Below, piece after piece: positions 1 through 64,000 of a DNA stretch of 64,000 nt (positions are counted from its first letter, which is position 1; each line of letters starts with the position of its first letter). A model generated the notes under the pieces. That model worked only from the letters and a program-made list of their open reading frames with translations. It had not been told where the DNA came from and did not search any database. Position numbers and translations under genes: made by a program. Origin of the DNA: Enterococcus sp. ZJ1622 (GTDB taxonomy: Bacteria; Bacillota; Bacilli; Lactobacillales; Enterococcaceae); assembly GCF_011038845.1 (NCBI RefSeq), contig NZ_JAAKDW010000005.1:124001-188000 (forward strand). The letters run 5' to 3'.

Positions 1-534
1 GATCACTTCTGATGCAATTACTTCTGGAACAGTTACTGAACCATTACCGGCATCAATTCCCAATGAGCGCGCTTCTGTTTCTGAAATTTTACCAATAACA
101 AAATTGGCAAATGCTTTTCGGATTTGTTGTTCTTTTTGTTCTTTGGTCATTTTTGCACGTGCCTCCAATCCGTTTTTAATTGATCCAAGTAATCCATCTC
201 GTTGTTGTTGGGTAATCATTCCAGAACGATTTTCTGAATTTCCCTCGTCATCTGAAATTTCATCTTTTCCATCTTCGTCTGAACGATTTTCATTCAAATC
301 TGCCCCGTTTGCTTTTTCGTCTGTGTTATCACCGGCATCGCCGGTATCCTCGGTATTCGTGTCTGAAACCAGTTCTTCTTTGATTCCGTTCAACTCATCA
401 ACAACAGCATCAATTTCTTTTTTCACAGCTTCTAAATCAGCTTCGCGTAATTCTCCTGATTCAACTTTTTCACGTAATTCAGTCAATCGTTGCTCACGAC
501 GTGCCTTCATTTTTTTCAATAATTCTTTATCCAT
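1..534 (-). CDS. Phage major capsid protein, HK97 family (3' end cut by window)
   Basis: The start ATG at 534-532 has an AGGAGG ribosome site just upstream. The visible 178 codons begin MDKELLKKMKARREQR, a highly charged coiled-coil stretch typical of the scaffold-like delta domain of HK97-fold capsid precursors. A very acidic linker (Asp/Asn/Glu-rich, about residues 60-100) follows, then KISETEARSLG and a region leading to GSVTVPEVIA, which resembles the start of the mature capsid fold. The adjacent upstream prohead protease would remove the delta domain. Function is assigned from this N-terminus plus gene order; most of the fold lies outside the window. Confidence 0.85.
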   Translation of the reverse strand, partial: MDKELLKKMKARREQRLTELREKVESGELREADLEAVKKEIDAVVDELNGIKEELVSDTNTEDTGDAGDNTDEKANGADLNENRSDEDGKDEISDDEGNSENRSGMITQQQRDGLLGSIKNGLEARAKMTKEQKEQQIRKAFANFVIGKISETEARSLGIDAGNGSVTVPEVIASEVI

Positions 535-546
535 GTATTTTTCCTC

Positions 547-1116
547 CTACACTTCTAGCGCTTGATTAATTTTTTTGATTAATTTTTTTCTTTCTTCGAC
601 GTTTTTTTCTAATTCATCACGACTTCTTAATGCAGCTTCTGTATCTTCGTATGCTGGCAAAGGCACAATAGAAACCTCGTATAATTCCACTTCATGGATT
701 GTTCGAAGCATTGGTTCAGAATTGTAGTCCCACGTTTCTTCTGTCGGCACAAAACCAAAGCTACATTGATTGATGTCTCCGCGTTCCATAGATTTAACTA
801 AGTCCCTTGCTACCGTTGTGTCTGGTAAATCAACTTCGAATTTCAAACCACGTTCATCTTCTTCAAGGCGAAGGGTTCCGCTTTTAGTACGTCCTAGCAC
901 ATTGGACCAATCGTGATTGAACAAACAACGAACATCTGAATTACTAATTGCCTTTGAGAATGCACCAGGAACAATCACTTCGCTTAAGTCATCCCATAAA
1001 AGTGTTGGACTGTTGAATACAGCAGCGTAGCCGCTAATGGTCCTCGTATGAGTTTCTTCATCGGAACGTGTTGAAAGATTGGTGATGTCAATCGTGCGAA
1101 TTTCCTTCTTCTTCAT
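547..1116 (-). CDS. Prohead protease, HK97/U35 family
   Basis: Processes the capsid precursor during head assembly. The protein of about 189 residues contains SGYAAVFN near the N-terminus, FNHDWSNVLGRT with the likely catalytic His, and INQCSFGFVP with the likely nucleophilic Ser, followed by ELYEVSIVPLPAY, a signature of the family. The start at 1116 is preferred over the GTG at 1125 because the AAGGGGG ribosome site is then correctly spaced. The gene overlaps the 3' end of the portal gene and lies 12 bp before the capsid gene, the usual portal-protease-capsid order. Confidence 0.93.
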   Translation of the reverse strand: MKKKEIRTIDITNLSTRSDEETHTRTISGYAAVFNSPTLLWDDLSEVIVPGAFSKAISNSDVRCLFNHDWSNVLGRTKSGTLRLEEDERGLKFEVDLPDTTVARDLVKSMERGDINQCSFGFVPTEETWDYNSEPMLRTIHEVELYEVSIVPLPAYEDTEAALRSRDELEKNVEERKKLIKKINQALEV

Positions 1117-2317
1117 TTCCATCACCCCCTTTCAAATTTTGATCATTCGCTGATAATGAATCATCGGTTGCATTCTTCTGTCCGATTCTCGTTAAATCAT
1201 TTGATACATAGACTGATTGTGTTTCTGGTAAATTTTGTTTGGGGAATCCAAGCATTTCCGCAACATTATCAGGACAGGTAATCATCGTTCTAACAAGGTT
1301 GTAGCCGATACTTGTTTTTGTTGAGTAAGGAACAAAGTCCAAAATGTTGATTTTCCATTCCACTCGATAGCCAGAATTAGGCATAAAAAAAAGAGCGGTG
1401 TAATGTTCGCTCTTGTTCTTCAATATTGGTTTGATTGCTTTGTTGTGCAGATACATCATCGCTTTTTCGATGTCTGTTTTCATCAACGATTGATACGTAT
1501 CAACATTGATTCCTAAAAATTTACCTAGATCTTTTTTATAGACACCTAAATAATTCAAAATAGCCGCATCATCAACAGGACTTTTTAATGTCTCGATGGA
1601 ATATCCTTTTCCCAGAGGAATCATCTTAACAGAATGATCACTGTCATTTTGCGTTCCTTCCAGTTGATCCAATATAGCTTTGACAATTTTCGTTTGGGCG
1701 CTATTATTTGGATTGATGTGGGCGTCCAGTTTAAGCATGAACGCGAGTAAACCACCTTTAGTATACTTGTCCGTCAAAACTTTTTCAGCGCTCAGAACGC
1801 CTTCCAGAGTGTTTCTTGCAAGGTCAATTATTCCAGCACCTTTTAATGAATCAGTTCCGATGTTCTTAATGTGTCGAATCATTTGACCAGGTATTTTTTG
1901 TCCATTCATTTCAAATTCTTCTTGAAGTCGTTCATTGATTTTAGTGGTTACACCGTATGCCAAATGAAGCTGTTCCCGATCTGTTAATGGGAATGTCTCA
2001 CCATTGATCAGTAGGGTATTTGTTTCCAATTTGGTAAATTCGAATCCGGTCAAATAATCATTGGGATTCTTCAAAATTTTTAGCAAGTGGTGGTCCTTCA
2101 CTTCATTACCGTCTGGACCTATGACAACAGGTGAGGACAACGCTACCTGGTTTGAGATATCCTGGACCAATTCATAAACATCAGAAGATTCCATGATAGA
2201 TGAATCCGTCACATATCTTTGACCATAACGTGTGTAGTGTCCAAAAATATCCTCGATATATCCACGTTTTTCCATAAAAGAATAGACTGCATTCGATAAC
2301 CGATCACGTAATTTCAA
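1088..2317 (-). CDS. Phage portal protein, HK97 family
   Basis: Forms the dodecameric DNA entry vertex of the capsid. The 409-residue product has the family layout: an N-terminal region with LVQDISNQVALSSPVV, HHLLKILKNPND, TNTLLINGE, then AGIIDLARNTLEGVLSAEK and LGKFLGINVDTYQ. The family recruits terminase and connects to the tail adaptors. The start codon is TTG at 2317, preceded by AAAGGCGGTG. The C-terminal 20 residues are Asp/Asn/Gly-rich and overlap the protease gene. Confidence 0.92.
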   Translation of the reverse strand: MKLRDRLSNAVYSFMEKRGYIEDIFGHYTRYGQRYVTDSSIMESSDVYELVQDISNQVALSSPVVIGPDGNEVKDHHLLKILKNPNDYLTGFEFTKLETNTLLINGETFPLTDREQLHLAYGVTTKINERLQEEFEMNGQKIPGQMIRHIKNIGTDSLKGAGIIDLARNTLEGVLSAEKVLTDKYTKGGLLAFMLKLDAHINPNNSAQTKIVKAILDQLEGTQNDSDHSVKMIPLGKGYSIETLKSPVDDAAILNYLGVYKKDLGKFLGINVDTYQSLMKTDIEKAMMYLHNKAIKPILKNKSEHYTALFFMPNSGYRVEWKINILDFVPYSTKTSIGYNLVRTMITCPDNVAEMLGFPKQNLPETQSVYVSNDLTRIGQKNATDDSLSANDQNLKGGDGNEEEGNSHD

Positions 2318-2753
2318 TATTTTTCACCGCCTTTCTATTTATTTCTTTTGATAACACCTTACGCCCATCAAAATTTCTAAAGAAATAACCTCTGCTTTTT
2401 AAACCTCTATAATAAATGTTCCTTCGACGGTTATCATCCCAACTAATATTGATAAATATTTTATTGTGACAATGTCCAAATTCTGAAACAATAAACTCTT
2501 CAAATTCAGCCAATGCTTCTTTTGCAAAAAGCAACGTCTTTAAACCATCTTTTCCCGTCTGTTTGAGAAATGAATTAGAAATATCTTTTCTCTTTTTGTA
2601 AACAATAAACCAGACTGTAAATTCAGCAGTTCTTTGATTATCCCAATGCTCACCATAAAAAGTCATTTGAGCAGTCATCCCACTTGGCATTATTCGTTTT
2701 GCAACAAACGTATACTCATCTTCTTTAGGTATTAAAAATTTCAAAGCAACCAT
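2304..2753 (-). CDS. Phage protein of unknown function between TerL and portal
   Basis: About 149 residues, rich in aromatic and basic residues, with GKDGLKTLLFAKEALAEFEEFI and SWDDNRRRNIYYRGL. No domain is recognised. An upstream in-frame ATG at 2789 would overlap TerL by 29 nt. The ATG at 2753 has AAGGA four bases upstream and begins 8 nt after the TerL stop, so it is preferred. The stop overlaps the portal start by 14 nt. Its position suggests a morphogenesis accessory or a small inserted gene. Confidence 0.6.
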   Translation of the reverse strand: MVALKFLIPKEDEYTFVAKRIMPSGMTAQMTFYGEHWDNQRTAEFTVWFIVYKKRKDISNSFLKQTGKDGLKTLLFAKEALAEFEEFIVSEFGHCHNKIFINISWDDNRRRNIYYRGLKSRGYFFRNFDGRKVLSKEINRKAVKNIEIT

Positions 2754-2760
2754 CCCATCC

Positions 2761-4488
2761 TTACCTATAGATACTATCGAGATATTCATCTAATTCATCC
2801 GAATCAATATCTGTCATCTGATTCATCGTTTCCTTATGGCCACACAAAAACGCCACGAAACCATCAATCTTTTTCTTTGATTGACGTTTACTTGGCGCTT
2901 TTTGTCCGTTGATGTTAGTAATTGCTACAACGTTCAAAGTGCAATAAAGGAATAATGGATTATCAAATTGAATTCGTTTCTCATAAAACAACCGTTCGAC
3001 ATCGTCAAAAGGAGCATTCAACACTTTAGGATATTGGGGAACCTCAACGCATTCCAATCCTAAGTTCTCCAATTTCTCAACAAGTTTGTCGCTCATCGCT
3101 GGATCATAATTCACTTGCTGTATATCGTATAAATCCATGCAGTCTTCGATGTACTGTAATATTTGATCTTGATCAATCATTTTTCCATCGCAAAACTCAA
3201 CAAAACCTTGTTCAGCTAAATCGCTGTAAGGCACGTTATCTTCTTTTTCTCGAAACTCTAAATCTTCATTTGGAATAAAATAAAGCTGCTTCACTTTAAG
3301 AACCGCTTTTCCATCTTCATCCCACGTTGGGAAGTTTAAAGACACACAGGTCAAATCTCGTGTGCGTGATAAATCCAAACCAATGTAGCAAGGTTCACCG
3401 CTTAAATTTCCAAGTTCTTGGGTAGTAACCAAACACGGCTCTACTTGATCCTGTTCAAAGAAATTATCCGCACCGTTTACAAATACATCTAAGTGCTTCG
3501 TTAGAAATTCGGCTTTTGAATGGGCTGAACGTTGTGCCGTTTTAAACGCTGACTCCAAGGCGGAAAGATCAACTGATATTCCCCAGTTAGGATTGCACAT
3601 TTCCCAGACTTTTCTATCCGTCCAATCATAGTTTTTATTTGGCTCATAGATTAAAACAAAGTTCGAATCATTATCATCGCGTTTCAACACTTCTTTTGCT
3701 TCGCGATATACGCGCATCCCAACCGACGAGGAACCTTTCCCAGCAGTTGAAATGTTAAACATCAATGGTTGTGGTAAAGATATCTGAGCAGACTTAAAAT
3801 TGTCATACTGTTCCATTTTCTCTTGCTTATGCAGCTCATCATTCAATACAAAATATGGATTAGAACCTTCAATGTTATCGATATTCTTCGTTTGAACAAT
3901 AAATTTATTAGAATAAGCCATATCTTCATGAATATAATCATAAGTAATACTAGAAACAGTTCCCTTTGGTCCTTTAAATATTTTAGTTCCTTCAAGTAGA
4001 ATTGGATTGTTTAATATTGTAGCTGCAAAAGGTTTGGCAGCATATTGCGCTTGAGCAAAGTCAGAAGCGCATGCATAACAATCGACTGACAAGGCACCTT
4101 CTCCATACATTGCATAGCCTAATGAACCGACAGCGATCAATGTTTTACCGTTCTTTTTAGGGATTTGGACATACGCTTCACGAGTAACACGGACAATTTG
4201 CCCTTTTTCATTTTCTTTAACCCATCCATACATCCACGAGTAAATAAATTTTTCCCAAGGTTCTAAAATGAATGGCTTTCCAACCATCTCACCTTTTGTG
4301 TGAACAATAAACGACTCAACCCAGTCCATCATTTCATTCGCACGATCTACATCAAACCAAATATCTTTACGTTTTTTCCACCGATACCAACGATCCACTG
4401 CCAAACGAACAGTTTTAGGATATTTCCCAGGTTTCTTTCTTACTTCTTTTGAAAATAAATCGGCATAATTTACACCAGGTTCGATCAT
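2761..4488 (-). CDS. terL: Terminase large subunit
   Basis: ATP-driven DNA packaging motor with a headful/cos-cutting nuclease. The 575 residues carry a Walker A-like P-loop IPKKNGKT (about 109-116), a Walker B and catalytic carboxylate in YFVLNDELH (about 212-220), then a C-terminal RNase H-fold nuclease beginning YIGLDLSRTRD (about 372) with NYDPAMSDKLVE further on. Length and motifs fit the phage Terminase_1 family. The start overlaps the TerS stop by 4 nt, so the two are probably translationally coupled. Confidence 0.96.
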   Translation of the reverse strand: MIEPGVNYADLFSKEVRKKPGKYPKTVRLAVDRWYRWKKRKDIWFDVDRANEMMDWVESFIVHTKGEMVGKPFILEPWEKFIYSWMYGWVKENEKGQIVRVTREAYVQIPKKNGKTLIAVGSLGYAMYGEGALSVDCYACASDFAQAQYAAKPFAATILNNPILLEGTKIFKGPKGTVSSITYDYIHEDMAYSNKFIVQTKNIDNIEGSNPYFVLNDELHKQEKMEQYDNFKSAQISLPQPLMFNISTAGKGSSSVGMRVYREAKEVLKRDDNDSNFVLIYEPNKNYDWTDRKVWEMCNPNWGISVDLSALESAFKTAQRSAHSKAEFLTKHLDVFVNGADNFFEQDQVEPCLVTTQELGNLSGEPCYIGLDLSRTRDLTCVSLNFPTWDEDGKAVLKVKQLYFIPNEDLEFREKEDNVPYSDLAEQGFVEFCDGKMIDQDQILQYIEDCMDLYDIQQVNYDPAMSDKLVEKLENLGLECVEVPQYPKVLNAPFDDVERLFYEKRIQFDNPLFLYCTLNVVAITNINGQKAPSKRQSKKKIDGFVAFLCGHKETMNQMTDIDSDELDEYLDSIYR

Positions 4489-4937
4489 TTTTCAGTACCT
4501 GCCTTCTTACGCCATTTGTTTCTGTGCGCTGCTAGTTCATCTACTGGCTTTTCTTCTGGACGTGTAATTTCTTCATCTTTTCTTGCAGTCGATCCGCCAG
4601 TTATTTGTCTACCAGTTTTAGCCTTATTCGTTAGCCCCAACAAATCTAGAGCTTTCATTTTTTTATCTGCCCAAGTTTCTACTTGCTGCGCCAATGGATG
4701 CTTCGATTGATTAGTGGCCCCTGATTTATTCGTGAATTTTTGCGTCTCCGGAAAGCCTTTTTCCTTCCACAAAAGATATTTGTGTTGGTAAATTTCAAAA
4801 ATATCCAAATATGATTCGATTAATGGATCAAGAGTGATGGTGTACAAATCAGACAAATTCATTATTTTTAAAATACGAGCTTTTTCAGCACTTACTTTTT
4901 CATCAACAATCGCTTTACGTTGCACTTTAGTCGTCAT
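4485..4937 (-). CDS. terS: Terminase small subunit, P27 family
   Basis: Recognises phage DNA and starts packaging with TerL. About 150 residues, mostly helical, with the P27-family pattern LDPLIESYLDIFEIYQHK, an NKSGATNQSKHPL segment, and DKKMKALDLLGLTNKAK before a low-complexity Lys/Glu C-terminus. The ATG at 4937 is better spaced from the GGGGGG ribosome site than the GTG at 4949. Directly upstream is a GC-rich inverted-repeat segment that could be cos. Confidence 0.9.
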   Translation of the reverse strand: MTTKVQRKAIVDEKVSAEKARILKIMNLSDLYTITLDPLIESYLDIFEIYQHKYLLWKEKGFPETQKFTNKSGATNQSKHPLAQQVETWADKKMKALDLLGLTNKAKTGRQITGGSTARKDEEITRPEEKPVDELAAHRNKWRKKAGTEK

Positions 4938-4983
4938 ATTTGTGTACACCCCCCTTTGTTTTTTGAAAAATTTGATCTAACGA

Positions 4984-5047
4984 TGCGCGTGACTCCCCGC
5001 TACCCTATCTCCCCACGCGAAAAAATTTTGAAAATGGATAGGGGGGG
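4984..5047. other. Candidate cos site / packaging region
   Basis: A short GC-rich non-coding stretch between the HNH gene and TerS, in an otherwise AT-rich genome. CGCGTG (4986-4991) is mirrored by CACGCG (5014-5019), and there are C-runs between them and a run of seven G at 5042-5048. In many Gram-positive cos phages the cohesive end lies exactly between HNH and TerS. The overhang itself cannot be read from sequence. Confidence 0.45.
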
Positions 5048-5428
5048 TTAATTAAAATACGAAGGAAAAACTTTTTTGTCTTCTGTTTCGTTTTCAACAA
5101 TTGGATGACATTTTGAACATAAAAGCATGAGATTGTTTGGATCAAGCTTAAGCAGTTCATTGTCTTTGATTGGTACAATGTGATGGACGTGTGCCCTCTT
5201 TCCAAAGATGAACTGACCACATCGCTGACAGTGGCCACCTTCTCTTTCGTAAATAAATTGGCGCATATCTTTCCATGCTTGCGTTCGATAGAATGGTTTG
5301 TTCTCATGATGATAAACAGACTTTGCTTGCTGCTTCTTCTTGCGTGATCTGCTTGATCTCTTGTGTTCAGTACAGTAGATACCCTTTGCTATCTTGTTCG
5401 TGCATCCGTCAAACTGACAGTACTTCAT
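5048..5428 (-). CDS. HNH endonuclease (packaging-associated)
   Basis: A 126-residue HNH nuclease. The N-terminus has CxxxxCxxxxxxxxYCxxH (from MKYCQFDGC), a likely zinc knuckle. The C-terminal half has CQRCGQ, then the HNH core HVHHIVPIKD, NNLMLLCSKCHPIVE. HNH proteins next to terminase are known to take part in cos cleavage together with TerL/TerS. The stop overlaps nothing downstream; the start shares ATGA with the preceding gene (5425-5428). Confidence 0.92.
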   Translation of the reverse strand: MKYCQFDGCTNKIAKGIYCTEHKRSSRSRKKKQQAKSVYHHENKPFYRTQAWKDMRQFIYEREGGHCQRCGQFIFGKRAHVHHIVPIKDNELLKLDPNNLMLLCSKCHPIVENETEDKKVFPSYFN

Positions 5429-5826
5429 TCTGCTTCACGAATAAGATGGATGATGTCTCCTTTTGCACGGACAGCACCAGGAATATCAATGCCATGTTTC
5501 TTAGCATATGCACGTAATTCTTTTGCAGTCATATCTTCCAACTCATCTGTTGTTCCATCGAACTGATCATCGGTAACTTTTTCTCCATCAAAGTCAGCAG
5601 CGGTGTTTCCATCGCTATCTAATTCTTCTCCCGATAAATGAATTTCTTCACCACTCTTGAACAAGACACCATCACCAACGATTGCCTTGGCAACTACAGT
5701 CATATCAGTCTGTTCACTTGTATCAAATTTAGGTTCTTGACCTTTCGGAACTACAACAGTCTTTTTCTTTTCTGAATCCCAATACTCTGTTCCCGTGATG
5801 GATGTTCTAATTTTGATCATTGCCAT
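5425..5826 (-). CDS. Phage protein with C-terminal HeH/SAP-like helix-hairpin domain
   Basis: 133 residues. The first half is beta-rich (IKIRTSITGTEYWD) and the middle is very acidic. The last 35 residues (MTAKELRAYAKKHGIDIPG ... IIHLIREAE) match the pattern of HeH/LEM or Rho-N-like domains that bind nucleic acid or act as protein adaptors. The ATG has AAGGAGAG upstream. It overlaps HNH by 4 nt and the preceding gene by 20 nt, so it belongs to the packaging operon. Exact role unknown. Confidence 0.7.
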   Translation of the reverse strand: MAMIKIRTSITGTEYWDSEKKKTVVVPKGQEPKFDTSEQTDMTVVAKAIVGDGVLFKSGEEIHLSGEELDSDGNTAADFDGEKVTDDQFDGTTDELEDMTAKELRAYAKKHGIDIPGAVRAKGDIIHLIREAE

Positions 5827-6193
5827 TTTGATTCTCTCCTTTGTAATTTGTGCTAATTACTTTTGCACCCATTCGCTCATACCATTCAACCTGTTCTTTT
5901 AAGTTAGGTAAGGTCCTAGAGATCAATGCTATGGTCAGCTGAATTTTCCGTTCTGTTCGATCAACTATTGCTCCAGAATATTTTTCAATAGTCAGGCTAT
6001 TATCAATACTGACACTACAGTGGTTGCCATTCCAGCTTGGCTTGATATCGCTAATCACAATATTTCCATCGGCATCTTTTATTTCATTTTTAATCCAATG
6101 CCTACTGTTGTCATCTTCAATCGCTTTTTTATATGCAGTGGCCAGACTTGGTTCTACCTCGATGCTAAGTACCGCTTCATGAAAATCATTCAT
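5807..6193 (-). CDS. Phage protein, unknown function
   Basis: About 128 residues starting MNDFHEAVLSIEVEPSL. The ATG at 6193 has AGGAGT eight bases upstream and is preferred to the longer frame from 6211. No domain or membrane segment is recognised. It is the first gene of the late leftward run after the hairpin at 6324-6374, and it overlaps the next gene by 20 nt. Confidence 0.6.
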   Translation of the reverse strand: MNDFHEAVLSIEVEPSLATAYKKAIEDDNSRHWIKNEIKDADGNIVISDIKPSWNGNHCSVSIDNSLTIEKYSGAIVDRTERKIQLTIALISRTLPNLKEQVEWYERMGAKVISTNYKGENQNGNDQN

Positions 6194-6323
6194 AGATAAA
6201 ACTCCTTTCAAAATAAAAAGACCACTCAGCGAGTGATTCTTTATGTACCAGACAGCAGCAGTTGAAAGACGACAAGAACGTGTTTATTTTTTTGTGCGCT
6301 GCTGCCTAATCAAAGGCAATAGA

Positions 6324-6374
6324 AAAGAGCCACAGATACCAATTAATAAAACGGTTGGGATATCTTGGCTCTTT
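6324..6374 (-). terminator. Long stem-loop between late regulator and packaging genes
   Basis: On the minus strand AAAGAGCCA pairs with TGGCTCTTT, and inside it AGATA/TATCT continue the stem with a bulge. The right arm ends in TTTTC. It fits a terminator or attenuator between the early operon and the late genes. The 254 bp around it (6212-6462) hold no convincing gene; a 23-codon ORF inside the hairpin is most likely fortuitous. Confidence 0.5.
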
Positions 6375-6462
6375 CATATTTTTTTGACACTAATAGAATA
6401 TCATGCTTAAAGCAATAGAAACATAGCGCAAATGAGTGAACATTTAGTGAACATTGGATTTT

Positions 6463-6951
6463 TCAAAAAAGTGATATTTGCTGTTCAGACTCTCTTTGTT
6501 TATCATAATAATCAATTTCATTTTTCTTCTTCTGCCTATCATAAAAACTAGCTTCGTATTCATCTAAAAAGTCTAGCTTTCCTCGAATTTCTGCATGTTT
6601 TTTTCTAATATAAGAAGCACTATATCGAGTTTTTTCAGCTACCTGTTCTAAGCTCAATCCTTCAATGTACTTCATTCGTATGATTTCATTTTCCAGACCT
6701 TTGAAGGTTTTGATCAGCCGAAGCATTTCATCTTTGTCCTGGTTCAATAGAACGAGTTCGTTTGATATTTTTTCAATCTTCTCTTCAAGTGATGAAGAAC
6801 GAGATTTATTATTGAGACGAACATTTGATAAGTCACCGCTGATCCAACGAGCCAATTCAAGTTTGCTTTTATTTAGATTCCACTCATAGTACAAAATCTG
6901 TTCTTCCAGTTCTTGATAATCTTTCAACCATTGAAATCTCACAAATGCCAT
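6463..6951 (-). CDS. Phage late-gene regulator, sigma-70 region 4-like / ArpU-type HTH
   Basis: 162 residues. The N-terminal half is helical (KDYQELEEQILYYEWNLNKSK). The C-terminal half has GLENEIIRMKYIEGLSLEQVAEKTRYSASYIRKKHAEI, the pattern of a sigma region 4-like helix-turn-helix. Such proteins (ArpU/RinA-like) sit at the end of the early region of Firmicutes phages and switch on the late operon. Position just before the packaging genes supports that role; the family assignment is by pattern. Confidence 0.75.
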   Translation of the reverse strand: MAFVRFQWLKDYQELEEQILYYEWNLNKSKLELARWISGDLSNVRLNNKSRSSSLEEKIEKISNELVLLNQDKDEMLRLIKTFKGLENEIIRMKYIEGLSLEQVAEKTRYSASYIRKKHAEIRGKLDFLDEYEASFYDRQKKKNEIDYYDKQRESEQQISLF

Positions 6952-7020
6952 CTCCTTATGGTAAAATAGTTATGGGCAGCTATCTCATAAAGAGGTGGCT
7001 TTTTTTTATTTTTAACGTAA

Positions 7021-7308
7021 AAGTGTGGCATTGCCATACCTTTGCCACACCTAATTTTCAAAGTGTGGCACCTTGTATCCTTACTCTCCCAAAGGATACA
7101 AGTCATTTACCACCTTTGCCATACTTTTTGCCACCCTTATATATATATTATTAATATTATATATTCTTCTTTTTTCTTTAAGTAATAAAAAAAAGTATGG
7201 TAAGTATGGCAATAGGGTAAATAACCCTTTAATACCAACGGTTTGGAGGTGGCACACTTTCTTGAAAAAAGTATGGCAATAGTGTGGCAAATTCGAAAAA
7301 GTGTGGCA
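7021..7308. repeat. Iteron-like repeats and AT-rich core: probable phage replication origin
   Basis: At least nine exact GTRTGGCA octamers and three one- or two-base variants. In plus orientation they start near 7023, 7063, 7193 (variant), 7204, 7247 (variant), 7271, 7282 and 7301; inverted copies lie near 7032, 7043, 7117 and 7129 (variant). The two clusters flank a 55-bp nearly pure A/T stretch (about 7137-7192). A perfect 11-bp stem (7072-7082 with 7092-7102) lies in the left cluster. The locus directly follows the primase-helicase gene. Iterons around an AT-rich unwinding element are the classic origin design. The 358 bp gap holds no credible gene. Confidence 0.75.
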
Positions 7309-7309
7309 A

Positions 7310-9169
7310 TTATTCTTCATTACCATCAACTTTTTTATAGTAAAAATATCTTTTTCCCATCATCATACGTCTTGCTTTTTCATAACCTAACGATTTTAAT
7401 CGTTGTGTGAATTTTGGCTGCGAGTAAGGTTTAGAACCAGCTTCATCACAATACTGCAGATATTCTTCATATACACCTTTTGCGATCATATTCTCATCAA
7501 TACCGATTTGATGAATGAATCCAAGGAGTGAGTCACTTTCCACAAAATACTCTTCTGTGACCTTCTCGACTGTTTCGGAAGCGGAAAGGCGGCCGCCGTT
7601 GTTATTGATCCGTTCCATCGCATGTAATGCAATATTTAAGAGATACGACTTTGCGTTATCTGTGGATAGCTTCTCGTCAATTTTAGGATCGGCTTTCTTT
7701 ACTTTGTTCTCACAAGGGATGACGACAACACGACGTGCGATCCCTCCTGATTTATCTTTAAAAGTTGGCATTTCATTTGCTGTAAATATCAATGTAGCTT
7801 TATTTTTTAATTTGTATGGCTTGGAATAGATGGGACGGACCATGATGGTATTTCCAGAAGCCAAAGTTTTGAAGTTCATTGATTTTTCCATGTAGCCTGC
7901 ATCAATGTCATCACCGACGTTGACCAATTTCCCCTCTAATTCCATCACAGAAGTTTGGTCGTTGAACTGTTCCAATGCTAAGTTTAACCCCAAATCACCA
8001 ATGAAGGCATTGAGCATTTCTAAGAACGTCGATTTCCCATTGGCTCCACTAGATCCAACTAGGAAAAATACTTTGTGGGGAAAACCTGCAGTCATTAAAA
8101 TGTGACCAAGCAGCTCTTCCACAATCAATCGTAAATCCTTTTTATCCGATACTAAGAAATTTAAAAAGTCATCGACTGTTTGATCATAAGCGTCTGGATC
8201 GTAGTCAACATCTAAAAAGTATGGTGTGAACTCTTTTGTGGCCATCGGAATAATTTCCCCGCCATCTAGCATAAAATTGTTCCGGAATTGGATTGGAAAA
8301 TCGTAGGTCTCAATCAATTCACCTTTGACAGGAAATAAATCAACCAACTGTTTCCATTTAGCGGGTAGCAGTTTGATACGCTTATCAATCAAACGAAGCA
8401 ATTTATTTCGATCATTGATCCAGTAATTTGACTCCTTATGAAAAACAGCGCCGTTGAAAAATTTAATTTCTAACTCTTTGGCCAATACTTCGCTTGTTAC
8501 AATCATATCTTTTGGATCCAAATAAAGTTGTTCCCGAATTTCTTTCTCACTAACCGAATTGACCAATGAATGGATATCCGTTGCTGGTAGCGGCTCTTTA
8601 TATACTTCACTATTGATGAATTCGGCGATTTTTGTCAATGTATCATAATCAATCTCGTACATCTCACGAACGGCCATCAAATGTGAGTAAAGCGAACTAT
8701 TTCGAGAACCTTCTTTCATGCCAGCGAGGGCTGTTTTAAGTTTGAGTGGCAACAATTCAAGTGGCAGCGTTGGTAAATCATCGAACATTTCTAAACTACC
8801 GTGCATTTTTCTAAGTTTGCCGTTTTGCTTGATCGTGCTAGTCGACTTGTTTCCTGTTTTATAATCGACTTGTGCGCCAGAAACGGTTAGTTTTTTGGTC
8901 CAATTTCGCAAAAGGACTTTATGGCCATTAATTTGAACAGGTCTTTTATAGTACAGGTGAATACCTCGTTTAGTCTCAAAAGCCAGTGTTGGATACTTTT
9001 CTAATAACTTATGACCAATTTCCGGATATTCATCAAAGTCGACTACAACTGTTTCTTTATTTAAAAGAATAGCTGCATTATCCAGTTTGTCCAAGTTGGT
9101 ATAAAAATCCTCTAGGCTTTTTTGATCAGGCACTTTTTCACCTGGCTTCAATTTGATAAAATTCAACAC
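7310..9169 (-). CDS. Replication primase-helicase (prim-pol + D5_N + SF3 helicase)
   Basis: Initiator/primase fused to a ring helicase, 619 residues. The N-terminal bifunctional prim-pol domain has the metal-binding VVVDFDE (41-47) and GIHLYYKRP (69-77). A D5_N-like region occupies the middle. The SF3 helicase has Walker A VGSSGANGKST (371-381), Walker B LVNVGDDID (415-423) and motif C-like KATLIFTANEMP. A C-terminal winged helix is likely. It acts with the polymerase 20 bp upstream and with the iterons just downstream. The stop codon lies inside the origin repeats. Confidence 0.93.
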   Translation of the reverse strand: MLNFIKLKPGEKVPDQKSLEDFYTNLDKLDNAAILLNKETVVVDFDEYPEIGHKLLEKYPTLAFETKRGIHLYYKRPVQINGHKVLLRNWTKKLTVSGAQVDYKTGNKSTSTIKQNGKLRKMHGSLEMFDDLPTLPLELLPLKLKTALAGMKEGSRNSSLYSHLMAVREMYEIDYDTLTKIAEFINSEVYKEPLPATDIHSLVNSVSEKEIREQLYLDPKDMIVTSEVLAKELEIKFFNGAVFHKESNYWINDRNKLLRLIDKRIKLLPAKWKQLVDLFPVKGELIETYDFPIQFRNNFMLDGGEIIPMATKEFTPYFLDVDYDPDAYDQTVDDFLNFLVSDKKDLRLIVEELLGHILMTAGFPHKVFFLVGSSGANGKSTFLEMLNAFIGDLGLNLALEQFNDQTSVMELEGKLVNVGDDIDAGYMEKSMNFKTLASGNTIMVRPIYSKPYKLKNKATLIFTANEMPTFKDKSGGIARRVVVIPCENKVKKADPKIDEKLSTDNAKSYLLNIALHAMERINNNGGRLSASETVEKVTEEYFVESDSLLGFIHQIGIDENMIAKGVYEEYLQYCDEAGSKPYSQPKFTQRLKSLGYEKARRMMMGKRYFYYKKVDGNEE

Positions 9170-9188
9170 ACTATTTTTTCACCTGCCC

Positions 9189-10751
9189 TTAAAAACAATT
9201 TTTTTCAATTTGTTCGATATACCATTTGGTGTCTATATCTTTTTTTGTCGCTTTTTCGTAAGTTAAAAAAGACGCTGGAGAATTTGGTAACCTAGAATGC
9301 AGATCATTTCTTACCTGGAACACACCGCCATATTTATTACTATTTGCGGCAATGCCACAGATTGTTTTATTCAATTTGATATATCCATTGATTGTTTGTT
9401 GTTCTATTCCTGTAAAATCTCCCTGGAGCTTCCCAATAAAGCAGAACTCTTCAAGAGATTCTTTTTTATATTGATCAATGATAAAATTTTGTGGTTTTAT
9501 TCCATTTACTACTGCTTCAAAAATACCGTTATAAATTACTGGTGTACTGTTTGATAAATAGGTTGGCTTTGCGAAAATTCCTTTTCGAACCAATTGACCA
9601 TCTTCTTTTTGTAGTACGTAGTTATTGACGTCTTTTTGCCATACCTTATTGACTTTCGTGATACTCACTTGTAAATGTAGTTGTCGACACCATAGTTCTA
9701 AAAGATCACGAATCGTATTTTCCATCACAGGATTAATCCGGATTACAATACCGTCAGTGTTTGTTTGGATCAACTCTTCAAAAAAACTTTCTAAAACTAG
9801 AATGAGGTGAGTAATAATCAACTGACCGTTTACCGTAACCGAATAGAATTTTTGTGGATCGTACAACGCTGAATATGGATTGTTCATGGAGCCATTGATG
9901 GCATTGATCAAAATTTTATAAGCTAGTTTCCCTGTTTGAACCTTCTTTTTGTAAAGTTCATCGAATATCTCTGGACATTTAATGCCAACACTCAATAATT
10001 TATTATTTTGAATAATCGATGGGAAAAACTGATTAACATCAATCAATAAAAAGCAGCCTTCCCCTCGATATTTTTCTTTTGCTGCATGAACACCACCGAC
10101 GCCAAACGTATGTGTCAAGTTGGCCAATGTCATTTTAAATTTTTCCTGTTTCAATTTTTCTTCTAATGTATTTTTATATCGATCTTTTATAGATTGATAA
10201 AAATGAACTAGACGTTCTGGCAATTCATTAAAAGGAACATATTGATCAAATTTAAACAATAGTATGTTGGGACGTTTCGGCATTTTTTTAGCTTGAAGAA
10301 TTTCAGCAGCTAAATTCGCCCTGGTTTTCATGATCGAACGTGGTTTTAGCTGAAACTCTTTGACAATTTCAAACTTTGTTTCCAAATATTCTTCACGTTC
10401 TGAAAAAATAGCTTCACAAATTGCAATACGCTGTAAACAAAATTCTTCTGGTGTTTTGGCTTTAATCTTCATTCGCAAATTAAAACCAATTTCTTCAATC
10501 GTACAGTTTCTGGCTTCTTGACTTAAATCAATGGACAAATATTTTTGAAGAAATGAACTTTTTCCATCAGATAAAATCTTTGCCAAAAATTTATCACTCG
10601 TTTGGTAATTGCCATAACTGACTAAATAATGAACAGATGAGAGAGCCTGTTCAAGACTCTCTTTATCTGTAGCAGTGGTTATTTTGTCATCTGTTTTAAA
10701 TATGGCTAGCCAACTATCATTTTTTTGGAATAACCAGTAAAAGGTGAACAT
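9189..10751 (-). CDS. Compact family-B-like phage DNA polymerase
   Basis: 520 residues, only about half the length of a usual family B polymerase. Motif A is LIDVNQFFPSI (Asp238), motif B KILINAINGS (279-288) and motif C TNTDGIVI (Asp333). The first Asp of the usual DTD is Asn here, but the second, the metal ligand in family B enzymes, is kept. HTFGVGGVHAAKEK before motif A is common in phage family B enzymes. A clear 3'-5' exonuclease domain is not seen; the first 150 residues (with VSYGNYQTSDKF) may be its remnant. The ATG has AAGGAG upstream. It is encoded between the DUF669 protein and the primase-helicase. Confidence 0.85.
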   Translation of the reverse strand: MFTFYWLFQKNDSWLAIFKTDDKITTATDKESLEQALSSVHYLVSYGNYQTSDKFLAKILSDGKSSFLQKYLSIDLSQEARNCTIEEIGFNLRMKIKAKTPEEFCLQRIAICEAIFSEREEYLETKFEIVKEFQLKPRSIMKTRANLAAEILQAKKMPKRPNILLFKFDQYVPFNELPERLVHFYQSIKDRYKNTLEEKLKQEKFKMTLANLTHTFGVGGVHAAKEKYRGEGCFLLIDVNQFFPSIIQNNKLLSVGIKCPEIFDELYKKKVQTGKLAYKILINAINGSMNNPYSALYDPQKFYSVTVNGQLIITHLILVLESFFEELIQTNTDGIVIRINPVMENTIRDLLELWCRQLHLQVSITKVNKVWQKDVNNYVLQKEDGQLVRKGIFAKPTYLSNSTPVIYNGIFEAVVNGIKPQNFIIDQYKKESLEEFCFIGKLQGDFTGIEQQTINGYIKLNKTICGIAANSNKYGGVFQVRNDLHSRLPNSPASFLTYEKATKKDIDTKWYIEQIEKNCF

Positions 10752-10768
10752 TGGCTATCACTCCTTTT

Positions 10769-11287
10769 TTAGTAGGGAAGTTCTTCATCAGAAATGTCAG
10801 AAACATCAACATTAGAAAACTCTGATTGATCATCATAAGGGATAAAATCATAATTTTTGTAAGGCTTTGATGGATCCTTCTTGTTTGGTGATGATGTGAT
10901 TTTCAAAATAAATTGACTCCCTAAACCATCTTGGAAAGCTTGCGCTAGTGTTTCTTCATCTTCCCAATCATCATCGGACAATTGCAATCCGATCACACTA
11001 GCTAGTTTACCGACCAACTTGATATTTTTTTGTAAAACAAAATTTGGTACTGCAGATTCATCAAAACCTAGACTGACAAATTCTTTACGCCCTGCAGCTT
11101 CACCGACTGTTACTTCCATAGCGAAGGACAATGCTTCCCAACCGCTTTGAAATACTTTGTGTTCTGCTTTTTCTAGTTGTACATCGTATTCACCATCAGA
11201 CAAGCTTTCAAATCCGCCTGCATTCGGATCATCTGTTTTTGGATCAAATCCTGCTAATACTTCGTTTGCTAAATCTTTTAAACCCAT
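10769..11287 (-). CDS. DUF669 family protein, probable phage single-strand DNA-binding protein
   Basis: 172 residues with LSDGEYDVQLEKAEHKV, FAMEVTVGEAAGRKEFVSLGF and a very acidic C-terminus ending DISDEELPY. An acidic tail is typical of SSB-like proteins, which recruit partners through it. DUF669 proteins regularly accompany RecA-like ATPases and polymerases in phage replication modules, as here. The role as SSB is inferred from family and context. Confidence 0.85.
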   Translation of the reverse strand: MGLKDLANEVLAGFDPKTDDPNAGGFESLSDGEYDVQLEKAEHKVFQSGWEALSFAMEVTVGEAAGRKEFVSLGFDESAVPNFVLQKNIKLVGKLASVIGLQLSDDDWEDEETLAQAFQDGLGSQFILKITSSPNKKDPSKPYKNYDFIPYDDQSEFSNVDVSDISDEELPY

Positions 11288-11319
11288 GTTAAATTCCTCT
11301 TTTCAATATATTTTTTTTA

Positions 11320-12237
11320 TTAAATTTTTGGTTTGATTCGCTGTGCTTTTTGTGTAGTTGTGGCTGGTTGAGTCTTAGATGCCGTTTGATTAACCGGAGC
11401 TGTTTTTCTTGCTTCTGGTTTAGCTTTGGCAATTGGTTCAACTGGTTGAACAACCTCTTCACTGGGCTTTTCTTCTGCAGCTGTCAAAATATCTTCTTTT
11501 TTCTCAATTTCTTTGACGATCTCGTCTTGTTGTTTCTTGGTTGTCTTAGCTGATTTACCGAATACACCAGTGATTGAATCGAGAATTTTCAAAATTGCTT
11601 TATCATCGACTTGATCACGCATATAATCTTTACGGCGAGCTTTGGCCACACGAATGTAATTCTTCCCAACCTTTTTGCACTGGATAGATAAATCGCAGTT
11701 TCCGTTGACGATGTTTTGATGTTTTTCTTTTAGTGAAGGAATATCGATTTCTGTTTGACCTTCCATTTTGGTGGCATTTCGAGAAATGTAAATCACATTC
11801 ATCGGCAAAGATTTTAATTCTATAACCAGTGATTGGAAAATATTGGTGAATGCTGCATAACCTTTTCCATACGGAATATCTCCCAATGTTTCAACGTTCT
11901 CACGGTCACAGATATATTGCTCGATCATGACGACAATATCATCGATAACATCCAGTACGACTGTCTCATAAGTGTGTTTTTCCGTTTGCAGCGCTGTAAT
12001 CAATTTATCCAGCTGATCGATCACGGAACGTTTGATTTTACCGTTTGGATCCTTGATGTTTCGCAATTGAACAGATGGAACGGTATTCGCCTCTGCATTG
12101 CCGTCAGTATTAAAAACAATAGGATTTGGGAACTGCGAAGCCAGAAACGACTTGCCGCCCATCGTTGGCCCCCAGATAAAGAAATTTCGTGGTGTGTCTT
12201 TTGGTGTTTGTGGTTTGTTTGGTGGTAGTACGCTCAT
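11320..12237 (-). CDS. Phage RecA-like/AAA ATPase (nucleotide-binding protein, Sak4-like)
   Basis: 305 residues. Walker A GPTMGGKSFLA (about 24-34), a Walker B-like stretch YETVVLDVIDDI, and NVIYISRNATKMEG form a RecA-like core. The C-terminal 80 residues are Lys/Glu/Pro/Thr-rich low complexity. Such proteins assist single-strand annealing or recombination-dependent replication with an SSB; here the DUF669 gene follows 32 bp later. The ATG overlaps the stop of the upstream small gene by 4 nt. Confidence 0.85.
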   Translation of the reverse strand: MSVLPPNKPQTPKDTPRNFFIWGPTMGGKSFLASQFPNPIVFNTDGNAEANTVPSVQLRNIKDPNGKIKRSVIDQLDKLITALQTEKHTYETVVLDVIDDIVVMIEQYICDRENVETLGDIPYGKGYAAFTNIFQSLVIELKSLPMNVIYISRNATKMEGQTEIDIPSLKEKHQNIVNGNCDLSIQCKKVGKNYIRVAKARRKDYMRDQVDDKAILKILDSITGVFGKSAKTTKKQQDEIVKEIEKKEDILTAAEEKPSEEVVQPVEPIAKAKPEARKTAPVNQTASKTQPATTTQKAQRIKPKI

Positions 12238-12440
12238 TTTTGATTTTCCTCCTCTACAATAATAATTTCGCTAGGATGCACTGCTTCCTCATCTTTATCT
12301 TTAAACCAGAACACACCAATTGGATACTCTGGATCATCATCCATCGCTTCAATTCTGCCAGTGTCTCCAATTTCAGCAGACAGACCCTCATCGAGTTTTT
12401 TTATCAGTTTTACGGTTTGACCTACTTTGAATTGATTCAT
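12234..12440 (-). CDS. Small phage protein with SH3/KOW-like fold
   Basis: 68 residues beginning MNQFKVGQTVKLIKKLD, with DTGRIEAMDDDPEYPIGVFW and HPSEI. The VGxxVxLIK ... GDTGxIxxM ... VxW pattern resembles small SH3-like barrels such as DUF4314. AAGGAGG precedes the ATG. It overlaps both neighbours by 4 nt (ATGA junctions), so it is translated in a coupled chain. Confidence 0.65.
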   Translation of the reverse strand: MNQFKVGQTVKLIKKLDEGLSAEIGDTGRIEAMDDDPEYPIGVFWFKDKDEEAVHPSEIIIVEEENQK

Positions 12441-12655
12441 GCTAGAAATCCTCCTTCTACGATTTCTTTACTACGAGCAAACTCTTCCGTTACCTGGGCT
12501 TCGTAATAGTCGCCAAAATCTTTATGGTGTTTGGCTACAATATTTTGTTTCAAAATAGAGCCCTTTGTTTCATCAAGCATTTTGGTGATCTCTTCTTCCG
12601 CTTCTTTACGAGTAGTTGCGTAGAATTTAGTTGTCTTTTGTAATTGTCGAATCAT
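12437..12655 (-). CDS. Small phage protein, unknown
   Basis: 72 residues from MIRQLQKTTKFYATTRKE, helical and charged. The ATG at 12655 follows AAGGGGG and overlaps the stop codon of the tiny upstream membrane ORF (ATGA). A longer frame from 12772 has no ribosome site and overlaps two other genes. Function unknown. Confidence 0.65.
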   Translation of the reverse strand: MIRQLQKTTKFYATTRKEAEEEITKMLDETKGSILKQNIVAKHHKDFGDYYEAQVTEEFARSKEIVEGGFLA

Positions 12656-12726
12656 TTGTTTTCCCCCTTGAATAAAATTACGAGTATAAAAATAGTTATC
12701 ACAACAAAGATGTATAGAAAAATCAT
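12652..12726 (-). CDS. Tiny phage membrane protein (24 aa)
   Basis: An ORF of 24 codons that encodes one hydrophobic helix (FLYIFVVITIFILVILF) and a short charged tail KGENK. It has a strong AGGAGG ribosome site seven bases before the ATG. Its ATG overlaps the stop of the upstream gene and its TGA overlaps the ATG of the next gene, both as ATGA. This precise chaining argues for real translation. Confidence 0.6.
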   Translation of the reverse strand: MIFLYIFVVITIFILVILFKGENK

Positions 12727-12947
12727 GTAGATTCCTCCTCGAATTCCAATGGATGTCTTTTATTAGCTTCAATTAATATCCTGGTATATTCTTCTTGTGG
12801 AATTCCTTCTTCATGAGCAAACTGTTCAATCAGCATAGAAATAAATGTATGCTTGGTGATTCTGTCTAAACTTGATGACATTTCTTTTCTGTAACCGTAC
12901 CCTTGCTCTTTGATCAGTCTGAAACTACCTACCACTTTTTTATTCAT
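12723..12947 (-). CDS. Small phage protein, unknown
   Basis: 74 residues starting MNKKVVGSFRLIKEQG, with HTFISMLIEQFAHEEGIPQEEYTRIL, probably helical. AAGGAGG precedes the ATG, which overlaps the stop of the 59-residue ORF upstream by 4 nt. Function unknown. Confidence 0.65.
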   Translation of the reverse strand: MNKKVVGSFRLIKEQGYGYRKEMSSSLDRITKHTFISMLIEQFAHEEGIPQEEYTRILIEANKRHPLEFEEEST

Positions 12948-13123
12948 CTGCTGTCCTCCTTATAAACTCTCTTACTCCGTCTCAATATCCCCGGCAATTT
13001 AACGCTCATGAAATTTCCTACTTGCCATTTGCATCCGTACAGAAGGCAGCACACTAACCAAAACACAAAATACACATCAATAATTAGGTTAAGTACTTTC
13101 CAAACAATCTCTAAGATTCGCAT
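12944..13123 (-). CDS. Small phage membrane protein (59 aa)
   Basis: A 59-codon ORF with TGGAGGA upstream of the ATG. Residues about 4-30 (LEIVWKVLNLIIDVYFVFW, then LVCCLLYG) form one long hydrophobic segment, and the C-terminal half is basic. The stop overlaps the next start as ATGA. No family recognised. It fills what would otherwise be a gap. Confidence 0.6.
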   Translation of the reverse strand: MRILEIVWKVLNLIIDVYFVFWLVCCLLYGCKWQVGNFMSVKLPGILRRSKRVYKEDSR

Positions 13124-13142
13124 TTGCTGTCCTCCAGTTTTT

Positions 13143-13457
13143 TTATTCCTCCAAATACTTGAATTGTCTGCCTTTTGAATCTATATATTGCATACGAGCC
13201 CGCTTATGAAGAGCTTGTCTGCTTATCCCAAAGCTCTGACACAACGTTTTTGCATAGCCATCTGTTAAAAGTTTGCCCTCGTGGTAAACGCAGATAACTC
13301 GTTTGCGATTCTTTTTTTGTCGTACTTTTGTTTCACCGTTAGCAATTCTAGCTAAAGCTTGGACTGTATCCACTTTTACCGGATCAAACATCCATGCTGT
13401 AGTCGAAGTTAGTCTAAGAAGTTCTTTCCAAGCTTCTTTTTTGTCCACTATCATCAC
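13143..13457 (-). CDS. Phage protein with C-terminal helix-turn-helix-like segment
   Basis: 104 residues. LCQSFGISRQALHKRARM resembles the recognition region of a helix-turn-helix, preceded by a basic stretch KVRQKKNRKR. It overlaps the YqaJ gene by 4 nt. It may be a small regulator or a recombination accessory; no named family is recognised. Confidence 0.6.
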   Translation of the reverse strand: MMIVDKKEAWKELLRLTSTTAWMFDPVKVDTVQALARIANGETKVRQKKNRKRVICVYHEGKLLTDGYAKTLCQSFGISRQALHKRARMQYIDSKGRQFKYLEE

Positions 13458-14353
13458 ACCCTTTTGATTCGAATAGAACCTTTGATTTGTGATTCTTTTA
13501 GATATTGATCATAGATGTCTGGTTTTTCTTTTTTTAGCTTCGTACCGTCTATTGATTGGCGAGTAGTAGGTAAGACTCTGGTAATAACTAAATCGCCAGT
13601 ATCAATTTTTTTAATGTCGTTTTCTTCCATTTTCTGATAGAGCTGCTCACGAAAGTCTTTCTGCTGTGCTTTGATTAACTTTGCCTTTTCTTCAAATTCA
13701 AGCATTTGAAGTTCGAAGCGCTCGACACGAGCAACTAATTTATCAATATCGTTTCCAATGGAATAGTATTCTTGTTCCGTCATATCGGGTTTCTCTTTCA
13801 AATACTCTACTCTGATCCAGAAAGTCTCGATTGAATCTAGAATTTTTTCAATATAACCTTGATCACGTTCAATTTCTTTGATAACCAAGTTTTTTCGATC
13901 AAACTCCAAATCAAAATCTTTTGGACGGTGATACATGGCCAACCATCCGTAATCGCAATCGGTTTGATGGAAATACAATTGCATTTGAGCCTCGTATACT
14001 TTTTCAGTTGGATTGGCTCCGTGTGTTTTAATTTCTAGTAACATTTTGTTTTCTAAATCAATACCGTCGACATTCGATCGAATCATGTCATCTTTATTAA
14101 TAAAAGTATCCGGATGAAAATTTAAGCTGTTCATTGTGTTGATGTAATCACGTATAAGTGGTTCCATCTTGTTACCGAATTGGATATAAGGATTGCTGCT
14201 TTTATCAGGTTGAACGATTCCAGCTTTTTCTTTGGCCAGCTCAAATTGTGTTTTGTATTTCGATAGACCTAAGATCACCGGGACATCTGATCCGCCAACA
14301 TACTGCGTACGTTTCTCTGTAACATTTTTATCTACTTTTTCGATTCCGAACAT
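13454..14353 (-). CDS. YqaJ-type phage recombination exonuclease
   Basis: About 299 residues of the lambda-exonuclease-like PD-(D/E)XK superfamily. The YqaJ pattern is clear: RTQYVGGSDVPVILGLSKY, FGNKMEPLIRDYI, SNVDGID (active-site Asp), LLEIKTHG (Glu-X-Lys) and a following Gln helix EAQMQLYFHQTD. It resects double-strand ends for recombination with the RecA-like/DUF669 proteins downstream. The ATG at 14353 follows GTGAGG; a GTG at 14365 is an alternative. Confidence 0.92.
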   Translation of the reverse strand: MFGIEKVDKNVTEKRTQYVGGSDVPVILGLSKYKTQFELAKEKAGIVQPDKSSNPYIQFGNKMEPLIRDYINTMNSLNFHPDTFINKDDMIRSNVDGIDLENKMLLEIKTHGANPTEKVYEAQMQLYFHQTDCDYGWLAMYHRPKDFDLEFDRKNLVIKEIERDQGYIEKILDSIETFWIRVEYLKEKPDMTEQEYYSIGNDIDKLVARVERFELQMLEFEEKAKLIKAQQKDFREQLYQKMEENDIKKIDTGDLVITRVLPTTRQSIDGTKLKKEKPDIYDQYLKESQIKGSIRIKRV

Positions 14354-14534
14354 TGTTTTCCTCACCTTCTAATTCTTTTTCGATAGCGGCTGTTACTGTA
14401 ATAAAATGAATCAATATTTTATTTTTTCTTGACCTGAATCGATTGATATCTTTTCTGGTAAAAGCATCTTCACTAAGTGAATTCATTTCAAAGCCAAGAT
14501 CTTCCAACCAATGGGCCAAACTGTTTTTGTCCAC
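14328..14534 (-). CDS. Small phage protein, unknown
   Basis: 68 residues beginning MDKNSLAHWLEDLGFEMN, charged and helical with a basic C-terminus. It lies 5 nt after the helicase stop and overlaps the start of the YqaJ gene. No family recognised. Confidence 0.55.
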   Translation of the reverse strand: MDKNSLAHWLEDLGFEMNSLSEDAFTRKDINRFRSRKNKILIHFITVTAAIEKELEGEENNVRNRKSR

Positions 14535-14539
14535 TTAGT

Positions 14540-15781
14540 TCATTCCCCCATTCTTGTACTCATATAAAGCTCTTCTGAAAAATCTTGCTTGTTCTCTAAC
14601 GCCTCGTAAACAGCTTGCTCGATCGTTCGTTGTGTGATGAAACGATAGACTGTTACTTTCTTCGTTTGACCATTTCGATAAGCTCGTCCTAACGCTTGAC
14701 TGTAATCTTGATAAGAATAGGTGGGCGTATAGAAAATGACTGTATTTGCGTACTGTAGCTCAATTCCTGCACTACCAGCCATGTATTGGACAAAGGTGAC
14801 ACTATTCTTCAACTCGCTCCAAGAACTCTTAGACGGCAAATGAGAGTCCTTTCCGCTCACTTCAAAGAATTGTTTATTTTTGATTTTTTTCTTTAGAGCA
14901 TCAATTTCTTTTTGATAGTAGTAAAAAATGACGATATTATTCTCGGTCCCTTCACAGAGCATTTCGGCGTAGTCTAACTTATCTTTTTGATTCGCATAGT
15001 ACCGCAAGCCGTATGCCAGTTTTGAAGGTGTGTCAAACTCTTCGGCACCCAACACTCGTTGCTTGGCCACTTTGTCATAATCAGATGACCGCATAAAATT
15101 CACGTCTTCAAAAATCAACGGTGGCAAGTCCAGAGCTTCATCTTTTGAAATAGACACAGTGAACGAATGATATTTATCATGTAACTGATCCTCGTTGATC
15201 CATCCTTCAATTTTTGGAATTCGCCGATTTCCTAGATACATCGTGCCCCATTTTGCATAGCGATCATTCATTTCTTTTTTTGATTTGAAATAGCCAAACA
15301 TAATGAAATAGTTGTACGTGTCTTCCCAACCATTACTTGCCGGCGTGGCCGTCAACAATACAAAATGACTTGATTGTTTGGCCAACTTTGCTGCGGCTTT
15401 TCCACGTTGAGACGTTGGATTTTTGATGTAGTGAGCTTCATCAAATATTACAAACCAACCTTTATACATCTTGTATAAATCAGCTAATTTTCCATAACTC
15501 ATTTCAGAAAATTGAATCTCGATTTTATAGAAGTCACAGACGGCTTGAATGTCTCTCCGCCATCCACCTTCTTTTAATTTTTGTGGTGGAGCTATTAATA
15601 AAATCGGCTCACCGTTGCTGTGTTTCAAATAATGATGAATAGCCATGATTGTTTTTCCTGTTCCTGTATCTGCTGCGTATAGGAAATTAGGATCAGCGCT
15701 ATCGACTAACTGCTTTTGAAACTTATATAACATTTCTGCGTTTGAGCACTGTGGATACATCTTCCACGCTTCTTGCGACAA
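14540..15781 (-). CDS. SNF2-type phage DNA helicase (DEAH)
   Basis: About 413 residues. Motif I ADTGTGKT, motif II FDEAHYIKN, motif III LLTATP, then the second RecA lobe with YMAGSAGIELQYAN and motif VI QALGRAYRNGQ. The spacing is that of compact SNF2-like phage helicases. The preferred start is the TTG at 15781, six bases after a perfect GGAGGTG; the longer ATG at 15799 has no ribosome site. Either start overlaps the upstream VRR-NUC gene, so nuclease and helicase are translationally linked and probably act together. Confidence 0.9.
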   Translation of the reverse strand: MSQEAWKMYPQCSNAEMLYKFQKQLVDSADPNFLYAADTGTGKTIMAIHHYLKHSNGEPILLIAPPQKLKEGGWRRDIQAVCDFYKIEIQFSEMSYGKLADLYKMYKGWFVIFDEAHYIKNPTSQRGKAAAKLAKQSSHFVLLTATPASNGWEDTYNYFIMFGYFKSKKEMNDRYAKWGTMYLGNRRIPKIEGWINEDQLHDKYHSFTVSISKDEALDLPPLIFEDVNFMRSSDYDKVAKQRVLGAEEFDTPSKLAYGLRYYANQKDKLDYAEMLCEGTENNIVIFYYYQKEIDALKKKIKNKQFFEVSGKDSHLPSKSSWSELKNSVTFVQYMAGSAGIELQYANTVIFYTPTYSYQDYSQALGRAYRNGQTKKVTVYRFITQRTIEQAVYEALENKQDFSEELYMSTRMGE

Positions 15782-16016
15782 TTGCCACACCTCCTGCATT
15801 TTCTATTTTGTTTAGTTTGCTTTTTTGAAGGGCACTAACCGTTCCACCACCTGGGCGCTTCACTTCGATACCGACGAATCGTCCATTGACACAAGCTAAT
15901 ATGTCGGGTGTGCCAGCTGGTTGATACATGGATCCGTGAACTTTCAAATAGTAGGCCCCTAGTTTATCTAGATATTTCTTGATGCTGTTCTCAGCTTTCT
16001 TTTCTGGCCCAGACAT
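15723..16016 (-). CDS. VRR-NUC domain nuclease
   Basis: 97 residues, a minimal VRR-NUC (PD-(D/E)XK) nuclease. It shows GSMYQPAGTPDILACVNGRF (catalytic Asp) and VGIEVKRPGGG (Glu-X-Lys) followed by LQKSKLNKIENAGG. Phage members pair with SNF2 helicases and process branched or broken DNA. AAGGAGAG precedes the ATG, and the 3' end overlaps the helicase gene by about 59 nt. Confidence 0.92.
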   Translation of the reverse strand: MSGPEKKAENSIKKYLDKLGAYYLKVHGSMYQPAGTPDILACVNGRFVGIEVKRPGGGTVSALQKSKLNKIENAGGVAIVARSVEDVSTVLKRRNVI

Positions 16017-16034
16017 GCTAAACTCTCCTTGTAA

Positions 16035-16355
16035 TTAGTATTTTTCAGGACACGATTTTGCTTGCCGGCGTTCGTGTCTTTTTTTCATTTCGGTAAATTC
16101 TTTATTCCCAAGAGCAGTTCGTCTTTTTGGTTGACTTGCTTCGTTTGACTTAGGATCGTCAAATTCTTCGTTCCTTTTATAAAACATTGCCACCATTCCA
16201 AGCCATGGTCCTAAGTCTGAAACAGTCCAAACCAAGTCGTTTTCTGCTAGAAACTCATCCATCTCCTCTGGTGTAACTTGTTTATTTTGTAAGGCATAGG
16301 CCGGAATAAAGTTTCCCGATCTATGACAAGATAAAACCTTTTGAGTTGCATTCAT
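16035..16355 (-). CDS. Phage protein, unknown
   Basis: 106 residues from MNATQKVLSCHRSGNF. The ATG at 16355 follows AAAGGAGAG; a longer frame to 16430 lacks a ribosome site. It contains MDEFLAENDLVWTVSDLGPWLGMVAMFYKR and a basic C-terminus with EMKKRHERRQ. No family recognised. Confidence 0.6.
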   Translation of the reverse strand: MNATQKVLSCHRSGNFIPAYALQNKQVTPEEMDEFLAENDLVWTVSDLGPWLGMVAMFYKRNEEFDDPKSNEASQPKRRTALGNKEFTEMKKRHERRQAKSCPEKY

Positions 16356-16369
16356 CTTTTTCTCTCCTT

Positions 16370-16651
16370 TTATAAAATGGCAAAAACAACAGACAATAAA
16401 ATGACGTTTAGAACTAAACTGATATAGCAAAGTGCTTGCAGCTGACGAGCTTTGTATACTGGCTCTTTGTGTTCCGCAAGTGTTGCGAGCAGCATTTTAT
16501 TGCTTATACGTCGCTTAATTGGTTTTCTAAATTCCATCGTGTGTACATGCTCCTTCCCTTCTGAAAAATATCGATCAATAATACGTTGTGCCTCTTCTTT
16601 CGTTTTGACGGTATGAGACATATGTCCGTCTGTAATTGTGATCTCTGTCAT
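16370..16651 (-). CDS. Small phage membrane protein
   Basis: 93 residues. A charged N-terminal part (KTKEEAQRIIDRYFSEGKEH) is followed by a single C-terminal hydrophobic helix (ALCYISLVLNVILLSVVFAIL), so it is probably tail-anchored in the membrane. Function unknown. Confidence 0.6.
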   Translation of the reverse strand: MTEITITDGHMSHTVKTKEEAQRIIDRYFSEGKEHVHTMEFRKPIKRRISNKMLLATLAEHKEPVYKARQLQALCYISLVLNVILLSVVFAIL

Positions 16652-16664
16652 GTATGTCCTCCTT

Positions 16665-16931
16665 TTAGATTTTGTATTTAGCCATCAGCTCATCGATGTC
16701 TTTTTTGTCATACCTTAAAAAGCCATCTATACGAATTTCTTTTAACCCATGAGCTACTAGCTTCTCAAAGCCTTGATCATTTACACCTCCCACATATTTT
16801 CTAGCTTCGATTTTTTTCAAGTATCGTGTTTCTGACAAATTCTTTTTTGAAAGCTGACTAAGTGCATCCTTCACAACTTCAACAATTGCGATTCTCAAAC
16901 GAGTCAGAAACTCTTCACTTAGAATATTCAT
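16665..16931 (-). CDS. DUF771/excisionase-like phage protein
   Basis: 88 residues from MNILSEEFLTRLRIAIVEVV. AGGAGG precedes the ATG at 16931. The C-terminal half, ARKYVGGVNDQGFEKLV and IDGFLRYDKKDIDELMAKYKI, has the winged-helix pattern of excisionase/MerR-like phage proteins. It is the second gene of the leftward early operon, a usual place for DUF771 proteins. Confidence 0.65.
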   Translation of the reverse strand: MNILSEEFLTRLRIAIVEVVKDALSQLSKKNLSETRYLKKIEARKYVGGVNDQGFEKLVAHGLKEIRIDGFLRYDKKDIDELMAKYKI

Positions 16932-16941
16932 GACTAGCCTC

Positions 16942-17124
16942 CTATCGAATTTTGTAACGTGCAATTATTTCGGTTATTTGTTCAGGGTATTTCCCTGGGT
17001 TATTTAAAATCTTTCTGAGATATTGCTCGCTGATAGTCAACGCACTAGCAACATCGGGTATTCCCCAACCTTTTTCTTTGAAATGATCTAAAATTTTTTG
17101 CCGCACTTTCTCTTCGTTTGCCAT
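16942..17124 (-). CDS. Cro-like helix-turn-helix protein
   Basis: 60 residues. GWGIPDVASALTISEQYLRKILNNPGKYP has helix-turn-helix spacing. It is the first gene leftward from the control region and opposite the CI-like gene, so it is the likely Cro counterpart that turns off the repressor. AAGGGAG lies upstream. Confidence 0.7.
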   Translation of the reverse strand: MANEEKVRQKILDHFKEKGWGIPDVASALTISEQYLRKILNNPGKYPEQITEIIARYKIR

Positions 17125-17149
17125 TTCCCTACTCCCTTCTCTTTAATTA

Positions 17150-17324
17150 GTAAACAAATTTAACAACTATTTTCTAAACTATATTGACATTATTAGATTA
17201 TTAATCTATACTGAATCCATAGTTAAATAAGACATTAAAACGTTGATTTAAAAGCTTTCTTGGCGGTTGGCATTTATTAATCAATAGTGTTTTTGTTGTC
17301 TTTTTAGTTGTTAAATTTGTTTAC
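17150..17324. promoter_or_regulatory. Genetic switch: two inverted operator-like sites, 20 bp
   Basis: The 20-bp sequence at 17150-17169 (beginning GTAAACAAATTTAAC) is repeated exactly in inverse orientation at 17305-17324. A shorter copy, GTTGTTAAAT, lies at about 17409-17418, overlapping the ribosome site of the repressor gene. The right copy covers the start region of the leftward promoter. The left copy lies just upstream of the rightward promoter. They are the best candidates for CI/Cro operators. Confidence 0.65.
17184..17212 (+). promoter_or_regulatory. Rightward promoter of the lysogeny switch
   Basis: TTGACA, 17-bp spacer, TATACT: a near-consensus sigma-A promoter reading toward the CI-like repressor. 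The leader to the repressor ATG would be about 200 nt. Part of the spacer/-10 sequence is mirrored in the leftward promoter. Confidence 0.7.
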
Positions 17325-17331
17325 AAGACAC

Positions 17332-17360
17332 AGTATAGATTATTAATATAAACTAGTCAA
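17332..17360 (-). promoter_or_regulatory. Leftward early promoter
   Basis: On the minus strand TTGACT, 17-bp spacer, TATACT, reading toward the Cro-like gene and the lytic operon. It faces the rightward promoter at 17184-17212, so the two transcripts would overlap over about 100 bp. Confidence 0.7.
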
Positions 17361-17420
17361 TAGTTTTATATTATTTATCTAAACTTTTTTTTGTAAGCAT
17401 TCAGAAAGGTTGTTAAATCA

Positions 17421-17840
17421 ATGAATACTTATGAAATAATAAAAGATTTAGCTAAAGAAAAAGGTCTTTCTATTAGGCAATTGGAGATAAATTTCGGATA
17501 TTCCAACGGATACATTGGCAGTTGGAAAAGACAAACTCCTAATTCTACAGAATTAGCTCGACTTGCTGACTATTTCGACGTATCTGTAGATTATTTACTA
17601 GGACGTACAAAAAAGAAAAAATATTATGATTTGACGGAAAAGGATGAGAGAGACATTCAAAAGGAATTACAATCATTAATCGATGATTTGTCTAACGCTG
17701 ATGGAATTGCCTTTTCAAAGAAAGATGGCGAAATGAGCGAAGCAACACGTGAAGCCCTCATTATTTCTTTAGAGAACGCGTTGCGAATAGCTAAAATAGA
17801 AGCTAAGAAAAAATATACACCTAAAAAGTACCGTAACTAA
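17421..17840 (+). CDS. CI/ImmR-like phage repressor (XRE family)
   Basis: 139 residues. The N-terminal XRE helix-turn-helix is clear: KGLSIRQLEINFGYSNGYIGSWKR and LARLADYFDVSVDYLLGRT. The C-terminal part is helical, without the LexA-type self-cleavage domain. Instead the next gene encodes an ImmA-type protease, so induction probably works by cleavage of this repressor in trans, as known for ImmR/ImmA of ICEBs1. The partial operator over its ribosome site suggests autoregulation. Confidence 0.92.
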   Translation: MNTYEIIKDLAKEKGLSIRQLEINFGYSNGYIGSWKRQTPNSTELARLADYFDVSVDYLLGRTKKKKYYDLTEKDERDIQKELQSLIDDLSNADGIAFSKKDGEMSEATREALIISLENALRIAKIEAKKKYTPKKYRN

Positions 17841-17855
17841 AGGAGATTGTCGCCC

Positions 17856-18278
17856 ATGGATTTACCCCACATTGATGAAAAAATTGAGAAGTTGGTAAAA
17901 ACCTATCAAACACGCAATCCTTTTAGAATAGCGCGGGAATTAAGAATAATGGTCGTTGAAGAGGATTTAGCAGATATATACGGATATTACAGCAAATTCA
18001 AACAGATAAAAATGATTCATATAAATTCTAATTTAGATGAGATAGGAAAATGGATAACTTGTAGTCATGAGTTAGGTCACTGTGTTTTACATCCAAATGA
18101 AAACACACCTATGTTGTCTAAAAAAACACTAGTATCTGAATTAAAAATTGAAAAAGAAGCAAACTATTTTGCAACTCATCTGGTTGTTGATCCAACGTTG
18201 GATGGCTTTGATCATATGACAAAATATGAAAAGCTCGTCTGCTTTGGATTGCCAGATGAATTCGTTCGTTTCTTGTGA
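17856..18278 (+). CDS. ImmA/IrrE-type metallopeptidase
   Basis: About 140 residues with the zinc protease motif HELGH in CSHELGHCVLHP and a downstream EKEANYFATHLVV Glu helix. ImmA-family enzymes cleave the partner XRE repressor on DNA damage and so induce the element. AGGAG at 17841-17845 suits the ATG at 17856 (10 bp) rather than the TTG at 17847. It follows the repressor by 15 bp. Confidence 0.92.
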   Translation: MDLPHIDEKIEKLVKTYQTRNPFRIARELRIMVVEEDLADIYGYYSKFKQIKMIHINSNLDEIGKWITCSHELGHCVLHPNENTPMLSKKTLVSELKIEKEANYFATHLVVDPTLDGFDHMTKYEKLVCFGLPDEFVRFL

Positions 18279-18306
18279 ATTATAATACAACATAAGGAGG
18301 ATATAG

Positions 18307-18507
18307 GTGAAAATAGGAATGAGAAAACCAAGTATAAAAAAATCCATAAGCGCTAGAACCACTGGAAAAGCAAAAAGAAAAGTAAAAAAAGCAGTTATTC
18401 CTGGTTATGGAAAAAAAGGTAGCGGCTGGATTAAAGACCCAAAAAAGGCTGCTTACAACAAAGTATACAAGAAAACTACATTCAGTTTTTGGGATTTATT
18501 TAAATAA
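18307..18507 (+). CDS. Small basic protein of prophage lysogeny module
   Basis: 66 residues, about one third Lys/Arg, with RKPSIKKSISARTTGKAKRK and GWIKDPKKAAYNKVY. The start is GTG, six bases after AAGGAGG. Similar small basic proteins are known to me from lysogeny regions of other Firmicutes prophages, without an assigned function. It could bind nucleic acid. Confidence 0.7.
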   Translation: MKIGMRKPSIKKSISARTTGKAKRKVKKAVIPGYGKKGSGWIKDPKKAAYNKVYKKTTFSFWDLFK

Positions 18508-18512
18508 AAAAA

Positions 18513-18532
18513 GCCCGTGCGGCAACACGGAC
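18513..18532 (-). terminator. Intrinsic terminator reading leftward
   Basis: A 7-bp stem (GCCCGTG/CACGGAC on plus, one wobble) with a U-tract (TTTTTTT) only on the minus strand. It follows a plus-strand gene but has no T-run on plus, so it would stop antisense transcripts entering from the right. Confidence 0.6.
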
Positions 18533-18593
18533 TCGAAACCTTATTTCTAAGATTCCCCAATAAAAATCATATCATAGAAATGAGGAATAAAAA

Positions 18594-19499
18594 ATGAAAA
18601 AAATGATAGGAAGTCTGTTAGTTCTTGCTTCCCTACTACTCTTCACTGCTTGTGGGAAAAAAGTAACCACAGATGATTTAAAAGCTAATGATTGGTTGAT
18701 TGAAGCAACCAAAGATGATGAACCAAATATGATAGCATCATTTTCTGATCATATCGTTTCTTTTAGTGTTGACACAAGCAAAATGAAATCTACAGCTAGC
18801 GATGAGTGGGAAGCCATGGGAGAAGAATTTGCTAAAAGCCTAGTTGATCAAATGAATTATAAATTTGAATACACACTCGAAGGTAATGTTATGACTTGGA
18901 AAGACGACAAAGACAAGAATAACGATGCCAAGTATACCGTTAGCAAAGAAGACAAAAACATTATTTTGACTCCAGAAAAATCTAATAAATCTGATGATAA
19001 AGAGAAATTAGTTTTAAAACCCTACAAAAAGGAAAAAACTAAAGAATCTAGAACAACTACTAGCTCAACAAGTAGCAACGAACAATCATCTTCGACTACA
19101 ACAGAAAGTACTATTACATCTTCTAGTACAGTAGAACAAGCTGCTATTGCGCAGAACACGCCTCCTGAAACTAGTAGTACTTACTCAGCGGAAAGTGTAG
19201 AAAACTACGCAGAAGCTACTCCAAGTTCAAACGTGGAACAAGGAATGACGGCACCTAGTACAACTGAACAATCAGTTCCGCAAGATTATGTACCTGCAGG
19301 TCAGCCACCACAACCAGCTCCACCCGCTTCTTCGTCTACGGAAACATCTGCTGGCTCGACGACTACTGTACAATCAGGAGAAAGTCCAAAACAAGTAGCA
19401 GAACGTGTAGGTATAACGGTGGATCAATTGTTTGCATTAAATGGAATTGACCCAAATAATTACTTCCTATATCCAGGACAAGAATTAAGAATCAAATAA
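18594..19499 (+). CDS. LysM lipoprotein, candidate superinfection exclusion protein
   Basis: 301 residues. A lipoprotein signal peptide ends in LLFTAC (Cys about 20). Residues 25-145 form a globular part starting VTTDDLKANDWLIEA. A long Ser/Thr/Pro/Glu-rich linker (about 150-255) could span the wall. The C-terminus is a LysM domain: VQSGESPKQVAERVGITVDQLFALNGID ... LYPGQELRIK. Lipoproteins encoded between repressor and integrase are known in Gram-positive phages (for example Ltp of TP-J34) to block DNA entry of related phages. That role is inferred here from place and architecture. Confidence 0.8.
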   Translation: MKKMIGSLLVLASLLLFTACGKKVTTDDLKANDWLIEATKDDEPNMIASFSDHIVSFSVDTSKMKSTASDEWEAMGEEFAKSLVDQMNYKFEYTLEGNVMTWKDDKDKNNDAKYTVSKEDKNIILTPEKSNKSDDKEKLVLKPYKKEKTKESRTTTSSTSSNEQSSSTTTESTITSSSTVEQAAIAQNTPPETSSTYSAESVENYAEATPSSNVEQGMTAPSTTEQSVPQDYVPAGQPPQPAPPASSSTETSAGSTTTVQSGESPKQVAERVGITVDQLFALNGIDPNNYFLYPGQELRIK

Positions 19500-19503
19500 A
19501 AAA

Positions 19504-19538
19504 GCACATTTGCCGACCGACCAAGAACGCAAATGTGC
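19504..19538 (-). terminator. Intrinsic terminator reading leftward
   Basis: GCACATTTGC pairs perfectly with GCAAATGTGC over 10 bp. The T-run exists only on the minus strand (A-run at 19498-19503 overlapping the lipoprotein stop). A second inverted motif, GGTAAAGTAGG with CCCTATTTTACC, lies at about 19549-19585 before the integrase and could be a protein-binding site. Confidence 0.6.
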
Positions 19539-19636
19539 AAAGAGCTACGGTAAAGTAGGTCTATTTGTTGTACCCTATTTTACCATCTCGAAATCCACTG
19601 TACAACCGAACAAACGTACGAAAGGAAAGATAAAAG

Positions 19637-20842
19637 ATGGCAAAAAAAGAAATTGATAAACGAATTAAAAAACACTTAACAAAAAAAGGCGAAGAAAAAT
19701 ATCAGTTTAGTCTGTACTTAGGAGTTGATCCGCTAACAGGGAAAAAAAGAAAAACAACGAGACGAGGTTTTAGTACGCCATTAGCCGCTGAGAGAGCTTT
19801 AAAAAGATTGGAGGCAGATATACAGGAAAAAGGACTGCAAGCTTCTACAGCTCAAAAGAGCAAGAAATTCGAATATGTTTACAGCTTATGGTTTGAGAAT
19901 TATAAAAAGACAGTTAAAGAAAGCACTTGGTCCTCCACCAAACAAATTTTTGACACACATATCTTAAAAGTGTTTGGAGATAAGTTCATTGACAAAATAG
20001 ACGTTTTTTTCTGTCAAGAAGCAGTAAATACTTGGTCTGATAGCCATCCTAAAATTTTTAAGAAAATAAAAAATTACACATCTAATGTTTTTGATTATGC
20101 TGCTTCTTTACAAATCATAACTAGCAATCCTATGAAATTAGTTTCTGTTCCACGCGGAGAAGCTCTAGACATCGAAGATAAAAATATCGAATTTTATACT
20201 AAAGAAGAATTAATCGAATTTCTAGAAGCAATAAGAAACGATGATGATGAAAGATATTTATTCTTTTCCCTATTGGCTTTTACAGGTATAAGAAAAGGAG
20301 AAGCTTTTGCACTGACCTGGTCGGATATTGATTTTAAGAGCAAAACACTCAATATTAATAAAACTGTAACAAGAGGTTATCAAGGGAGATTGATCGTAAA
20401 TACTCCTAAATCAAAATCTGGAAAAAGAAAAATTTATCTGGACAATGATTTGATCAGTTTATTGAGAAAGTATTATACAAAAAACAAAACGACCGTTACA
20501 ATCCAAAGCGAAAACTTAATTTTTCACCATGATGGTCTTCTCTATAACCCTACAGTTTCACGTTCGTGGCTTAATGTCATATATAAGCATCATCCAGAAT
20601 TGACTAAAAGAATCACTACTCATGGTTTTCGACATACTCATGCCTCTCTCCTTTTTGAATCAGGAGCTTCTTTAAAAGATGTTCAGGAACGTTTAGGGCA
20701 TGCAGACATTCAAACTACTTCAAATATCTACACTCATGTAACTGAAACTCAAAACAAAAAAGTCATCAATAATTTTGTAGCATTTATGAAGAATAGTACT
20801 CAGGGGGAGTCAAAAGGGGAGTCAAAAAATATTTTAGGCTAA
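19637..20842 (+). CDS. int: Tyrosine site-specific integrase
   Basis: 401 residues with the phage integrase layout: an AP2-like N-terminal arm-binding domain (QFSLYLGVDPLTGKKRKTTR), a SAM-like core-binding domain (about 70-170), and the catalytic domain with FTGIRKGEAFAL (Arg about 218), HGFRHTHASLL (about 328), LGHADIQTTSNIYTHV (Tyr about 365). The last codons contain a tandem GGGGAGTCAAAA repeat that may be an arm-type binding site. It integrates the phage at the adjacent tRNA-Ser. Confidence 0.97.
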   Translation: MAKKEIDKRIKKHLTKKGEEKYQFSLYLGVDPLTGKKRKTTRRGFSTPLAAERALKRLEADIQEKGLQASTAQKSKKFEYVYSLWFENYKKTVKESTWSSTKQIFDTHILKVFGDKFIDKIDVFFCQEAVNTWSDSHPKIFKKIKNYTSNVFDYAASLQIITSNPMKLVSVPRGEALDIEDKNIEFYTKEELIEFLEAIRNDDDERYLFFSLLAFTGIRKGEAFALTWSDIDFKSKTLNINKTVTRGYQGRLIVNTPKSKSGKRKIYLDNDLISLLRKYYTKNKTTVTIQSENLIFHHDGLLYNPTVSRSWLNVIYKHHPELTKRITTHGFRHTHASLLFESGASLKDVQERLGHADIQTTSNIYTHVTETQNKKVINNFVAFMKNSTQGESKGESKNILG

Positions 20843-20857
20843 ATTACAACAAAAAAA

Positions 20858-20877
20858 GACACGATCGAAATCGTGTC
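20858..20877 (-). terminator. Intrinsic terminator downstream of tRNA-Ser
   Basis: GACACGAT and ATCGTGTC form an 8-bp stem with a four-base loop. On the minus strand it is followed by seven T. It ends the tRNA-Ser transcript and protects the integrase from antisense reading. Confidence 0.8.
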
Positions 20878-20894
20878 TAATCGTTGATATATAA

Positions 20895-20981
20895 GGAAGG
20901 TACGGGGATTGAACCCGTGCGCCGGTATTAGCCGGTTCGCCGGATTTCGAGTCCGGTGCATTACCACTCTGCCAACCTTCC
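20895..20981 (-). tRNA. tRNA-Ser(CGA)
   Basis: 87 nt on the minus strand. The acceptor stem is GGAAGGT/ACCTTCC, the anticodon stem CCGGA/TCCGG holds loop CTCGAAA (anticodon CGA). There is a long variable arm, as in class II tRNAs, and a T-arm with GGGTTCAATCC. CCA is not encoded. The base at the discriminator position is T on the tRNA strand, where Ser tRNAs usually have G. Its 3' end lies on the prophage side and is the likely att core. Confidence 0.95.
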
Positions 20982-20991
20982 GCAGATTCTA

Positions 20992-21019
20992 TTTTTAAAC
21001 TTTTTTCGTAAAATGTCAA
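20992..21019 (-). promoter_or_regulatory. Promoter of tRNA-Ser
   Basis: On the minus strand TTGACA, 16 bp, TAAAAA (or 17 bp, AAAAAT), about 11 bp before the tRNA 5' end. The -35 is perfect, the -10 is weak. Confidence 0.55.
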
Positions 21020-21112
21020 GGGTCTTTCTGAAGAAAGATGGGCGAAAACGTTTTTTCTTTCTATTCACGTACACTTGGCTTCTTTTCCATCAGCGTCTGT
21101 ATTGCTCCCACT

Positions 21113-21148
21113 AAAACAAACCCATTGACGGATCTTCTAGTCAACGGG
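21113..21148 (-). terminator. Terminator of the TetR gene
   Basis: On the minus strand CCCGTTGAC pairs with GTCAATGGG (one wobble) and is followed by TTTGTTTT. Confidence 0.7.
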
Positions 21149-21169
21149 CTTATCCTCGTATAAAAGCTG

Positions 21170-21736
21170 TCAGCTGATTTTTTCAGGATTTTCTAACGCC
21201 AAGATCGAATCGATGGTCCGTTTGATCAATGCAATGATCTGTTCTTCTGTCGGATGCATGATGTTTGATGACATCAAAGAGGCTAGGCCAGTAACAGTTA
21301 CCCATGTCCCTGTGTGCAGCGCATCAATGTATTCGTCAGACAGCTGGTTGTATCGCTCGTCCTCTTTGACTATTTCTCGGAAATAATTATAAGAGAAATC
21401 ATGCATTTTCTTACCGTCTCCATGCTCATCGATATACAACGCCATGTAGAGACTATGATGTTTTTTTGCAAAGTAGATGTAGTTCAATCCCAAATCGATA
21501 ATCTTATCGCCAGTGCGTTCAACAGGGAATACCTCTTCTTTGAGTTGTTCAAAAATAGAATCCAGTAACGTGTTCTTCAAATCTTCCATGTTTTTGAATT
21601 CGAGGTAGATTGGCTGAGTGGAAATCCCCATTTTTTTCGCAATATTCCGCGCAGTAAATCCTTTGAACCCTTCCTTTGCAACAACATCATAAGCAGCTTT
21701 TAGAATTTGATCCTTGGTATAGACTTTTCTTCTCAT
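21170..21736 (-). CDS. TetR family transcriptional regulator
   Basis: 188 residues. The N-terminal helix-turn-helix is typical: TKDQILKAAYDVVAKEGFKGFTARNIAKKMGISTQPIYLEFKNMEDLKN. The C-terminal ligand/dimer domain is helical. It is divergent from the DUF1576 membrane protein gene with 255 bp between, and may control it. Effector unknown. Confidence 0.92.
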   Translation of the reverse strand: MRRKVYTKDQILKAAYDVVAKEGFKGFTARNIAKKMGISTQPIYLEFKNMEDLKNTLLDSIFEQLKEEVFPVERTGDKIIDLGLNYIYFAKKHHSLYMALYIDEHGDGKKMHDFSYNYFREIVKEDERYNQLSDEYIDALHTGTWVTVTGLASLMSSNIMHPTEEQIIALIKRTIDSILALENPEKIS

Positions 21737-21934
21737 TAAAACTCCCCCACTTCTTTACTGCAGTATATGTTGTTTTATTGTAACCGATTTTTAGTGAATT
21801 TGGCAAATATTTTACTCAAATTGTTATGTTTTAACTATTTTTCTTATGAATTTTTAACAAAGCAGCAATAGATAGAAGATTTGATTAAAATAAATGAGTC
21901 CCCTTACATTTTTTATTTTTAATATGAAACATAG

Positions 21935-21964
21935 TTGACCTTCTCTTTTCATTCAAGTTATAGT
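21935..21964 (+). promoter_or_regulatory. Promoter of the DUF1576 gene
   Basis: TTGACC, 18 bp, TATAGT, about 28 bp before the ATG at 21992. The rest of 21737-21934 shows no gene and no clear dyad. Confidence 0.5.
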
Positions 21965-21991
21965 TAAAGAAAACGAAAAAGAAGGTGTGTA

Positions 21992-23320
21992 ATGAAAAAT
22001 AAAACTGACGTTATTTATATTCATCCTCAAAAAAGAATCGTTTCACAGAAAAGAAAGTATCTATATCTCACATTTACTGGTCTGTTTTTTTTACTTGTCG
22101 GTTTGGTTTCTGAGAGCCCTGCTGCCAATTGGAAGGGGCTGTCTGTCATTTTGACTTCCCCTAGCAACCTCTTGACAGATTATTTAGCTTTAGGTGGTTT
22201 TGGAAGCGCATTTATAAATGTCGGGATATTGACGCTGCTTTCAGTTCTCTTAGCTTATCGTCATCAGGTGATGCTGAATGGTCCGATGTTCGCTTCCATT
22301 TTGACAGTGACAGGATTTTCCTTTTTCGGCAAGAATCTGTACAACTCGATTTCGATCATTCTAGGGGTCTACTGTTATGCGCGTTTCGTCCACAAACCTT
22401 TTTCTCAGTATATCATGATCGGGTTATTCGGAAGTGCTTTATCTCCAGTCGTCAGCTATATCACGTTCGGTATGGATTTTCCTTTTGTCTGGGGCATTCT
22501 TTTAGGAAATCTGGCTGGTGTGATCATTGGTCTTTTGCTCCCGCCTTTAGCTGCCCAGACATTGACTTTTCATCGAGGATTCACTTTGTATAATATCGGG
22601 TTTACTTCAGGATTGCTTGCAATGGCATTTACTGGTATCCTGAGATTGTTTAGCTATACGATTGAAGAACATTCACTGACTTCCACTGAGTACCATTACC
22701 CGCTGATGTGTATTCTCTTGACGTTTTTCTGTTTAACAGCCGTTTGCGGATTTTGTTTCAATTCCTATCGGCTGACAGGGCTTAGAGATATTTTCGAAAC
22801 TTCTGGAAAACTGACGACTGATTTCATTGCCAATTCGGGTATTGGTGCGACCTTGATTAATATGGGACTTGTTGGGCTACTCCTTTCTTCTTATGTTCTC
22901 ATCATCGGAGGAAAATTGAATGGCCCGGTCATTGGCGCTATCTTGTCTGCATTCGGGTTCAGTGCATTTGGGAGTCATGTAAGAAACAGCTTCCCGATAC
23001 TGATCGGGATTTATCTGGCTTCGCTCTTAGGCACATTCCATGAGCTAACTAGTACAGGAATGCTTGTTGCAGCCGCATTTGGAACAGGTCTTGCGCCTAT
23101 CAGTGGATTTTACGGCAGTATTTATGGCGTGCTTGCTGGTTTTCTACATATTGCACTAGTCCACAATGTCAGTTCCTTGCATGGCGGGTTGAATTTATAC
23201 AATAGCGGCTTTTCGACGGGATTCGTTGCGGGTATTTTAGTTCCTATCCTAGACAACTTTACCGCTATCAGAAAGGAAAAAAGACATCTTGGAAAAAGAA
23301 TTATCAAAAAGAATCATTGA
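21992..23320 (+). CDS. DUF1576 family integral membrane protein
   Basis: 442 residues with about 10-12 hydrophobic segments. The protein is an internal duplication: both halves contain a similar pattern (LTDYLALGGFGSAFINVGIL ... NGPMFASILTVTGFSFFGKN in the first; TTDFIANSGIGATLINMGLV ... NGPVIGAILSAFGFSAFGSH in the second), and both end in a HRGF.LYNIGFTSGL / HGGLNLYNSGFSTGF segment. This duplicated fold suggests a transporter. Substrate unknown. It overlaps the next gene by 32 nt. Confidence 0.85.
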   Translation: MKNKTDVIYIHPQKRIVSQKRKYLYLTFTGLFFLLVGLVSESPAANWKGLSVILTSPSNLLTDYLALGGFGSAFINVGILTLLSVLLAYRHQVMLNGPMFASILTVTGFSFFGKNLYNSISIILGVYCYARFVHKPFSQYIMIGLFGSALSPVVSYITFGMDFPFVWGILLGNLAGVIIGLLLPPLAAQTLTFHRGFTLYNIGFTSGLLAMAFTGILRLFSYTIEEHSLTSTEYHYPLMCILLTFFCLTAVCGFCFNSYRLTGLRDIFETSGKLTTDFIANSGIGATLINMGLVGLLLSSYVLIIGGKLNGPVIGAILSAFGFSAFGSHVRNSFPILIGIYLASLLGTFHELTSTGMLVAAAFGTGLAPISGFYGSIYGVLAGFLHIALVHNVSSLHGGLNLYNSGFSTGFVAGILVPILDNFTAIRKEKRHLGKRIIKKNH

Positions 23321-23627
23321 CGAGCTGCTCACTTACCTCTATTCTCACGAAATAACCGATATACGTATCGGGATAACATTCACCGAAGAAGGTTTCTTTA
23401 TCGAGATCCAAGGGGAAACAGAGATACAACCAGATGACTTGACCGATTTTGCAGAATTGATGAATCATCCTCGCGATCCAAGTATGGATATCTATTATCA
23501 GGAACTACTGGGAAATCCTTGTCACGACCGCGAAGATTATCATTTGCTAGGGAGTTTGATTGATGATGTCGAAGTGATGTACGATCAGCCTGTTTTAAAT
23601 ATCAAGGTTTTCCGAAGTCCTTCTTAG
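23289..23627 (+). CDS. Hypothetical protein co-translated with DUF1576
   Basis: 112 residues, acidic, soluble, start TTG at 23289 with AGAAAGGA upstream. Contains LLTYLYSHEITDIRIGITFTEEGFFIEIQG and DFAELMNHPRDPSMDIYYQELLG. No family recognised. The overlap with the membrane protein suggests they work together. Confidence 0.7.
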   Translation: MEKELSKRIIDELLTYLYSHEITDIRIGITFTEEGFFIEIQGETEIQPDDLTDFAELMNHPRDPSMDIYYQELLGNPCHDREDYHLLGSLIDDVEVMYDQPVLNIKVFRSPS

Positions 23628-23637
23628 AAAAAATAAG

Positions 23638-23677
23638 CCGGAGCTGAGACAAAATTCTTGTCTCAGCTCCGGTTTTT
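23638..23677 (+). terminator. Strong terminator (GAGCTGAGACAA-type palindrome)
   Basis: CCGGAGCTGAGACAA and its exact complement form a 15-bp stem followed by TTTTT. Related palindromes occur elsewhere in the window. The 130 bp after it up to 23805 contain nothing recognisable. Confidence 0.9.
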
Positions 23678-23805
23678 CGAATAAACGGTGTTCAAAAGCT
23701 TGCAGCTTCGACACTAAGCCCAACCAGATGAAAAATATTAAGAAGCTATTTTTCTCTGATTGTCCTTACTGCTTGATGCAGAGTAGCTTTTTGACAACCT
23801 TTTTT

Positions 23806-24555
23806 CTACCATGGCTGCGTGGTTGGACCAACTGTAAACTCACTGACATTGACGTCTGCTGGCTGATTGATCGCAAATAAAACGATGCGAGCAATCCGAT
23901 CAGGTGTGATCCCGTATTGTTCATATAATGCGGTCATTCCTTCTGCTGATGACTCATCTGTGATTGTTTCTAACAGCTCTGTATTGATGGCAGCTGGATA
24001 GATCGTAGCTGTGCGGATATTCGTTCCTTCTTGTGCTGATTCCATTCGTAACACTTCCATGAGATCTCTCACTGCCCATTTCGTTGCGCCATACACTGCG
24101 CCTCCAGGATAAGCTTTTAATCCGGCAACGGATGATGTGGTGATTACATGTCCGGATTTTTGCGCAATGAATTCAGGTAAAACAGCAGCTAAGCCATTGA
24201 GAACTCCTTTTAAGTTGATATCGACCATCTGGTTCCATTCATCTGTTTTCAGGGCAGAAAGTGGGGAACTTGGCATGATTCCGGCATTCAGGAAAATGAC
24301 ATCCACTTTTCCATAAGTCTCTTTAGCAAATGCAACAAGTCTTTGGTTGTCTTTTGGATCTGTCACATCCGTTACTTGGTAGACTGCTTCACCGGATCCA
24401 GCGTTGATTTTTTCTACGATTGCTTTTAATTTTTCTTCTCTTCTTGCTGCTAATACGAGCCTAGCGCCTTCTTTTGCCAGCAGCAGTGCCGTTGCTTCGC
24501 CGATTCCGCTAGAAGCGCCTGTGATGATGACTACTTTTCCTTTGATATTTTCCAT
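23806..24555 (-). CDS. Short-chain dehydrogenase/reductase
   Basis: 249 residues, classical SDR. Cofactor motif TGASSGIG, NAG in FLNAGIMPSS, catalytic Ser in TTSSVAGLK and YGATK (Tyr-X3-Lys). An Arg pair after the second strand (LAARREEK) suggests NADP. The ATG at 24555 has GAGGAGG upstream; the longer frame to 24597 is less likely. Last gene of the flavodoxin-CMD-cupin-SDR operon. Substrate unknown. Confidence 0.92.
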   Translation of the reverse strand: MENIKGKVVIITGASSGIGEATALLLAKEGARLVLAARREEKLKAIVEKINAGSGEAVYQVTDVTDPKDNQRLVAFAKETYGKVDVIFLNAGIMPSSPLSALKTDEWNQMVDINLKGVLNGLAAVLPEFIAQKSGHVITTSSVAGLKAYPGGAVYGATKWAVRDLMEVLRMESAQEGTNIRTATIYPAAINTELLETITDESSAEGMTALYEQYGITPDRIARIVLFAINQPADVNVSEFTVGPTTQPW

Positions 24556-24568
24556 TGTGTACTCCTCC

Positions 24569-24982
24569 TCAGTTATCCAATCGATCGTATGCTTCATCTG
24601 TGACTGGTTCTAAAAATTCTGATGCACCTGCAGTGATCGCCAAGTGTTCGAACCAGCTGTCTTTTGTTGCGCCATGCCAGTGTTTGACTCCTTTTTTCGT
24701 CACTACGACGTCTCCCGGTGTTAATCGTTGTGGTGCTTTTCCTTCTTCTTGATACCAGCCTTCGCCACCAGTGACTAAAAGGATCTGATAGCCATCCGTA
24801 TGCACATGCCAATAGTTACGGCAACCTGGTTCGAATGTGACATTCCCTACGCCTACAGAAACGTCTGGATCACTAACAAGCATCTTTAGATAGCTTTGCC
24901 CGGTAAATACATCTGCATAAGCTTCGTTCTTATCTCCAGCCGGAAAAATCACGCCGTTTTTCACTTCTTCATTTTTTTCCAT
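24569..24982 (-). CDS. Cupin domain protein
   Basis: About 137 residues, single cupin barrel. Metal ligands appear in CRNYWHVHTDGYQILLVTGGEGWYQEEG (HxH and Gln/Glu) and GVKHWHGATKD. The ATG at 24982 is better spaced from AAGGAG than the one at 24991. In this gene arrangement cupins are often annotated as carboxymuconolactone-decarboxylase-associated; specific reaction unknown. Confidence 0.9.
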   Translation of the reverse strand: MEKNEEVKNGVIFPAGDKNEAYADVFTGQSYLKMLVSDPDVSVGVGNVTFEPGCRNYWHVHTDGYQILLVTGGEGWYQEEGKAPQRLTPGDVVVTKKGVKHWHGATKDSWFEHLAITAGASEFLEPVTDEAYDRLDN

Positions 24983-25028
24983 TTTTCTCATTCTCCTTTA
25001 TCTATTCGTTTTTTTATTTATTCCTTTT

Positions 25029-25355
25029 TTACTTATCTTCTTGATAGATCTCTTTGGCTATATTAAAGGCAGACCATGCTTTTGGCCAACCTACATAAAA
25101 TGATAAATGGGTGATCACTTCCGCGATTTCTTCTTTCGTTATACCATTTTGCTTCCCGATTTTCAGATGTGCAGGCAACTGTTCAAAATTACCGCCGGAG
25201 ATCAACGCAGAGATGGTAATGAGACTGCGCTGGTGCAGTGCCAGTTCTTCTTCTCTTGACCATACTTCTCCAAATAACACCTCATCATTTAATTCCGCGA
25301 ATTTTGGTGCAAACTCTCCCAACTGTTCGTGTCCTGCTGTTTGTTTTTCTGCCAT
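25029..25355 (-). CDS. Carboxymuconolactone decarboxylase family protein
   Basis: 108 residues of the CMD/AhpD-like fold: SREEELALHQRSLITISALISGGNFEQLPAHLKIGKQNGITKEEIAEVITHLSFYVGWP, given here only as a region (about 36-94). The CxxC of AhpD is absent, so a peroxidase reductase role is unlikely. AGGAGAG precedes the ATG. It is 2 bp from the flavodoxin stop. Confidence 0.9.
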   Translation of the reverse strand: MAEKQTAGHEQLGEFAPKFAELNDEVLFGEVWSREEELALHQRSLITISALISGGNFEQLPAHLKIGKQNGITKEEIAEVITHLSFYVGWPKAWSAFNIAKEIYQEDK

Positions 25356-25357
25356 TG

Positions 25358-25894
25358 CTATCCTCTCCTTTTATTATGATTCAACGAACCAACTTGGCTA
25401 AGCCAATATTGAATCGCTTTGTCTGATTTTTCTGCCCTTGATCCCCGTATTGCCAGACCGGTTTTCACATCCGCCTCGGGACATAGGGTCTTAAGCTTCT
25501 TCAAGCTACTGCCGAATCCACTTCCTTCATGTGTACAAAATGGATAGATCGTTTTTCCCGAAAGATCATGCTGTCTTAAGAATGATGTCACGACTGCTGG
25601 AAGCGTGTTGCACCAGTTAGGGTAACCTAAAAAAACGACTTCATCCTGCGAAAGATCTTCAGGTAGTATTTCGATTTCCAGATTTCTGGAAGTTCCCAGT
25701 TCATCCACTGCCCGTTCGATCGTCTCCTTGTAGCTTCTCGGATAGGCATCTAGGGGCTGAAGAGAGAGCAGAGTTGCTTGTAGCAAATCAGCGATTTTCT
25801 CAGCAACAATCTGGGTATGTCCGACTGGCAGTTTTTTTATCTTGCCATGAACGAAATTCTCTCCAGAACGAGAAAAATAAATGATGATAGCCAT
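25358..25894 (-). CDS. Flavodoxin-like protein
   Basis: About 178 residues. IIIYFSRSGEN is the FMN phosphate-binding loop; VFLGYPNWCNTLPAVVTSFL and FCTHEGSGFGSSLKKLK are typical of short flavodoxins of the NAD(P)H-quinone-reductase-like type. First gene of the four-gene operon. Start ATG at 25894 has GGAGAG at good spacing; GTG at 25903 is too close. Upstream (about 25930-25955) TTATCGATAAGGTC may be a regulator site. Confidence 0.9.
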   Translation of the reverse strand: MAIIIYFSRSGENFVHGKIKKLPVGHTQIVAEKIADLLQATLLSLQPLDAYPRSYKETIERAVDELGTSRNLEIEILPEDLSQDEVVFLGYPNWCNTLPAVVTSFLRQHDLSGKTIYPFCTHEGSGFGSSLKKLKTLCPEADVKTGLAIRGSRAEKSDKAIQYWLSQVGSLNHNKRRG

Positions 25895-26179
25895 TGTGCT
25901 CACTCTCCTCTCCTGTGTCTTCTATATTACGCTAATTATCGATAAGGTCTAATGCTTATGCTCTTCCATTCCTATGCTTGATAGGCATAGAAGAGTCTTT
26001 TTTTATAATTTGGAAAAATTAAATAAGTCTTTAGTAGGATGTTTTTTTCGCTCGAATCTTTTATACTTACCTTGAACTTACAAAAATGTTTGCTAGATGT
26101 CATCCGAAAAAATGGCGGATTCGTCGGTTTTTCATATAAAGTAGTAGTAAGAAAGAAACCTCTAAGGAGTTGATGGATA

Positions 26180-26776
26180 ATGAATGTCGCTGTATCACGA
26201 AAATTAATCAATTTCATCTCGATCATAGGGATTGGTTTATCAATTGCATTAACGATCTACTTTTTTAATCTAGGTGTTTTCAAAGATTTAGATTCTTTGA
26301 GAGGATTAGTTGGTGATTCGATCATCTTGGGCCCAATCATTTTTATCTTCATCCAGATCGTCCAAGTCGTTATCCCTATCATTCCTGGAGGGATCAGCAC
26401 AGCTGCTGGTGTACTGATTTTCGGTCCTTATGCTGGGTTCATTTACAATTATCTGGGCATCTGTATCGGATCTGTGATCATTTTTCTGCTTGGACGTCGT
26501 TACGGGAAGCCTTTTATCCTATCCATGATCAGCGAGAAGACATATGCTAAATATATCGGCTGGCTAGACAACCAGAACCGGTTCGAAAAACTGTTTGCTC
26601 TTGCGATCTTCCTTCCAGTGGCGCCAGATGATGCTCTTTGTCTAATGGCTGGCTTAACGAATATTTCTGTAAAACGATTTACGCTGATCATTCTGATCGC
26701 TAAACCGCTATCGATTTTCTTGTATAGTATGGCGTTGATCTATGGCGGGCATTTCTTAAGCGGATTGCTAGGCTAG
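26180..26776 (+). CDS. TVP38/TMEM64 (DedA-like) membrane protein
   Basis: 198 residues, five to six hydrophobic segments. The VTT-domain pattern is present: IPIIPGGISTAAGVLIFGPYAGFIYNYLG and the later FALAIFLPVAPDDALCLMAGLTNIS. AAGGAG precedes the ATG. Family members are thought to act on membrane lipid transfer; the substrate here is unknown. Confidence 0.88.
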   Translation: MNVAVSRKLINFISIIGIGLSIALTIYFFNLGVFKDLDSLRGLVGDSIILGPIIFIFIQIVQVVIPIIPGGISTAAGVLIFGPYAGFIYNYLGICIGSVIIFLLGRRYGKPFILSMISEKTYAKYIGWLDNQNRFEKLFALAIFLPVAPDDALCLMAGLTNISVKRFTLIILIAKPLSIFLYSMALIYGGHFLSGLLG

Positions 26777-26826
26777 AACAGTGTGTCAAAAATGAACCAT
26801 GCATATTTAAAAGATTGATTGATTTT

Positions 26827-26870
26827 GGGGAGGTCTGCGACAAGATTTTTGCCGTGACACTCCCTTTTTT
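26827..26870 (+). terminator. Terminator after the TVP38 gene
   Basis: GGGGAGGTCTGCGACAAG pairs imperfectly with TTGCCGTGACACTCCC and is followed by six T. It is a degenerate copy of the GAGCTGnGACAA palindrome. Confidence 0.7.
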
Positions 26871-26910
26871 CTTTCTTTTTGCGCTACAATGTTAGAAGTA
26901 GGTGATAAAC

Positions 26911-28709
26911 ATGATGAGTTATATAAAACGCAGTTTGGGTAATACTTGGGATTTTTTGATGGGCACACAAGCCTATTTCCGTGATGTTTTGTTGATGCAC
27001 GGCTTTATTTTATTTGTTTGCCTTTATTGAGCAGTACGACTCGGTTCATCTTGCATCGAGGAACGATCGATTACTTGTCTTATGATAATATCCCGATGAT
27101 TTTTTCTCAGCATCCTGGTGTACTCGTTTCTCTGCTGGCAGTCTTATTGGCGATTTTACTACTGATTTATTTTGAGTTTGCATTTTTGCTGATGAGTGTT
27201 TATTTTATCAAAAAGAAAGAAGCAATCTCTTTGAAGCAACTATTGCAGCTGACGATTCTTCAGCTTCGAAAAGTCAGACCACTTACTTTTCTTTTCTTTC
27301 TTGCTTACTTTTTGCTGATCTTGCCTTTCAGCGGGCTGGGGTTCAATTCCGATCTTTTGTCTAAAATCAAAGTCCCTGCTTTTATTTTAGATTTCATTTT
27401 CGCGAATCGTTGGATCGTCGTCAGTTCTTTTTTCCTTGTTTACCTGATTCTCGCGTATATCGGGATCCGCTTGATCTTCGCTTTGCCGGAGATGATTTTG
27501 CGTGATCGTCCTTTCAAAGAAGCAGTCAAAGAAAGCTGGATACTGACTCGATTGCGTTTTTTTGCTATTTTAGGTCAATTCGTGATCATCGGCGGATCTA
27601 TTTTACTGATTTCAACCATGGGGTACTTCAGTGTGATCATGGCGCAGACAGCTATCGAACATTTTTATCCGGATTATTCGCTGATCAGCGCTGTATTTGC
27701 GATGACCCTTTTACAGGGGATCTTACTGTTCAATATTGTGATGTCGACTGTCGGGATCTTTTATATCATTGTCGATTTCATGGATGATGAGGGATTTCTT
27801 CCTGACATTCCTGGCTGGTTTATTCCTCAGACTGGAAAAACGCATTTTTCTGCTTTGAAAAATATCGGACTGATTCTGTTTTCTATTTTTTTCGGAATCG
27901 GTGTTTGCTTGTATAACATGAATTATTTGACTTCTGCCTCGCAGACAAAACCATTGACGATCTCACACCGCGGGGTCAGCGGGAAAAATGGTGCACAAAA
28001 TACACTAGGCGCTCTGGAAAAAACCAGCAAAAGTTACCATCCTGATTATGTCGAGATGGATATACAAGAAACAAAAGACGGACAGTTTGTCGTTATGCAT
28101 GATTTGAACTTGCACAATTTGACAAGAGTCAACAAGGCGCCGCAAGAGCTGAACTTGAAAGACTTGGAGAACTTGATGGTCACAGAAAATGGTATAAAAG
28201 AACCAGTTGTTTCATTTGATGCTTATTTGAAAAAAGCAAACGAATTGGACCAAAAACTACTGATTGAAATCAAAACATCTAAAAGAGACTCCGCAGATCT
28301 AGTAGATCGTTTTGTTGAAAAATATCAAAAGACGATCTTGGAACACGGCCACATTTTACAAAGTTTGACGTATCAAACTGTTGAAGACTTGAAAAAAGCA
28401 AATCCAAATTTTTATGTAGGCTATATCCTGCCTTTTAATGTGGTAGGTCCACCTGTGACTAGCGCAGACTTCTTGAGTATGGAATACAGCACGATCAATC
28501 GAAACTTTATCGATTCTGCCCATCAGGATGGAAAAAAAGTATATGTATGGACCATCAACGATTCTGAAGCTATGAGCCGGATGATGTTTTATGGTGTAGA
28601 TGGGATCATCACAGATGAAATGAGGATCCTAAACGAAAGTATCAGGCAAACAGATGAAGAAATCACTTACTCAGATAAACTTCTGAACTTTGTCTTAGGC
28701 GTCGGATGA
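26911..28709 (+). pseudogene. Membrane-anchored glycerophosphodiester phosphodiesterase with N-terminal frameshift
   Basis: The frame from ATG 26911 (MMSYIKRSLGNTWDFL ... HGFILFVCLY) ends at TGA 27028. A second frame from 27018 continues 563 codons. One missing base near 27012-27018 (T-rich) would join them as ...FILFV-LPLLSST. The long part has 6-7 membrane segments (to about residue 300) then a GDPD domain: ISHRGVSGKNGAQNTLGALEKT, VEMDIQETKDGQFVVMHD, KLLIEIKT, YVWTINDSEAM, GVDGIITD. Catalytic His, Glu, Asp are kept. It could still be expressed from TTG 27018, so this may be a recent mutation, a sequencing error, or real frameshifting. Confidence 0.75.
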
Positions 28710-28733
28710 CTTCTTTAAGAAATTGACTTGTAT

Positions 28734-28788
28734 GACAGCAAAAGAACCGCTAAAGGACAACGTGGTCCTTCGCGGTTCTTTTGCTGTC
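28734..28788 (+). terminator. Bidirectional terminator after GDPD
   Basis: GACAGCAAAAGAACCGC pairs with GCGGTTCTTTTGCTGTC, and inside it AAGGAC pairs with GTCCTT. T-runs are part of both arms. Confidence 0.85.
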
Positions 28789-28807
28789 GCTGTTTCTGCG
28801 CCTGATT

Positions 28808-28918
28808 CTAGTTCTCTTTTGATTCCTTCACAGCTCGCACAATCGCTAAAATAGCGGGAATAGCAGAAACAATTGCAAAGATGATGCCCAATTTTCCAGA
28901 ACTTTTTCTTTTTGTCAT
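28808..28918 (-). CDS. Small membrane protein (36 aa)
   Basis: A 36-codon ORF. MTKRKSSGKLG is followed by IIFAIVSAIPAILAIVRAV, one hydrophobic helix, and a charged tail. GGGAG lies about 9 bases upstream of the ATG. It is convergent with the GDPD gene. Function unknown. Confidence 0.55.
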   Translation of the reverse strand: MTKRKSSGKLGIIFAIVSAIPAILAIVRAVKESKEN

Positions 28919-28985
28919 ATCTTTTCGCTCCCTTCTATCTTAATTCCATTATAGGGAAGTTCTGGATATTTCTCAAAAAAACTGT

Positions 28986-29198
28986 TTAGGAAACCAGCTC
29001 TGCTGGCGCTGAGATGTCACAGTATTTCACCAGTAAACGGTATTTGCCATCAATAATAACAGAGTAATCTCTTTGATCATAACTTTCGATATAGACCACA
29101 GCCGTGTTGGTATATGTCTGTTCGATACAGCCAATCATTTCATAATTGGCTCCTATCGGCTTGCATATGTACGATTTTCCTACTTCAACGTTAAACAT
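28986..29198 (-). CDS. Small protein of an enterococcal family, paralogue of 52654-52914
   Basis: 70 residues from MFNVEVGKSYICKPIGANYE; AAGGAG precedes the ATG at 29198. The second copy in this window (52654-52914) shares VGKxYxCxPIG, an IG turn, a VV.....E-Y strand, and LLxK and VKY/AKY later. Both look like small beta-barrel proteins. No known function. Confidence 0.65.
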   Translation of the reverse strand: MFNVEVGKSYICKPIGANYEMIGCIEQTYTNTAVVYIESYDQRDYSVIIDGKYRLLVKYCDISAPAELVS

Positions 29199-29442
29199 TT
29201 CTACTTCACTCCTTATTTTGTTTTTCTTGTCTTTATAATAACAAAAAAACACCTCTTTGAAAACGGTTTATTTTATATTTTTTTGTTTTTTTGTTTGTTT
29301 TTATGAAGATCGGCTGTTATTTGTAATTATTTTAAATAACTATATTCTATATTTGGAGTGACAAAACTGTTCGAAATCGTAAGCGGAATGTTCGTGCAAT
29401 GTACAGGCATTAGGCTTATGATTGGCCAAAAGGAGTGATTTG

Positions 29443-29517
29443 ATGATCTATATCCAAGCTGTCATTTTTATTTTATTAACGATTGGTCTACTTGCTGGAA
29501 TAACAGAGAACCGTTGA
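29443..29517 (+). CDS. Tiny hydrophobic ORF (24 aa)
   Basis: 24 codons preceded by AAAAGGAGTG six bases before the ATG. The product is a single hydrophobic helix (VIFILLTIGLLAGI) ending TENR. Size and shape fit a small membrane peptide or type I toxin-like protein, but no antitoxin RNA can be shown. Around it, 29253-29442 and 29518-29598 are AT-rich and hold nothing else recognisable. Confidence 0.4.
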   Translation: MIYIQAVIFILLTIGLLAGITENR

Positions 29518-29598
29518 TTGTTCAAAATAAAATAAATTCATCTAGTTTTCAATGCCTCTTGATTGCACAAAAAAATGGAAGGTGCTAAACTAAATATA

Positions 29599-29631
29599 AG
29601 TTCGTTAAGTTACTAGAAACTTTCACGAACT
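29599..29631. promoter_or_regulatory. Inverted repeat upstream of a 49-aa ORF
   Basis: AGTTCGT ... ACGAACT with an inner AGTT/AACT, 30 bp before the start of the 49-residue gene. It could be an operator or an RNA hairpin. Confidence 0.4.
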
Positions 29632-29660
29632 ATTTACACTAAAAAAGGAGGAAAGCGCTT

Positions 29661-29810
29661 ATGACATTTACAAAAACAAACTTGTCTTACCGTGTGGCTT
29701 TTGACACAGCTTCTAACCGTTTCATGGCGATTGATGCAAGCAATGAAAAAAATGTTGCTTTTGGTATCACAATTGAACAAGCTATCCGAGCATTAAATGA
29801 ATCTAAATAA
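29661..29810 (+). CDS. Small protein (49 aa)
   Basis: 49 codons with the strong ribosome site AAAGGAGGAAA nine bases before the ATG. It contains SYRVAFDTASNRFMAIDASN and ends ITIEQAIRALNESK. It is soluble, probably one beta hairpin plus a helix. A terminator follows. No family recognised. Confidence 0.65.
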   Translation: MTFTKTNLSYRVAFDTASNRFMAIDASNEKNVAFGITIEQAIRALNESK

Positions 29811-29859
29811 GGAGTGACCCATCCCAAATGGCGACTGACGAGATCTCGGAAAATCAATG

Positions 29860-29903
29860 AAAGACGTTTGTAGAGGCATCTATGCCGAAACGAACGTCTT
29901 TTT
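29860..29903 (+). terminator. Terminator after the 49-aa gene
   Basis: AAAGACGTTTG pairs with CGAACGTCTTT with one mismatch, and the loop folds again (GGCA/TGCC). Five T follow. Confidence 0.65.
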
Positions 29904-29954
29904 GCGTGCTCATTTTTCTCATTATGGAGACCCTACCCTTTCGATTTCCGGATA

Positions 29955-30226
29955 CGAACGAGGTGAATCCATTCCTGATAAAAGAAACATTAGTTACTCT
30001 AGCAGATCATTCCAACGCCTCTACTGATTACATACTTGGAAGAAATCATGATTCTGTTTTGGACAATTGTGGAACTTGATACGCTTTTTGAATCGAACGT
30101 ACATATGTCTTATTGTTTACCTTGGAACAAATCCAGCGAGTCAGACCAGCGAATATTTCACTCATGCTTTCAGATATTATCCGTGGTGGAGAAGCGTCCG
30201 ATTATTTATTAAGCGCCGATGACTAG
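29955..30226 (+). pseudogene. Decayed small regulator (XRE-like remnant)
   Basis: A stretch encoding KETLVTLADHSNASTDYILGR has the pattern of the end of an XRE helix-turn-helix (compare LARLADYFDVSVDYLLGR in the prophage repressor), but the front of the domain is missing. After its stop, another frame (about 30096-30226) reads TLEQIQRVRPANISLMLSD ... YLLSADD and looks coding without a start. I read this as debris of one or two regulator genes. Confidence 0.35.
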
Positions 30227-30382
30227 AATGAAGCGCCACTGGAAGGGAAAGAATGGCTGGTGATTACCACTATTTTTTTGCCTTGCTTTTCGTTGTTATG
30301 ACAATATTGTTAGCTTTTTCGATTAATATATTCAGTTCACCTACTATATAATCGAGATACAAAATTGAAATGAGGGATTGTC

Positions 30383-30769
30383 TTGAAAAAAATAATTGGA
30401 TTGATTCTTATTGCCATTATTGCTTTTGCTGGATGGATAGGATGGGATTATTATCACTCTACCTATATGGGTAAAGATTACTATGCCGTCATTCACTCAC
30501 CCTTACCTTCAGAAAAAGATATAAAAGCAGATGATGGCTCTCCTATGGGCAAAGGATATAAATATGTTGTGGACGCCTATGACAAAGAAGGAAATAAACG
30601 AAAACTGGATTTTTCAGTCATTACTTCTGGAGATTACAAGAACGGATCAGCTTACAAAGAAGGAACGATCCTACGCCTGCATGCCAGTGATAAACGGATC
30701 ATTGAAAAAGAAGTCATCTCCAGTGATAAATTGCCAAAAACTGTCAAGGATAAGTTAGGAATCGTATGA
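30383..30769 (+). CDS. YxeA family secreted/membrane-anchored protein
   Basis: 128 residues. The N-terminal signal/anchor is IIGLILIAIIAFAGWIGW. The rest has the YxeA (DUF1093) pattern: DYYAVIHSPLP, KGYKYVVDAYDKEGNKRKLDFSV and LHASDKRIIEKEVISSDKLPK. A small OB-like exported protein. TTG at 30383 is the start. Function unknown. Confidence 0.8.
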   Translation: MKKIIGLILIAIIAFAGWIGWDYYHSTYMGKDYYAVIHSPLPSEKDIKADDGSPMGKGYKYVVDAYDKEGNKRKLDFSVITSGDYKNGSAYKEGTILRLHASDKRIIEKEVISSDKLPKTVKDKLGIV

Positions 30770-30825
30770 TTTCTTTGAACCATTGAGACGATTTGAACAA
30801 TCAATAAGTTAACAAGTTTAATAAA

Positions 30826-30851
30826 AAAGAAAACACTCGAAATGAGTGTTT
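30826..30851. repeat. Direct repeat left of IS (duplicated terminator)
   Basis: AAACACTC/GAGTGTTT stem with GAAAT loop. Same 26 bp at 32369-32394. On the left copy the T-run after the stem is cut off by the IS. Confidence 0.85.
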
Positions 30852-32278
30852 CAGACTGTAGACAAAAGCATCGGTTTCCTCTTTTCTAAGAGTGTAAACT
30901 GATGCTTTTGCCTATTTTTGTATAATAAACGATATGAAGACATACGCTTCCACTGCCAACTAGCCAATTTTTTCAGATTCATTGCGGCAAAAACAAGCAT
31001 CGTATGCACCTGATTTTTTTCCAAGCCTCGATACTTGGTGTAGCGCATTCCATGCTTTTCCTTTGCGTCTGCAAAAACGCGTTCAATCGTTTCTTTTCTT
31101 TTTTTATATTTTTCGCGATTGTACGCCGTATGGCGTAAATGTTCTGCTTCATCTAAGTAGTCTTCCCAAATATGTCGATGTATTTCTTTTTGGTGTTTTT
31201 GGCTTTCTGTACAATTTTTCAATAATGGACAACTTTCACAAATAAAAGATTTAGATACATATTTTTTATAGCCATCTCGAGTAGTTGTGCGAAACTGAAG
31301 TGTTTGATCATTCGGGCATAGGTACCAGTTATAATAGGGATCATAATCAAAATCTTTCTTTTTAAAACGTTCTTTGTTTCCTTTGGGTCGAGTATAAGGA
31401 AAAATGGGCCGGAGTTTTCGATCGATTAAATACTTGGCGTTCCAAGGTGTTTTGTACGCAGCATCAGCAGCTACACCATAAAAGGAGAATCCACGTGATT
31501 TAACACGTTCGATTTGTGGTACGAGCATTCGGCTGTCATGTAGGTTTCCAGGCGTAATCATGACATCTAATACAAAACCATTTTCATCACAAACGGTATG
31601 AGCAGAATAAGCAAACTGTTTTTCTCGTTCTGTTTTTACATAATAACCACTTTCTGGATCTGCGACACTAATTTTCCTTTCGACCACCTCCTGACGAATG
31701 ATTGAACCAAAAGGGCGTTTGCCTTCGGCAATTCTTGCCTCATTGATTTCTTCTAATTGTTTTTGGTATAAAATGGCTTCTTTATGTGCCATCTCTCTTG
31801 TAAAAATACGTTTGTTCGCATTCGCTTTAATATGAGTTGAATCCATATACAAAATTTCTTCATGAATAAATCTAGCATCAACTGCTTGTTCGAGAATAAT
31901 GATAAATATCTGTTCAAACAAATCGGTTTCTCTGAAACGCCGTGCATAGTTTTTACCAAAAGTTGAAAAATGAGGAACTTTATCAATTAAACTAAGCCCA
32001 AGAAACCAACGATAAGCTAGGTTTGTTTCAACTTCTTTAATGGTCTGACGCATTGAACGGATCCCGAATAAATATTGAATGAATACTAATTTTACTAAGA
32101 CGACAGGATCAACGCTAGGACGACCAATGGTCGAGTAAGTTGATTCAACAATTGGATAAATAAAATCAAATGACAATGATTTGTCAATTTTACGGACCAA
32201 ATGATTTTTAGGAACAAGTGCATCTAGCGAAATTTTGGCTTCTTCCATCCGACTATCCATTGATTGTTTGGACATCAT
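30851..32278 (-). CDS. IS1182 family transposase
   Basis: About 475 residues, intact. N-terminal DUF772-type domain (PKNHLVRKIDKSLSFDFIY, GRPSVDPVVLVKLVFIQYLFGIRSMRQ) and a DDE domain with MDSTHIKANANK, GVAADAAYKTPWNAKYL and the late Glu in RKETIERVFADAKEKHGMRYT. A cysteine cluster (CPNDQTL ... CESCPLLKNC) is present. ATG at 32278 follows GAGGAGG. The stop codon lies in the terminal inverted repeat. Confidence 0.93.
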   Translation of the reverse strand: MMSKQSMDSRMEEAKISLDALVPKNHLVRKIDKSLSFDFIYPIVESTYSTIGRPSVDPVVLVKLVFIQYLFGIRSMRQTIKEVETNLAYRWFLGLSLIDKVPHFSTFGKNYARRFRETDLFEQIFIIILEQAVDARFIHEEILYMDSTHIKANANKRIFTREMAHKEAILYQKQLEEINEARIAEGKRPFGSIIRQEVVERKISVADPESGYYVKTEREKQFAYSAHTVCDENGFVLDVMITPGNLHDSRMLVPQIERVKSRGFSFYGVAADAAYKTPWNAKYLIDRKLRPIFPYTRPKGNKERFKKKDFDYDPYYNWYLCPNDQTLQFRTTTRDGYKKYVSKSFICESCPLLKNCTESQKHQKEIHRHIWEDYLDEAEHLRHTAYNREKYKKRKETIERVFADAKEKHGMRYTKYRGLEKNQVHTMLVFAAMNLKKLASWQWKRMSSYRLLYKNRQKHQFTLLEKRKPMLLSTV

Positions 32279-32369
32279 TATACATTCCTCCTCTAAAAGC
32301 AAACGTTTTCTTTAATTGTAACAAAAAAACTGTAGAACAAAGAAATTTTTTTCTTTGTCTACAGTCTGA
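30851..32369 (-). mobile_element. IS1182-type insertion sequence
   Basis: About 1519 bp. The ends are exact inverted repeats of at least 16 bp (TCAGACTGTAGACAAA and its complement). It holds one transposase gene on the minus strand. It is flanked by a direct repeat of about 24-26 bp (30826-30851 and 32369-32394) that contains a complete terminator stem-loop. Long or variable target duplications and a taste for palindromes are known in the IS1182 family. Confidence 0.92.
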
Positions 32370-32394
32370 AAGAAAACACTCGAAATGAGTGTTT
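32369..32394. repeat. Direct repeat right of IS (duplicated terminator, with T-run)
   Basis: Second copy of the stem-loop; here followed by TTTTCTTTTTT, so it still looks like an active plus-strand terminator, presumably the original one of the YxeA gene. Confidence 0.85.
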
Positions 32395-32437
32395 TCTTTT
32401 TTATTAACTGTTATTCATTTTTAAAACTTAATGAACG

Positions 32438-32466
32438 CCCTTATCTTAAAGGCGTTCGTTCAATTC
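32438..32466. repeat. Island attachment-site repeat, distal copy
   Basis: 29 bp identical to 36991-37019; adjoins host DNA on the left. Confidence 0.85.
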
Positions 32467-32539
32467 ATACATACATGTATTACTTTTCTTTCATATCGTT
32501 AACGAACGCTGTAATATCAGTATTTTGTCTATCCCTTAA

Positions 32540-32914
32540 TTATTCTGTTTGTTCTAATTTTTTAATATCCCTATCATCAAATCTATCACTAGTTTTTCTA
32601 TTTTTTACTTTTTTCTTCTCTCCAAACACTAGAAATAATTGTACAATAATTGCAGAAATAATGATTCCAATGATAGATATTGAATTTGAGGTGGAAACAT
32701 CTATAACATTCAAAGAATAAAGTGTTGAAGAAAGTAAACTGATTAAAACAATCCCTCTATAAAAAATAGTTTGTGAGTATACCCAAATTTTTTTAGAAGA
32801 CAGACTTCGTTTAGTTCTAAAACCTATACCTGCATTTCTACTCCTATCAAAGAACCAAATATTCAGAAGTAATAATATCGCTACTATTAAAATAAAATTA
32901 CTGTAAAAAAGCAA
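32540..32914 (-). CDS. SdpI-like membrane protein
   Basis: 124 residues, three hydrophobic segments (FILIVAILLLLNIWFF, GIVLISLLSSTLYSL, SISIIGIIISAIIVQLFLVF). Between the first two, NAGIGFRTKRSLSSKKIWVYSQT matches the conserved segment of the SdpI family (GYRTPxxxxxxxxW). The start is TTG with AGGAGGGG upstream. SdpI of Bacillus is an immunity protein against the toxin SdpC; here the role is unknown. Confidence 0.65.
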   Translation of the reverse strand: MLFYSNFILIVAILLLLNIWFFDRSRNAGIGFRTKRSLSSKKIWVYSQTIFYRGIVLISLLSSTLYSLNVIDVSTSNSISIIGIIISAIIVQLFLVFGEKKKVKNRKTSDRFDDRDIKKLEQTE

Positions 32915-32959
32915 AAACTCCCCTCCTAATAAAATATTTAACTACCGAAAAAAATACGT

Positions 32960-33323
32960 TTAGATAACACCATAGCTAAGTTTTTTTCTTAAATATTTAT
33001 TCCTTTTAGTACGCTTATATAAACGTGAAAGATGATCATATAGTAATTCTCCTTTAACTTTCTCTATTTTGGTTCTTTCTTTTGATCCTAGTGTCTGATA
33101 CTCAAGAAGTCGTTCTTTTTAGAGAAATTCACTGCGTAAAATTCATAAAATAAAAGATTATTCCTTTCTCTTTCTTAGTATATAGTGGATATATTACTAT
33201 TCTAAATTCTCTTCTATTATCATTTAAATAGTATTTAACTGTAAAAAATATGGTAAGAGCAGTTACTAATATACCTACCCAATCCGCAATGATCCCCATA
33301 TATTCGGGCTTATACCAATTCAT
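32960..33323 (-). pseudogene. Decayed small membrane protein gene
   Basis: The frame from ATG 33323 begins MNWYKPEYMGIIADWVGILV, with a membrane segment VGILVTALTIFFTVKYYL, and stops at 33129. In another frame the following 160 bp stay open (KERLLEYQTLGSKERTKIEK ... LRKKLSYGVI, stop 32960) after one in-frame TAA. A frameshift and a nonsense codon seem to have split one gene. Similar membrane proteins with a charged C-terminal helix are common in Firmicutes islands. Confidence 0.5.
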
Positions 33324-33786
33324 TTCATCACCTCTTTACCATTATACCAAAACTATAATGACCAAGTGAGCTTTCCTAAATATTATGTATCGCCCCTCAA
33401 AAAGGGACTATTTTTATTTACACCGACAAAGAAATATCAGAGATGCGCACATCGTTCACTGCGCCTTTCCCATTTGTCTGGTTGCATCGGCGTAAGAGGG
33501 TGTCATCTTCTTCCCTTTTATCCAAACGATGTCGAATGTAGTATCAGATCCTAATTCATCACCTCCCATATAATCAGAAATGAATGTCATTAAATGTCAA
33601 TTTAAAGCTCCTTTTCTGTCCAAATTTGCTGAGTTATAAAAAAAACGTTATTTATTTATACTTTTATTTGTTTTTCATCTTTTTTCAAATAGAAACATCT
33701 GATATTATAAGTAAAGAAAAGGCTTTAAAAAAAGAAATAAGAGGAATAAAAAAGAAAAATGATGAAATCAAGAAAGAAGGTCTTAA
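33324..33786. other. Island intergenic stretch with weak ORFs
   Basis: No confident gene. A minus-strand ORF of 37 codons (33456-33569) begins MGGDELGSDTTFDIVW and looks like a gene fragment. A plus-strand frame ending at 33790 (KEKALKKEIRGIKKKNDEIK) overlaps the next start as ATGA and could be a small coiled-coil protein or the tail of a lost one. A small hairpin with T-run lies near 33395-33420. Confidence 0.35.
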
Positions 33787-34089
33787 ATGAATAAATCGTA
33801 TTTTGACGGTGGCTTGGCTACATATATAGGAACTACTATTTTAGCCACTTTAATCACTATCTGCACATTTGGTATCTGCGCCCCATGGGGTATTTGTCTC
33901 ATTTATAACTGGAGAATTAAACACACTGTCATAAATGGCCAACGTTTATATTTTGACGGCACTGCTTTACAGCTATTCGGTAGCTGGATCAAATGGCTAC
34001 TTTTGACTTTTGTTACTTTTGGTATTTATGGTTTTTGGTTAAATATAAAATTAGAGCAGTGGCGAGTTAAACATACTCACACGCTTTGA
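33787..34089 (+). CDS. DUF898-like small membrane protein, partner of the nuclease
   Basis: 100 residues. Two similar halves each have a hydrophobic segment followed by an aromatic/basic motif: ILATLITICTFGICAPWGICLIYNWRIKHT and WLLLTFVTFGIYGFWLNIKLEQWRVKHT, joined by NGQRLYFDGTALQLFGSWIK. This GIYGFW...W...HT pattern belongs to DUF898-type membrane proteins. It lies 129 bp before the DUF4041-GIY-YIG gene in the same direction with no terminator between. I infer that it tethers or guides that nuclease to the membrane. Confidence 0.7.
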   Translation: MNKSYFDGGLATYIGTTILATLITICTFGICAPWGICLIYNWRIKHTVINGQRLYFDGTALQLFGSWIKWLLLTFVTFGIYGFWLNIKLEQWRVKHTHTL

Positions 34090-34218
34090 TAAAACATGCA
34101 GAGCTTTTCAAAAAAAGAATCATTAAATTGTCTTTTAGTAATTTGAAAAAGTTCAAAATAACTATTAGCAATAAAAAATCAATTGGAAATTATTTTATCA
34201 AATAGAGAGGATTAAATA

Positions 34219-35775
34219 ATGAGCTTTTTCAAAAGATTAAAAGAATTAAGTAATTTGAAAAAATCAATTGAACATGAAAAAGACACTCTGGAGAAACTAC
34301 AAACGGACATTTTTCTCGAAAATCAACGTGCCACTGAAGAAAAAAATCAGATTGCTGAACAAATAAATATTTTAACTAAACAGTTAGATGAAAAAGAATC
34401 TACTATGAATAATATCCGTAGTGTCCTTAGAGCGGAAAATGCCGCGTTACAAGATGAACTAATTAAGAATGCAAAAATAAAAGCAGAAAAAATAACATAC
34501 AGTGCCACCACAGAATTAAATTCGTTATTATCTTCCATAGATCAATATAAATCTGAATTGGACGAATTACAAGTTGAGCATGCTCTTTTGCAAAAAGAAA
34601 TAAATAGATATAAAAATCAAGCTAGAAAATATAAAGCAGATATCGTAGGGATTAAAGAGTTTAATAAAACTTATTCTAACTCACTGCATTGTGACGTGGA
34701 AACAATTGATACAGTAGTCAACAACATAGAAAATCTTCTTGATGAAGATGGACTGATTGATTCGCTCATCAAGTTACCTCTACACTCTGATAACTCAAAA
34801 GAATTGAGAAAATTATCAAGAGCGACTAGAAAAGAAATTGATGTTGTGCTGAAAAAATATGAATCACGTTACACCACAAAAGGAAATAAAGCTATATATA
34901 ACTTAATGGTAATAGGTTTGCAAGCAGAAATGCAATTACTCCTTTTCAACCTTAGTTATCAAAAATTAGAAGAAACAAAGAATATGATTGAGGAAATTTT
35001 TACAAAATATTTATTGATTGCGGGAAAAGGAAATAAATCAATTTTATCTACAATCACTAGATTTATTTCAGAGATGAAACCTTTATATTTAGAATTAATA
35101 AACATAGAATATCGCTATTATATTAAGCGCCAACAAGAAAAAGAAGAGCAACAAGCTATTCGCGAGCAAATGAAACAAGAAGCAGAAGAAAGAAAAGCTC
35201 TAGAAAACGAAAGAAAAAAACTGGAAAAAGAAGAATCGAAATATATAACTGAAATGAAACGAAATGAAGAGCTTTTACAAATTGAGACTGATATCGGAAA
35301 AATTGCACAATTAAATGAACGTTTAAAAGAACTGCAATCTCAACTAGAAAAAGTAGAAGAAAAGAAAGAAGAAGTTACAAGCTTGACGATGGGGAAAGCC
35401 GGTTATGTGTATATTATCTCTAATGTTGGTTCTTTCGGTGAAAATATCTTTAAAATTGGCATGACTCGAAGACTTGAACCTCAACAACGTGTTGACGAGT
35501 TAGGTAGTGCTTCTGTTCCATTTAAATTTGATGTCCATGCAATGATTTTTAGTGACGATGCTGTCAACTTAGAAAATACCTTGCACAAAAAATTATCAGA
35601 ATATCGAGTGAACAAAGTGAATTTTAGAAAAGAATTTTTCAAGTCGAGTATCAATGACTTAGAGACTTTGGTAGAAGAAATAGATCCAACTGCAGAGTTT
35701 ACAAGAACGATGCTTGCTGAAGAATACCAACAAACATTAGCTATTGAAGAAAACAGTCAAAATTTTATTGCTTAA
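34219..35775 (+). CDS. DUF4041 + GIY-YIG nuclease (SNIPE-like candidate phage defence)
   Basis: 518 residues. An N-terminal coiled coil (about 10-165), a DUF4041 region (about 150-330, with IVGIKEFNKTYSNSL, KGNKAIYNLMVIGLQAEMQLLLFNLSY and IEYRYYIKRQQEKEEQQ), a second charged coiled coil (about 310-390), then a T5orf172/MUG113-type GIY-YIG nuclease: AGYVYIISN (395-402), FKIGMTRRLEPQQRVDELG (411-429; Arg), and LENTLHKKLSEYRVNK with the metal-binding Glu. No membrane segment in this polypeptide. DUF4041 plus GIY-YIG is the make-up of the E. coli membrane nuclease SNIPE, which cuts phage DNA on entry; here the membrane part is a separate gene. Clear AGAGGA ribosome site. Confidence 0.88.
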   Translation: MSFFKRLKELSNLKKSIEHEKDTLEKLQTDIFLENQRATEEKNQIAEQINILTKQLDEKESTMNNIRSVLRAENAALQDELIKNAKIKAEKITYSATTELNSLLSSIDQYKSELDELQVEHALLQKEINRYKNQARKYKADIVGIKEFNKTYSNSLHCDVETIDTVVNNIENLLDEDGLIDSLIKLPLHSDNSKELRKLSRATRKEIDVVLKKYESRYTTKGNKAIYNLMVIGLQAEMQLLLFNLSYQKLEETKNMIEEIFTKYLLIAGKGNKSILSTITRFISEMKPLYLELINIEYRYYIKRQQEKEEQQAIREQMKQEAEERKALENERKKLEKEESKYITEMKRNEELLQIETDIGKIAQLNERLKELQSQLEKVEEKKEEVTSLTMGKAGYVYIISNVGSFGENIFKIGMTRRLEPQQRVDELGSASVPFKFDVHAMIFSDDAVNLENTLHKKLSEYRVNKVNFRKEFFKSSINDLETLVEEIDPTAEFTRTMLAEEYQQTLAIEENSQNFIA

Positions 35776-35883
35776 TATATTATGTTAAAATCTTTGTTTT
35801 TTTGATGGTGACTATCACTACCTACCATTAAGTGGGAGTAAATATTTGATTTATCTATTGATATTTTCAACAAGGAGGAATAA

Positions 35884-36732
35884 ATGAGTACATTTTTAAT
35901 GTTAGTTGGTTTTTTTGGATTTCTATTCGGACTATGCTTTTTAGTATATTCTTTTTTATCCAAGAAAAGACGTTCAAAGAAAAAGATCGGTATTGGAATT
36001 CTAGTAGCTTTTATCGTTATGATAATAGGTGGCGCTCTTGCTCCGCCAGCTACTGGACAAGCAGCCCCACACAAAAACGCTAAATCTTCATCCTCTAGTG
36101 TATCTGCTTCCTCCGAAATCCGAGAAAAAGATGAAAAAAAAGCTAAAGAATTAGCTAAAAAGAAAAAGGCTGAAGAACAAAAAGCTAAAGAAGAGGCTGA
36201 GAAAAAACAACAAGAAGAACAAAAAGCTAAAGAAGAAGCTGAGAAAAAACGCCAAGAAGAAATTAATCAAAAAACTTCAACAGCTAAAACTATTCTAGCA
36301 CAAGCAGAAGCTACTCCAACCAGAGATAACTATAATACAGCGTTATCAGCAATCCAATCCATCCCCGGTGGAAACCAAGAATTATCAAATCGATTAGCCA
36401 ATGTTGATTCAACTATAAAAGCTAATGAGGCCGCCGAAGCAGAACGACAAAAACAACAAGCAGAAGCACAGCAAGCTGCTGAAGCTCAGCGTCAAGCACA
36501 AGAACAGCAAGCTGCTGAAGCTCAACGTCAAGCTGAACAGCAAAATAATTCGTACACTGTTGATGGACAGTGGTCTATTGCTGCAAATGGCATGGTTTTC
36601 GCTCGCTCAGATAGTGGTAAATATTATTCTCGTGTTACAAATCCAAATAATTATCAATATATGACCCAGGTAGACGCTGATAATGCTGGATACAGTCGTG
36701 CTCCCCGTGGGAATCAATACGCTCGACCATAA
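35884..36732 (+). CDS. Membrane-anchored coiled-coil surface protein
   Basis: 282 residues. Two N-terminal membrane segments (FLMLVGFFGFLFGLCFLVYSFL and IGIGILVAFIVMIIGGAL). Then Lys/Glu/Ala coiled coil with tandem units (KAKEEAEKKQQEEQ, KAKEEAEKKRQEE), a helical stretch about 135-175, a Gln/Ala-rich repeat (QQAAEAQRQAQE twice) and a C-terminal domain VDGQWSIAANGMVFARSDSGKYYSRV ... GNQYARP. The last part recurs in surface proteins of lactobacilli and enterococci, to my knowledge without a function. It follows the nuclease by 108 bp with its own AAGGAGG; it may be a third part of the system or an independent cargo gene. Confidence 0.65.
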   Translation: MSTFLMLVGFFGFLFGLCFLVYSFLSKKRRSKKKIGIGILVAFIVMIIGGALAPPATGQAAPHKNAKSSSSSVSASSEIREKDEKKAKELAKKKKAEEQKAKEEAEKKQQEEQKAKEEAEKKRQEEINQKTSTAKTILAQAEATPTRDNYNTALSAIQSIPGGNQELSNRLANVDSTIKANEAAEAERQKQQAEAQQAAEAQRQAQEQQAAEAQRQAEQQNNSYTVDGQWSIAANGMVFARSDSGKYYSRVTNPNNYQYMTQVDADNAGYSRAPRGNQYARP

Positions 36733-36759
36733 CTAGTAGCATTATGATAATTCAAGATT

Positions 36760-36782
36760 AGCCTTCGGGCTTTTCTTTTTTA
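36760..36782 (+). terminator. Weak terminator after the coiled-coil gene
   Basis: AGCC-TTCG-GGCT followed by TTTCTTTTTT. It closes the plus-strand run of the island. Confidence 0.55.
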
Positions 36783-36879
36783 GATAAAAATGATTAGATA
36801 TCGATCTACGTAACAAATTCAAAGATTACATCAATAATCAACATCTAAAAGTTTCTGGGAAAATTATCTTATTATCAAA

Positions 36880-36907
36880 AAAGGATGGCTAGAATAAGCC
36901 ATCCTTT
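36880..36907 (-). terminator. Island-borne terminator for pgi
   Basis: AAAGGATGGCT pairs with AGCCATCCTTT over 11 bp. The T-run is on the minus strand. It lies inside the island, 92 bp after the pgi stop, and replaces the native terminator displaced to the left repeat. Confidence 0.75.
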
Positions 36908-36913
36908 CATTTT

Positions 36914-36967
36914 GGGTACCTAGGTGGGTACCAATTTTCATTTTAAAACCAACATGTTTTGGGTACT
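36914..36967. repeat. GGGTAC repeats beside the pgi attachment site
   Basis: GGGTACC at 36914 and 36926 and GGGTACT at 36961. Repeats of this sort beside an att core look like arm-type sites for a tyrosine integrase, which is missing here. The remaining part of 36733-36990 shows no gene. Confidence 0.45.
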
Positions 36968-36990
36968 AATTTGTGATAATCACTTAAAAA

Positions 36991-37019
36991 CCCTTATCTT
37001 AAAGGCGTTCGTTCAATTC
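36991..37019. repeat. Island attachment-site repeat, pgi copy
   Basis: 29 bp identical to 32438-32466; overlaps the last codons and stop of pgi. Confidence 0.85.
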
Positions 37020-38345
37020 TTTAGCAAGGTCTTCAAAGCCTGGTTTACCTAGAAGTGCGAACATGTTTTTCTTGTAAGCTTCAACACCTGGTTGGTCAAA
37101 TGGATTGATACCGTTCAAGTAGCCTGAAATACCTACTGCGATTTCAAAGAAGTACATTGTGTATCCCAATGTGTAAGCATCCATCTCTGGGATTTTTACA
37201 AGAAGGTTCGGTACGTCACCATCTGTATGGGCAAGTAATGTTCCTTCGAACGCTTTTGTATTGACAAAGTCTACTTCTTTTCCTTGCAAGTAGCCTAGTC
37301 CATCCAAGTCTTCTGCTTGTTCAGGAATAGTGATTGATTTACGAGGTTTTTCGACTTTAACGATTGTTTCGAAAATATTACGGCGTCCTTCTTGGATATA
37401 TTGTCCTAGAGAATGCAGATCTGTAGAGAAGTTTGCACTTGAAGGATAGATTCCTTTTTGGTCTTTTCCTTCTGATTCGCCGTATAATTGTTTCCACCAT
37501 TCAGAGAAGTATTGCATCCCTGGTTCGTAGTTGATCAATAGTTCTGTTACTTTTCCTTTACGATAAAGGATATTACGCATTGCTGCATATTGATACGCTT
37601 CGTTTTCTTCTAATTTGTCGCTTGAATAAGCTTTGCTTGCATCTGCTGCACCTTGCATCAAAGCATCAATATCTGCTCCGCTGACAGCGATTGGCAACAA
37701 ACCAACAGCAGTCAATACAGAAAAACGTCCACCGATGTCATCAGGAATAACAAATGTTTGCCATCCTTCAGCGTCAGCTTCTACTTTAACGGCACCTTTT
37801 GCTTTGTCTGTTGTTGCATAGATTCGTTTGTTAGCTTCTTCTTGACCATATTTTTTCACAAGAAGTTCTTTGAATACGCGGAAAGCAATCGCAGGTTCAG
37901 TAGTTGTACCTGATTTTGAAATAACGTTTACGGAAAAGTCGCGGTCCCCGATGACTTCGATCAAATCAGCGATATAAGTAGAGCTGATTGAATTTCCGGC
38001 AAAGAAGATTTGTGGTGCTTTGCGTGTTTCTCCGTCCAATAGATTATAGAATGTGTGGTTCAAGAAATCGATTGCTGCACGAGCACCTAAATATGAACCT
38101 CCGATACCGATCACTACTAATACTTCAGAATCAGATTGGATTTTTTCAGCTGCTTTTTTGATGCGTGCGAATTCTTCTTTATCGTAATTCGTTGGAAGAT
38201 CGATCCAGCCGCGGAAATCACTACCTGCACCTGTTCCTTCACGCAATTCGTTGTGCGCTGCTGTTACTTGACTTTGCATGTAGCCTAACTCGTGTTCACT
38301 GACAAACGGTGCGACTTTTGAATAGTCAAATTGAATGTGTGCCAT
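36999..38345 (-). CDS. pgi: Glucose-6-phosphate isomerase
   Basis: Interconverts glucose-6-phosphate and fructose-6-phosphate in glycolysis, cytosolic. 448 residues, the usual Gram-positive length. Signatures: [50 protein letters not shown], catalytic [11 protein letters not shown] and the conserved helix with [17 protein letters not shown] precedes the ATG. The reading frame is intact although its 3' end was used as an integration site. Confidence 0.97.
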
Positions 38346-38455
38346 TTTTGTTCCTCCTTAAAAGTTCAATATACAGATAATACTTTACGTTTTTTTTTAC
38401 TATTTTTCAAGCAAATAAACAATTTGTCGTTAATATTTCCAAGAAACTTCCAAAT

Positions 38456-39805
38456 TCAGACTAATCCTTGGGAAATCATCGCTGTTGCTACCTTCTCAAA
38501 ACCTGCTACATTCGCACCAAGCATCAGATTTTTTTCGTTATCATATTCAGCGGCTGTCTTTCGACATGTCCGATAAATTTGTTCCATGATCTGATCCAAT
38601 TCTTCGTCTACTTGTTCTTTCTCCCACGTCAGACGCTGCGAATTCTGACTCATTTCCAAAGCTGAAACGGCGACTCCGCCTGCATTCGCTGCTTTTCCAG
38701 GACAATACCAGATATCTGCATCATGAAAGACCGAAACAGCCTCTACCGTGCAAGGCATATTTGCACCTTCTGCCACGACTTTGACTCCATTCTTGACTAA
38801 AGTGCTTGCCAGCTCTGCGTCGATCTCGTTTTGAGTGGCACATGGCAAAGCGATATCCGCTGGTTTTTCTAATGTCCATACGGATTCGCCAGCATGATAA
38901 ATCGCTGAAGGACGCTGTTTGGCATATTCTGTCAGGCGTTGCCGTTTGACCTCTTTGACTTCCTTCAGCAAAGCAAGATCGATTCCATCTGGATCATAGA
39001 TATACCCGCTGGAATCGGAGCAAGTCACAGCTTTCCCGCCAAGTTCCTGCACTTTTTTGATCGCATAGATGGCTACATTCCCGCTTCCTGAAACAAAAAC
39101 TGTTTTCTTGTCAAAGGAATCTTTTTCTTCTGTCAATAAATGCTTGACGTAGTAGACCAATCCATATCCTGTCGCTTCCGGACGGATCTTGCTTCCCCAA
39201 AAATTCAAAGGTTTCCCTGTCAGGACCCCTGTGTCATATTGCTTCAACCGTTTGTATTCACCAAACAAATAGCCGATTTCCCTTGCACCGACACCGATGT
39301 CTCCTGCCGGTACGTCAAGTGATGGGCCAATGTGCTTCGACAGTTCGAGCATGAAACTCTGACAAAAACGCATGATCTCATTATCGGACTTTCCTTTTGG
39401 ATCAAAGTCACTTCCACCTTTTCCGCCGCCAATCGGCAAACCAGTCAAGCTATTCTTGAAAATCTGTTCAAATGCCAAAAACTTCAGAATACTCAAATTC
39501 ACACTTGGATGGAAACGCAAACCGCCTTTATATGGTCCGATCGCAGAATTATACTGGATACGATACCCTCGGTTCACACGCCAGTTTCCTTCATCATCTT
39601 GCCATGGTACGCGAAATTGGATGATTCGCTCAGGTTCAGTGAGAATCTCTAAGATATTTCGTTCGATATATTCAGGATGGTTTTCTAAAAAACGAGTGAC
39701 TGTCGGCATGAATTCATCTACTGCTTGGAGGAATTCCGTCTGACCAGCGTCTTTTTGATGCAGCTTTTCTTGGATCGTTTGCACATATTCCTTTGCATTT
39801 GTCAT
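38456..39805 (-). CDS. gdhA: NADP-type glutamate dehydrogenase
   Basis: Reductive amination of 2-oxoglutarate with ammonia. 449 residues, the length of the hexameric small-subunit enzyme. Signatures: GYRIQYNSAIGPYKGGLRFHP, LPIGGGKGGSDFDPKGKS (catalytic Lys), DVPAGDIGVGAREIGYLFG, FVSGSGNVAIYAIKK for the nucleotide site, and VAEGANMP. AGGAG precedes the ATG. It is 110 bp upstream of pgi on the same strand. Confidence 0.96.
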   Translation of the reverse strand: MTNAKEYVQTIQEKLHQKDAGQTEFLQAVDEFMPTVTRFLENHPEYIERNILEILTEPERIIQFRVPWQDDEGNWRVNRGYRIQYNSAIGPYKGGLRFHPSVNLSILKFLAFEQIFKNSLTGLPIGGGKGGSDFDPKGKSDNEIMRFCQSFMLELSKHIGPSLDVPAGDIGVGAREIGYLFGEYKRLKQYDTGVLTGKPLNFWGSKIRPEATGYGLVYYVKHLLTEEKDSFDKKTVFVSGSGNVAIYAIKKVQELGGKAVTCSDSSGYIYDPDGIDLALLKEVKEVKRQRLTEYAKQRPSAIYHAGESVWTLEKPADIALPCATQNEIDAELASTLVKNGVKVVAEGANMPCTVEAVSVFHDADIWYCPGKAANAGGVAVSALEMSQNSQRLTWEKEQVDEELDQIMEQIYRTCRKTAAEYDNEKNLMLGANVAGFEKVATAMISQGLV

Positions 39806-39919
39806 TGTAACACGCTCCTTTGCTTATCTTCTCTTATTTTAGCTTATTTTGCAGGCGGTCTCAAAACTTTTTTCTGTTTTCTTTCTTGAAATATGCTACA
39901 CTTTTCTGGAGGTGAGGGA

Positions 39920-41173
39920 ATGGAAACAACGTACGACGTAATTGTAGTTGGTGCTGGGACAAGCGGTATGATGGCTGCTATCAGTGCTGCTGAGCAAGGA
40001 GCAAACGTGCTTTTGATTGAAAAGAACAAGCGAGCTGGAAAAAAACTGCTGATGACTGGTGGCGGTCGTTGTAATGTGACGAACAATCGTCCTGTCGACG
40101 ACTTGATCGCACATATTCCAGGAAATGGAAAATTTTTATATAGTACATTCGCCCAATGGAATAATTTTGATATCATGAATTTCTTTGAATCGCAAGGTGT
40201 CCATTTGAAGGAAGAAGATCATGGGCGGATGTTCCCTGTGACGAATAAATCAAAGACGATCATCGAAGCATTGCTCAATCGATTGAAAGAACTGGGGATC
40301 ACTCTTCTTTTCGGTACACGCGTAGAAAAATTAATCCACAAAGAAGGAAAAATCTATGGGGTCCGCACCGAATTTGAGGAGTTCGACGCATCTTGTGTTG
40401 TTTTGACTACAGGCGGACGGACATATCCTTCCACTGGTTCGACAGGAGATGGCTATAAGATCGTCAAGAAAGTCGGTCATACGGTCACACCACTTTATGC
40501 GACAGAATCTCCTTTGATCTCAGAGGAACCATTTATTCAAGAGAAAACACTGCAAGGTCTTTCCTTACAGGATATTTCCTTAAGTGTACTGAACCAAAAA
40601 GGCCGCGTCCTGACAGAACACACCATGGATCTGCTGTTTACCCACTTTGGGATCTCGGGCCCTGCTGCCTTGCGCTGTTCCAGCTTTATCAATAAGGAAT
40701 TGAAGAAAACAGAAGAACCTGTCACAGTTTCACTTGATTGTTTCCCCGCGAAAACAAAACAGGATCTGATCCAAGAATTAACAGCGAAAAGCAAGATGAG
40801 CAAAAAAACTTTGGCAAATGCTTGGCATGGGTTTCTTCCAGAACGGCTGCTCCTCTTTTTCCTTGAACGGCTAGACATAGAGAAACAGACCGGACAGCAG
40901 ACAACAGATAGACAAGTCCAAGATTTTGTGCAGTTGTGCAAGGCATTCACGATGACGATCAGTAAAACCTTTCCGATCGAAAAATCCTTTGTCACTGGCG
41001 GTGGCGTTTCACTGAAAGAGGTCAACCCCAAAACCTTAGAAAGCAAGCTAGTTGAAGGCCTGTTTTTTGCCGGAGAACTACTGGATGTCAATGGCTATAC
41101 AGGTGGTTTCAATATCACAGCAGCGTTTGCGACGGGACATGTCGCTGGAATGAATGCAGGACAACGATCATAA
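39920..41173 (+). CDS. HI0933/YhiN/BaiN-type FAD-dependent oxidoreductase
   Basis: 417 residues. N-terminal Rossmann FAD motif VIVVGAGTSGMMAAISAAEQGANVLLIEKN (region 6-35), then GKKLLMTGGGRCNVTNN, the hallmark of this family, GGRTYPSTGSTGDGYKIVKKVGH, TGGGVSLKEVNPKTLESK and GELLDVNGYTGGFN. The ATG at 39920 follows GGAGGTGA. Substrate in enterococci unknown. Divergent from gdhA. Confidence 0.92.
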   Translation: METTYDVIVVGAGTSGMMAAISAAEQGANVLLIEKNKRAGKKLLMTGGGRCNVTNNRPVDDLIAHIPGNGKFLYSTFAQWNNFDIMNFFESQGVHLKEEDHGRMFPVTNKSKTIIEALLNRLKELGITLLFGTRVEKLIHKEGKIYGVRTEFEEFDASCVVLTTGGRTYPSTGSTGDGYKIVKKVGHTVTPLYATESPLISEEPFIQEKTLQGLSLQDISLSVLNQKGRVLTEHTMDLLFTHFGISGPAALRCSSFINKELKKTEEPVTVSLDCFPAKTKQDLIQELTAKSKMSKKTLANAWHGFLPERLLLFFLERLDIEKQTGQQTTDRQVQDFVQLCKAFTMTISKTFPIEKSFVTGGGVSLKEVNPKTLESKLVEGLFFAGELLDVNGYTGGFNITAAFATGHVAGMNAGQRS

Positions 41174-41220
41174 TGAAACATATGTGATTGATGTCTTAAA
41201 TACATGTTGAAAATATTAGG

Positions 41221-41261
41221 AAGAAGGAGCTGTGACAAAAGTCTTGTCGCAGCTCCTTCTT
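41221..41261 (+). terminator. Terminator (GGAGCTGTGACAA palindrome)
   Basis: AAGAAGGAGCTGTGACAA pairs with TTGTCGCAGCTCCTTCTT with one wobble. Serves the flavoprotein gene and possibly the converging ybaK operon. Confidence 0.85.
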
Positions 41262-41346
41262 ATTTCTTGAAGCTGCCCACTTCTGTCGCAACCTCTTCTT
41301 CGATTTCTCGGGTGACCTCGCTTTTCTTACGGTTTCAACCAGTACT

Positions 41347-41832
41347 CTACATTTTTATGTCTGCAAATTCTCCCTTAGTCAAATCACAGATCGCTTGTGG
41401 TGCTAATTCCATCTGCAAACCTCTTCGCCCAGCAGAGATGATGATCTGATCGTATGTTTTTGCTGTCTGATCCAGATAAGTCGGAAATAATTTCTTCATC
41501 CCGATTGGCGAGCATCCGCCTCGAATATAACCAGTCGTTGCTTTCAAGTCTTTCAGATGCAGCATTTCGACTTTTTTGTTGCCCGAGACTTTCGCTAGTT
41601 TTTTCAGATTCAACTCGTCTTCTCCTGAGATCACGGCTACTAATGGACCAGTGACATTTCCTATTGCAACTAATGTTTTGAAAATACGTGCTTTGCTTTC
41701 CGGCAGCTGTTCTGCAACAGATGATGCACTTAGATGGTCTTCATCCCATGCATATTCATGTTCTGTGTAAGGAATCTTTTTTTGCTCCACTAAACGGATC
41801 GCATTTGTTTTTACTTGTTTCTTTTTACCCAA
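41347..41832 (-). CDS. ybaK: Cys-tRNA(Pro)/Cys-tRNA(Cys) deacylase
   Basis: 161 residues of the YbaK/EbsC editing family, which clears mischarged cysteine from tRNA-Pro. Motifs: NAIRLVEQKKIPYTEHEY, FKTLVAIGN (catalytic Lys), VISGEDELNLKKLAKVSGNKKV and TTGYIRGGCSPIGMKK. It is followed upstream by aroD with 15 bp between, so they form an operon with the methyltransferase. Confidence 0.93.
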   Translation of the reverse strand: MGKKKQVKTNAIRLVEQKKIPYTEHEYAWDEDHLSASSVAEQLPESKARIFKTLVAIGNVTGPLVAVISGEDELNLKKLAKVSGNKKVEMLHLKDLKATTGYIRGGCSPIGMKKLFPTYLDQTAKTYDQIIISAGRRGLQMELAPQAICDLTKGEFADIKM

Positions 41833-41847
41833 ACCAATTCACCTCAA

Positions 41848-42606
41848 TTATTGACTATCAGATAACAAATCGAGCATCGTCTTCAGTTCTTTAACTGGAA
41901 GCTGCCCGGGAGCAGAAGCTATATCACTAGACAATGAGCCGAATGTCATCACCGAACCAGTTGTCGCACCTGAGATACGGGAAAGTTTGCCCAAATCGCC
42001 CATCGAAATCGTCACGAGCGGCATAGAGACAAATGCGTTTGCTCTTCGTGTCAGCTCCATCAGACGCAAGACATCCCGCTCGCTATTGGGGGTGACTGCT
42101 ACTTTACCGATATCCGCTCCAAAATGTTCCATCATATTCAGCCTGTAAAGCAAGACAGGATCTGCTGGAGTCTCTTTGAAATCATGGCTACTGACGATCA
42201 GCGGGATCCTTGATGCTTTGATTTCCTCAATCAGCCCTCGGCCCAAGCTTTCCATTTTGAATAGTTCGATATCCACCATATCGACCAGTTTTCGTTTTGT
42301 CACCGATCGATAAAGATCATGATAGCTGCGGATAGAGATATCCTGCTGACCGCCTTCTTCAGCTGTACGAAATGTAAACAAGAGGGGCAAGCCATCTAGC
42401 ATCTCATGGATAAGCACTAATGTTTCTGAGACCTTCTCGAAAGAAAAAATATCCTGGTAATAATCTGCCCGCCATTCAACCAAGTCTGCTCCTGCTTCTC
42501 GCGCTAAGATCGTTTCGCGTAAAAGTGCTTCTCTGGTTGTTCCCGTAATCGGAGCGCAAATCTTTGGTCTCCCCGTACCGATGCGGACATTTTTTACTTG
42601 GATCAT
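41848..42606 (-). CDS. aroD: 3-dehydroquinate dehydratase, type I
   Basis: Third step of the shikimate pathway. 252 residues of the (beta/alpha)8 class I aldolase type: GADLVEWRADYY, LLFTFRTAEEGG, VDIELF, VSSHDFKETPAD (catalytic His), GKVAVTPNSERDVLRLM (Schiff-base Lys), and ISMGDLGKLSRISGATTGSVMTFG. It is 16 bp after the methyltransferase gene. Confidence 0.96.
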   Translation of the reverse strand: MIQVKNVRIGTGRPKICAPITGTTREALLRETILAREAGADLVEWRADYYQDIFSFEKVSETLVLIHEMLDGLPLLFTFRTAEEGGQQDISIRSYHDLYRSVTKRKLVDMVDIELFKMESLGRGLIEEIKASRIPLIVSSHDFKETPADPVLLYRLNMMEHFGADIGKVAVTPNSERDVLRLMELTRRANAFVSMPLVTISMGDLGKLSRISGATTGSVMTFGSLSSDIASAPGQLPVKELKTMLDLLSDSQ

Positions 42607-42622
42607 CTGTCATCGCCCCTTT

Positions 42623-43801
42623 CTAGTGTCTTTGACTGATCTGATAAATAAATACTTTTAGATAATCCCCTTCTGGAAAGGTATCTGCTGTCTGGAAATC
42701 AGCAGGTAATCGATACAAAGCCAGTTGGTCATATCCTGCCCCAGCTGCTTTAAATTCATCTTCGATCATTTTCTGGAATTGATCGATGCTCACATTCGCT
42801 GCATTGGTCGAGGCGATCAAGAGTCCATTTGCTTTCAAGATAGCCAAACTGTCCTTTACTAGCTCCCCATAGTTTTTTGCTACGCGAAATACCTTTTTCT
42901 TGTTTCTTGCAAAACTTGGAGGATCAAGAACGATCACATCATATGACAGCTGTTTTCTTTGGGCATATTTAAAGTAGTCAAAGACATCCATCACAATGAT
43001 TTTTTGCTGTTCGGGATCCAAGCCGTTGATCTCAAACTGCTCCTGCGTTTTTTTCAGGCTGCGTTTTGCCAGATCCACGCTTGTCGTTTCCAAAGCGCCA
43101 CCCATAGCTGCAGCGACAGAAAAAGCACCAGTATAACTGAACATGTTCAAGACCGTTTTCCCTAAAGCTAGCCCTTCTGTTAAAGCGCCCCGCACTTCTT
43201 TTTGGTCTAAAAAGATCCCGGTCATCAATCCTTCATTCAAATAAGTGGCGAATTTTACGCCATTTTCTTTTATAATGAGAGGTTCCGGAGCTGTTTCGCC
43301 AAAGACGAAACGACTTTCTGGCAATTCGTTAGTATCGAAGCGGATTTTCTCATAAGCGCCTCGTACTTCTGGATATATGGAGCGAAACGCTTCGATCAAC
43401 AGCTTTCGATAAGCATAAAGAGTGCCGTTGTACCATGAAAACACCGCAAATGTATCATAGTAATCAATAATCAATCCGCCGATCCCATCGCCTTCGCCAT
43501 TGAATAGACGAAAAGCAGAAGTGGAATCATCTGCGAAATAGGCAGTTCTTTTTTCTTTCGATTTTCTGAAGAGACTCTCAAAAAAACGCTGATCGAAGGG
43601 CTCGTTGCTACGACTCAATACCCAGCCGATTCCTTTGTTTTGTTTGCCTAAGTATCCTTTTGCTAAAAAATGGCCTTGCTGATCCGTCAGTTCGACCCAT
43701 TCAGTCGTTTCTTTCTGAGGCTGAACGAGATCTTCTTCCTGGATCAGCGGATACCCTTTTTTCAATCGGCTTCCTGCTCTTTTTTTGACTTGTACTTTCA
43801 T
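42623..43801 (-). CDS. Class I SAM-dependent rRNA methyltransferase with PUA domain
   Basis: 392 residues of the RlmI/RlmL-C type. N-terminal PUA-like domain (KKRAGSRLKKGYPLIQEEDL, FLAKGYLGKQNKG), then VLNMFSYTGAFSVAAAMGGA (SAM site), a DLAKRS acidic loop and VLDPPSFARNKK (NPPY-like). It probably methylates a 23S rRNA cytosine; the target cannot be fixed from sequence. Confidence 0.9.
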   Translation of the reverse strand: MKVQVKKRAGSRLKKGYPLIQEEDLVQPQKETTEWVELTDQQGHFLAKGYLGKQNKGIGWVLSRSNEPFDQRFFESLFRKSKEKRTAYFADDSTSAFRLFNGEGDGIGGLIIDYYDTFAVFSWYNGTLYAYRKLLIEAFRSIYPEVRGAYEKIRFDTNELPESRFVFGETAPEPLIIKENGVKFATYLNEGLMTGIFLDQKEVRGALTEGLALGKTVLNMFSYTGAFSVAAAMGGALETTSVDLAKRSLKKTQEQFEINGLDPEQQKIIVMDVFDYFKYAQRKQLSYDVIVLDPPSFARNKKKVFRVAKNYGELVKDSLAILKANGLLIASTNAANVSIDQFQKMIEDEFKAAGAGYDQLALYRLPADFQTADTFPEGDYLKVFIYQISQRH

Positions 43802-43925
43802 CGATTCACCTGCTTTTACTTTCTCATGCCTAAGTATAACAAAAAACTAGCGACTTGTCTTATTGCTCAGCCATTCCCAAAGCTTAAAGAAACATTAATC
43901 CAGTAATGTAAACGCCTGATTCTGA

Positions 43926-43954
43926 TTGACACTAAAAACGCAGACTAGTAGAAT
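43926..43954 (+). promoter_or_regulatory. Promoter of the LTA synthase gene
   Basis: TTGACA, 17 bp, TAGAAT. The RNA would begin just before GGGAGG and the leader ORF. Confidence 0.65.
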
Positions 43955-43973
43955 AGGGAGGAATAAGTAAATT

Positions 43974-44036
43974 GTGAATATCGGTTTCATGACACTCTTT
44001 CGTTTTATAAGAGTGCAGAAAGGAAGATTACTTTGA
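43974..44036 (+). CDS. Leader peptide ORF coupled to LTA synthase
   Basis: 20 codons from GTG (VNIGFMTLFRFIRVQKGRLL, 20 residues), with GGGAGG 12 bases upstream. The TGA stop overlaps the TTG start of the synthase (TTGA). A 7-bp hairpin CACTCTT/AAGAGTG lies inside (about 43993-44014). The arrangement suggests translational coupling or a regulatory leader. Confidence 0.45.
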   Translation: MNIGFMTLFRFIRVQKGRLL

Positions 44037-46156
44037 AACGTATAAAAGCACCCGCCTTCTTGAATAAGAGGCTCGGATTCTTTTCTTTGTTAGCCGTCTT
44101 GTTATGGCTAAAAACTATGTTCGCTTATCTAGTGGATTTCAATTTAGGAATCGAAAGCGGCATACAGTATTTTATTTTGTTTATCAATCCGATCGCTACT
44201 ACTCTCTTATTATTAGGAATCGCACTGTATATAAGACGTCCTCGTGCTTCTTATATCACGATGATGGTCATCTATTTTCTGCTGACCTTGCTGGTTTTCT
44301 CTAATGTCACTTATTATCGCGAGTTTACAGACTTCATTACGATCAATACGATCTTAGGTGCTGGGAAAGTGGCAAGCGGTCTTGGAGAAAGTGCTATCCG
44401 GCTATTCCGGCCTTATGATGTCCTTTACTGGATCGATTTTATCGTCCTGACAGTATTACTGATCACGAAAAAAATCAAAATGGACCCTCGTCCGATCCGG
44501 GCACGGATGGCTTTTGCTATCTCGACATTGGCTGTGATGATCTTTTCGGGAAATCTTTTCTTAGCAGAAGCTGACCGTCCAGAGTTATTGACTCGTACAT
44601 TTTCTCGTGATTATCTAGTGAAATATCTAGGATTGAACGCATTCATGGTATACGATGGCGTACAGACTTATCAGACGAACCAAGTACGGGCAGAAGCAAG
44701 TCCGAATGACATGAAAGAAGTAGAAAACTACGTAAAAGAACATTACGCGGCTCCGAATGACGAGCTATTCGGTATGGCTAAAGGAAAAAATGTGATCTAC
44801 ATCCATTTGGAAAGCTTCCAGCAATTTTTGATCGACTATAAGCTAACCGATGAAAATGGCGTACAGCATGAAGTGACACCATTCCTCAACAGTTTGTATC
44901 ACAGCAATAGCACGTTTAGTTTCGACAACTTTTTCCATCAGGTAAAAGCTGGTAAAACAAGTGATGCAGAAACATTGATGGAAAATTCCTTGTTCGGTCT
45001 GAATCAGGGTTCCCTGTTCACACAATTGGGCGGAAAAAATACGTTCCAGGCAGCGCCCGATATCTTAGATCAGACGCAAGGCTACACTAGTGCAGTGTTC
45101 CACGGAAATGCCGGGACATTCTGGAATCGTAACGAGACCTACAAGAACCTTGGCTATGAATATTTCTTTGATTCTTCATATTATGATGTCAATGATGATA
45201 ATTCATTCCAGTACGGATTGCACGACAAACCATTTTTCCAACAATCCGTCCAATACCTGGAACATCTGCAACAGCCGTTTTATTCGAAATTCATTGCTGT
45301 TTCCAATCACTATCCTTACTCTAAATTCACGAATGACGAAGCAGGATTCCCATTGGCAACAACAAATGATGAAACGATCAATGGCTACTTTGCAACAGCA
45401 AACTATCTAGATACAGCTGTCCAAGAATTCTTTAGTTACTTGAAGGAAAGCGGATTGTACGACAACTCCGTGATCGTCCTTTATGGTGACCATTACGGTA
45501 TCTCGAATTCACGGAATAAATCTCTAGCAGAATTGCTAGGCAAAACAAGTTCCGATTGGACAAATTATGACAATGCTCAATTACAGCGCGTGCCTTATAT
45601 GATTCATATTCCTGGACAAACAAAAGGCGGAATCAACCATACGTATGGCGGACAAGTTGATGCGTTGCCTACGTTGCTTCATCTATTAGGTGTAGATACA
45701 AAAGATTATATCCAACTAGGACAAGACTTGTTCTCCAAAGAACATGAACAGCTAGTCACCTTCCGAGATGGTGATTTCGTGACACCGAAATATACGTACT
45801 ACGGTGGCACGGTTTACGACAATTCAACTGGTGAACCAATCACTGAACCTACAGAACAAGTTCAAACTGAGATCGACGCATTGAAAGAAAAAGCTGGGAA
45901 ACAATTAGCTGTTTCTGATCAGATCAATAATGGCGATTTGCTTCGTTTCTATACGAATAGTGGTCTTGATCCGATCGATTCAAGTGATTTTGATTATAAG
46001 AACGGCTTAGATAAACTCAAGAAAATCGAAAAATCACTTGGCGACAAGTCAACTAGTGTCTTCAGTAAAAACAATAACCAATCGACAACTGATCTGTATC
46101 AGACAAAAACGTATCAGGAATTACATGGTACAACAACTTCAGACAGCGATCAGTAG
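44033..46156 (+). CDS. ltaS: LTA synthase family protein (polyglycerolphosphate transferase)
   Basis: 707 residues. Five N-terminal membrane segments (to about 190), then an extracellular sulfatase-fold domain. Catalytic motif GKNVIYIHLESFQQFLID, with KAGKTSDAETLMENS where the family nucleophile Thr lies, metal-binding DHYGIS and later IHIPGQTKGG, HTYGGQVDALPTLLHLLG. Polymerises glycerol phosphate from phosphatidylglycerol to make lipoteichoic acid. The C-terminal 90 residues are charged. TTG start with AAAGGAAG upstream. Enterococci carry more than one such gene, so the symbol is tentative. Confidence 0.92.
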   Translation: MKRIKAPAFLNKRLGFFSLLAVLLWLKTMFAYLVDFNLGIESGIQYFILFINPIATTLLLLGIALYIRRPRASYITMMVIYFLLTLLVFSNVTYYREFTDFITINTILGAGKVASGLGESAIRLFRPYDVLYWIDFIVLTVLLITKKIKMDPRPIRARMAFAISTLAVMIFSGNLFLAEADRPELLTRTFSRDYLVKYLGLNAFMVYDGVQTYQTNQVRAEASPNDMKEVENYVKEHYAAPNDELFGMAKGKNVIYIHLESFQQFLIDYKLTDENGVQHEVTPFLNSLYHSNSTFSFDNFFHQVKAGKTSDAETLMENSLFGLNQGSLFTQLGGKNTFQAAPDILDQTQGYTSAVFHGNAGTFWNRNETYKNLGYEYFFDSSYYDVNDDNSFQYGLHDKPFFQQSVQYLEHLQQPFYSKFIAVSNHYPYSKFTNDEAGFPLATTNDETINGYFATANYLDTAVQEFFSYLKESGLYDNSVIVLYGDHYGISNSRNKSLAELLGKTSSDWTNYDNAQLQRVPYMIHIPGQTKGGINHTYGGQVDALPTLLHLLGVDTKDYIQLGQDLFSKEHEQLVTFRDGDFVTPKYTYYGGTVYDNSTGEPITEPTEQVQTEIDALKEKAGKQLAVSDQINNGDLLRFYTNSGLDPIDSSDFDYKNGLDKLKKIEKSLGDKSTSVFSKNNNQSTTDLYQTKTYQELHGTTTSDSDQ

Positions 46157-46172
46157 AAAAAACTTATAAAAC

Positions 46173-46210
46173 CGAGGCTGGGATGCACATCCTAGCCTCG
46201 TTCTCTTTTT
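46173..46210 (+). terminator. Terminator after LTA synthase
   Basis: CGAGGCTGGGAT pairs with ATCCTAGCCTCG (one wobble), then TTCTCTTTTTT. Confidence 0.9.
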
Positions 46211-46291
46211 TATGAGGGATTCGCGATTTCACTAAGAGAATTTCATACTTTATTCATATTCGTTTTTTATAATTGAATAGAGGTGAAAAGT

Positions 46292-47020
46292 ATGAAAGTA
46301 ATCCGCTACGCTACGATGCGTTTATTTTATTATAAAAAACAAACGACTATTTACTGCTTATTTTCAGGCTTTTCTGCTTTTTTACTGATGCTTGGTTTCA
46401 ATCTCTATAATTTACAATCCGCGATCTATAAACAAATACAAGAACGCCTCGCTTTTTTTGGTTCTTCCGTGACGAAAGAAAGTTTTCCTTCTTTGGAAAC
46501 AGTCAGTCGATTGTATCTGACTTTAATTGGTAGCTTACTACTCTTGTTTGGGTTGTTTTTTCTTCTTTTTTCTTGGCATGCTCTTCGTCAAAACAGACAG
46601 GAACTGCTTAATTGGCGATTGAATGGTTTTTCCAGATCCAAGCTATATCTATTTGTTTTCTGGCAATTGCTTCTTCCTTTACTTCTATGTTGCAGTGCAT
46701 TGCTTTTGTGGAGTATCGTTTTTCAGCGTTTTTATGAAAACTTGCTTCAAACGATCAATCTTTCTCTTTTGAATTTTTTTGAACTGCCAGACGTACATTC
46801 CATGGTGACTTCCGTTAAAGGATTATCTATCCCTATGGATCAAGAAACCTTGTTTAAAATCGATTTTCTGAACGATTTTCTTTTGAAAGATACCTTGAAA
46901 AGTTTCATCCAGACATTCGCTAGTTTAGGCTCCTTAGCTTTAGTCATCAGTCTGGTTCAATTCATCCTGTGCCATCGCCGATTAAGAAATAGGAGGTTTA
47001 TTCATCGTGAAATATTCTGA
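46292..47020 (+). CDS. FtsX-like ABC permease (half-size)
   Basis: 242 residues with four hydrophobic segments: IYCLFSGFSAFLLMLGFNLY, LTLIGSLLLLFGLFFLLFSW, FVFWQLLLPLLLCCSALLLW and SLGSLALVISLVQFILC. HALRQNRQELLNWRLNGFSRSKLYL after segment 2 is the pattern of FtsX-type permeases (x..RK.E...LR.lG.s...). The ATG at 46292 follows GAGGTG. The next ORF overlaps its end and resembles a degenerate ABC ATPase. Confidence 0.7.
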   Translation: MKVIRYATMRLFYYKKQTTIYCLFSGFSAFLLMLGFNLYNLQSAIYKQIQERLAFFGSSVTKESFPSLETVSRLYLTLIGSLLLLFGLFFLLFSWHALRQNRQELLNWRLNGFSRSKLYLFVFWQLLLPLLLCCSALLLWSIVFQRFYENLLQTINLSLLNFFELPDVHSMVTSVKGLSIPMDQETLFKIDFLNDFLLKDTLKSFIQTFASLGSLALVISLVQFILCHRRLRNRRFIHREIF

Positions 47021-47519
47021 CACATCCGCTTTTTTCGATCAATTCACTGTCATTTGGTGTCCATATGAAAAACAGCAGGAGCTTTAAAAAAATTTCAAGG
47101 TAGAAGCACTCGCTCATAAGACTCTGGAGATCACGATCATTCAAAAAGACTGGCCGATCTTCCCCTATTTGAATCCTAAAGATCATGTCTTTTTAGATTT
47201 GCCTGCAAAAGAGATCCGGCAAAAGTGTGTCATGTATCAAGAAGAATTACGTATCGATCCAACTTTATTGAATCGATCTTCTGAGGAATTGTCCATCTTG
47301 GAAAAAATCAAGCTTCAATTGCTTCATACATTGTTAGCAAATCGAAAACACTTAGTCATTGAAGATGTTTTCAGTGAATTGACTGTTCTGGAAATCCAAG
47401 AACTTCTTGACCTATTGTATGGTTTAGTGCGTAACCGAGACCGATCGATCCTCTTGTTCACGACAGACGAATCGATTGCCCGCAGTCCGTACGTTGATCA
47501 TTTGGAAGACGCAAGCTGA
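47007..47519 (+). pseudogene. Degenerate ABC ATPase-like protein split by an in-frame stop
   Basis: From GTG 47007 (AGGAGG upstream) the frame reads 26 codons to TAA at 47085-47087, then stays open in the same frame to 47519. The combined 170 residues end like an ABC ATPase half: LSILEKIKLQLLHTLLANRK (signature-like), HLVIEDVFSELTVLEIQEL (Walker B/D-loop-like) and ILLFTTDESI. A Walker A loop is absent. So it is either a dead gene or a nucleotide-free partner of the permease whose N-terminus is now cut. A TTG at 47169 could restart translation. Confidence 0.6.
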
Positions 47520-47545
47520 CAGGAGAGGTTGTGAGCCTGCCGTTT

Positions 47546-47624
47546 AACTCCTCGGGCACAAGGAACAATTTCAAAAAACAGCTTCTCATGTTTGATGAAT
47601 ATTGTGACTTGTGCCCGAGGAGTT
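47546..47624. repeat. Long inverted repeat (17 + 5 bp stem)
   Basis: AACTCCTCGGGCACAAG at 47546-47562 has its exact complement at 47608-47624. After a GA/GA mismatch another 5 bp pair. The loop is 31 nt. There is no T-run, so it is not a simple terminator. Downstream (47653-47680) is a degenerate GCTGnnACA palindrome. Confidence 0.8.
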
Positions 47625-47682
47625 GGTAGGAGAACACCATTTATTCGAAAAAAAGCTGCAACATAACTTTTGTCACAGCTCC

Positions 47683-47745
47683 ACATAATAAAAACACGTA
47701 GCCTCTTGGATTGCTTTCCAAAAAGACTACGTGTTTTTATTATGT
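47683..47745 (-). terminator. Bidirectional terminator of the two-component operon
   Basis: A perfect 19-bp stem (ACATAATAAAAACACGTAG) with a 25-nt loop. T-rich arms on both strands. It lies 10 bp after the kinase stop. Confidence 0.85.
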
Positions 47746-47754
47746 CACGTTGAG

Positions 47755-49203
47755 TTATTCTTCTTTTATTTCCACATCTGGTAATCTTACAATAAAGGTC
47801 GTTCCCTCTCCAAGCTCGCTTTTTACTTCTAATTTTCCTTTATGCAGACGAACAAGTTGTTGTACGATAGGCAACCCTAAACCAGATTCCCCGTATTTCG
47901 TATTTTTTCGTGAAGGATCTACTTTATAGTAACGATCCCAGATACTCTTCATTTGCTGCTCAGACATCCCGATCCCTGTATCTTTGATCGTTACGATCGT
48001 TTCGAGATATCCTTTTTCTAACGTGATCGTGATTTGGCCGTTTTCAGTAAATTGGATCGCGTTTTGGATGATATTGACCATGATTTGGACAAACCGATCG
48101 TAATCAGCATAGACATCGATCTCCCCTTCTGCTTCCAGTATCAGTTTATCACCTGCAGCTTCAGCTTTTGATTCTAATTGTGCGACGATATTTTTCAAGG
48201 TTTCCGTTCCATTAAATTTTTTGATCACCATACTGATCTGGTTCGTTCTGATTTTTTCATAATCCAGATTTTCATTCACTAGACGGATCAAGCGTTCCGT
48301 TTCATTTTTCATCAATCTAATGGCATTCTCACGTTGATTTTCCGGGATCGCATTGTATTCCAAGCCTTCAAGCAATCCGTTGATCGTTGTCAGTGGCGTA
48401 CGCATTTCATGAGAGGCATCTGCCATGAATTGTCTTCTTCGATTTTCCTGCTCTTCGATCTCTGCCTGCGATTCCTTCAATGAATTCGTCATTTTGTTGA
48501 AATCATCCGCCAATTCATCGAACTCATCTTTATCGTGGACAGGCAACTGCACATCAAAATTCCCATTGGTCACCTCTTTGGTTGCGTTTCGAAGTCGATT
48601 GATCCGTTTGACTTGAAAGGCAGCAAATGCATAACTTGCAATGACAGCGATGATACTGGAAAAAATGAATCCCTTAAATAGATTCAAGGTCACAGACCGC
48701 ACGCTATTGTCGATATTCCGCGCTGGCTGACTAACTACTAGACCACCATAGAATTCGTGATTCAAATTGAATGGGACTAGGGCATAGGAAGTCGCTTGTT
48801 CCTGTCCTAAGATATTTTTATTTGAAGTGAACTTTTCTTGGCGTCCACTACGCAAATTCTTCCACTGTTCCGACGTGATACTGAAATTCAAAAGGGCCGC
48901 ATCTGTGGGATAGATCACTCGCTCATTCTTATCGATAAAAATAAAATTGACGTTTTGTTCAGTCAGTACTTGTTCGGTAAGCAGCAACGCATTTTGAAAT
49001 GCCTGATCCTGATTGATCTGCGGGAATGTATTCGTATAAGTCTGCGTGGTTTTTTCCACCGATTCCGCGTAACCGAAAAGCTGCTGATAGTTGTTTTCTT
49101 CAATCGTCTGCTTCGTCAGCTGTGTAAATGACACGCCTACGATCAAGATGATCATCACGATCAGTCCGCAAAAAGCAAGCAGCTGTTGATATAAATAGCG
49201 CAT
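47755..49203 (-). CDS. Sensor histidine kinase
   Basis: 482 residues. Membrane segments at about 8-28 and 180-200 border an extracytoplasmic sensor region. HAMP (VKRINRLRNATKEVTNGNFDV), HisKA with H-box FMADASHEMRTPLTTI, N-box NIIQNAIQFTENG, G1 IKDTGIGMS, and G2 GLGLPIV. EnvZ/BaeS-like class. It overlaps the response regulator by 1 nt. Signal unknown. Confidence 0.95.
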   Translation of the reverse strand: MRYLYQQLLAFCGLIVMIILIVGVSFTQLTKQTIEENNYQQLFGYAESVEKTTQTYTNTFPQINQDQAFQNALLLTEQVLTEQNVNFIFIDKNERVIYPTDAALLNFSITSEQWKNLRSGRQEKFTSNKNILGQEQATSYALVPFNLNHEFYGGLVVSQPARNIDNSVRSVTLNLFKGFIFSSIIAVIASYAFAAFQVKRINRLRNATKEVTNGNFDVQLPVHDKDEFDELADDFNKMTNSLKESQAEIEEQENRRRQFMADASHEMRTPLTTINGLLEGLEYNAIPENQRENAIRLMKNETERLIRLVNENLDYEKIRTNQISMVIKKFNGTETLKNIVAQLESKAEAAGDKLILEAEGEIDVYADYDRFVQIMVNIIQNAIQFTENGQITITLEKGYLETIVTIKDTGIGMSEQQMKSIWDRYYKVDPSRKNTKYGESGLGLPIVQQLVRLHKGKLEVKSELGEGTTFIVRLPDVEIKEE

Positions 49204-49919
49204 CAGGCAACACCAGAATCATCAAATTTATAGCCTACGCCCCAAACCGTTTGGATCACTTGCGGTCCGACCTTTTCGATTTTTTGACGCAATTTCTTTA
49301 TATGGGCGTCTACGGTTCGTTCATCGCCAAAGTACTGATAGTCCCAAACCAGCTCAAGCAATTGCTCTCTCGAGAATACTTGTCTCGGTTTTTTTGCCAA
49401 GGTAAACAGCAAATCAAATTCTTTAGGCGTCAGGCCTTCGATCGGACGATTATCCAGATAAGCTTCCCGTGTTTTCGTATTCATCTTGAAATGGTCCGTT
49501 TGAATATCAAAGTGGTCATCTGACCCAGCAGCTTCTTCTCTAGCTTCTGCCAGTTCGCTGCGGCGATGCAATGCTTTCATTCGTGCAATCAGTGTCAGCG
49601 GACTGAAAGGCTTAGTCACATAGTCATCCGCTCCCATTTCTAATCCGATCACTTGGTCACTTTCAGAATCCCGCGCTGTCAGCATGATAATAGGTACTGT
49701 ACTCGACACTTTTCGTATCTCGCGCCCCACGACCATACCGTCCATTGTCGGCAAGTTCAAATCTAAAGTGACCATATCCCAATGCTGCGGTTTTTCTAAA
49801 AAAGCATCTAGTCCTTCTTTCCCATCATATTTGAAGGTTGCTTCCCAGCCTTCATTCAGGAAAAACATCTGCATCATTTCAGATACAGACTGATTATCTT
49901 CAATCATTAAAATATTCAT
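49203..49919 (-). CDS. OmpR-family response regulator
   Basis: About 238 residues. Receiver domain with ILMIEDNQS (acidic pair), VTLDLNLPTMDG (phospho-Asp), IIMLTARDSE (Thr) and YVTKPFSP (Lys). C-terminal winged helix: REAYLDNRPIEGLTPKEFDLL and RTVDAHIKKLRQKIE. GGAGG precedes tandem ATGs at 49922 and 49919. Partner of the kinase downstream. Confidence 0.95.
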   Translation of the reverse strand: MNILMIEDNQSVSEMMQMFFLNEGWEATFKYDGKEGLDAFLEKPQHWDMVTLDLNLPTMDGMVVGREIRKVSSTVPIIMLTARDSESDQVIGLEMGADDYVTKPFSPLTLIARMKALHRRSELAEAREEAAGSDDHFDIQTDHFKMNTKTREAYLDNRPIEGLTPKEFDLLFTLAKKPRQVFSREQLLELVWDYQYFGDERTVDAHIKKLRQKIEKVGPQVIQTVWGVGYKFDDSGVA

Positions 49920-50250
49920 CATCGTGTCCTCCAGTTTCCCGGTCAAATTTTTGTAGTTTTCGTTCTGTTAAAATAAAAATCGGCATTATTGGAAACACAA
50001 GCAAAAGCATCTCTATCAAAAAATAATTTGTGTGTTCCGTCATCCTCAGCCAATAGCCGATCAGTGCCATCAATGCACCCATGAGCAAAAAATAAAGACC
50101 GCTTGTTCTTTGTGCTAAGCGCCAATGTGCGTCTGACTTTGCTGCAAGAGGCGAACGGTATCCGTAAAAAGGCAGATTGCCTTTAGAGGGAAACACGAGA
50201 AATAACAAGCCTATCAAGAGCAGCAGTATTCCAATAGTCAAAAAAATCAT
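49900..50250 (-). CDS. SdpI family membrane protein
   Basis: 116 residues, three hydrophobic segments. LPFYGYRSPLAAKSDAHWRLAQRTSG is the conserved SdpI-family segment. It overlaps the response regulator start by about 20 nt, so it is the first gene of the operon. In Bacillus SdpI is both an immunity protein and a signal transducer for its regulator; a similar link to this two-component system is a reasonable guess. Confidence 0.88.
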   Translation of the reverse strand: MIFLTIGILLLLIGLLFLVFPSKGNLPFYGYRSPLAAKSDAHWRLAQRTSGLYFLLMGALMALIGYWLRMTEHTNYFLIEMLLLVFPIMPIFILTERKLQKFDRETGGHDDEYFND

Positions 50251-50394
50251 TTGTTTCCTCCTAAGATTCTCTCCTTCTAGTATACTCTAAATTTTTCACT
50301 GAACCAATATCTTCAGGAATTCTTCACGAAAGGTTTGTCTTTTATTCAATCTTTGTTAAGATAGATTTATGCTAATAAAAAAGGAGTTTTTTTT

Positions 50395-51168
50395 GTGTCA
50401 AATTATCGCGCAATCACATTTTTCGATCTTGACGGGACACTATTAGATGGTCAGTCAAAAATCACAACTGAAATTGCCGCAGCGATGCACCGATTAAAGG
50501 AAAACAATGTCCTTCCTGTCATCGCCACCGGACGAACAGAAGCAGAAATCCACCCGATCATGGCTGATGCTGGGATCACTTCAGCAGTCACGATGAATGG
50601 TTCTTATATTCGTGTGAATGGAGATGAACTCTTTTCACAGCAGTTCTCTGCAGAAGAATGCCAGAAAATGTATGAACATGTCAAAAATCAGGGACATGAA
50701 CTTTCTTACTATAATCCAAAAAATATCTGGTGTACCGGGCACAGTGAAACAATGGTTGCGGCTTACGATTATATCCATTCGGAAGTGCCTGAGATCAATC
50801 CATTGGCTTTTCAAACCAATCCGATCAATATGCTCCTGATTTTATCGCAGTCTGGAGATGATTATTATCATGAAATTTTTCCAGATTTCACTTTCTACCG
50901 TAACGGTCCTTACTCGATCGATACGGTCAAAAAAGGGATCTCCAAAGGATTTGGTGTACAACGTCTGAAAAAAGAATTGAATCTTGAACACGTTCCGACT
51001 TTCGGCTTCGGTGATGGGCCGAATGACTTCGCACTGCTTGAGGCTTGTGATAATAAAATAGCGATGGGCAATGCCTATGATGGATTGAAGGAACTAGCTA
51101 CATTTATCACTAAAAAAAATACTCAAGGCGGAATCGTCCATGCCTTGAAGCATTTTGATCTCATCTAA
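50395..51168 (+). CDS. Cof-type HAD phosphatase
   Basis: 257 residues. HAD motif I FFDLDGTLLDG, motif II ATGRTE, motif III Lys in SKGFGVQRL, motif IV FGFGDGPNDFALLEA. C2b cap as in Cof/YkrA sugar-phosphate or FMN phosphatases. GTG start with AAGGAG upstream. Confidence 0.93.
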   Translation: MSNYRAITFFDLDGTLLDGQSKITTEIAAAMHRLKENNVLPVIATGRTEAEIHPIMADAGITSAVTMNGSYIRVNGDELFSQQFSAEECQKMYEHVKNQGHELSYYNPKNIWCTGHSETMVAAYDYIHSEVPEINPLAFQTNPINMLLILSQSGDDYYHEIFPDFTFYRNGPYSIDTVKKGISKGFGVQRLKKELNLEHVPTFGFGDGPNDFALLEACDNKIAMGNAYDGLKELATFITKKNTQGGIVHALKHFDLI

Positions 51169-51176
51169 AAAAACTT

Positions 51177-51237
51177 GTCATTTGGGCTCTTTCTCAAAAA
51201 ATGCTTATTTTTTATTAAGAAAGAGTCTGAAAATGAC
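51177..51237 (+). terminator. Stem-loop after the HAD gene
   Basis: GTCATTT/AAATGAC outside and CTCTTTCT/AGAAAGAG inside. No T-run follows, so termination is uncertain. Confidence 0.4.
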
Positions 51238-51265
51238 GTAAAACAAAGGGAACAAGAAGTTTTTA

Positions 51266-51293
51266 TTGAAAAAGACGGAAGATATGTTATACT
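51266..51293 (+). promoter_or_regulatory. tmRNA promoter
   Basis: TTGAAA, 16 bp, TATACT, about 40 bp before the mature 5' end. Confidence 0.7.
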
Positions 51294-51333
51294 AATCATG
51301 TGTAAAAATTACTCGTAACCCTTGTTAGCTAAC

Positions 51334-51698
51334 GGGGACGTTACGGATTCGACAGGCACAGTTCGAGCTTGAATTGCGTTTCGTAGGTTACGTCTACGTT
51401 AAAACGTTACAGTTAAATATAACTGCTAAAAACGAAAACAACTCTTACGCTTTAGCTGCCTAAAAACAGTTAGCGTAGATCCTCTCGGCGTCGCCCATGC
51501 GCTCGAGCAAGGGTCCTAACTTTAGTGGGATACGCTGGATTTTTCCGTCTGTAAAATCCAGAAGAGCTCATCAGACTAGCGATACAGAATGCCTGTCACT
51601 CGGCAAGCTGTAAAGCGAAACCTCAAATGAGTTGACTATGAACGTAGATTTTTAAGTGGCGATGTGTTTGGACGCGGGTTCGACTCCCGCCGTCTCCA
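51334..51698 (+). ncRNA. ssrA: Transfer-messenger RNA
   Basis: Rescues stalled ribosomes. The ends form the tRNA-like part: GGGGACG pairs with CGTCTCC, and GGGTTCGACTCCC is the T-arm. The reading frame GCTAAAAACGAAAACAACTC begins the tag AKNENNSYALAA followed by TAA. CCA is not encoded. The tag is of enterococcal type (E. faecalis has F in place of Y, from memory). Confidence 0.97.
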
Positions 51699-51731
51699 TT
51701 GATGTCTTATTGAGACAAACAGATATGTAAG

Positions 51732-51759
51732 AAAAACGTTGTTCATTCAACGTTTTTTT
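51732..51759 (+). terminator. tmRNA terminator
   Basis: AAAAACGTTG pairs with CAACGTTTTT; seven T in the right arm and beyond. Confidence 0.85.
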
Positions 51760-51782
51760 ATTTTGGTCAACTTCCCTTCTGA

Positions 51783-52388
51783 TCAGTAATCGACGGGCAC
51801 ATCCCAGCTATCTGCCACGAGTACTTTTTCCCCGGTAGACACATGATACAGGTGGCCGTTACTGTCGATCAAATATTTCTCAGCTGTACCGTCAGCTGCA
51901 TAGACTGTTATTTCCAATTCATTGACCTCATTGACTATAGTCTCAAATCGATGGCTCTTCGGATTTGAATTCGGGTCTGCTTGACTCATGTGGTAGGATA
52001 TCCACTCGATCACTTGTTCTTTGGGCAATTTTTTCGTATCACGTTGCGTTTTATCTCGGTTGACAAGCGTGCTGATTTTCTGATATACGGTCTCTGCCTC
52101 TTGATTGGTGGTACCGAGATAAAAGTATCTGCCGAATAAAAATAGCCCGGCAAGAAGAATTAAACTTACAATGACGAAAGGGAAAAACGAATTTTTTCGA
52201 GATGTTCTTCTTGTACTCGTCACATGGAACATTTTAGCAGCTTTTCGCTGACGCAAAGCCATCTCCTCTCTTTCAAGAAGTGCTTGCAGTCGGCGTTTCT
52301 TTTCTAAGTTGTCCGTCTTGGCGATATCAAGTTTCAAACGATAGATACGGCTTTCTTCCCGCCAATAAGGGTTAGTGTTTTTACTCAT
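51783..52388 (-). CDS. Membrane-anchored protein, unknown
   Basis: 201 residues. A charged cytoplasmic N-terminus (about 1-65, helical, Arg-rich), one membrane helix (FFPFVIVSLILLAGLFLFGRYFYL), and an external part with KEQVIEWISYHMSQAD and VYAADGTAEKYLIDSNGHLYHVS. No family named. Convergent with tmRNA. Confidence 0.75.
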   Translation of the reverse strand: MSKNTNPYWREESRIYRLKLDIAKTDNLEKKRRLQALLEREEMALRQRKAAKMFHVTSTRRTSRKNSFFPFVIVSLILLAGLFLFGRYFYLGTTNQEAETVYQKISTLVNRDKTQRDTKKLPKEQVIEWISYHMSQADPNSNPKSHRFETIVNEVNELEITVYAADGTAEKYLIDSNGHLYHVSTGEKVLVADSWDVPVDY

Positions 52389-52530
52389 TTCCCTTACCTC
52401 CTAAACTAAGCTAAAGATTCAAAGTAAACGCTTTATAAATTGCTCATATTATTTATAGTGAATCAATTGAATACAACTTGATCAAAAACAAGCTCTGAAA
52501 TTATCTTTTTTTGATGACAGATGGAAAAGC

Positions 52531-52579
52531 CCCATTAAGATAAAATCCAGGTGATTTTTTACCTTGATGGGGTTTTTTG
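52531..52579. terminator. Bidirectional terminator
   Basis: CCCCAT/ATGGGG with inner TAAAATCC and GGTGATTTTTTA. Six T on plus and four on minus. It probably serves the small gene at 52654-52914. Confidence 0.7.
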
Positions 52580-52653
52580 ATTGATACATTCAGTAAATCA
52601 TTTTTATCTATTGATAAGTGCCCGCAGACAATAATTATATATAAAAAAACCGA

Positions 52654-52914
52654 TTAAGAAACTAGTGTATGCTCATATTTTTTATTGTATTCGTAAACAT
52701 ACTCGTTATTTTCTAATTCATATACGTGAGAATATTTTGCGACTACTTTGCCGCATTTTTCCAGTAGTTCGCCATGATCGCATTCTTCATACTCTTCTAC
52801 GCAGATTACTACGCAGTTTTCTAATTTACTAATGACTTCTCCGATCACCGTTTTTTTCAATCCGATTGGCTGGCATGCGTATTTTTTTCCTAAAATAATA
52901 GTTTCGTTGTTCAT
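52654..52914 (-). CDS. Small protein, paralogue of 28986-29198
   Basis: 86 residues starting MNNETIILGKKYACQPIGLKK. Shares the pattern GKxYxCxPIG, IGEVI, VVICVEEYEE and VAKYSHV with the copy at 28986-29198. AAAGGAG precedes the ATG. Rich in Glu and Tyr. Function unknown. 52915-53112 holds a promoter-like A/T region and nothing else recognised. Confidence 0.7.
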   Translation of the reverse strand: MNNETIILGKKYACQPIGLKKTVIGEVISKLENCVVICVEEYEECDHGELLEKCGKVVAKYSHVYELENNEYVYEYNKKYEHTLVS

Positions 52915-53112
52915 ATCTCATACTCCTTTAATCGTTTTATCATTATTTAAAATGATAATACCATTAAATTTAAATTATGAAAAATGATAACCCTTATAAT
53001 TTTAAAAAATAAAAAAAGCCATGCTAGCAACCTGAAAAAGCTTTACTAGCCGGCAGATGTCCGCTGTTTATCTTAAGTTAAATTGTATCTTATCTAATGA
53101 TACAGGAACGAT

Positions 53113-53610
53113 TTAGTTATTCGTCAAAGAAAATTCTGGTATCTTAAGATTAGTTAACAGCATTTCCACATATTTTTCTAAGTATTCTCGGTCGATGGCA
53201 TCATAGCCATTTGTCACACCGCAGTCAATATCTAACACACCGATCAACTGGTTGTTTTTGATCATCGGCACGACGATTTCTGATTGCGCTGCCGAATCAC
53301 AGGAAATATAATTTTCATGAGTTTTCACGTCATCTACGATCAACGTGGTTTGTTTTTCTGCAGATTCGCCACAGACCCCTTTTCCCATAGTGATTCGTGT
53401 ACAAGATACTCTTCCTTGGAAAGGTCCTAAAATCAGTTCGTTTCCATCGAATAAATAATAGCCGGCGAATACTGTTTCCGGCAGTGTATCATTCAATAAT
53501 GCAGAAGAATTCGCCAAGTTCACCAGCCAATTGTCTTCCGCTTCTAACAAGCCTTTTTGCTGCAGTAATAACAGTTCATAGCTTTCTTTCTTTTGTTTTT
53601 CTGTCCACAT
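53113..53610 (-). CDS. msrC: GAF-domain free methionine-(R)-sulfoxide reductase
   Basis: About 165 residues, a single GAF domain of fRMsr type. [35 protein letters not shown] shows the first two conserved cysteines (region about 68-102); the third is in [17 protein letters not shown], followed by GVLDIDCG. Reduces free Met-R-SO with thioredoxin. ATG at 53610 follows GGAGTGG. Confidence 0.9.
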
Positions 53611-53683
53611 GATCCAAACCACTCCTTCTATGAAAAAAATTATAGCTTAATTCCCTTCTTATTGCTAGACAATATAAAAAAGA

Positions 53684-53705
53684 ACACTGCGGATTTTCGC
53701 AGTGT
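53684..53705 (-). terminator. Terminator of the als operon
   Basis: ACACTGCG/CGCAGTGT stem with a six-base loop. The minus strand continues in TCTTTTTT. Confidence 0.85.
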
Positions 53706-53747
53706 CCTTTTGTCGAAACGCTAAACAGAATGCTCTGTCCTATTCTC

Positions 53748-54458
53748 TTACTCTGCTCGCTGGATTTCTTCCGCTAGATCTGCGTAATCGATCGTCTCAT
53801 TGATGAAGGTCGGATCATCGACTGGAAAATGTTGTAGCAATGAGGAGATTCGACTGATTTCTACATCCCCATGTGCAAGCTCAAAATCCATCACATGTCC
53901 GCCGAATACCCGAGTATCATCGATAAAATGAAGATGGAAACCCGCCGCTGCTACTCCTTGGAAGAGTTCAGGCGTGAAGAAGCCAACTAATGTTCCCTCC
54001 ACGTTTTCTCTGTGGAATTCCGGCTGTGATTCGGAGATTTTTGCTAGTCTTCGATAAGGTTTTTCCTGTTTTGGCATGATACGGATATGCATGTGTTTGA
54101 ATAAACCAGTGATTTTTACTGCCAAGAATAGATTTTCACCGGCTTCTTTTGCAAGAATCTCTTTTTTCAGCTGTTCATCATTTGCAGTTGAAGTCACAGT
54201 GAATCGCTGATCTGCTATAAATTCTGTGATGGCTGCATAAGGAGTGGTTTCTTCACCAGAGAGCTTGACTACTGTTCCGTCTGATTTCCCTTGGTAGGCG
54301 TCGCCATCCAAAAAGATCACTTCGCCGTCTAATCCATGCAAGGTTCCTAATCCTAATGTCCCATGTTCAAGGAGATGGGCAACTGTTTCTGTCCCATCCA
54401 TCAATCCAGCCATCAATGCGCCTAATGTTCCATGCTGATACAATATTCGTTCTGTCAT
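53748..54458 (-). CDS. alsD: Alpha-acetolactate decarboxylase
   Basis: Converts acetolactate to acetoin. 236 residues. QHGTLGALMAGLMDGTETV, HGTLGLGTLHGLDGEVIFLDG, RENVEGTLVGFFTPE and GFHLHFIDDTRVFGGHVMDF (zinc His pair) are all characteristic. It starts 12 bp after the alsS stop. Together they divert pyruvate to neutral acetoin. Confidence 0.96.
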   Translation of the reverse strand: MTERILYQHGTLGALMAGLMDGTETVAHLLEHGTLGLGTLHGLDGEVIFLDGDAYQGKSDGTVVKLSGEETTPYAAITEFIADQRFTVTSTANDEQLKKEILAKEAGENLFLAVKITGLFKHMHIRIMPKQEKPYRRLAKISESQPEFHRENVEGTLVGFFTPELFQGVAAAGFHLHFIDDTRVFGGHVMDFELAHGDVEISRISSLLQHFPVDDPTFINETIDYADLAEEIQRAE

Positions 54459-54470
54459 AATGACACTTCC

Positions 54471-56135
54471 TTAATAAAATTGATCTGGTAAAATTGTTTC
54501 TCCCAGTTTCTCATTATCACGGTAATCGATCGGAATATCAATGATTACGGGCCCTTCTGTTGCAAAACCTTCTTCTAATGCTTGTTCTAATTCTTCTACA
54601 GTGGTTGCACGAAGCCCTTTTGCTCCAAATGCTTCTGCATATTTCACAAAATCTACTGGACCGAAATCAACACCAGAAGCACGATCATATTTCATTTTTT
54701 CTTGGAATTCGACCATATTGTAATGCCCATCATTCCAAATCAAATGAACGATATTCAATTTTTTGCGTACAGCTGTTTCCAGATCTTGTGCTGAGAATAA
54801 AAATCCGCCATCTCCTGAAACAGAAACGATTTGTGTATTTGGACGGACCAATGCTGCTGAAATCGCCCATGGAAGTGCGACACCGAGTGTTTGCATCCCA
54901 TTACTGAATAACAAATGACGAGGTTCGTAACTTCTAAAATGACGAGCCATCCAGATATAGTGGCTTCCTACATCCACTGTTACTGTCATGTCATCAGAGA
55001 CTTTTGACTGTAAGGTATTGATGACTTCCAGAGGATGCAAGATTCCTTTTTCACCGTTTGTTTGGATAACATCACGTGCCGTTAATTTTTCCTGCATAGA
55101 AGCAAGATATTCTTTCGCATCTTCAGAAACCTGTTGAGGTTCTAATGAATCTGTCAATAAATCAAGAGTAGCTGAAATATCGCCGATCAATTCTCTTTCT
55201 GGTTGCATGTAAGAATCGATTTCTGCAGGTGTTTCATCGATCACGATGATTCGTGCATCCTGTTCTGCATTCCAGTTTCGGGCTTCATATTCAATCGGAT
55301 CATAACCAATTGCGATAACCAGATCACTTCGTTTTAAAAGCATGTCCCCTGGCTGATTGCGAAATAGTCCGACTCTACCGAAAAAGTGATCTTCTAATTG
55401 ACGAGAAATCACTCCAGCTGCTTGGAACGTTTCGACCACTGGAAGAGCTGTTTTTTCAACTAATTGACGAATCGCTGCCGTTTCTTTTTCGCTAGAACCA
55501 CGCATGCCGACCAACAGCACAGGCAACTTAGCTTCACGGATGCGTTCTGCTAAATAACGGATATCATCTGCTGAAGCTGAACCAAGTTGCGGATCACTCA
55601 ACGGTTTGATCACTTTGCTTTTTACAGGTGCATCCACCACGTCTTGAGGGATACTGATGAAGCTGGCGCCTTTTTTCGAACTTTTTGCCATGCGATACGC
55701 ATTAGCGATGACTTCAGAAATCGTTTCAGGATCTTGGACTTCTGCGCTATATTTTGTGATGGGCTGAAAAAGCGCTGCATTATCCATACTTTGGTGCGTC
55801 AATTTCAACAAATCGCTTCGTTTGACTTGTCCAGCTATGGCTAAAACAGGGTCTCCTTCTGCTGTTGCAGTCACTAATCCTGTCGCTAGATTACTGGCTC
55901 CTGGTCCACTTGTTGCGATCACAACTCCCGGTTCGCCTGTGATACGTCCGATTGCTTGCGCCATAAATGCTGCATTTTGTTCATGTCTCGTAACGATCAG
56001 TTCAGGCCCTTGGTCTTCTAATTCATTAAATACGCCATCGATCTTTGCACCCGGAATCCCAAACACATAATCCACGTGATGATTGATCAAGCTCTCTACT
56101 ACAGATTTAGAACCATGTTTCACTTTCTCTTCCAT
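54471..56135 (-). CDS. alsS: Acetolactate synthase, catabolic
   Basis: Condenses two pyruvates, thiamine-diphosphate dependent. 554 residues: N-terminal pyrimidine-binding domain ([49 protein letters not shown]), central domain, C-terminal PP domain with [18 protein letters not shown] and [12 protein letters not shown]-independent catabolic type, paired with alsD. No small subunit is nearby. Confidence 0.96.
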
Positions 56136-56282
56136 TGAATATCGTCCCTTTTTATGCTTTATTTTTTTATAAAAACTAGATAACGGCTAAATTACTAATA
56201 CAGATTTACAACCTGTTACATTCGGTAGTATATCACGTTTTATTTCATTTGTTTAGTCATCTGTTTCAAAAAATGAAAAAAA

Positions 56283-56309
56283 CTAGCGATTTTACAACAA
56301 AACCGCTAG
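56283..56309 (-). terminator. Terminator of the uronide ABC operon
   Basis: CTAGCG/CGCTAG with A/T-rich extension. Seven T follow on the minus strand. Confidence 0.75.
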
Positions 56310-56335
56310 CTTTCCATGAAATTTTCATACTCTTC

Positions 56336-57004
56336 TCAATGAATCGTACTGATTTTTCTCCCAACAAATTTCCTCTGGTTAAAATAAACCAAGCCAAAGA
56401 TGGCCATCGGTCCGAAAGAGATGCCAAACGGCGGTTTCAAAATGACACAAACGAATAACAATAGGAGCAGCAAAACATTGATCAGACTGACATACCATTT
56501 TTTGAATGTATAATACAAAGCGATCCGTAACACGTCTTTTTTCTTCGCTAGCGGATTTCGTACTTGAAAATACCAGCAATTGAGACTTAGCGACAAGCTC
56601 ATCACCCCAAGAAGGAAAAAGAACGGGCTAAGCCAGCGTCCAAATGGGAAGCGCAGAAAAAACAGACCATCTGCAAACGCCACTATACTTCCCGCCCATC
56701 CCATCAGCCAATAAAGATAGCCTCTCCATCCGAATTGTTTGAGTTTTTGTCTATAAACACGTACAGGAGTCATTTCTTTTTCTTTTATGACTTCTTCAAG
56801 CAAAGCGACGAGTGCAATCCCGCCTACCCCGACAAAAGATAGCGCCACAGCAAATACAGCCAGATTTCTTTCATCTATAGCTAAAAACAAAGCAGCAACA
56901 ATAAAAGGTACATTCATGAGCCAAAAGCAGAGGTTACTCACTAAAAAAAGATAGATCCACCCCATCATTTTCATGTAAAGGTTGCGTTCAAACTGCTGTT
57001 CCAA
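56336..57004 (-). CDS. DUF624 (YesL-like) membrane protein
   Basis: 222 residues with about five membrane segments. NLCFWLMNVPFIVAALFLA and the spacing of the helices fit DUF624. These proteins almost always lie beside sugar ABC transporters of this kind, often for pectin or other uronides. It follows permease 2 by 12 bp. Function unknown. Confidence 0.88.
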   Translation of the reverse strand: MEQQFERNLYMKMMGWIYLFLVSNLCFWLMNVPFIVAALFLAIDERNLAVFAVALSFVGVGGIALVALLEEVIKEKEMTPVRVYRQKLKQFGWRGYLYWLMGWAGSIVAFADGLFFLRFPFGRWLSPFFFLLGVMSLSLSLNCWYFQVRNPLAKKKDVLRIALYYTFKKWYVSLINVLLLLLLFVCVILKPPFGISFGPMAIFGLVYFNQRKFVGRKISTIH

Positions 57005-57016
57005 CTGCCCCTCCTC

Positions 57017-57889
57017 CTATTCTTTCATCCCTGACGAGGCGATCCCTTCGACGAAATACTTCTGCATCGCTAAAAAGACGATCGCTACCGGCAAGACAGA
57101 AACGACTGAAGCAGCCATGATCAACGCATATTCAGCATCAAACAATCCGATAAACATTTTCAGTCCTAGCTGGATCGTTTTATTCTCAGTCGAAGATAAA
57201 TAGATGAACGGCCCCATATAATCATTCCAAGTATTGACAAAGGTGATGATCGTCAAGCTGGCAAGTGCTGGTTTAGTCAATGGCAAGATGATTTTGCGAT
57301 AGATCCCCCACTCAGACAGCCCGTCAATCCGCGCACTTTCACAAAGCGAATCTGGAATGCTGCTATAATACTGTTTCAATAAAAACACCCCAAACGCATT
57401 GAATGCTTGAAGTAAAACCAGTGACCATAAAGTATCCGTCAGTCCGATTTTTCGCATCATGATAAATTGCGGGATCATATATGATTGCCAAGGGACCGCA
57501 ATCGTACCGATATAAGCTAAAAACAATACATCTCGCCCTTTGAACCGCAGTTTCGAAAATCCGTATGCCGCAAAACTAGAGGTGAATAACTGGATCAACG
57601 TAATCGTGATACTTAAGAATGCTGTATTTTTGAAAAACGTCACTAATGGGATCCTTGACCAGATGACAGAATAATTCTCTGGATGCCACTTTTTTGGTAC
57701 CCATTGGATCGGGATCGTGAACACTTCATTATTCGCTTTGAATGAAGCGGAAACCATCCAAAAAAAAGGAACCATCGTCATCCCCGCAAAACAAAGGAGC
57801 AAAACAAAGATCGTCCATCGACTCAACCGACTAAGTCTGCTTTTTTTGATTTTCACTGTTTTCTTTTCATTATGGATACTTGCTTCCAT
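57017..57889 (-). CDS. Carbohydrate ABC transporter permease (MalG-like)
   Basis: 290 residues, six membrane segments. The EAA loop is CESARIDGLSEWGIYRKIILPLTKPALASL. N-terminal MVPFFWMVSASFKANNEVF is usual for CUT1 permeases. It pairs with the upstream permease; no ATPase gene is in the operon, so a shared MsmX-type ATPase elsewhere is expected. Confidence 0.94.
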   Translation of the reverse strand: MEASIHNEKKTVKIKKSRLSRLSRWTIFVLLLCFAGMTMVPFFWMVSASFKANNEVFTIPIQWVPKKWHPENYSVIWSRIPLVTFFKNTAFLSITITLIQLFTSSFAAYGFSKLRFKGRDVLFLAYIGTIAVPWQSYMIPQFIMMRKIGLTDTLWSLVLLQAFNAFGVFLLKQYYSSIPDSLCESARIDGLSEWGIYRKIILPLTKPALASLTIITFVNTWNDYMGPFIYLSSTENKTIQLGLKMFIGLFDAEYALIMAASVVSVLPVAIVFLAMQKYFVEGIASSGMKE

Positions 57890-57900
57890 TGCGCCACCTC

Positions 57901-58797
57901 CTATGATCTGCGCTTGTTCCAGGAGAACTGGATCACCGTCACACCAAGTACGACAACAAATAAGATAAGCGAGATGGCCGAAGCATAGCCGAAATTGAAT
58001 TTTTTGAATGCCTCATTATAAATTTGATAAACCAGGACATTCGTTGCTCTTCCCGGACCGCCATCAGTCATCACCTGTACTAGGTCGAATATTTTGAAAC
58101 AATTGATCACTAGCATGATCGTGACAAAAAAAGTCGTGGGTTTCAATGAAGGCAGTGTCACATTCAAAAACTGCCGCCAGCGATTTGCTCCATCCATCGA
58201 AGAAGCTTCATACAATTCTTTCGGGATACTTTGCAATCCTGCAAGATACAAGATCATATAATAACCCATCCCTCGCCAAATACTCACAATCACGATCGCC
58301 CACAATGCCCAATCCGAACTTGAAGTCCAGCCGGGCGGATGCTCAATGATGTTTCGTAAAAAAAGATTGATCGGGCCCATCGTTGGATGAAACAACATAT
58401 TCCATACAACAGCGACAGCAACTAGCGATGTCACATATGGAAAGAAAAAGATCGTACGAAACAGCTTCATACCGCGTATTTTCTGATTGAGCAACAGCGC
58501 TAGCCCAAGAGAACAGACCAGCGTCCCCGGCACAACAGCAGCTGTATACAAAATCGTATTTTTCAGCGAAATCCAAAAAGTCTGGTCGCCCATCATTTTC
58601 CGAAAATTCTCTAATCCAACAAATTCAGGGGCCGAAAAAGAGTCCCATTTCATAAATGCCAAGATCAATGAAAAAACAACAGGTACCAATGTAAAAACGA
58701 AAAAACCGATAAAATTGGGTGCAATGAATGAATAAGCGATCCATGTCCGCTTTCTCTGAAGACGGGCAGATGCTTTGTTATTGATCGTATTTTCCAT
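57901..58797 (-). CDS. Carbohydrate ABC transporter permease (MalF-like)
   Basis: 298 residues from MENTINNKAS, six membrane segments, EAA loop YEASSMDGANRWRQFLNVTLPSLKPTTFF. The frame is open to 58899 but that would overlap the binding-protein gene. Between AAGGAG (about 58824-58829) and the ATG is a small hairpin CTGTC/GACAG which would bring the ribosome site closer. Confidence 0.93.
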   Translation of the reverse strand: MENTINNKASARLQRKRTWIAYSFIAPNFIGFFVFTLVPVVFSLILAFMKWDSFSAPEFVGLENFRKMMGDQTFWISLKNTILYTAAVVPGTLVCSLGLALLLNQKIRGMKLFRTIFFFPYVTSLVAVAVVWNMLFHPTMGPINLFLRNIIEHPPGWTSSSDWALWAIVIVSIWRGMGYYMILYLAGLQSIPKELYEASSMDGANRWRQFLNVTLPSLKPTTFFVTIMLVINCFKIFDLVQVMTDGGPGRATNVLVYQIYNEAFKKFNFGYASAISLILFVVVLGVTVIQFSWNKRRS

Positions 58798-58837
58798 CTC
58801 TTTATACTGTCCGGCCTGACAGTTCTCCTTTCGCTTT

Positions 58838-60094
58838 TTATTCCGATTCAGCCGCCACGCGTTTTTCCATGTTCGCTGTTCCTTTGTCCGGTGTTTCATC
58901 TCCTACTAAGATCAGCTCATGTTCTTCTTGCAGAATCTTGTCGATCGCAGGACCGTTTTTATCAATAGGAAATTCCAATTTGATTTCTTCCGGCTCAAAA
59001 GCTTTTTTAGAGATCTCGTCTGTCGGCATTCCTTTCAATTTAAAATAGATGTCGTTGATTTCATCTGTCCGATAAGAAGGCACCACTCCAACTCCTGCTA
59101 AAACCTTCGCACCTTCCTCACTTGCAGCAAATTCGATGAATTCTTGTGCTGCTTTTTGTCGTTTTGAGTTTTTATTGACTGCAAAAGCCGTTGGCGAACC
59201 GAATGTCGTGATATGTTCTCCTGATTTTTGCTGAGGGATACTCGTGATCCCCCATTCTACTTCAGTGTTCCCCGCCTCTTTATTTGCTAAGATACCAGCC
59301 ATATACCATGTTCCCATATTCATCATCGCTGCTTTTTGTTCTTCAAATTGTGATTGGTAGGTCACTTTCGTTGATTTCGCTGTTCCAAAATCCATCTGCG
59401 AACCGTCTTTTTGCATTCGGAGCGCTCGATCATAGTAATCTGTCATAAAGGAATAATCTGGTTCGATGAGATCTGCATCATTTTGCGCGGCAGCAATCGC
59501 CTGGATCGTGGAACGCCAGATATGCTGGTAGGCACCATAGACTTGACCATCATTCTTACTGAGTTTTTTTGCCAGTTCCTCATATTCGTCCCATGTGAGA
59601 TTTTCCGGATAAGGAAGGCCAGCTTCATCGAACATTTTCTTATTGTAATAAAGGACCCAAAAATCCGTGCGGTACGGAAGTGCATAGGTTTTCCCATCAA
59701 CCTTATACATTTCATAAGTTGCCGCAGCAGGTTTTGTATCAAGCTCCTTCAATCGCTCTGTCTGATCGACCAGCTGATCACGCAGGGCATAATTCGAATA
59801 CGAAAGAAGATTCTTCATGGTCAATACATCCGTTGTATCTCCAGAAGAAAGCATAGTGGTCAACTTCGTATCATAATCGTCTGAAGCGATATCGACTGCT
59901 TTCACTTTTATTCCCGTTTTTTTCTCGAATGCATCGAATAACGCTTTGAATTCCGGTGTCGTTTCATAATTCCATGTCGAGACTGTCAATTCATCTGCGG
60001 AGCCGCTACTTTCTTTCTGACTCCCACATGCAGTGATCACTAGAGAAAGCGCTAAAACTGCTGTACCTGCTAATACTTTTGTCCATTTGCTCAT
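58838..60094 (-). CDS. Sugar ABC transporter substrate-binding lipoprotein
   Basis: 418 residues. Lipoprotein signal with LSLVITACG (Cys about 23). SBP family 1 pattern: LTVSTWNYETTPEFKALFDAFEKKTGI, YALPYRTDFWVLYYNKKMFDEAGLPYPENLTWDEYEELAKKL (region about 125-165). Captures an oligosaccharide, probably uronide-containing given the GH88 neighbour. Confidence 0.95.
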   Translation of the reverse strand: MSKWTKVLAGTAVLALSLVITACGSQKESSGSADELTVSTWNYETTPEFKALFDAFEKKTGIKVKAVDIASDDYDTKLTTMLSSGDTTDVLTMKNLLSYSNYALRDQLVDQTERLKELDTKPAAATYEMYKVDGKTYALPYRTDFWVLYYNKKMFDEAGLPYPENLTWDEYEELAKKLSKNDGQVYGAYQHIWRSTIQAIAAAQNDADLIEPDYSFMTDYYDRALRMQKDGSQMDFGTAKSTKVTYQSQFEEQKAAMMNMGTWYMAGILANKEAGNTEVEWGITSIPQQKSGEHITTFGSPTAFAVNKNSKRQKAAQEFIEFAASEEGAKVLAGVGVVPSYRTDEINDIYFKLKGMPTDEISKKAFEPEEIKLEFPIDKNGPAIDKILQEEHELILVGDETPDKGTANMEKRVAAESE

Positions 60095-60116
60095 TGTTGA
60101 TCCCTCCTATTCTTTT

Positions 60117-61277
60117 TTACCAATAACTAAACCAGCTTTTTGCTACACGGGTGATCGCTTCTGTATAAAAGTAATCGCCCCAAATCATACACTCATCTAC
60201 TCCTTTTTGACTGTTTTTATCGTAAACGCCATGCAAAAGAAGGCCATTCGATTGAGGACAGTCTTTCGTGGTATATTCTCGCTGCAGATTTTCCAAGATC
60301 AGCTGTGCATTTTCTTCATAAAAAATACGTTTGCCATCAGAAAGAGGCAACTGACGAGAAAGTTCAAGCAACCCGCACACAGCGATCGCTGCAGCTGAGC
60401 TGTCTTTTTCTTCATGACTCCCCTCTTTGAAAACCAGATCCCAGTAGCAGACTTTATCTTTCGGCAACTGCTGGATAAAATAATCAGCTAATCGTTTGGC
60501 CGTATCTAAGAAAGAAGCGTCTCCCGTATATAAATAGCTAAGTGTAAATCCATAGATCCCCCACGCTTGCCCTCTCGCCCAACACGATTCATCGGAATAT
60601 CCTTGCTGTGTCCGTCCATATCGCGGTTGCCCAGTCTGATGATCAAAATAGTAGGTATGGTAAGTGGTGGCATTGTTTCGAACAATGTATTTTTGGGTTT
60701 GTCTGGCATGTGCGTACGCAACTTGCTTATATTTTTCTTCACCTGTTGCTTCTGTGGCAAAATACAAAAGTGGTAGATTCATCAAGCAATCGATAATCAT
60801 GCGTCCTTTTTGTTTTGGATCGGTCAGATCTCCCCATGCTTGGATAATTTGCGCAGCGGGCAAGTATCTCTCCATCAGCAGATCAGCAGCTTGGATCGCC
60901 ATTTTTTTGGCTATAGGATTCCCTGTTGTCTTATATGCTGCGACAGCTGACAACTGATACAAAAATCCGATATCATGTGTTTCCAGTTCGATCTTTTTTT
61001 CTAACCGATGACGAAATGATGCAAATTGCTGAGCGATCGTCTCATCAAAATCCGTTGTCCCTGACAGCTCTTTTGCCAAATAAAGGAGCCCTATCCAGAA
61101 ACTTGCTGTCCAGTCTCTGTTTTCTTCTGCCGGATAGACCAGTTGGCAGCTTGCGGCAGCTGGTACAGTTTCTTGGAAGATTTTCTGATTTTCACGCATT
61201 TTTTTCTCAATAAAACAGATCTCTTCATCAAGCCACTCGAATTCTGTTTTTTTCACGTCCGTTCTCATTTCTTTCAC
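60117..61277 (-). CDS. GH88 unsaturated glucuronyl hydrolase
   Basis: 386 residues, (alpha/alpha)6 barrel. Catalytic region: THDIGFLYQLSAVAAY and AWGDLTDPKQKGRMIIDCLMNLPLLYFATEATGE with the Asp pair; QGYSDESCWARGQAWGIYGFTL is a strong GH88 signature. It removes the 4,5-unsaturated uronic acid left by polysaccharide lyases. GTG start at 61277 directly after the DUF2264 stop, with GGAGG five bases upstream. Confidence 0.94.
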   Translation of the reverse strand: MKEMRTDVKKTEFEWLDEEICFIEKKMRENQKIFQETVPAAASCQLVYPAEENRDWTASFWIGLLYLAKELSGTTDFDETIAQQFASFRHRLEKKIELETHDIGFLYQLSAVAAYKTTGNPIAKKMAIQAADLLMERYLPAAQIIQAWGDLTDPKQKGRMIIDCLMNLPLLYFATEATGEEKYKQVAYAHARQTQKYIVRNNATTYHTYYFDHQTGQPRYGRTQQGYSDESCWARGQAWGIYGFTLSYLYTGDASFLDTAKRLADYFIQQLPKDKVCYWDLVFKEGSHEEKDSSAAAIAVCGLLELSRQLPLSDGKRIFYEENAQLILENLQREYTTKDCPQSNGLLLHGVYDKNSQKGVDECMIWGDYFYTEAITRVAKSWFSYW

Positions 61278-63122
61278 TCATCCCTCCAATATGACTTTCT
61301 TTCTTTGCTGATGCTGTACGATGGTTATTTCTTTGCCTGTTCCATTGATCACAGGATTGTCTATCTTCTCACCCGGAAGAAGTCCGCTGATCACAGCTAC
61401 TAGAAGATGACTTCCCGGTTCTAGAACAGCCGACGCATAAGGCAAGACAGCAGATGGAAAATACAGACTGGTATTCGGTTCTGTCCGAATGATCCCTGCT
61501 TCAGTATAGCCTCGGACCCCTTCAACGATCGTTCGCCCAATCGATGTAGTGACAGACGCCAGACATTGCTCGATCTTTTCTTCCATCGCTCCCACAGGCA
61601 CACTGAATCCACCTTCATAAGCATAGAGCAGACAATCGTTCCTCACCTCATGAAGTCTTACATGACACTGTTCAAACGGAAGGATCGTGCTTTTGATCCA
61701 CACATTTCCCCAAGGCTGCCACCAATGGATGATCCGATCCTCCAGTAGCTGGAATTGCTTGTCCAGCCGTTTTGTACGATAGCCTTGCCCATCTTCTGAC
61801 AAAGCTAAGCAGTTATCGTAGGCACCTTCCTTATAAGAATCGTTGCTTTTCGGCACACTGAAACCAAATTGTGTCGAATATACGAATTTACTGTACTTCG
61901 CACTTGCGTGATTTTGATTATCGACATATTGACCGGCTGGAAATGCTAGCAGATGCTGGAGGTTTTGATTGTACTGGTAATAATTCCTGCTTTCTGGCAC
62001 AGATCGATGCCATTTTTCTATGTTCAAACCAACTGCTTCTGCTTGCCAGTATGGATGGCTTTCTGGAACTGCCAGCAGTAGGAAACTCTTAAATGACCAG
62101 TAAGGTGAACCAGGCCCATTGTATCCTTCGGCAAACACCAGATTCTGGTAATGGTATCCCACTGAGAGTAGACCATCTGTCGTGGTGATTTCCTGGCTGA
62201 TCCAATGCCTTAGATGTCTGTTGATCAATCCTTTTATTTCTCCCCAAGGAAGGGCTTCGACATCCGCAAACACCAATGCACTAAAGAAGGCGATTTGTGA
62301 AAATCGATAGGTCAGACTTCGGCCAAATGGCAATCCTCTTCCTTTCGCATCGAACCAGTATTTGAAAGACTGTGCAAACAGGCAGGCACGTCTCTTCATT
62401 TTTTCGACACGCACCGGGTCTTCTTTTTCCATATATCGACAGTAAATCAGACTGTAATAATGGATCGCAAAAGATACGTAATAATCGACCTGTGTTTCCT
62501 TGCCGTCAAAATACCAGCCGTTTTCCTGATAAAAACTCTCGATGGTTTCCAGATCCGATTCCATGATCTGTTGGGAATAATCCATACCGCAGTTTTTCAT
62601 CGCTAAATTGACGAGCACTCTGAAGAAATGCCAATTATTCCTCGGCAGCTGTCGATCGTTCGCTTGCAAGAGCCACTGATGCAAGTGTTTTTGTTCTTGT
62701 TCGTTGAGTGAATCCCACAGTTTCTCCTTGTTCAGCAATAAAGCGGTGCTGAGAGAGGCCATTTCGACGATCAATTGATCAGAGTCGCTGATCCTCCCCC
62801 AGTAATCGGTACTGTTAGGATCTGTCCCCTTTTTGATACCGTCCAGATAACTTCCTAAAAGTACATGATCCTTTTCTGTCAAATAAGGCCCTAATCCCCA
62901 TAACGGACGAAGATATGCTTCGATTTGCCGGCGTTCTTCTGTATAGACTGTACCGTGCGTCCCCAGTTTCAGCCTTCCTGGTCGTTCAGCATAAAATGGT
63001 TCTAAAGGTGACAAAAGATCTAGAAATAGTTTTTCGATGTCTGATTTCGATACACATGGATTGTTTTTTATTTCTCTACGCCATTCGTCCTGTTTTTTAT
63101 CCAATCGTTTTCTCCTTTTCAA
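61278..63122 (-). CDS. DUF2264 family protein
   Basis: 614 residues. RISDSDQLIVEMASLSTALLLN, LPRNNWHFFRVLVNLAMKNCG, FDGKETQVDYYVSFAIHYY, RGLPFGRSLTYRFSQIAFFSALVFAD and the C-terminal beta domain with NHASAKYSKFVYSTQFGFSV mark DUF2264. The fold resembles alpha/alpha-toroid polysaccharide lyases/hydrolases. No signal peptide, so a cytoplasmic enzyme on imported oligosaccharide is likely. Confidence 0.9.
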   Translation of the reverse strand: MKRRKRLDKKQDEWRREIKNNPCVSKSDIEKLFLDLLSPLEPFYAERPGRLKLGTHGTVYTEERRQIEAYLRPLWGLGPYLTEKDHVLLGSYLDGIKKGTDPNSTDYWGRISDSDQLIVEMASLSTALLLNKEKLWDSLNEQEQKHLHQWLLQANDRQLPRNNWHFFRVLVNLAMKNCGMDYSQQIMESDLETIESFYQENGWYFDGKETQVDYYVSFAIHYYSLIYCRYMEKEDPVRVEKMKRRACLFAQSFKYWFDAKGRGLPFGRSLTYRFSQIAFFSALVFADVEALPWGEIKGLINRHLRHWISQEITTTDGLLSVGYHYQNLVFAEGYNGPGSPYWSFKSFLLLAVPESHPYWQAEAVGLNIEKWHRSVPESRNYYQYNQNLQHLLAFPAGQYVDNQNHASAKYSKFVYSTQFGFSVPKSNDSYKEGAYDNCLALSEDGQGYRTKRLDKQFQLLEDRIIHWWQPWGNVWIKSTILPFEQCHVRLHEVRNDCLLYAYEGGFSVPVGAMEEKIEQCLASVTTSIGRTIVEGVRGYTEAGIIRTEPNTSLYFPSAVLPYASAVLEPGSHLLVAVISGLLPGEKIDNPVINGTGKEITIVQHQQRKKVILEG

Positions 63123-63501
63123 TCAATATTCCTTTCAAAAAACCTTGATATTCCCCATATACTCGAATCGCTTCTCCTACTCGAAGCGGGCGATCCTGGT
63201 CGTTGAAGATCATGTAGCTGCTTTTTTCTGTTTGTAATAAAAACCGATCTCCTTTTTCTAACACTTGGCTTTTCTGATCGCTTTTAGAAATGATCCCTTC
63301 CAGATAAATAATCGTGTGAAATGGGATTTCATCGTTTTGCAGCTGTTCGTCCGTTACAGTTTTTGCACTCATTTTGATTTCTTCTACATATTTTTTACTA
63401 AAATCTTCTGTTGTTTCTCTTTCTGCTTTCGTGTTACTACATCCAGACAAAAGTAGTATTATACTTGATATGACAAGTAGCAAGCGATCTTTTTTCATCA
63501 A
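63097..63501 (-). CDS. Small lipoprotein at the head of the uronide operon
   Basis: 134 residues with lipobox LLLSGC. The mature part has IIYLEGIISKSDQKSQVLEKGDRFLLQ and VGEAIRVYGEYQGFLKGI, an OB-like beta pattern. GGAGGG precedes the start. The stop overlaps the DUF2264 start by 26 nt. Function unknown. Confidence 0.75.
   Translation of the reverse strand: MMKKDRLLLVISSIILLLSGCSNTKAERETTEDFSKKYVEEIKMSAKTVTDEQLQNDEIPFHTIIYLEGIISKSDQKSQVLEKGDRFLLQTEKSSYMIFNDQDRPLRVGEAIRVYGEYQGFLKGILIEKEKTIG

Positions 63502-64000
<499 letters not shown>

Follow-up and report, generated by a model that had tools for sequence, protein, structure and literature searches.

The locus and its two genes

The locus is based upon two open reading frames on the forward strand of the window (the whole stretch of 64,000 nucleotides that was analysed). 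Both had been reported in an earlier note on this DNA, and both are real; their coordinates and strand were verified.

33787 to 34089, + strand: gene of a 100-aa DUF898 membrane protein, an independent neighbour of the nuclease gene judged by its distribution and contexts
34219 to 35775, + strand: gene of a 518-aa SNIPE-like nuclease

The genes are separated by 129 bases, and one copy of each was found in the host genome. The host of the nuclease gene is probably Gram-positive, as had been supposed. Five terminator-like sites were found; none lies between the two genes and one falls inside the DUF898 gene. An Rfam scan of positions 30000 to 37100 gave five matches, all below the gathering score of their family.

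The 100-aa protein matches the Pfam family DUF898 (PF05987) with an E-value of 2.9e-10 and 40.2 bits (gathering cut-off 28), in agreement with its first assignment, the best stretch covering only 45 of the 336 profile positions. The protein is hydrophobic, with a best hydropathy window of 1.96.

A prophage remnant at pgi

The two genes lie within an island of 4.5 kb delimited by direct repeats, one of which is located at the 3′ end of pgi. Its features are as follows.

32438 to 32466, + strand: 29-bp attachment repeat, left copy
32465 to 32614, no strand: prophage end beside the left repeat
35807 to 35842, + strand: 36-bp motif M, which in related prophages stands 5′ to cargo genes
35884 to 36732, + strand: 282-aa membrane/coiled protein
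36751 to 36790, + strand: terminator-like stretch
36991 to 37019, + strand: right copy of the 29-bp attachment repeat, which overlaps pgi at its 3′ end

The two copies of the repeat are exact, and further copies with 0–2 mismatches are present in the genomes G004, G005 and G006. The prophage end beside the left repeat is 80% identical to the corresponding stretch beside the repeat of G006, and 78% to that of G005. In G006 an integrase recognized by Pfam lies beside pgi with one copy of the repeat (1 mismatch), and the other copy is on another contig. G005 has an integrase-like ORF beside pgi and a repeat copy (2 mismatches) about 26.5 kb on; the copy at pgi itself has more than three differences. 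A prophage of L. sakei is described as using the same attachment gene, pgi (PMC9641780).

The right-hand part of the island is also that of a prophage. In related prophages, homologues of the 282-aa protein immediately precede an integrase-like ORF, and the G005 homologue is 43% identical over 223 positions. The terminator-like stretch is 92.5% identical to positions 8301 to 8340 of L096, the IMG/VR contig that carries the nearest relative of the nuclease, and is present in G005 as well; in both it adjoins the integrase. The L096 nuclease gene itself lies between an ImmA-like ORF, labelled by resemblance, and an integrase confirmed by Pfam.

No integrase belonging to the island was found, three integrase queries matching at significant E only at 19664 to 20812, outside it. 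Immediately beyond the left repeat there is an IS1182 transposase ORF. Judged by sequence, the nuclease and DUF898 genes are thus in an integrase-less, decayed prophage at pgi, and the 29-bp repeats and prophage ends at the pgi site bear out the earlier placing of the nuclease gene on a mobile element.

Three observations were made on neighbouring or related elements. A tyrosine-integrase-like ORF at 19637 to 20842 lies beside a tRNA-Ser gene (20894 to 20981), which suggests a separate element. In L179 (genome G004) a copy of the pgi repeat at 9465 to 9493 is found about 68 kb from pgi with an apparent integrase fragment adjoining it, and is perhaps a rearranged element. Near the pgi-site elements or repeat copies of genus relatives (stretches L175, L178, L179 and L180) there is a protein of 260–324 aa, which we take to resemble bile salt hydrolases.

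Motif M precedes the 282-aa gene in the window. Its 20-base core is present in 46 IMG/VR stretches (L185 to L230), once or twice per stretch as an exact copy, and the copies were compared. Where the stretch is long enough, the motif sits between repressor- or ImmA-like and integrase-like ORFs, just before the cargo genes; these ORF labels are mostly by resemblance, as is that of the 378-aa integrase-like ORF. The prophages concerned resemble those of the window's genus, and the cargo scanned includes known and candidate defence families. PADLOC recognized five of ten slot cargo proteins (motif M was checked for nine of the ten, the exception being from G005): two match SIR2/PDC-S25, two match AAA ATPases and one, weakly, a restriction enzyme. 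The other five have no match, one of them being a DUF5067 protein. Neither SNIPE nor DUF898 was found in the 46 stretches. The SNIPE-type gene of G013 has motif M directly upstream. A coding piece was considered for motif M and judged unlikely, since two copies (L185 and L227) carry a 1-bp deletion; a regulator or a recombination linker are candidate roles. The genes of the window look like the remains of such a cargo slot.

The linker and nuclease module

The 518-aa protein is divided into the following segments, starting at its N terminus.

34219 to 34272, + strand: N-terminal segment MSFFKRLKELSNLKKSIE, a proposed membrane-targeting helix
34609 to 35136, + strand: central domain X (residues 131–306), not recognized as DUF4041
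35137 to 35394, + strand: EKEEQ-type charged linker common to SNIPE, from the alignment with L181
35395 to 35688, + strand: GIY-YIG nuclease domain, with the codon of Glu452 at 35572 to 35574

The whole protein matches the PADLOC profile PD-Lambda-1 (PDLC03976), which is that of SNIPE, at 4.2e-82 and 274.6 bits. Practically all of this comes from the C-terminal linker and nuclease, as residues 301–518 alone give 4.8e-82 and 274.4 bits. A hit with the PD-Lambda-1 profile may thus rest on the nuclease end of a protein alone, as it does here.

The GIY-YIG domain is matched by Pfam as MUG113 (4.3e-20) and T5orf172 (5.5e-18). Eight residues (Y398, K412, G414, R418, E452, N465, N468 and E472) are invariant in an alignment of 61 rows, so that the core is complete, as the earlier note had seen. 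E452 aligns with residue 414 of L181, an E. coli phage protein annotated as PD-lambda-1. If the numbering of L181 is that of the published SNIPE, Glu452 is the counterpart of E414, the mutation of which to alanine is reported to abolish defence (PMC13190303).

The state of the gene bears on the possibility that it is only a relic, without a function today. The small size of the surrounding element, its lack of an integrase and the IS1182 transposase ORF at its left border are what a relic would show, but the full-length reading frame and the conserved nuclease residues point the other way, and we regard this as unlikely. The nuclease gene may rather have been kept for protection after decay of the prophage.

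The central domain

In the published SNIPE the region before the linker is DUF4041, and a DUF4041-like region had been claimed for the 518-aa protein. The sequence does not support an ordinary DUF4041 SNIPE, although very distant homology is about as likely as not. Pfam DUF4041 gave no match to the 518-aa protein at E-values up to 1, and residues 1–300 gave no match to PD-Lambda-1 over the same range. Residues 1–336 of the TM-bearing close relative L039 similarly gave no match to PD-Lambda-1, whereas residues 1–254 of the canonical L181 alone match at 1.1e-72. Pfam DUF4041 matched 45 of the 61 members of set A1; the clade of the 518-aa protein has 16 members in A1, as many as the proteins that gave no match, a correspondence in number. 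In set A2 one protein of 16 had the domain, and this one is presumably L181.

These results tell against the view that X is simply a DUF4041 that has diverged greatly while keeping its fold and its partner (the tape measure protein), in which case the protein would be a diverged but ordinary SNIPE. Other observations are in favour. X occupies the same position between coil and linker. The whole-protein profile phrog_1847 aligns over residues 86–515, and residues 1–300 alone align in register with it at E 0.22. Comparison of profiles of the central regions of X and DUF4041 gave P = 0.019 or 0.0044, depending upon where the region was cut; the latter corresponds to a faint alignment in the second half, with a reversed control of 0.16. 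A P of 4.4e-08 was obtained only when the shared linker was included. A search of solved structures returned one irrelevant match (fibrinogen, E 0.13). We give this possibility an even chance, and it is compatible with the function proposed below. Judged by sequence comparison, X would be either a replacement of DUF4041 or a DUF4041 diverged beyond recognition. No second central domain of SNIPE-type nucleases was found in the passages of the SNIPE literature that were searched.

The N terminus

The 518-aa protein contains no predicted membrane segment, as the earlier note had observed. In a simple hydropathy window the maximum is 0.16 within the first 130 residues and 1.41 overall, against a threshold of 1.6. 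Five relatives without a transmembrane (TM) segment (L033 to L036 and L096) align with it from residue 1 at 42–60% identity. The close relatives that are like the 518-aa protein begin with segments of the MSFFKRLKELSNLKK type, and at this position the sister proteins L038 to L043 (Lederbergia, Aquibacillus, Sporosarcina and Virgibacillus) carry a hydrophobic segment of about 38 residues.

The presence or absence of a TM segment changes nine times on a tree of 94 rows, at least six changes being forced by the starred branches; the tree omits duplicates, any protein shorter than 400 aa, and L016, L061, L077, L095 and L103. L044 and L047 were called TM-less, although their start may be wrong.

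A strict N-terminal motif, defined after the sequences had been inspected, occurs in 25 of 46 TM-less proteins (21 at the called start, with five TM-less rows of the 25/46 count taken from an internal Met), in none of 48 TM proteins and at 3 of 380 internal Met residues. A looser version is found in 32 of 46 (28 as called), 4 of 48 and 34 of 380 respectively. The strict motif performed less well in a set compiled later, being present in 4 of 39 TM-less proteins at the called start and 9 of 39 at any early Met, compared with 0 of 31 TM proteins and 1 of 339 internal Met residues; 12 of these 39 TM-less proteins carry an N-terminal zinc-ribbon pattern instead.

The segment MSFFKRLKELSNLKKSIE has D = 1.32 and ranks at 0.086 within its own protein; the rank of its moment is 0.339. 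For the N-terminal segment of the close relative L036, D is −0.38. The case for an amphipathic helix is modest. The N-terminal segments of the TM-less SNIPE relatives presumably resemble in sequence the N-terminal helix of PspA. This helix, of the amphipathic kind, is reported to be that through which PspA binds membranes (PMC12358876).

SNIPE deprived of its anchor is described as toxic, cutting the DNA of its host (PMC13190303). It follows that a TM-less protein that is harmless should have another tether. This, together with the hydrophobic segment of the relatives at the same position, suggests that the N-terminal segment may hold the 518-aa protein at the membrane.

The DUF898 gene is probably an independent neighbour

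The earlier note proposed a split system, in which membrane anchor and nuclease are separate proteins; the DUF898 protein would then serve as anchor or sensor partner that recruits a soluble nuclease. The adjacency of the two genes on the same strand, the hydrophobic character of the 100-aa protein and the lack of a terminator-like site between the genes (one lies inside the DUF898 gene) are consistent with this. In G137, which holds the closest relative found in a genome, DUF898 is also on the same strand as the nuclease, at a distance of about 10 kb, with metabolic-looking genes in between.

The linkage is not conserved, however. DUF898 was detected by tblastn in none of 111 stretches containing SNIPE relatives (four of which, L031, L066, L095 and L103, have <350 bases upstream, and in one of which, L074, no ORF was found), nor in any of 80 viral SNIPE stretches, at least seven of these being contigs of the earlier survey. 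Among 395 genomes of the order, DUF898 is present in 120 and a SNIPE match in 35, of which three (G065, G228 and G348) are weak partial matches and probably not SNIPE. Twelve of the 35 also hold DUF898, and the two are side by side only in the genome of the window. The TM-less relatives L033 to L036 and L096 have no DUF898 in the 5–9 kb upstream; in the genome of L033 it is found about 10 kb downstream.

Moreover, DUF898 occurs where there is no SNIPE, both in the same kind of prophage slot (L119 and L173) and between chromosomal genes in two members of the genus (L170 and L171). Two records under the name Enterococcus phage contain it as well, with 79% identity, which suggests that the host of the window's DNA is an Enterococcus. 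Small membrane ORFs in general are not enriched upstream of TM-less proteins (7 of 43, against 6 of 46 for TM proteins). A two-gene system is rejected on linkage, and we consider it highly improbable. The DUF898 gene is best explained as a passenger in its own right, carried in a prophage slot of the same kind. The idea of a conserved membrane partner encoded downstream was also rejected, such ORFs being found with 11 of 44 TM-less and 10 of 42 TM proteins. One table of a published transposon screen for biofilm defects includes the 101-aa DUF898 gene OG1RF_10877 of E. faecalis OG1RF (PMC6753144).

Two types of SNIPE-like nuclease

A total of 164 distinct full-length proteins, including that of the window, were compared with profiles of the DUF4041 region and of X. 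At E-values up to 1e-5, 101 match the former and 63 the latter; none matches both and none matches neither. Half of the rows outside the clade served to train the model of the DUF4041 region, and 20 rows of the clade that of X, so only the remaining rows are independent of the models.

In a tree of the nuclease alone (117 columns with none from the central domain, made by a quick method, with 76 of 154 inner branches unresolved) the sensor type changes once, with 99% support. The type of anchor changes 23 times on the same tree, where well-supported branches force seven changes for the TM segment and three for the zinc ribbon. The sensor therefore stays with its own nuclease, while anchors change. 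A single change of sensor is also what would be given by the divergence of X from DUF4041.

Domain X is uncommon. Of the 395 genomes of the order, 5 gave a match, one of them with a second, diverged copy (L316), as did 6 of 398 genomes of the class, including one 31-residue match that is probably due to chance. Two of 378 genomes of the phylum gave matches, one being the genome of the window and the other match being weak, and 17 viral stretches contain it. A single-sequence search with X at E-values up to 0.01 gave no match in 50,697 phage and 72,556 plasmid records, while the whole 518-aa protein matches 42 phage and 186 plasmid records of the same sets. The second copy, at 1321 to 2325 of L316 on the − strand (genome G192), is a 334-aa protein with a similar N terminus and domain X (E 2.8e-15), and no GIY-YIG domain is visible in its translation.

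We tentatively suggest, with somewhat less than even confidence, that SNIPE-type nucleases comprise two old lineages, in which DUF4041 and X are sensors faithful to their nuclease and the anchors (TM segment, zinc ribbon or short N-terminal helix) are often swapped. X would then read another injection machine, perhaps the one used by phages that infect Gram-positive bacteria.

Proposed function

In the explanation that we favour, and judge to be fairly probable, the 518-aa protein acts as the product of a single gene and is directed to the membrane; it would be a SNIPE-like nuclease by which superinfecting phages are excluded through cleavage of their injected DNA. By analogy with SNIPE, which is described as cutting phage DNA at injection (PMC13190303), the nuclease would cut the DNA of the superinfecting phage during its injection. 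X would take the part that DUF4041 plays in SNIPE, which is to hold the DNA and the injection machinery. With no match to DUF4041, the protein would be a SNIPE-like nuclease of a second lineage, for which we infer a SNIPE-like working.

GIY-YIG domains serve many different tasks, and the nuclease might accordingly have one other than phage exclusion, such as homing, plasmid exclusion or DNA repair. The linker and nuclease are of SNIPE type, however, and the relatives are found in the context of a prophage lysogeny slot. Such a task is therefore quite improbable.

SNIPE represents a new principle of discrimination between self and non-self, whereby DNA is cut at its point of entry. A second lineage, in which the centre is different or much diverged, would separate the fixed part (nuclease and linker) from those that change, the sensor with the enemy and the anchor with the host membrane. 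Comparing the two would be a natural way to learn what the sensor holds. If there are indeed two lineages, cutting of DNA at the site of entry would have at least two recognition modules.

Comparison with known systems

The closest known system is SNIPE, or PD-Lambda-1 (Saxton et al. 2026, PMC13190303). It shares with the 518-aa protein the linker and GIY-YIG module, the organization as a single gene, the occurrence of relatives in phages and, presumably, an N-terminal region placed to reach the membrane. The 518-aa protein differs in having no TM segment and in having X where SNIPE has DUF4041. The lack of a predicted TM segment is shared with 34% of the published SNIPE homologues (n = 474); these are described as carrying DivIVA-like, secretion-ATPase-like and PH domains, and DUF4428 according to a figure legend. 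The word 'amphipathic' does not occur in the main text of that report (PMC13190303).

Protection of a Gram-positive bacterium has been reported for PD-Lambda-1 EU01 of S. thermophilus, which acts against several phages (PMC12322248); the likeness to the 518-aa protein is drawn from this description, and its central domain could be of either the X or the DUF4041 type. Two homologues were tested there, one strongly active and the other, 98.5% identical, inactive (PMC12322248). The fragment tested was 3.5 kb including 1 kb on each side, and the system thus probably acts as a single gene.

In L034 a gene for an Ltp-type lipoprotein (PF07553, 2.9e-51) lies downstream of an X-type nuclease, and a similar one, by resemblance, is found in L035; two putative injection-stage exclusion genes are side by side. 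Ltp is a surface lipoprotein with no nuclease, unlike the 518-aa protein, but, as is proposed for the latter, is an exclusion protein of a prophage, and is described as acting on the tape measure protein (PMC3952083).
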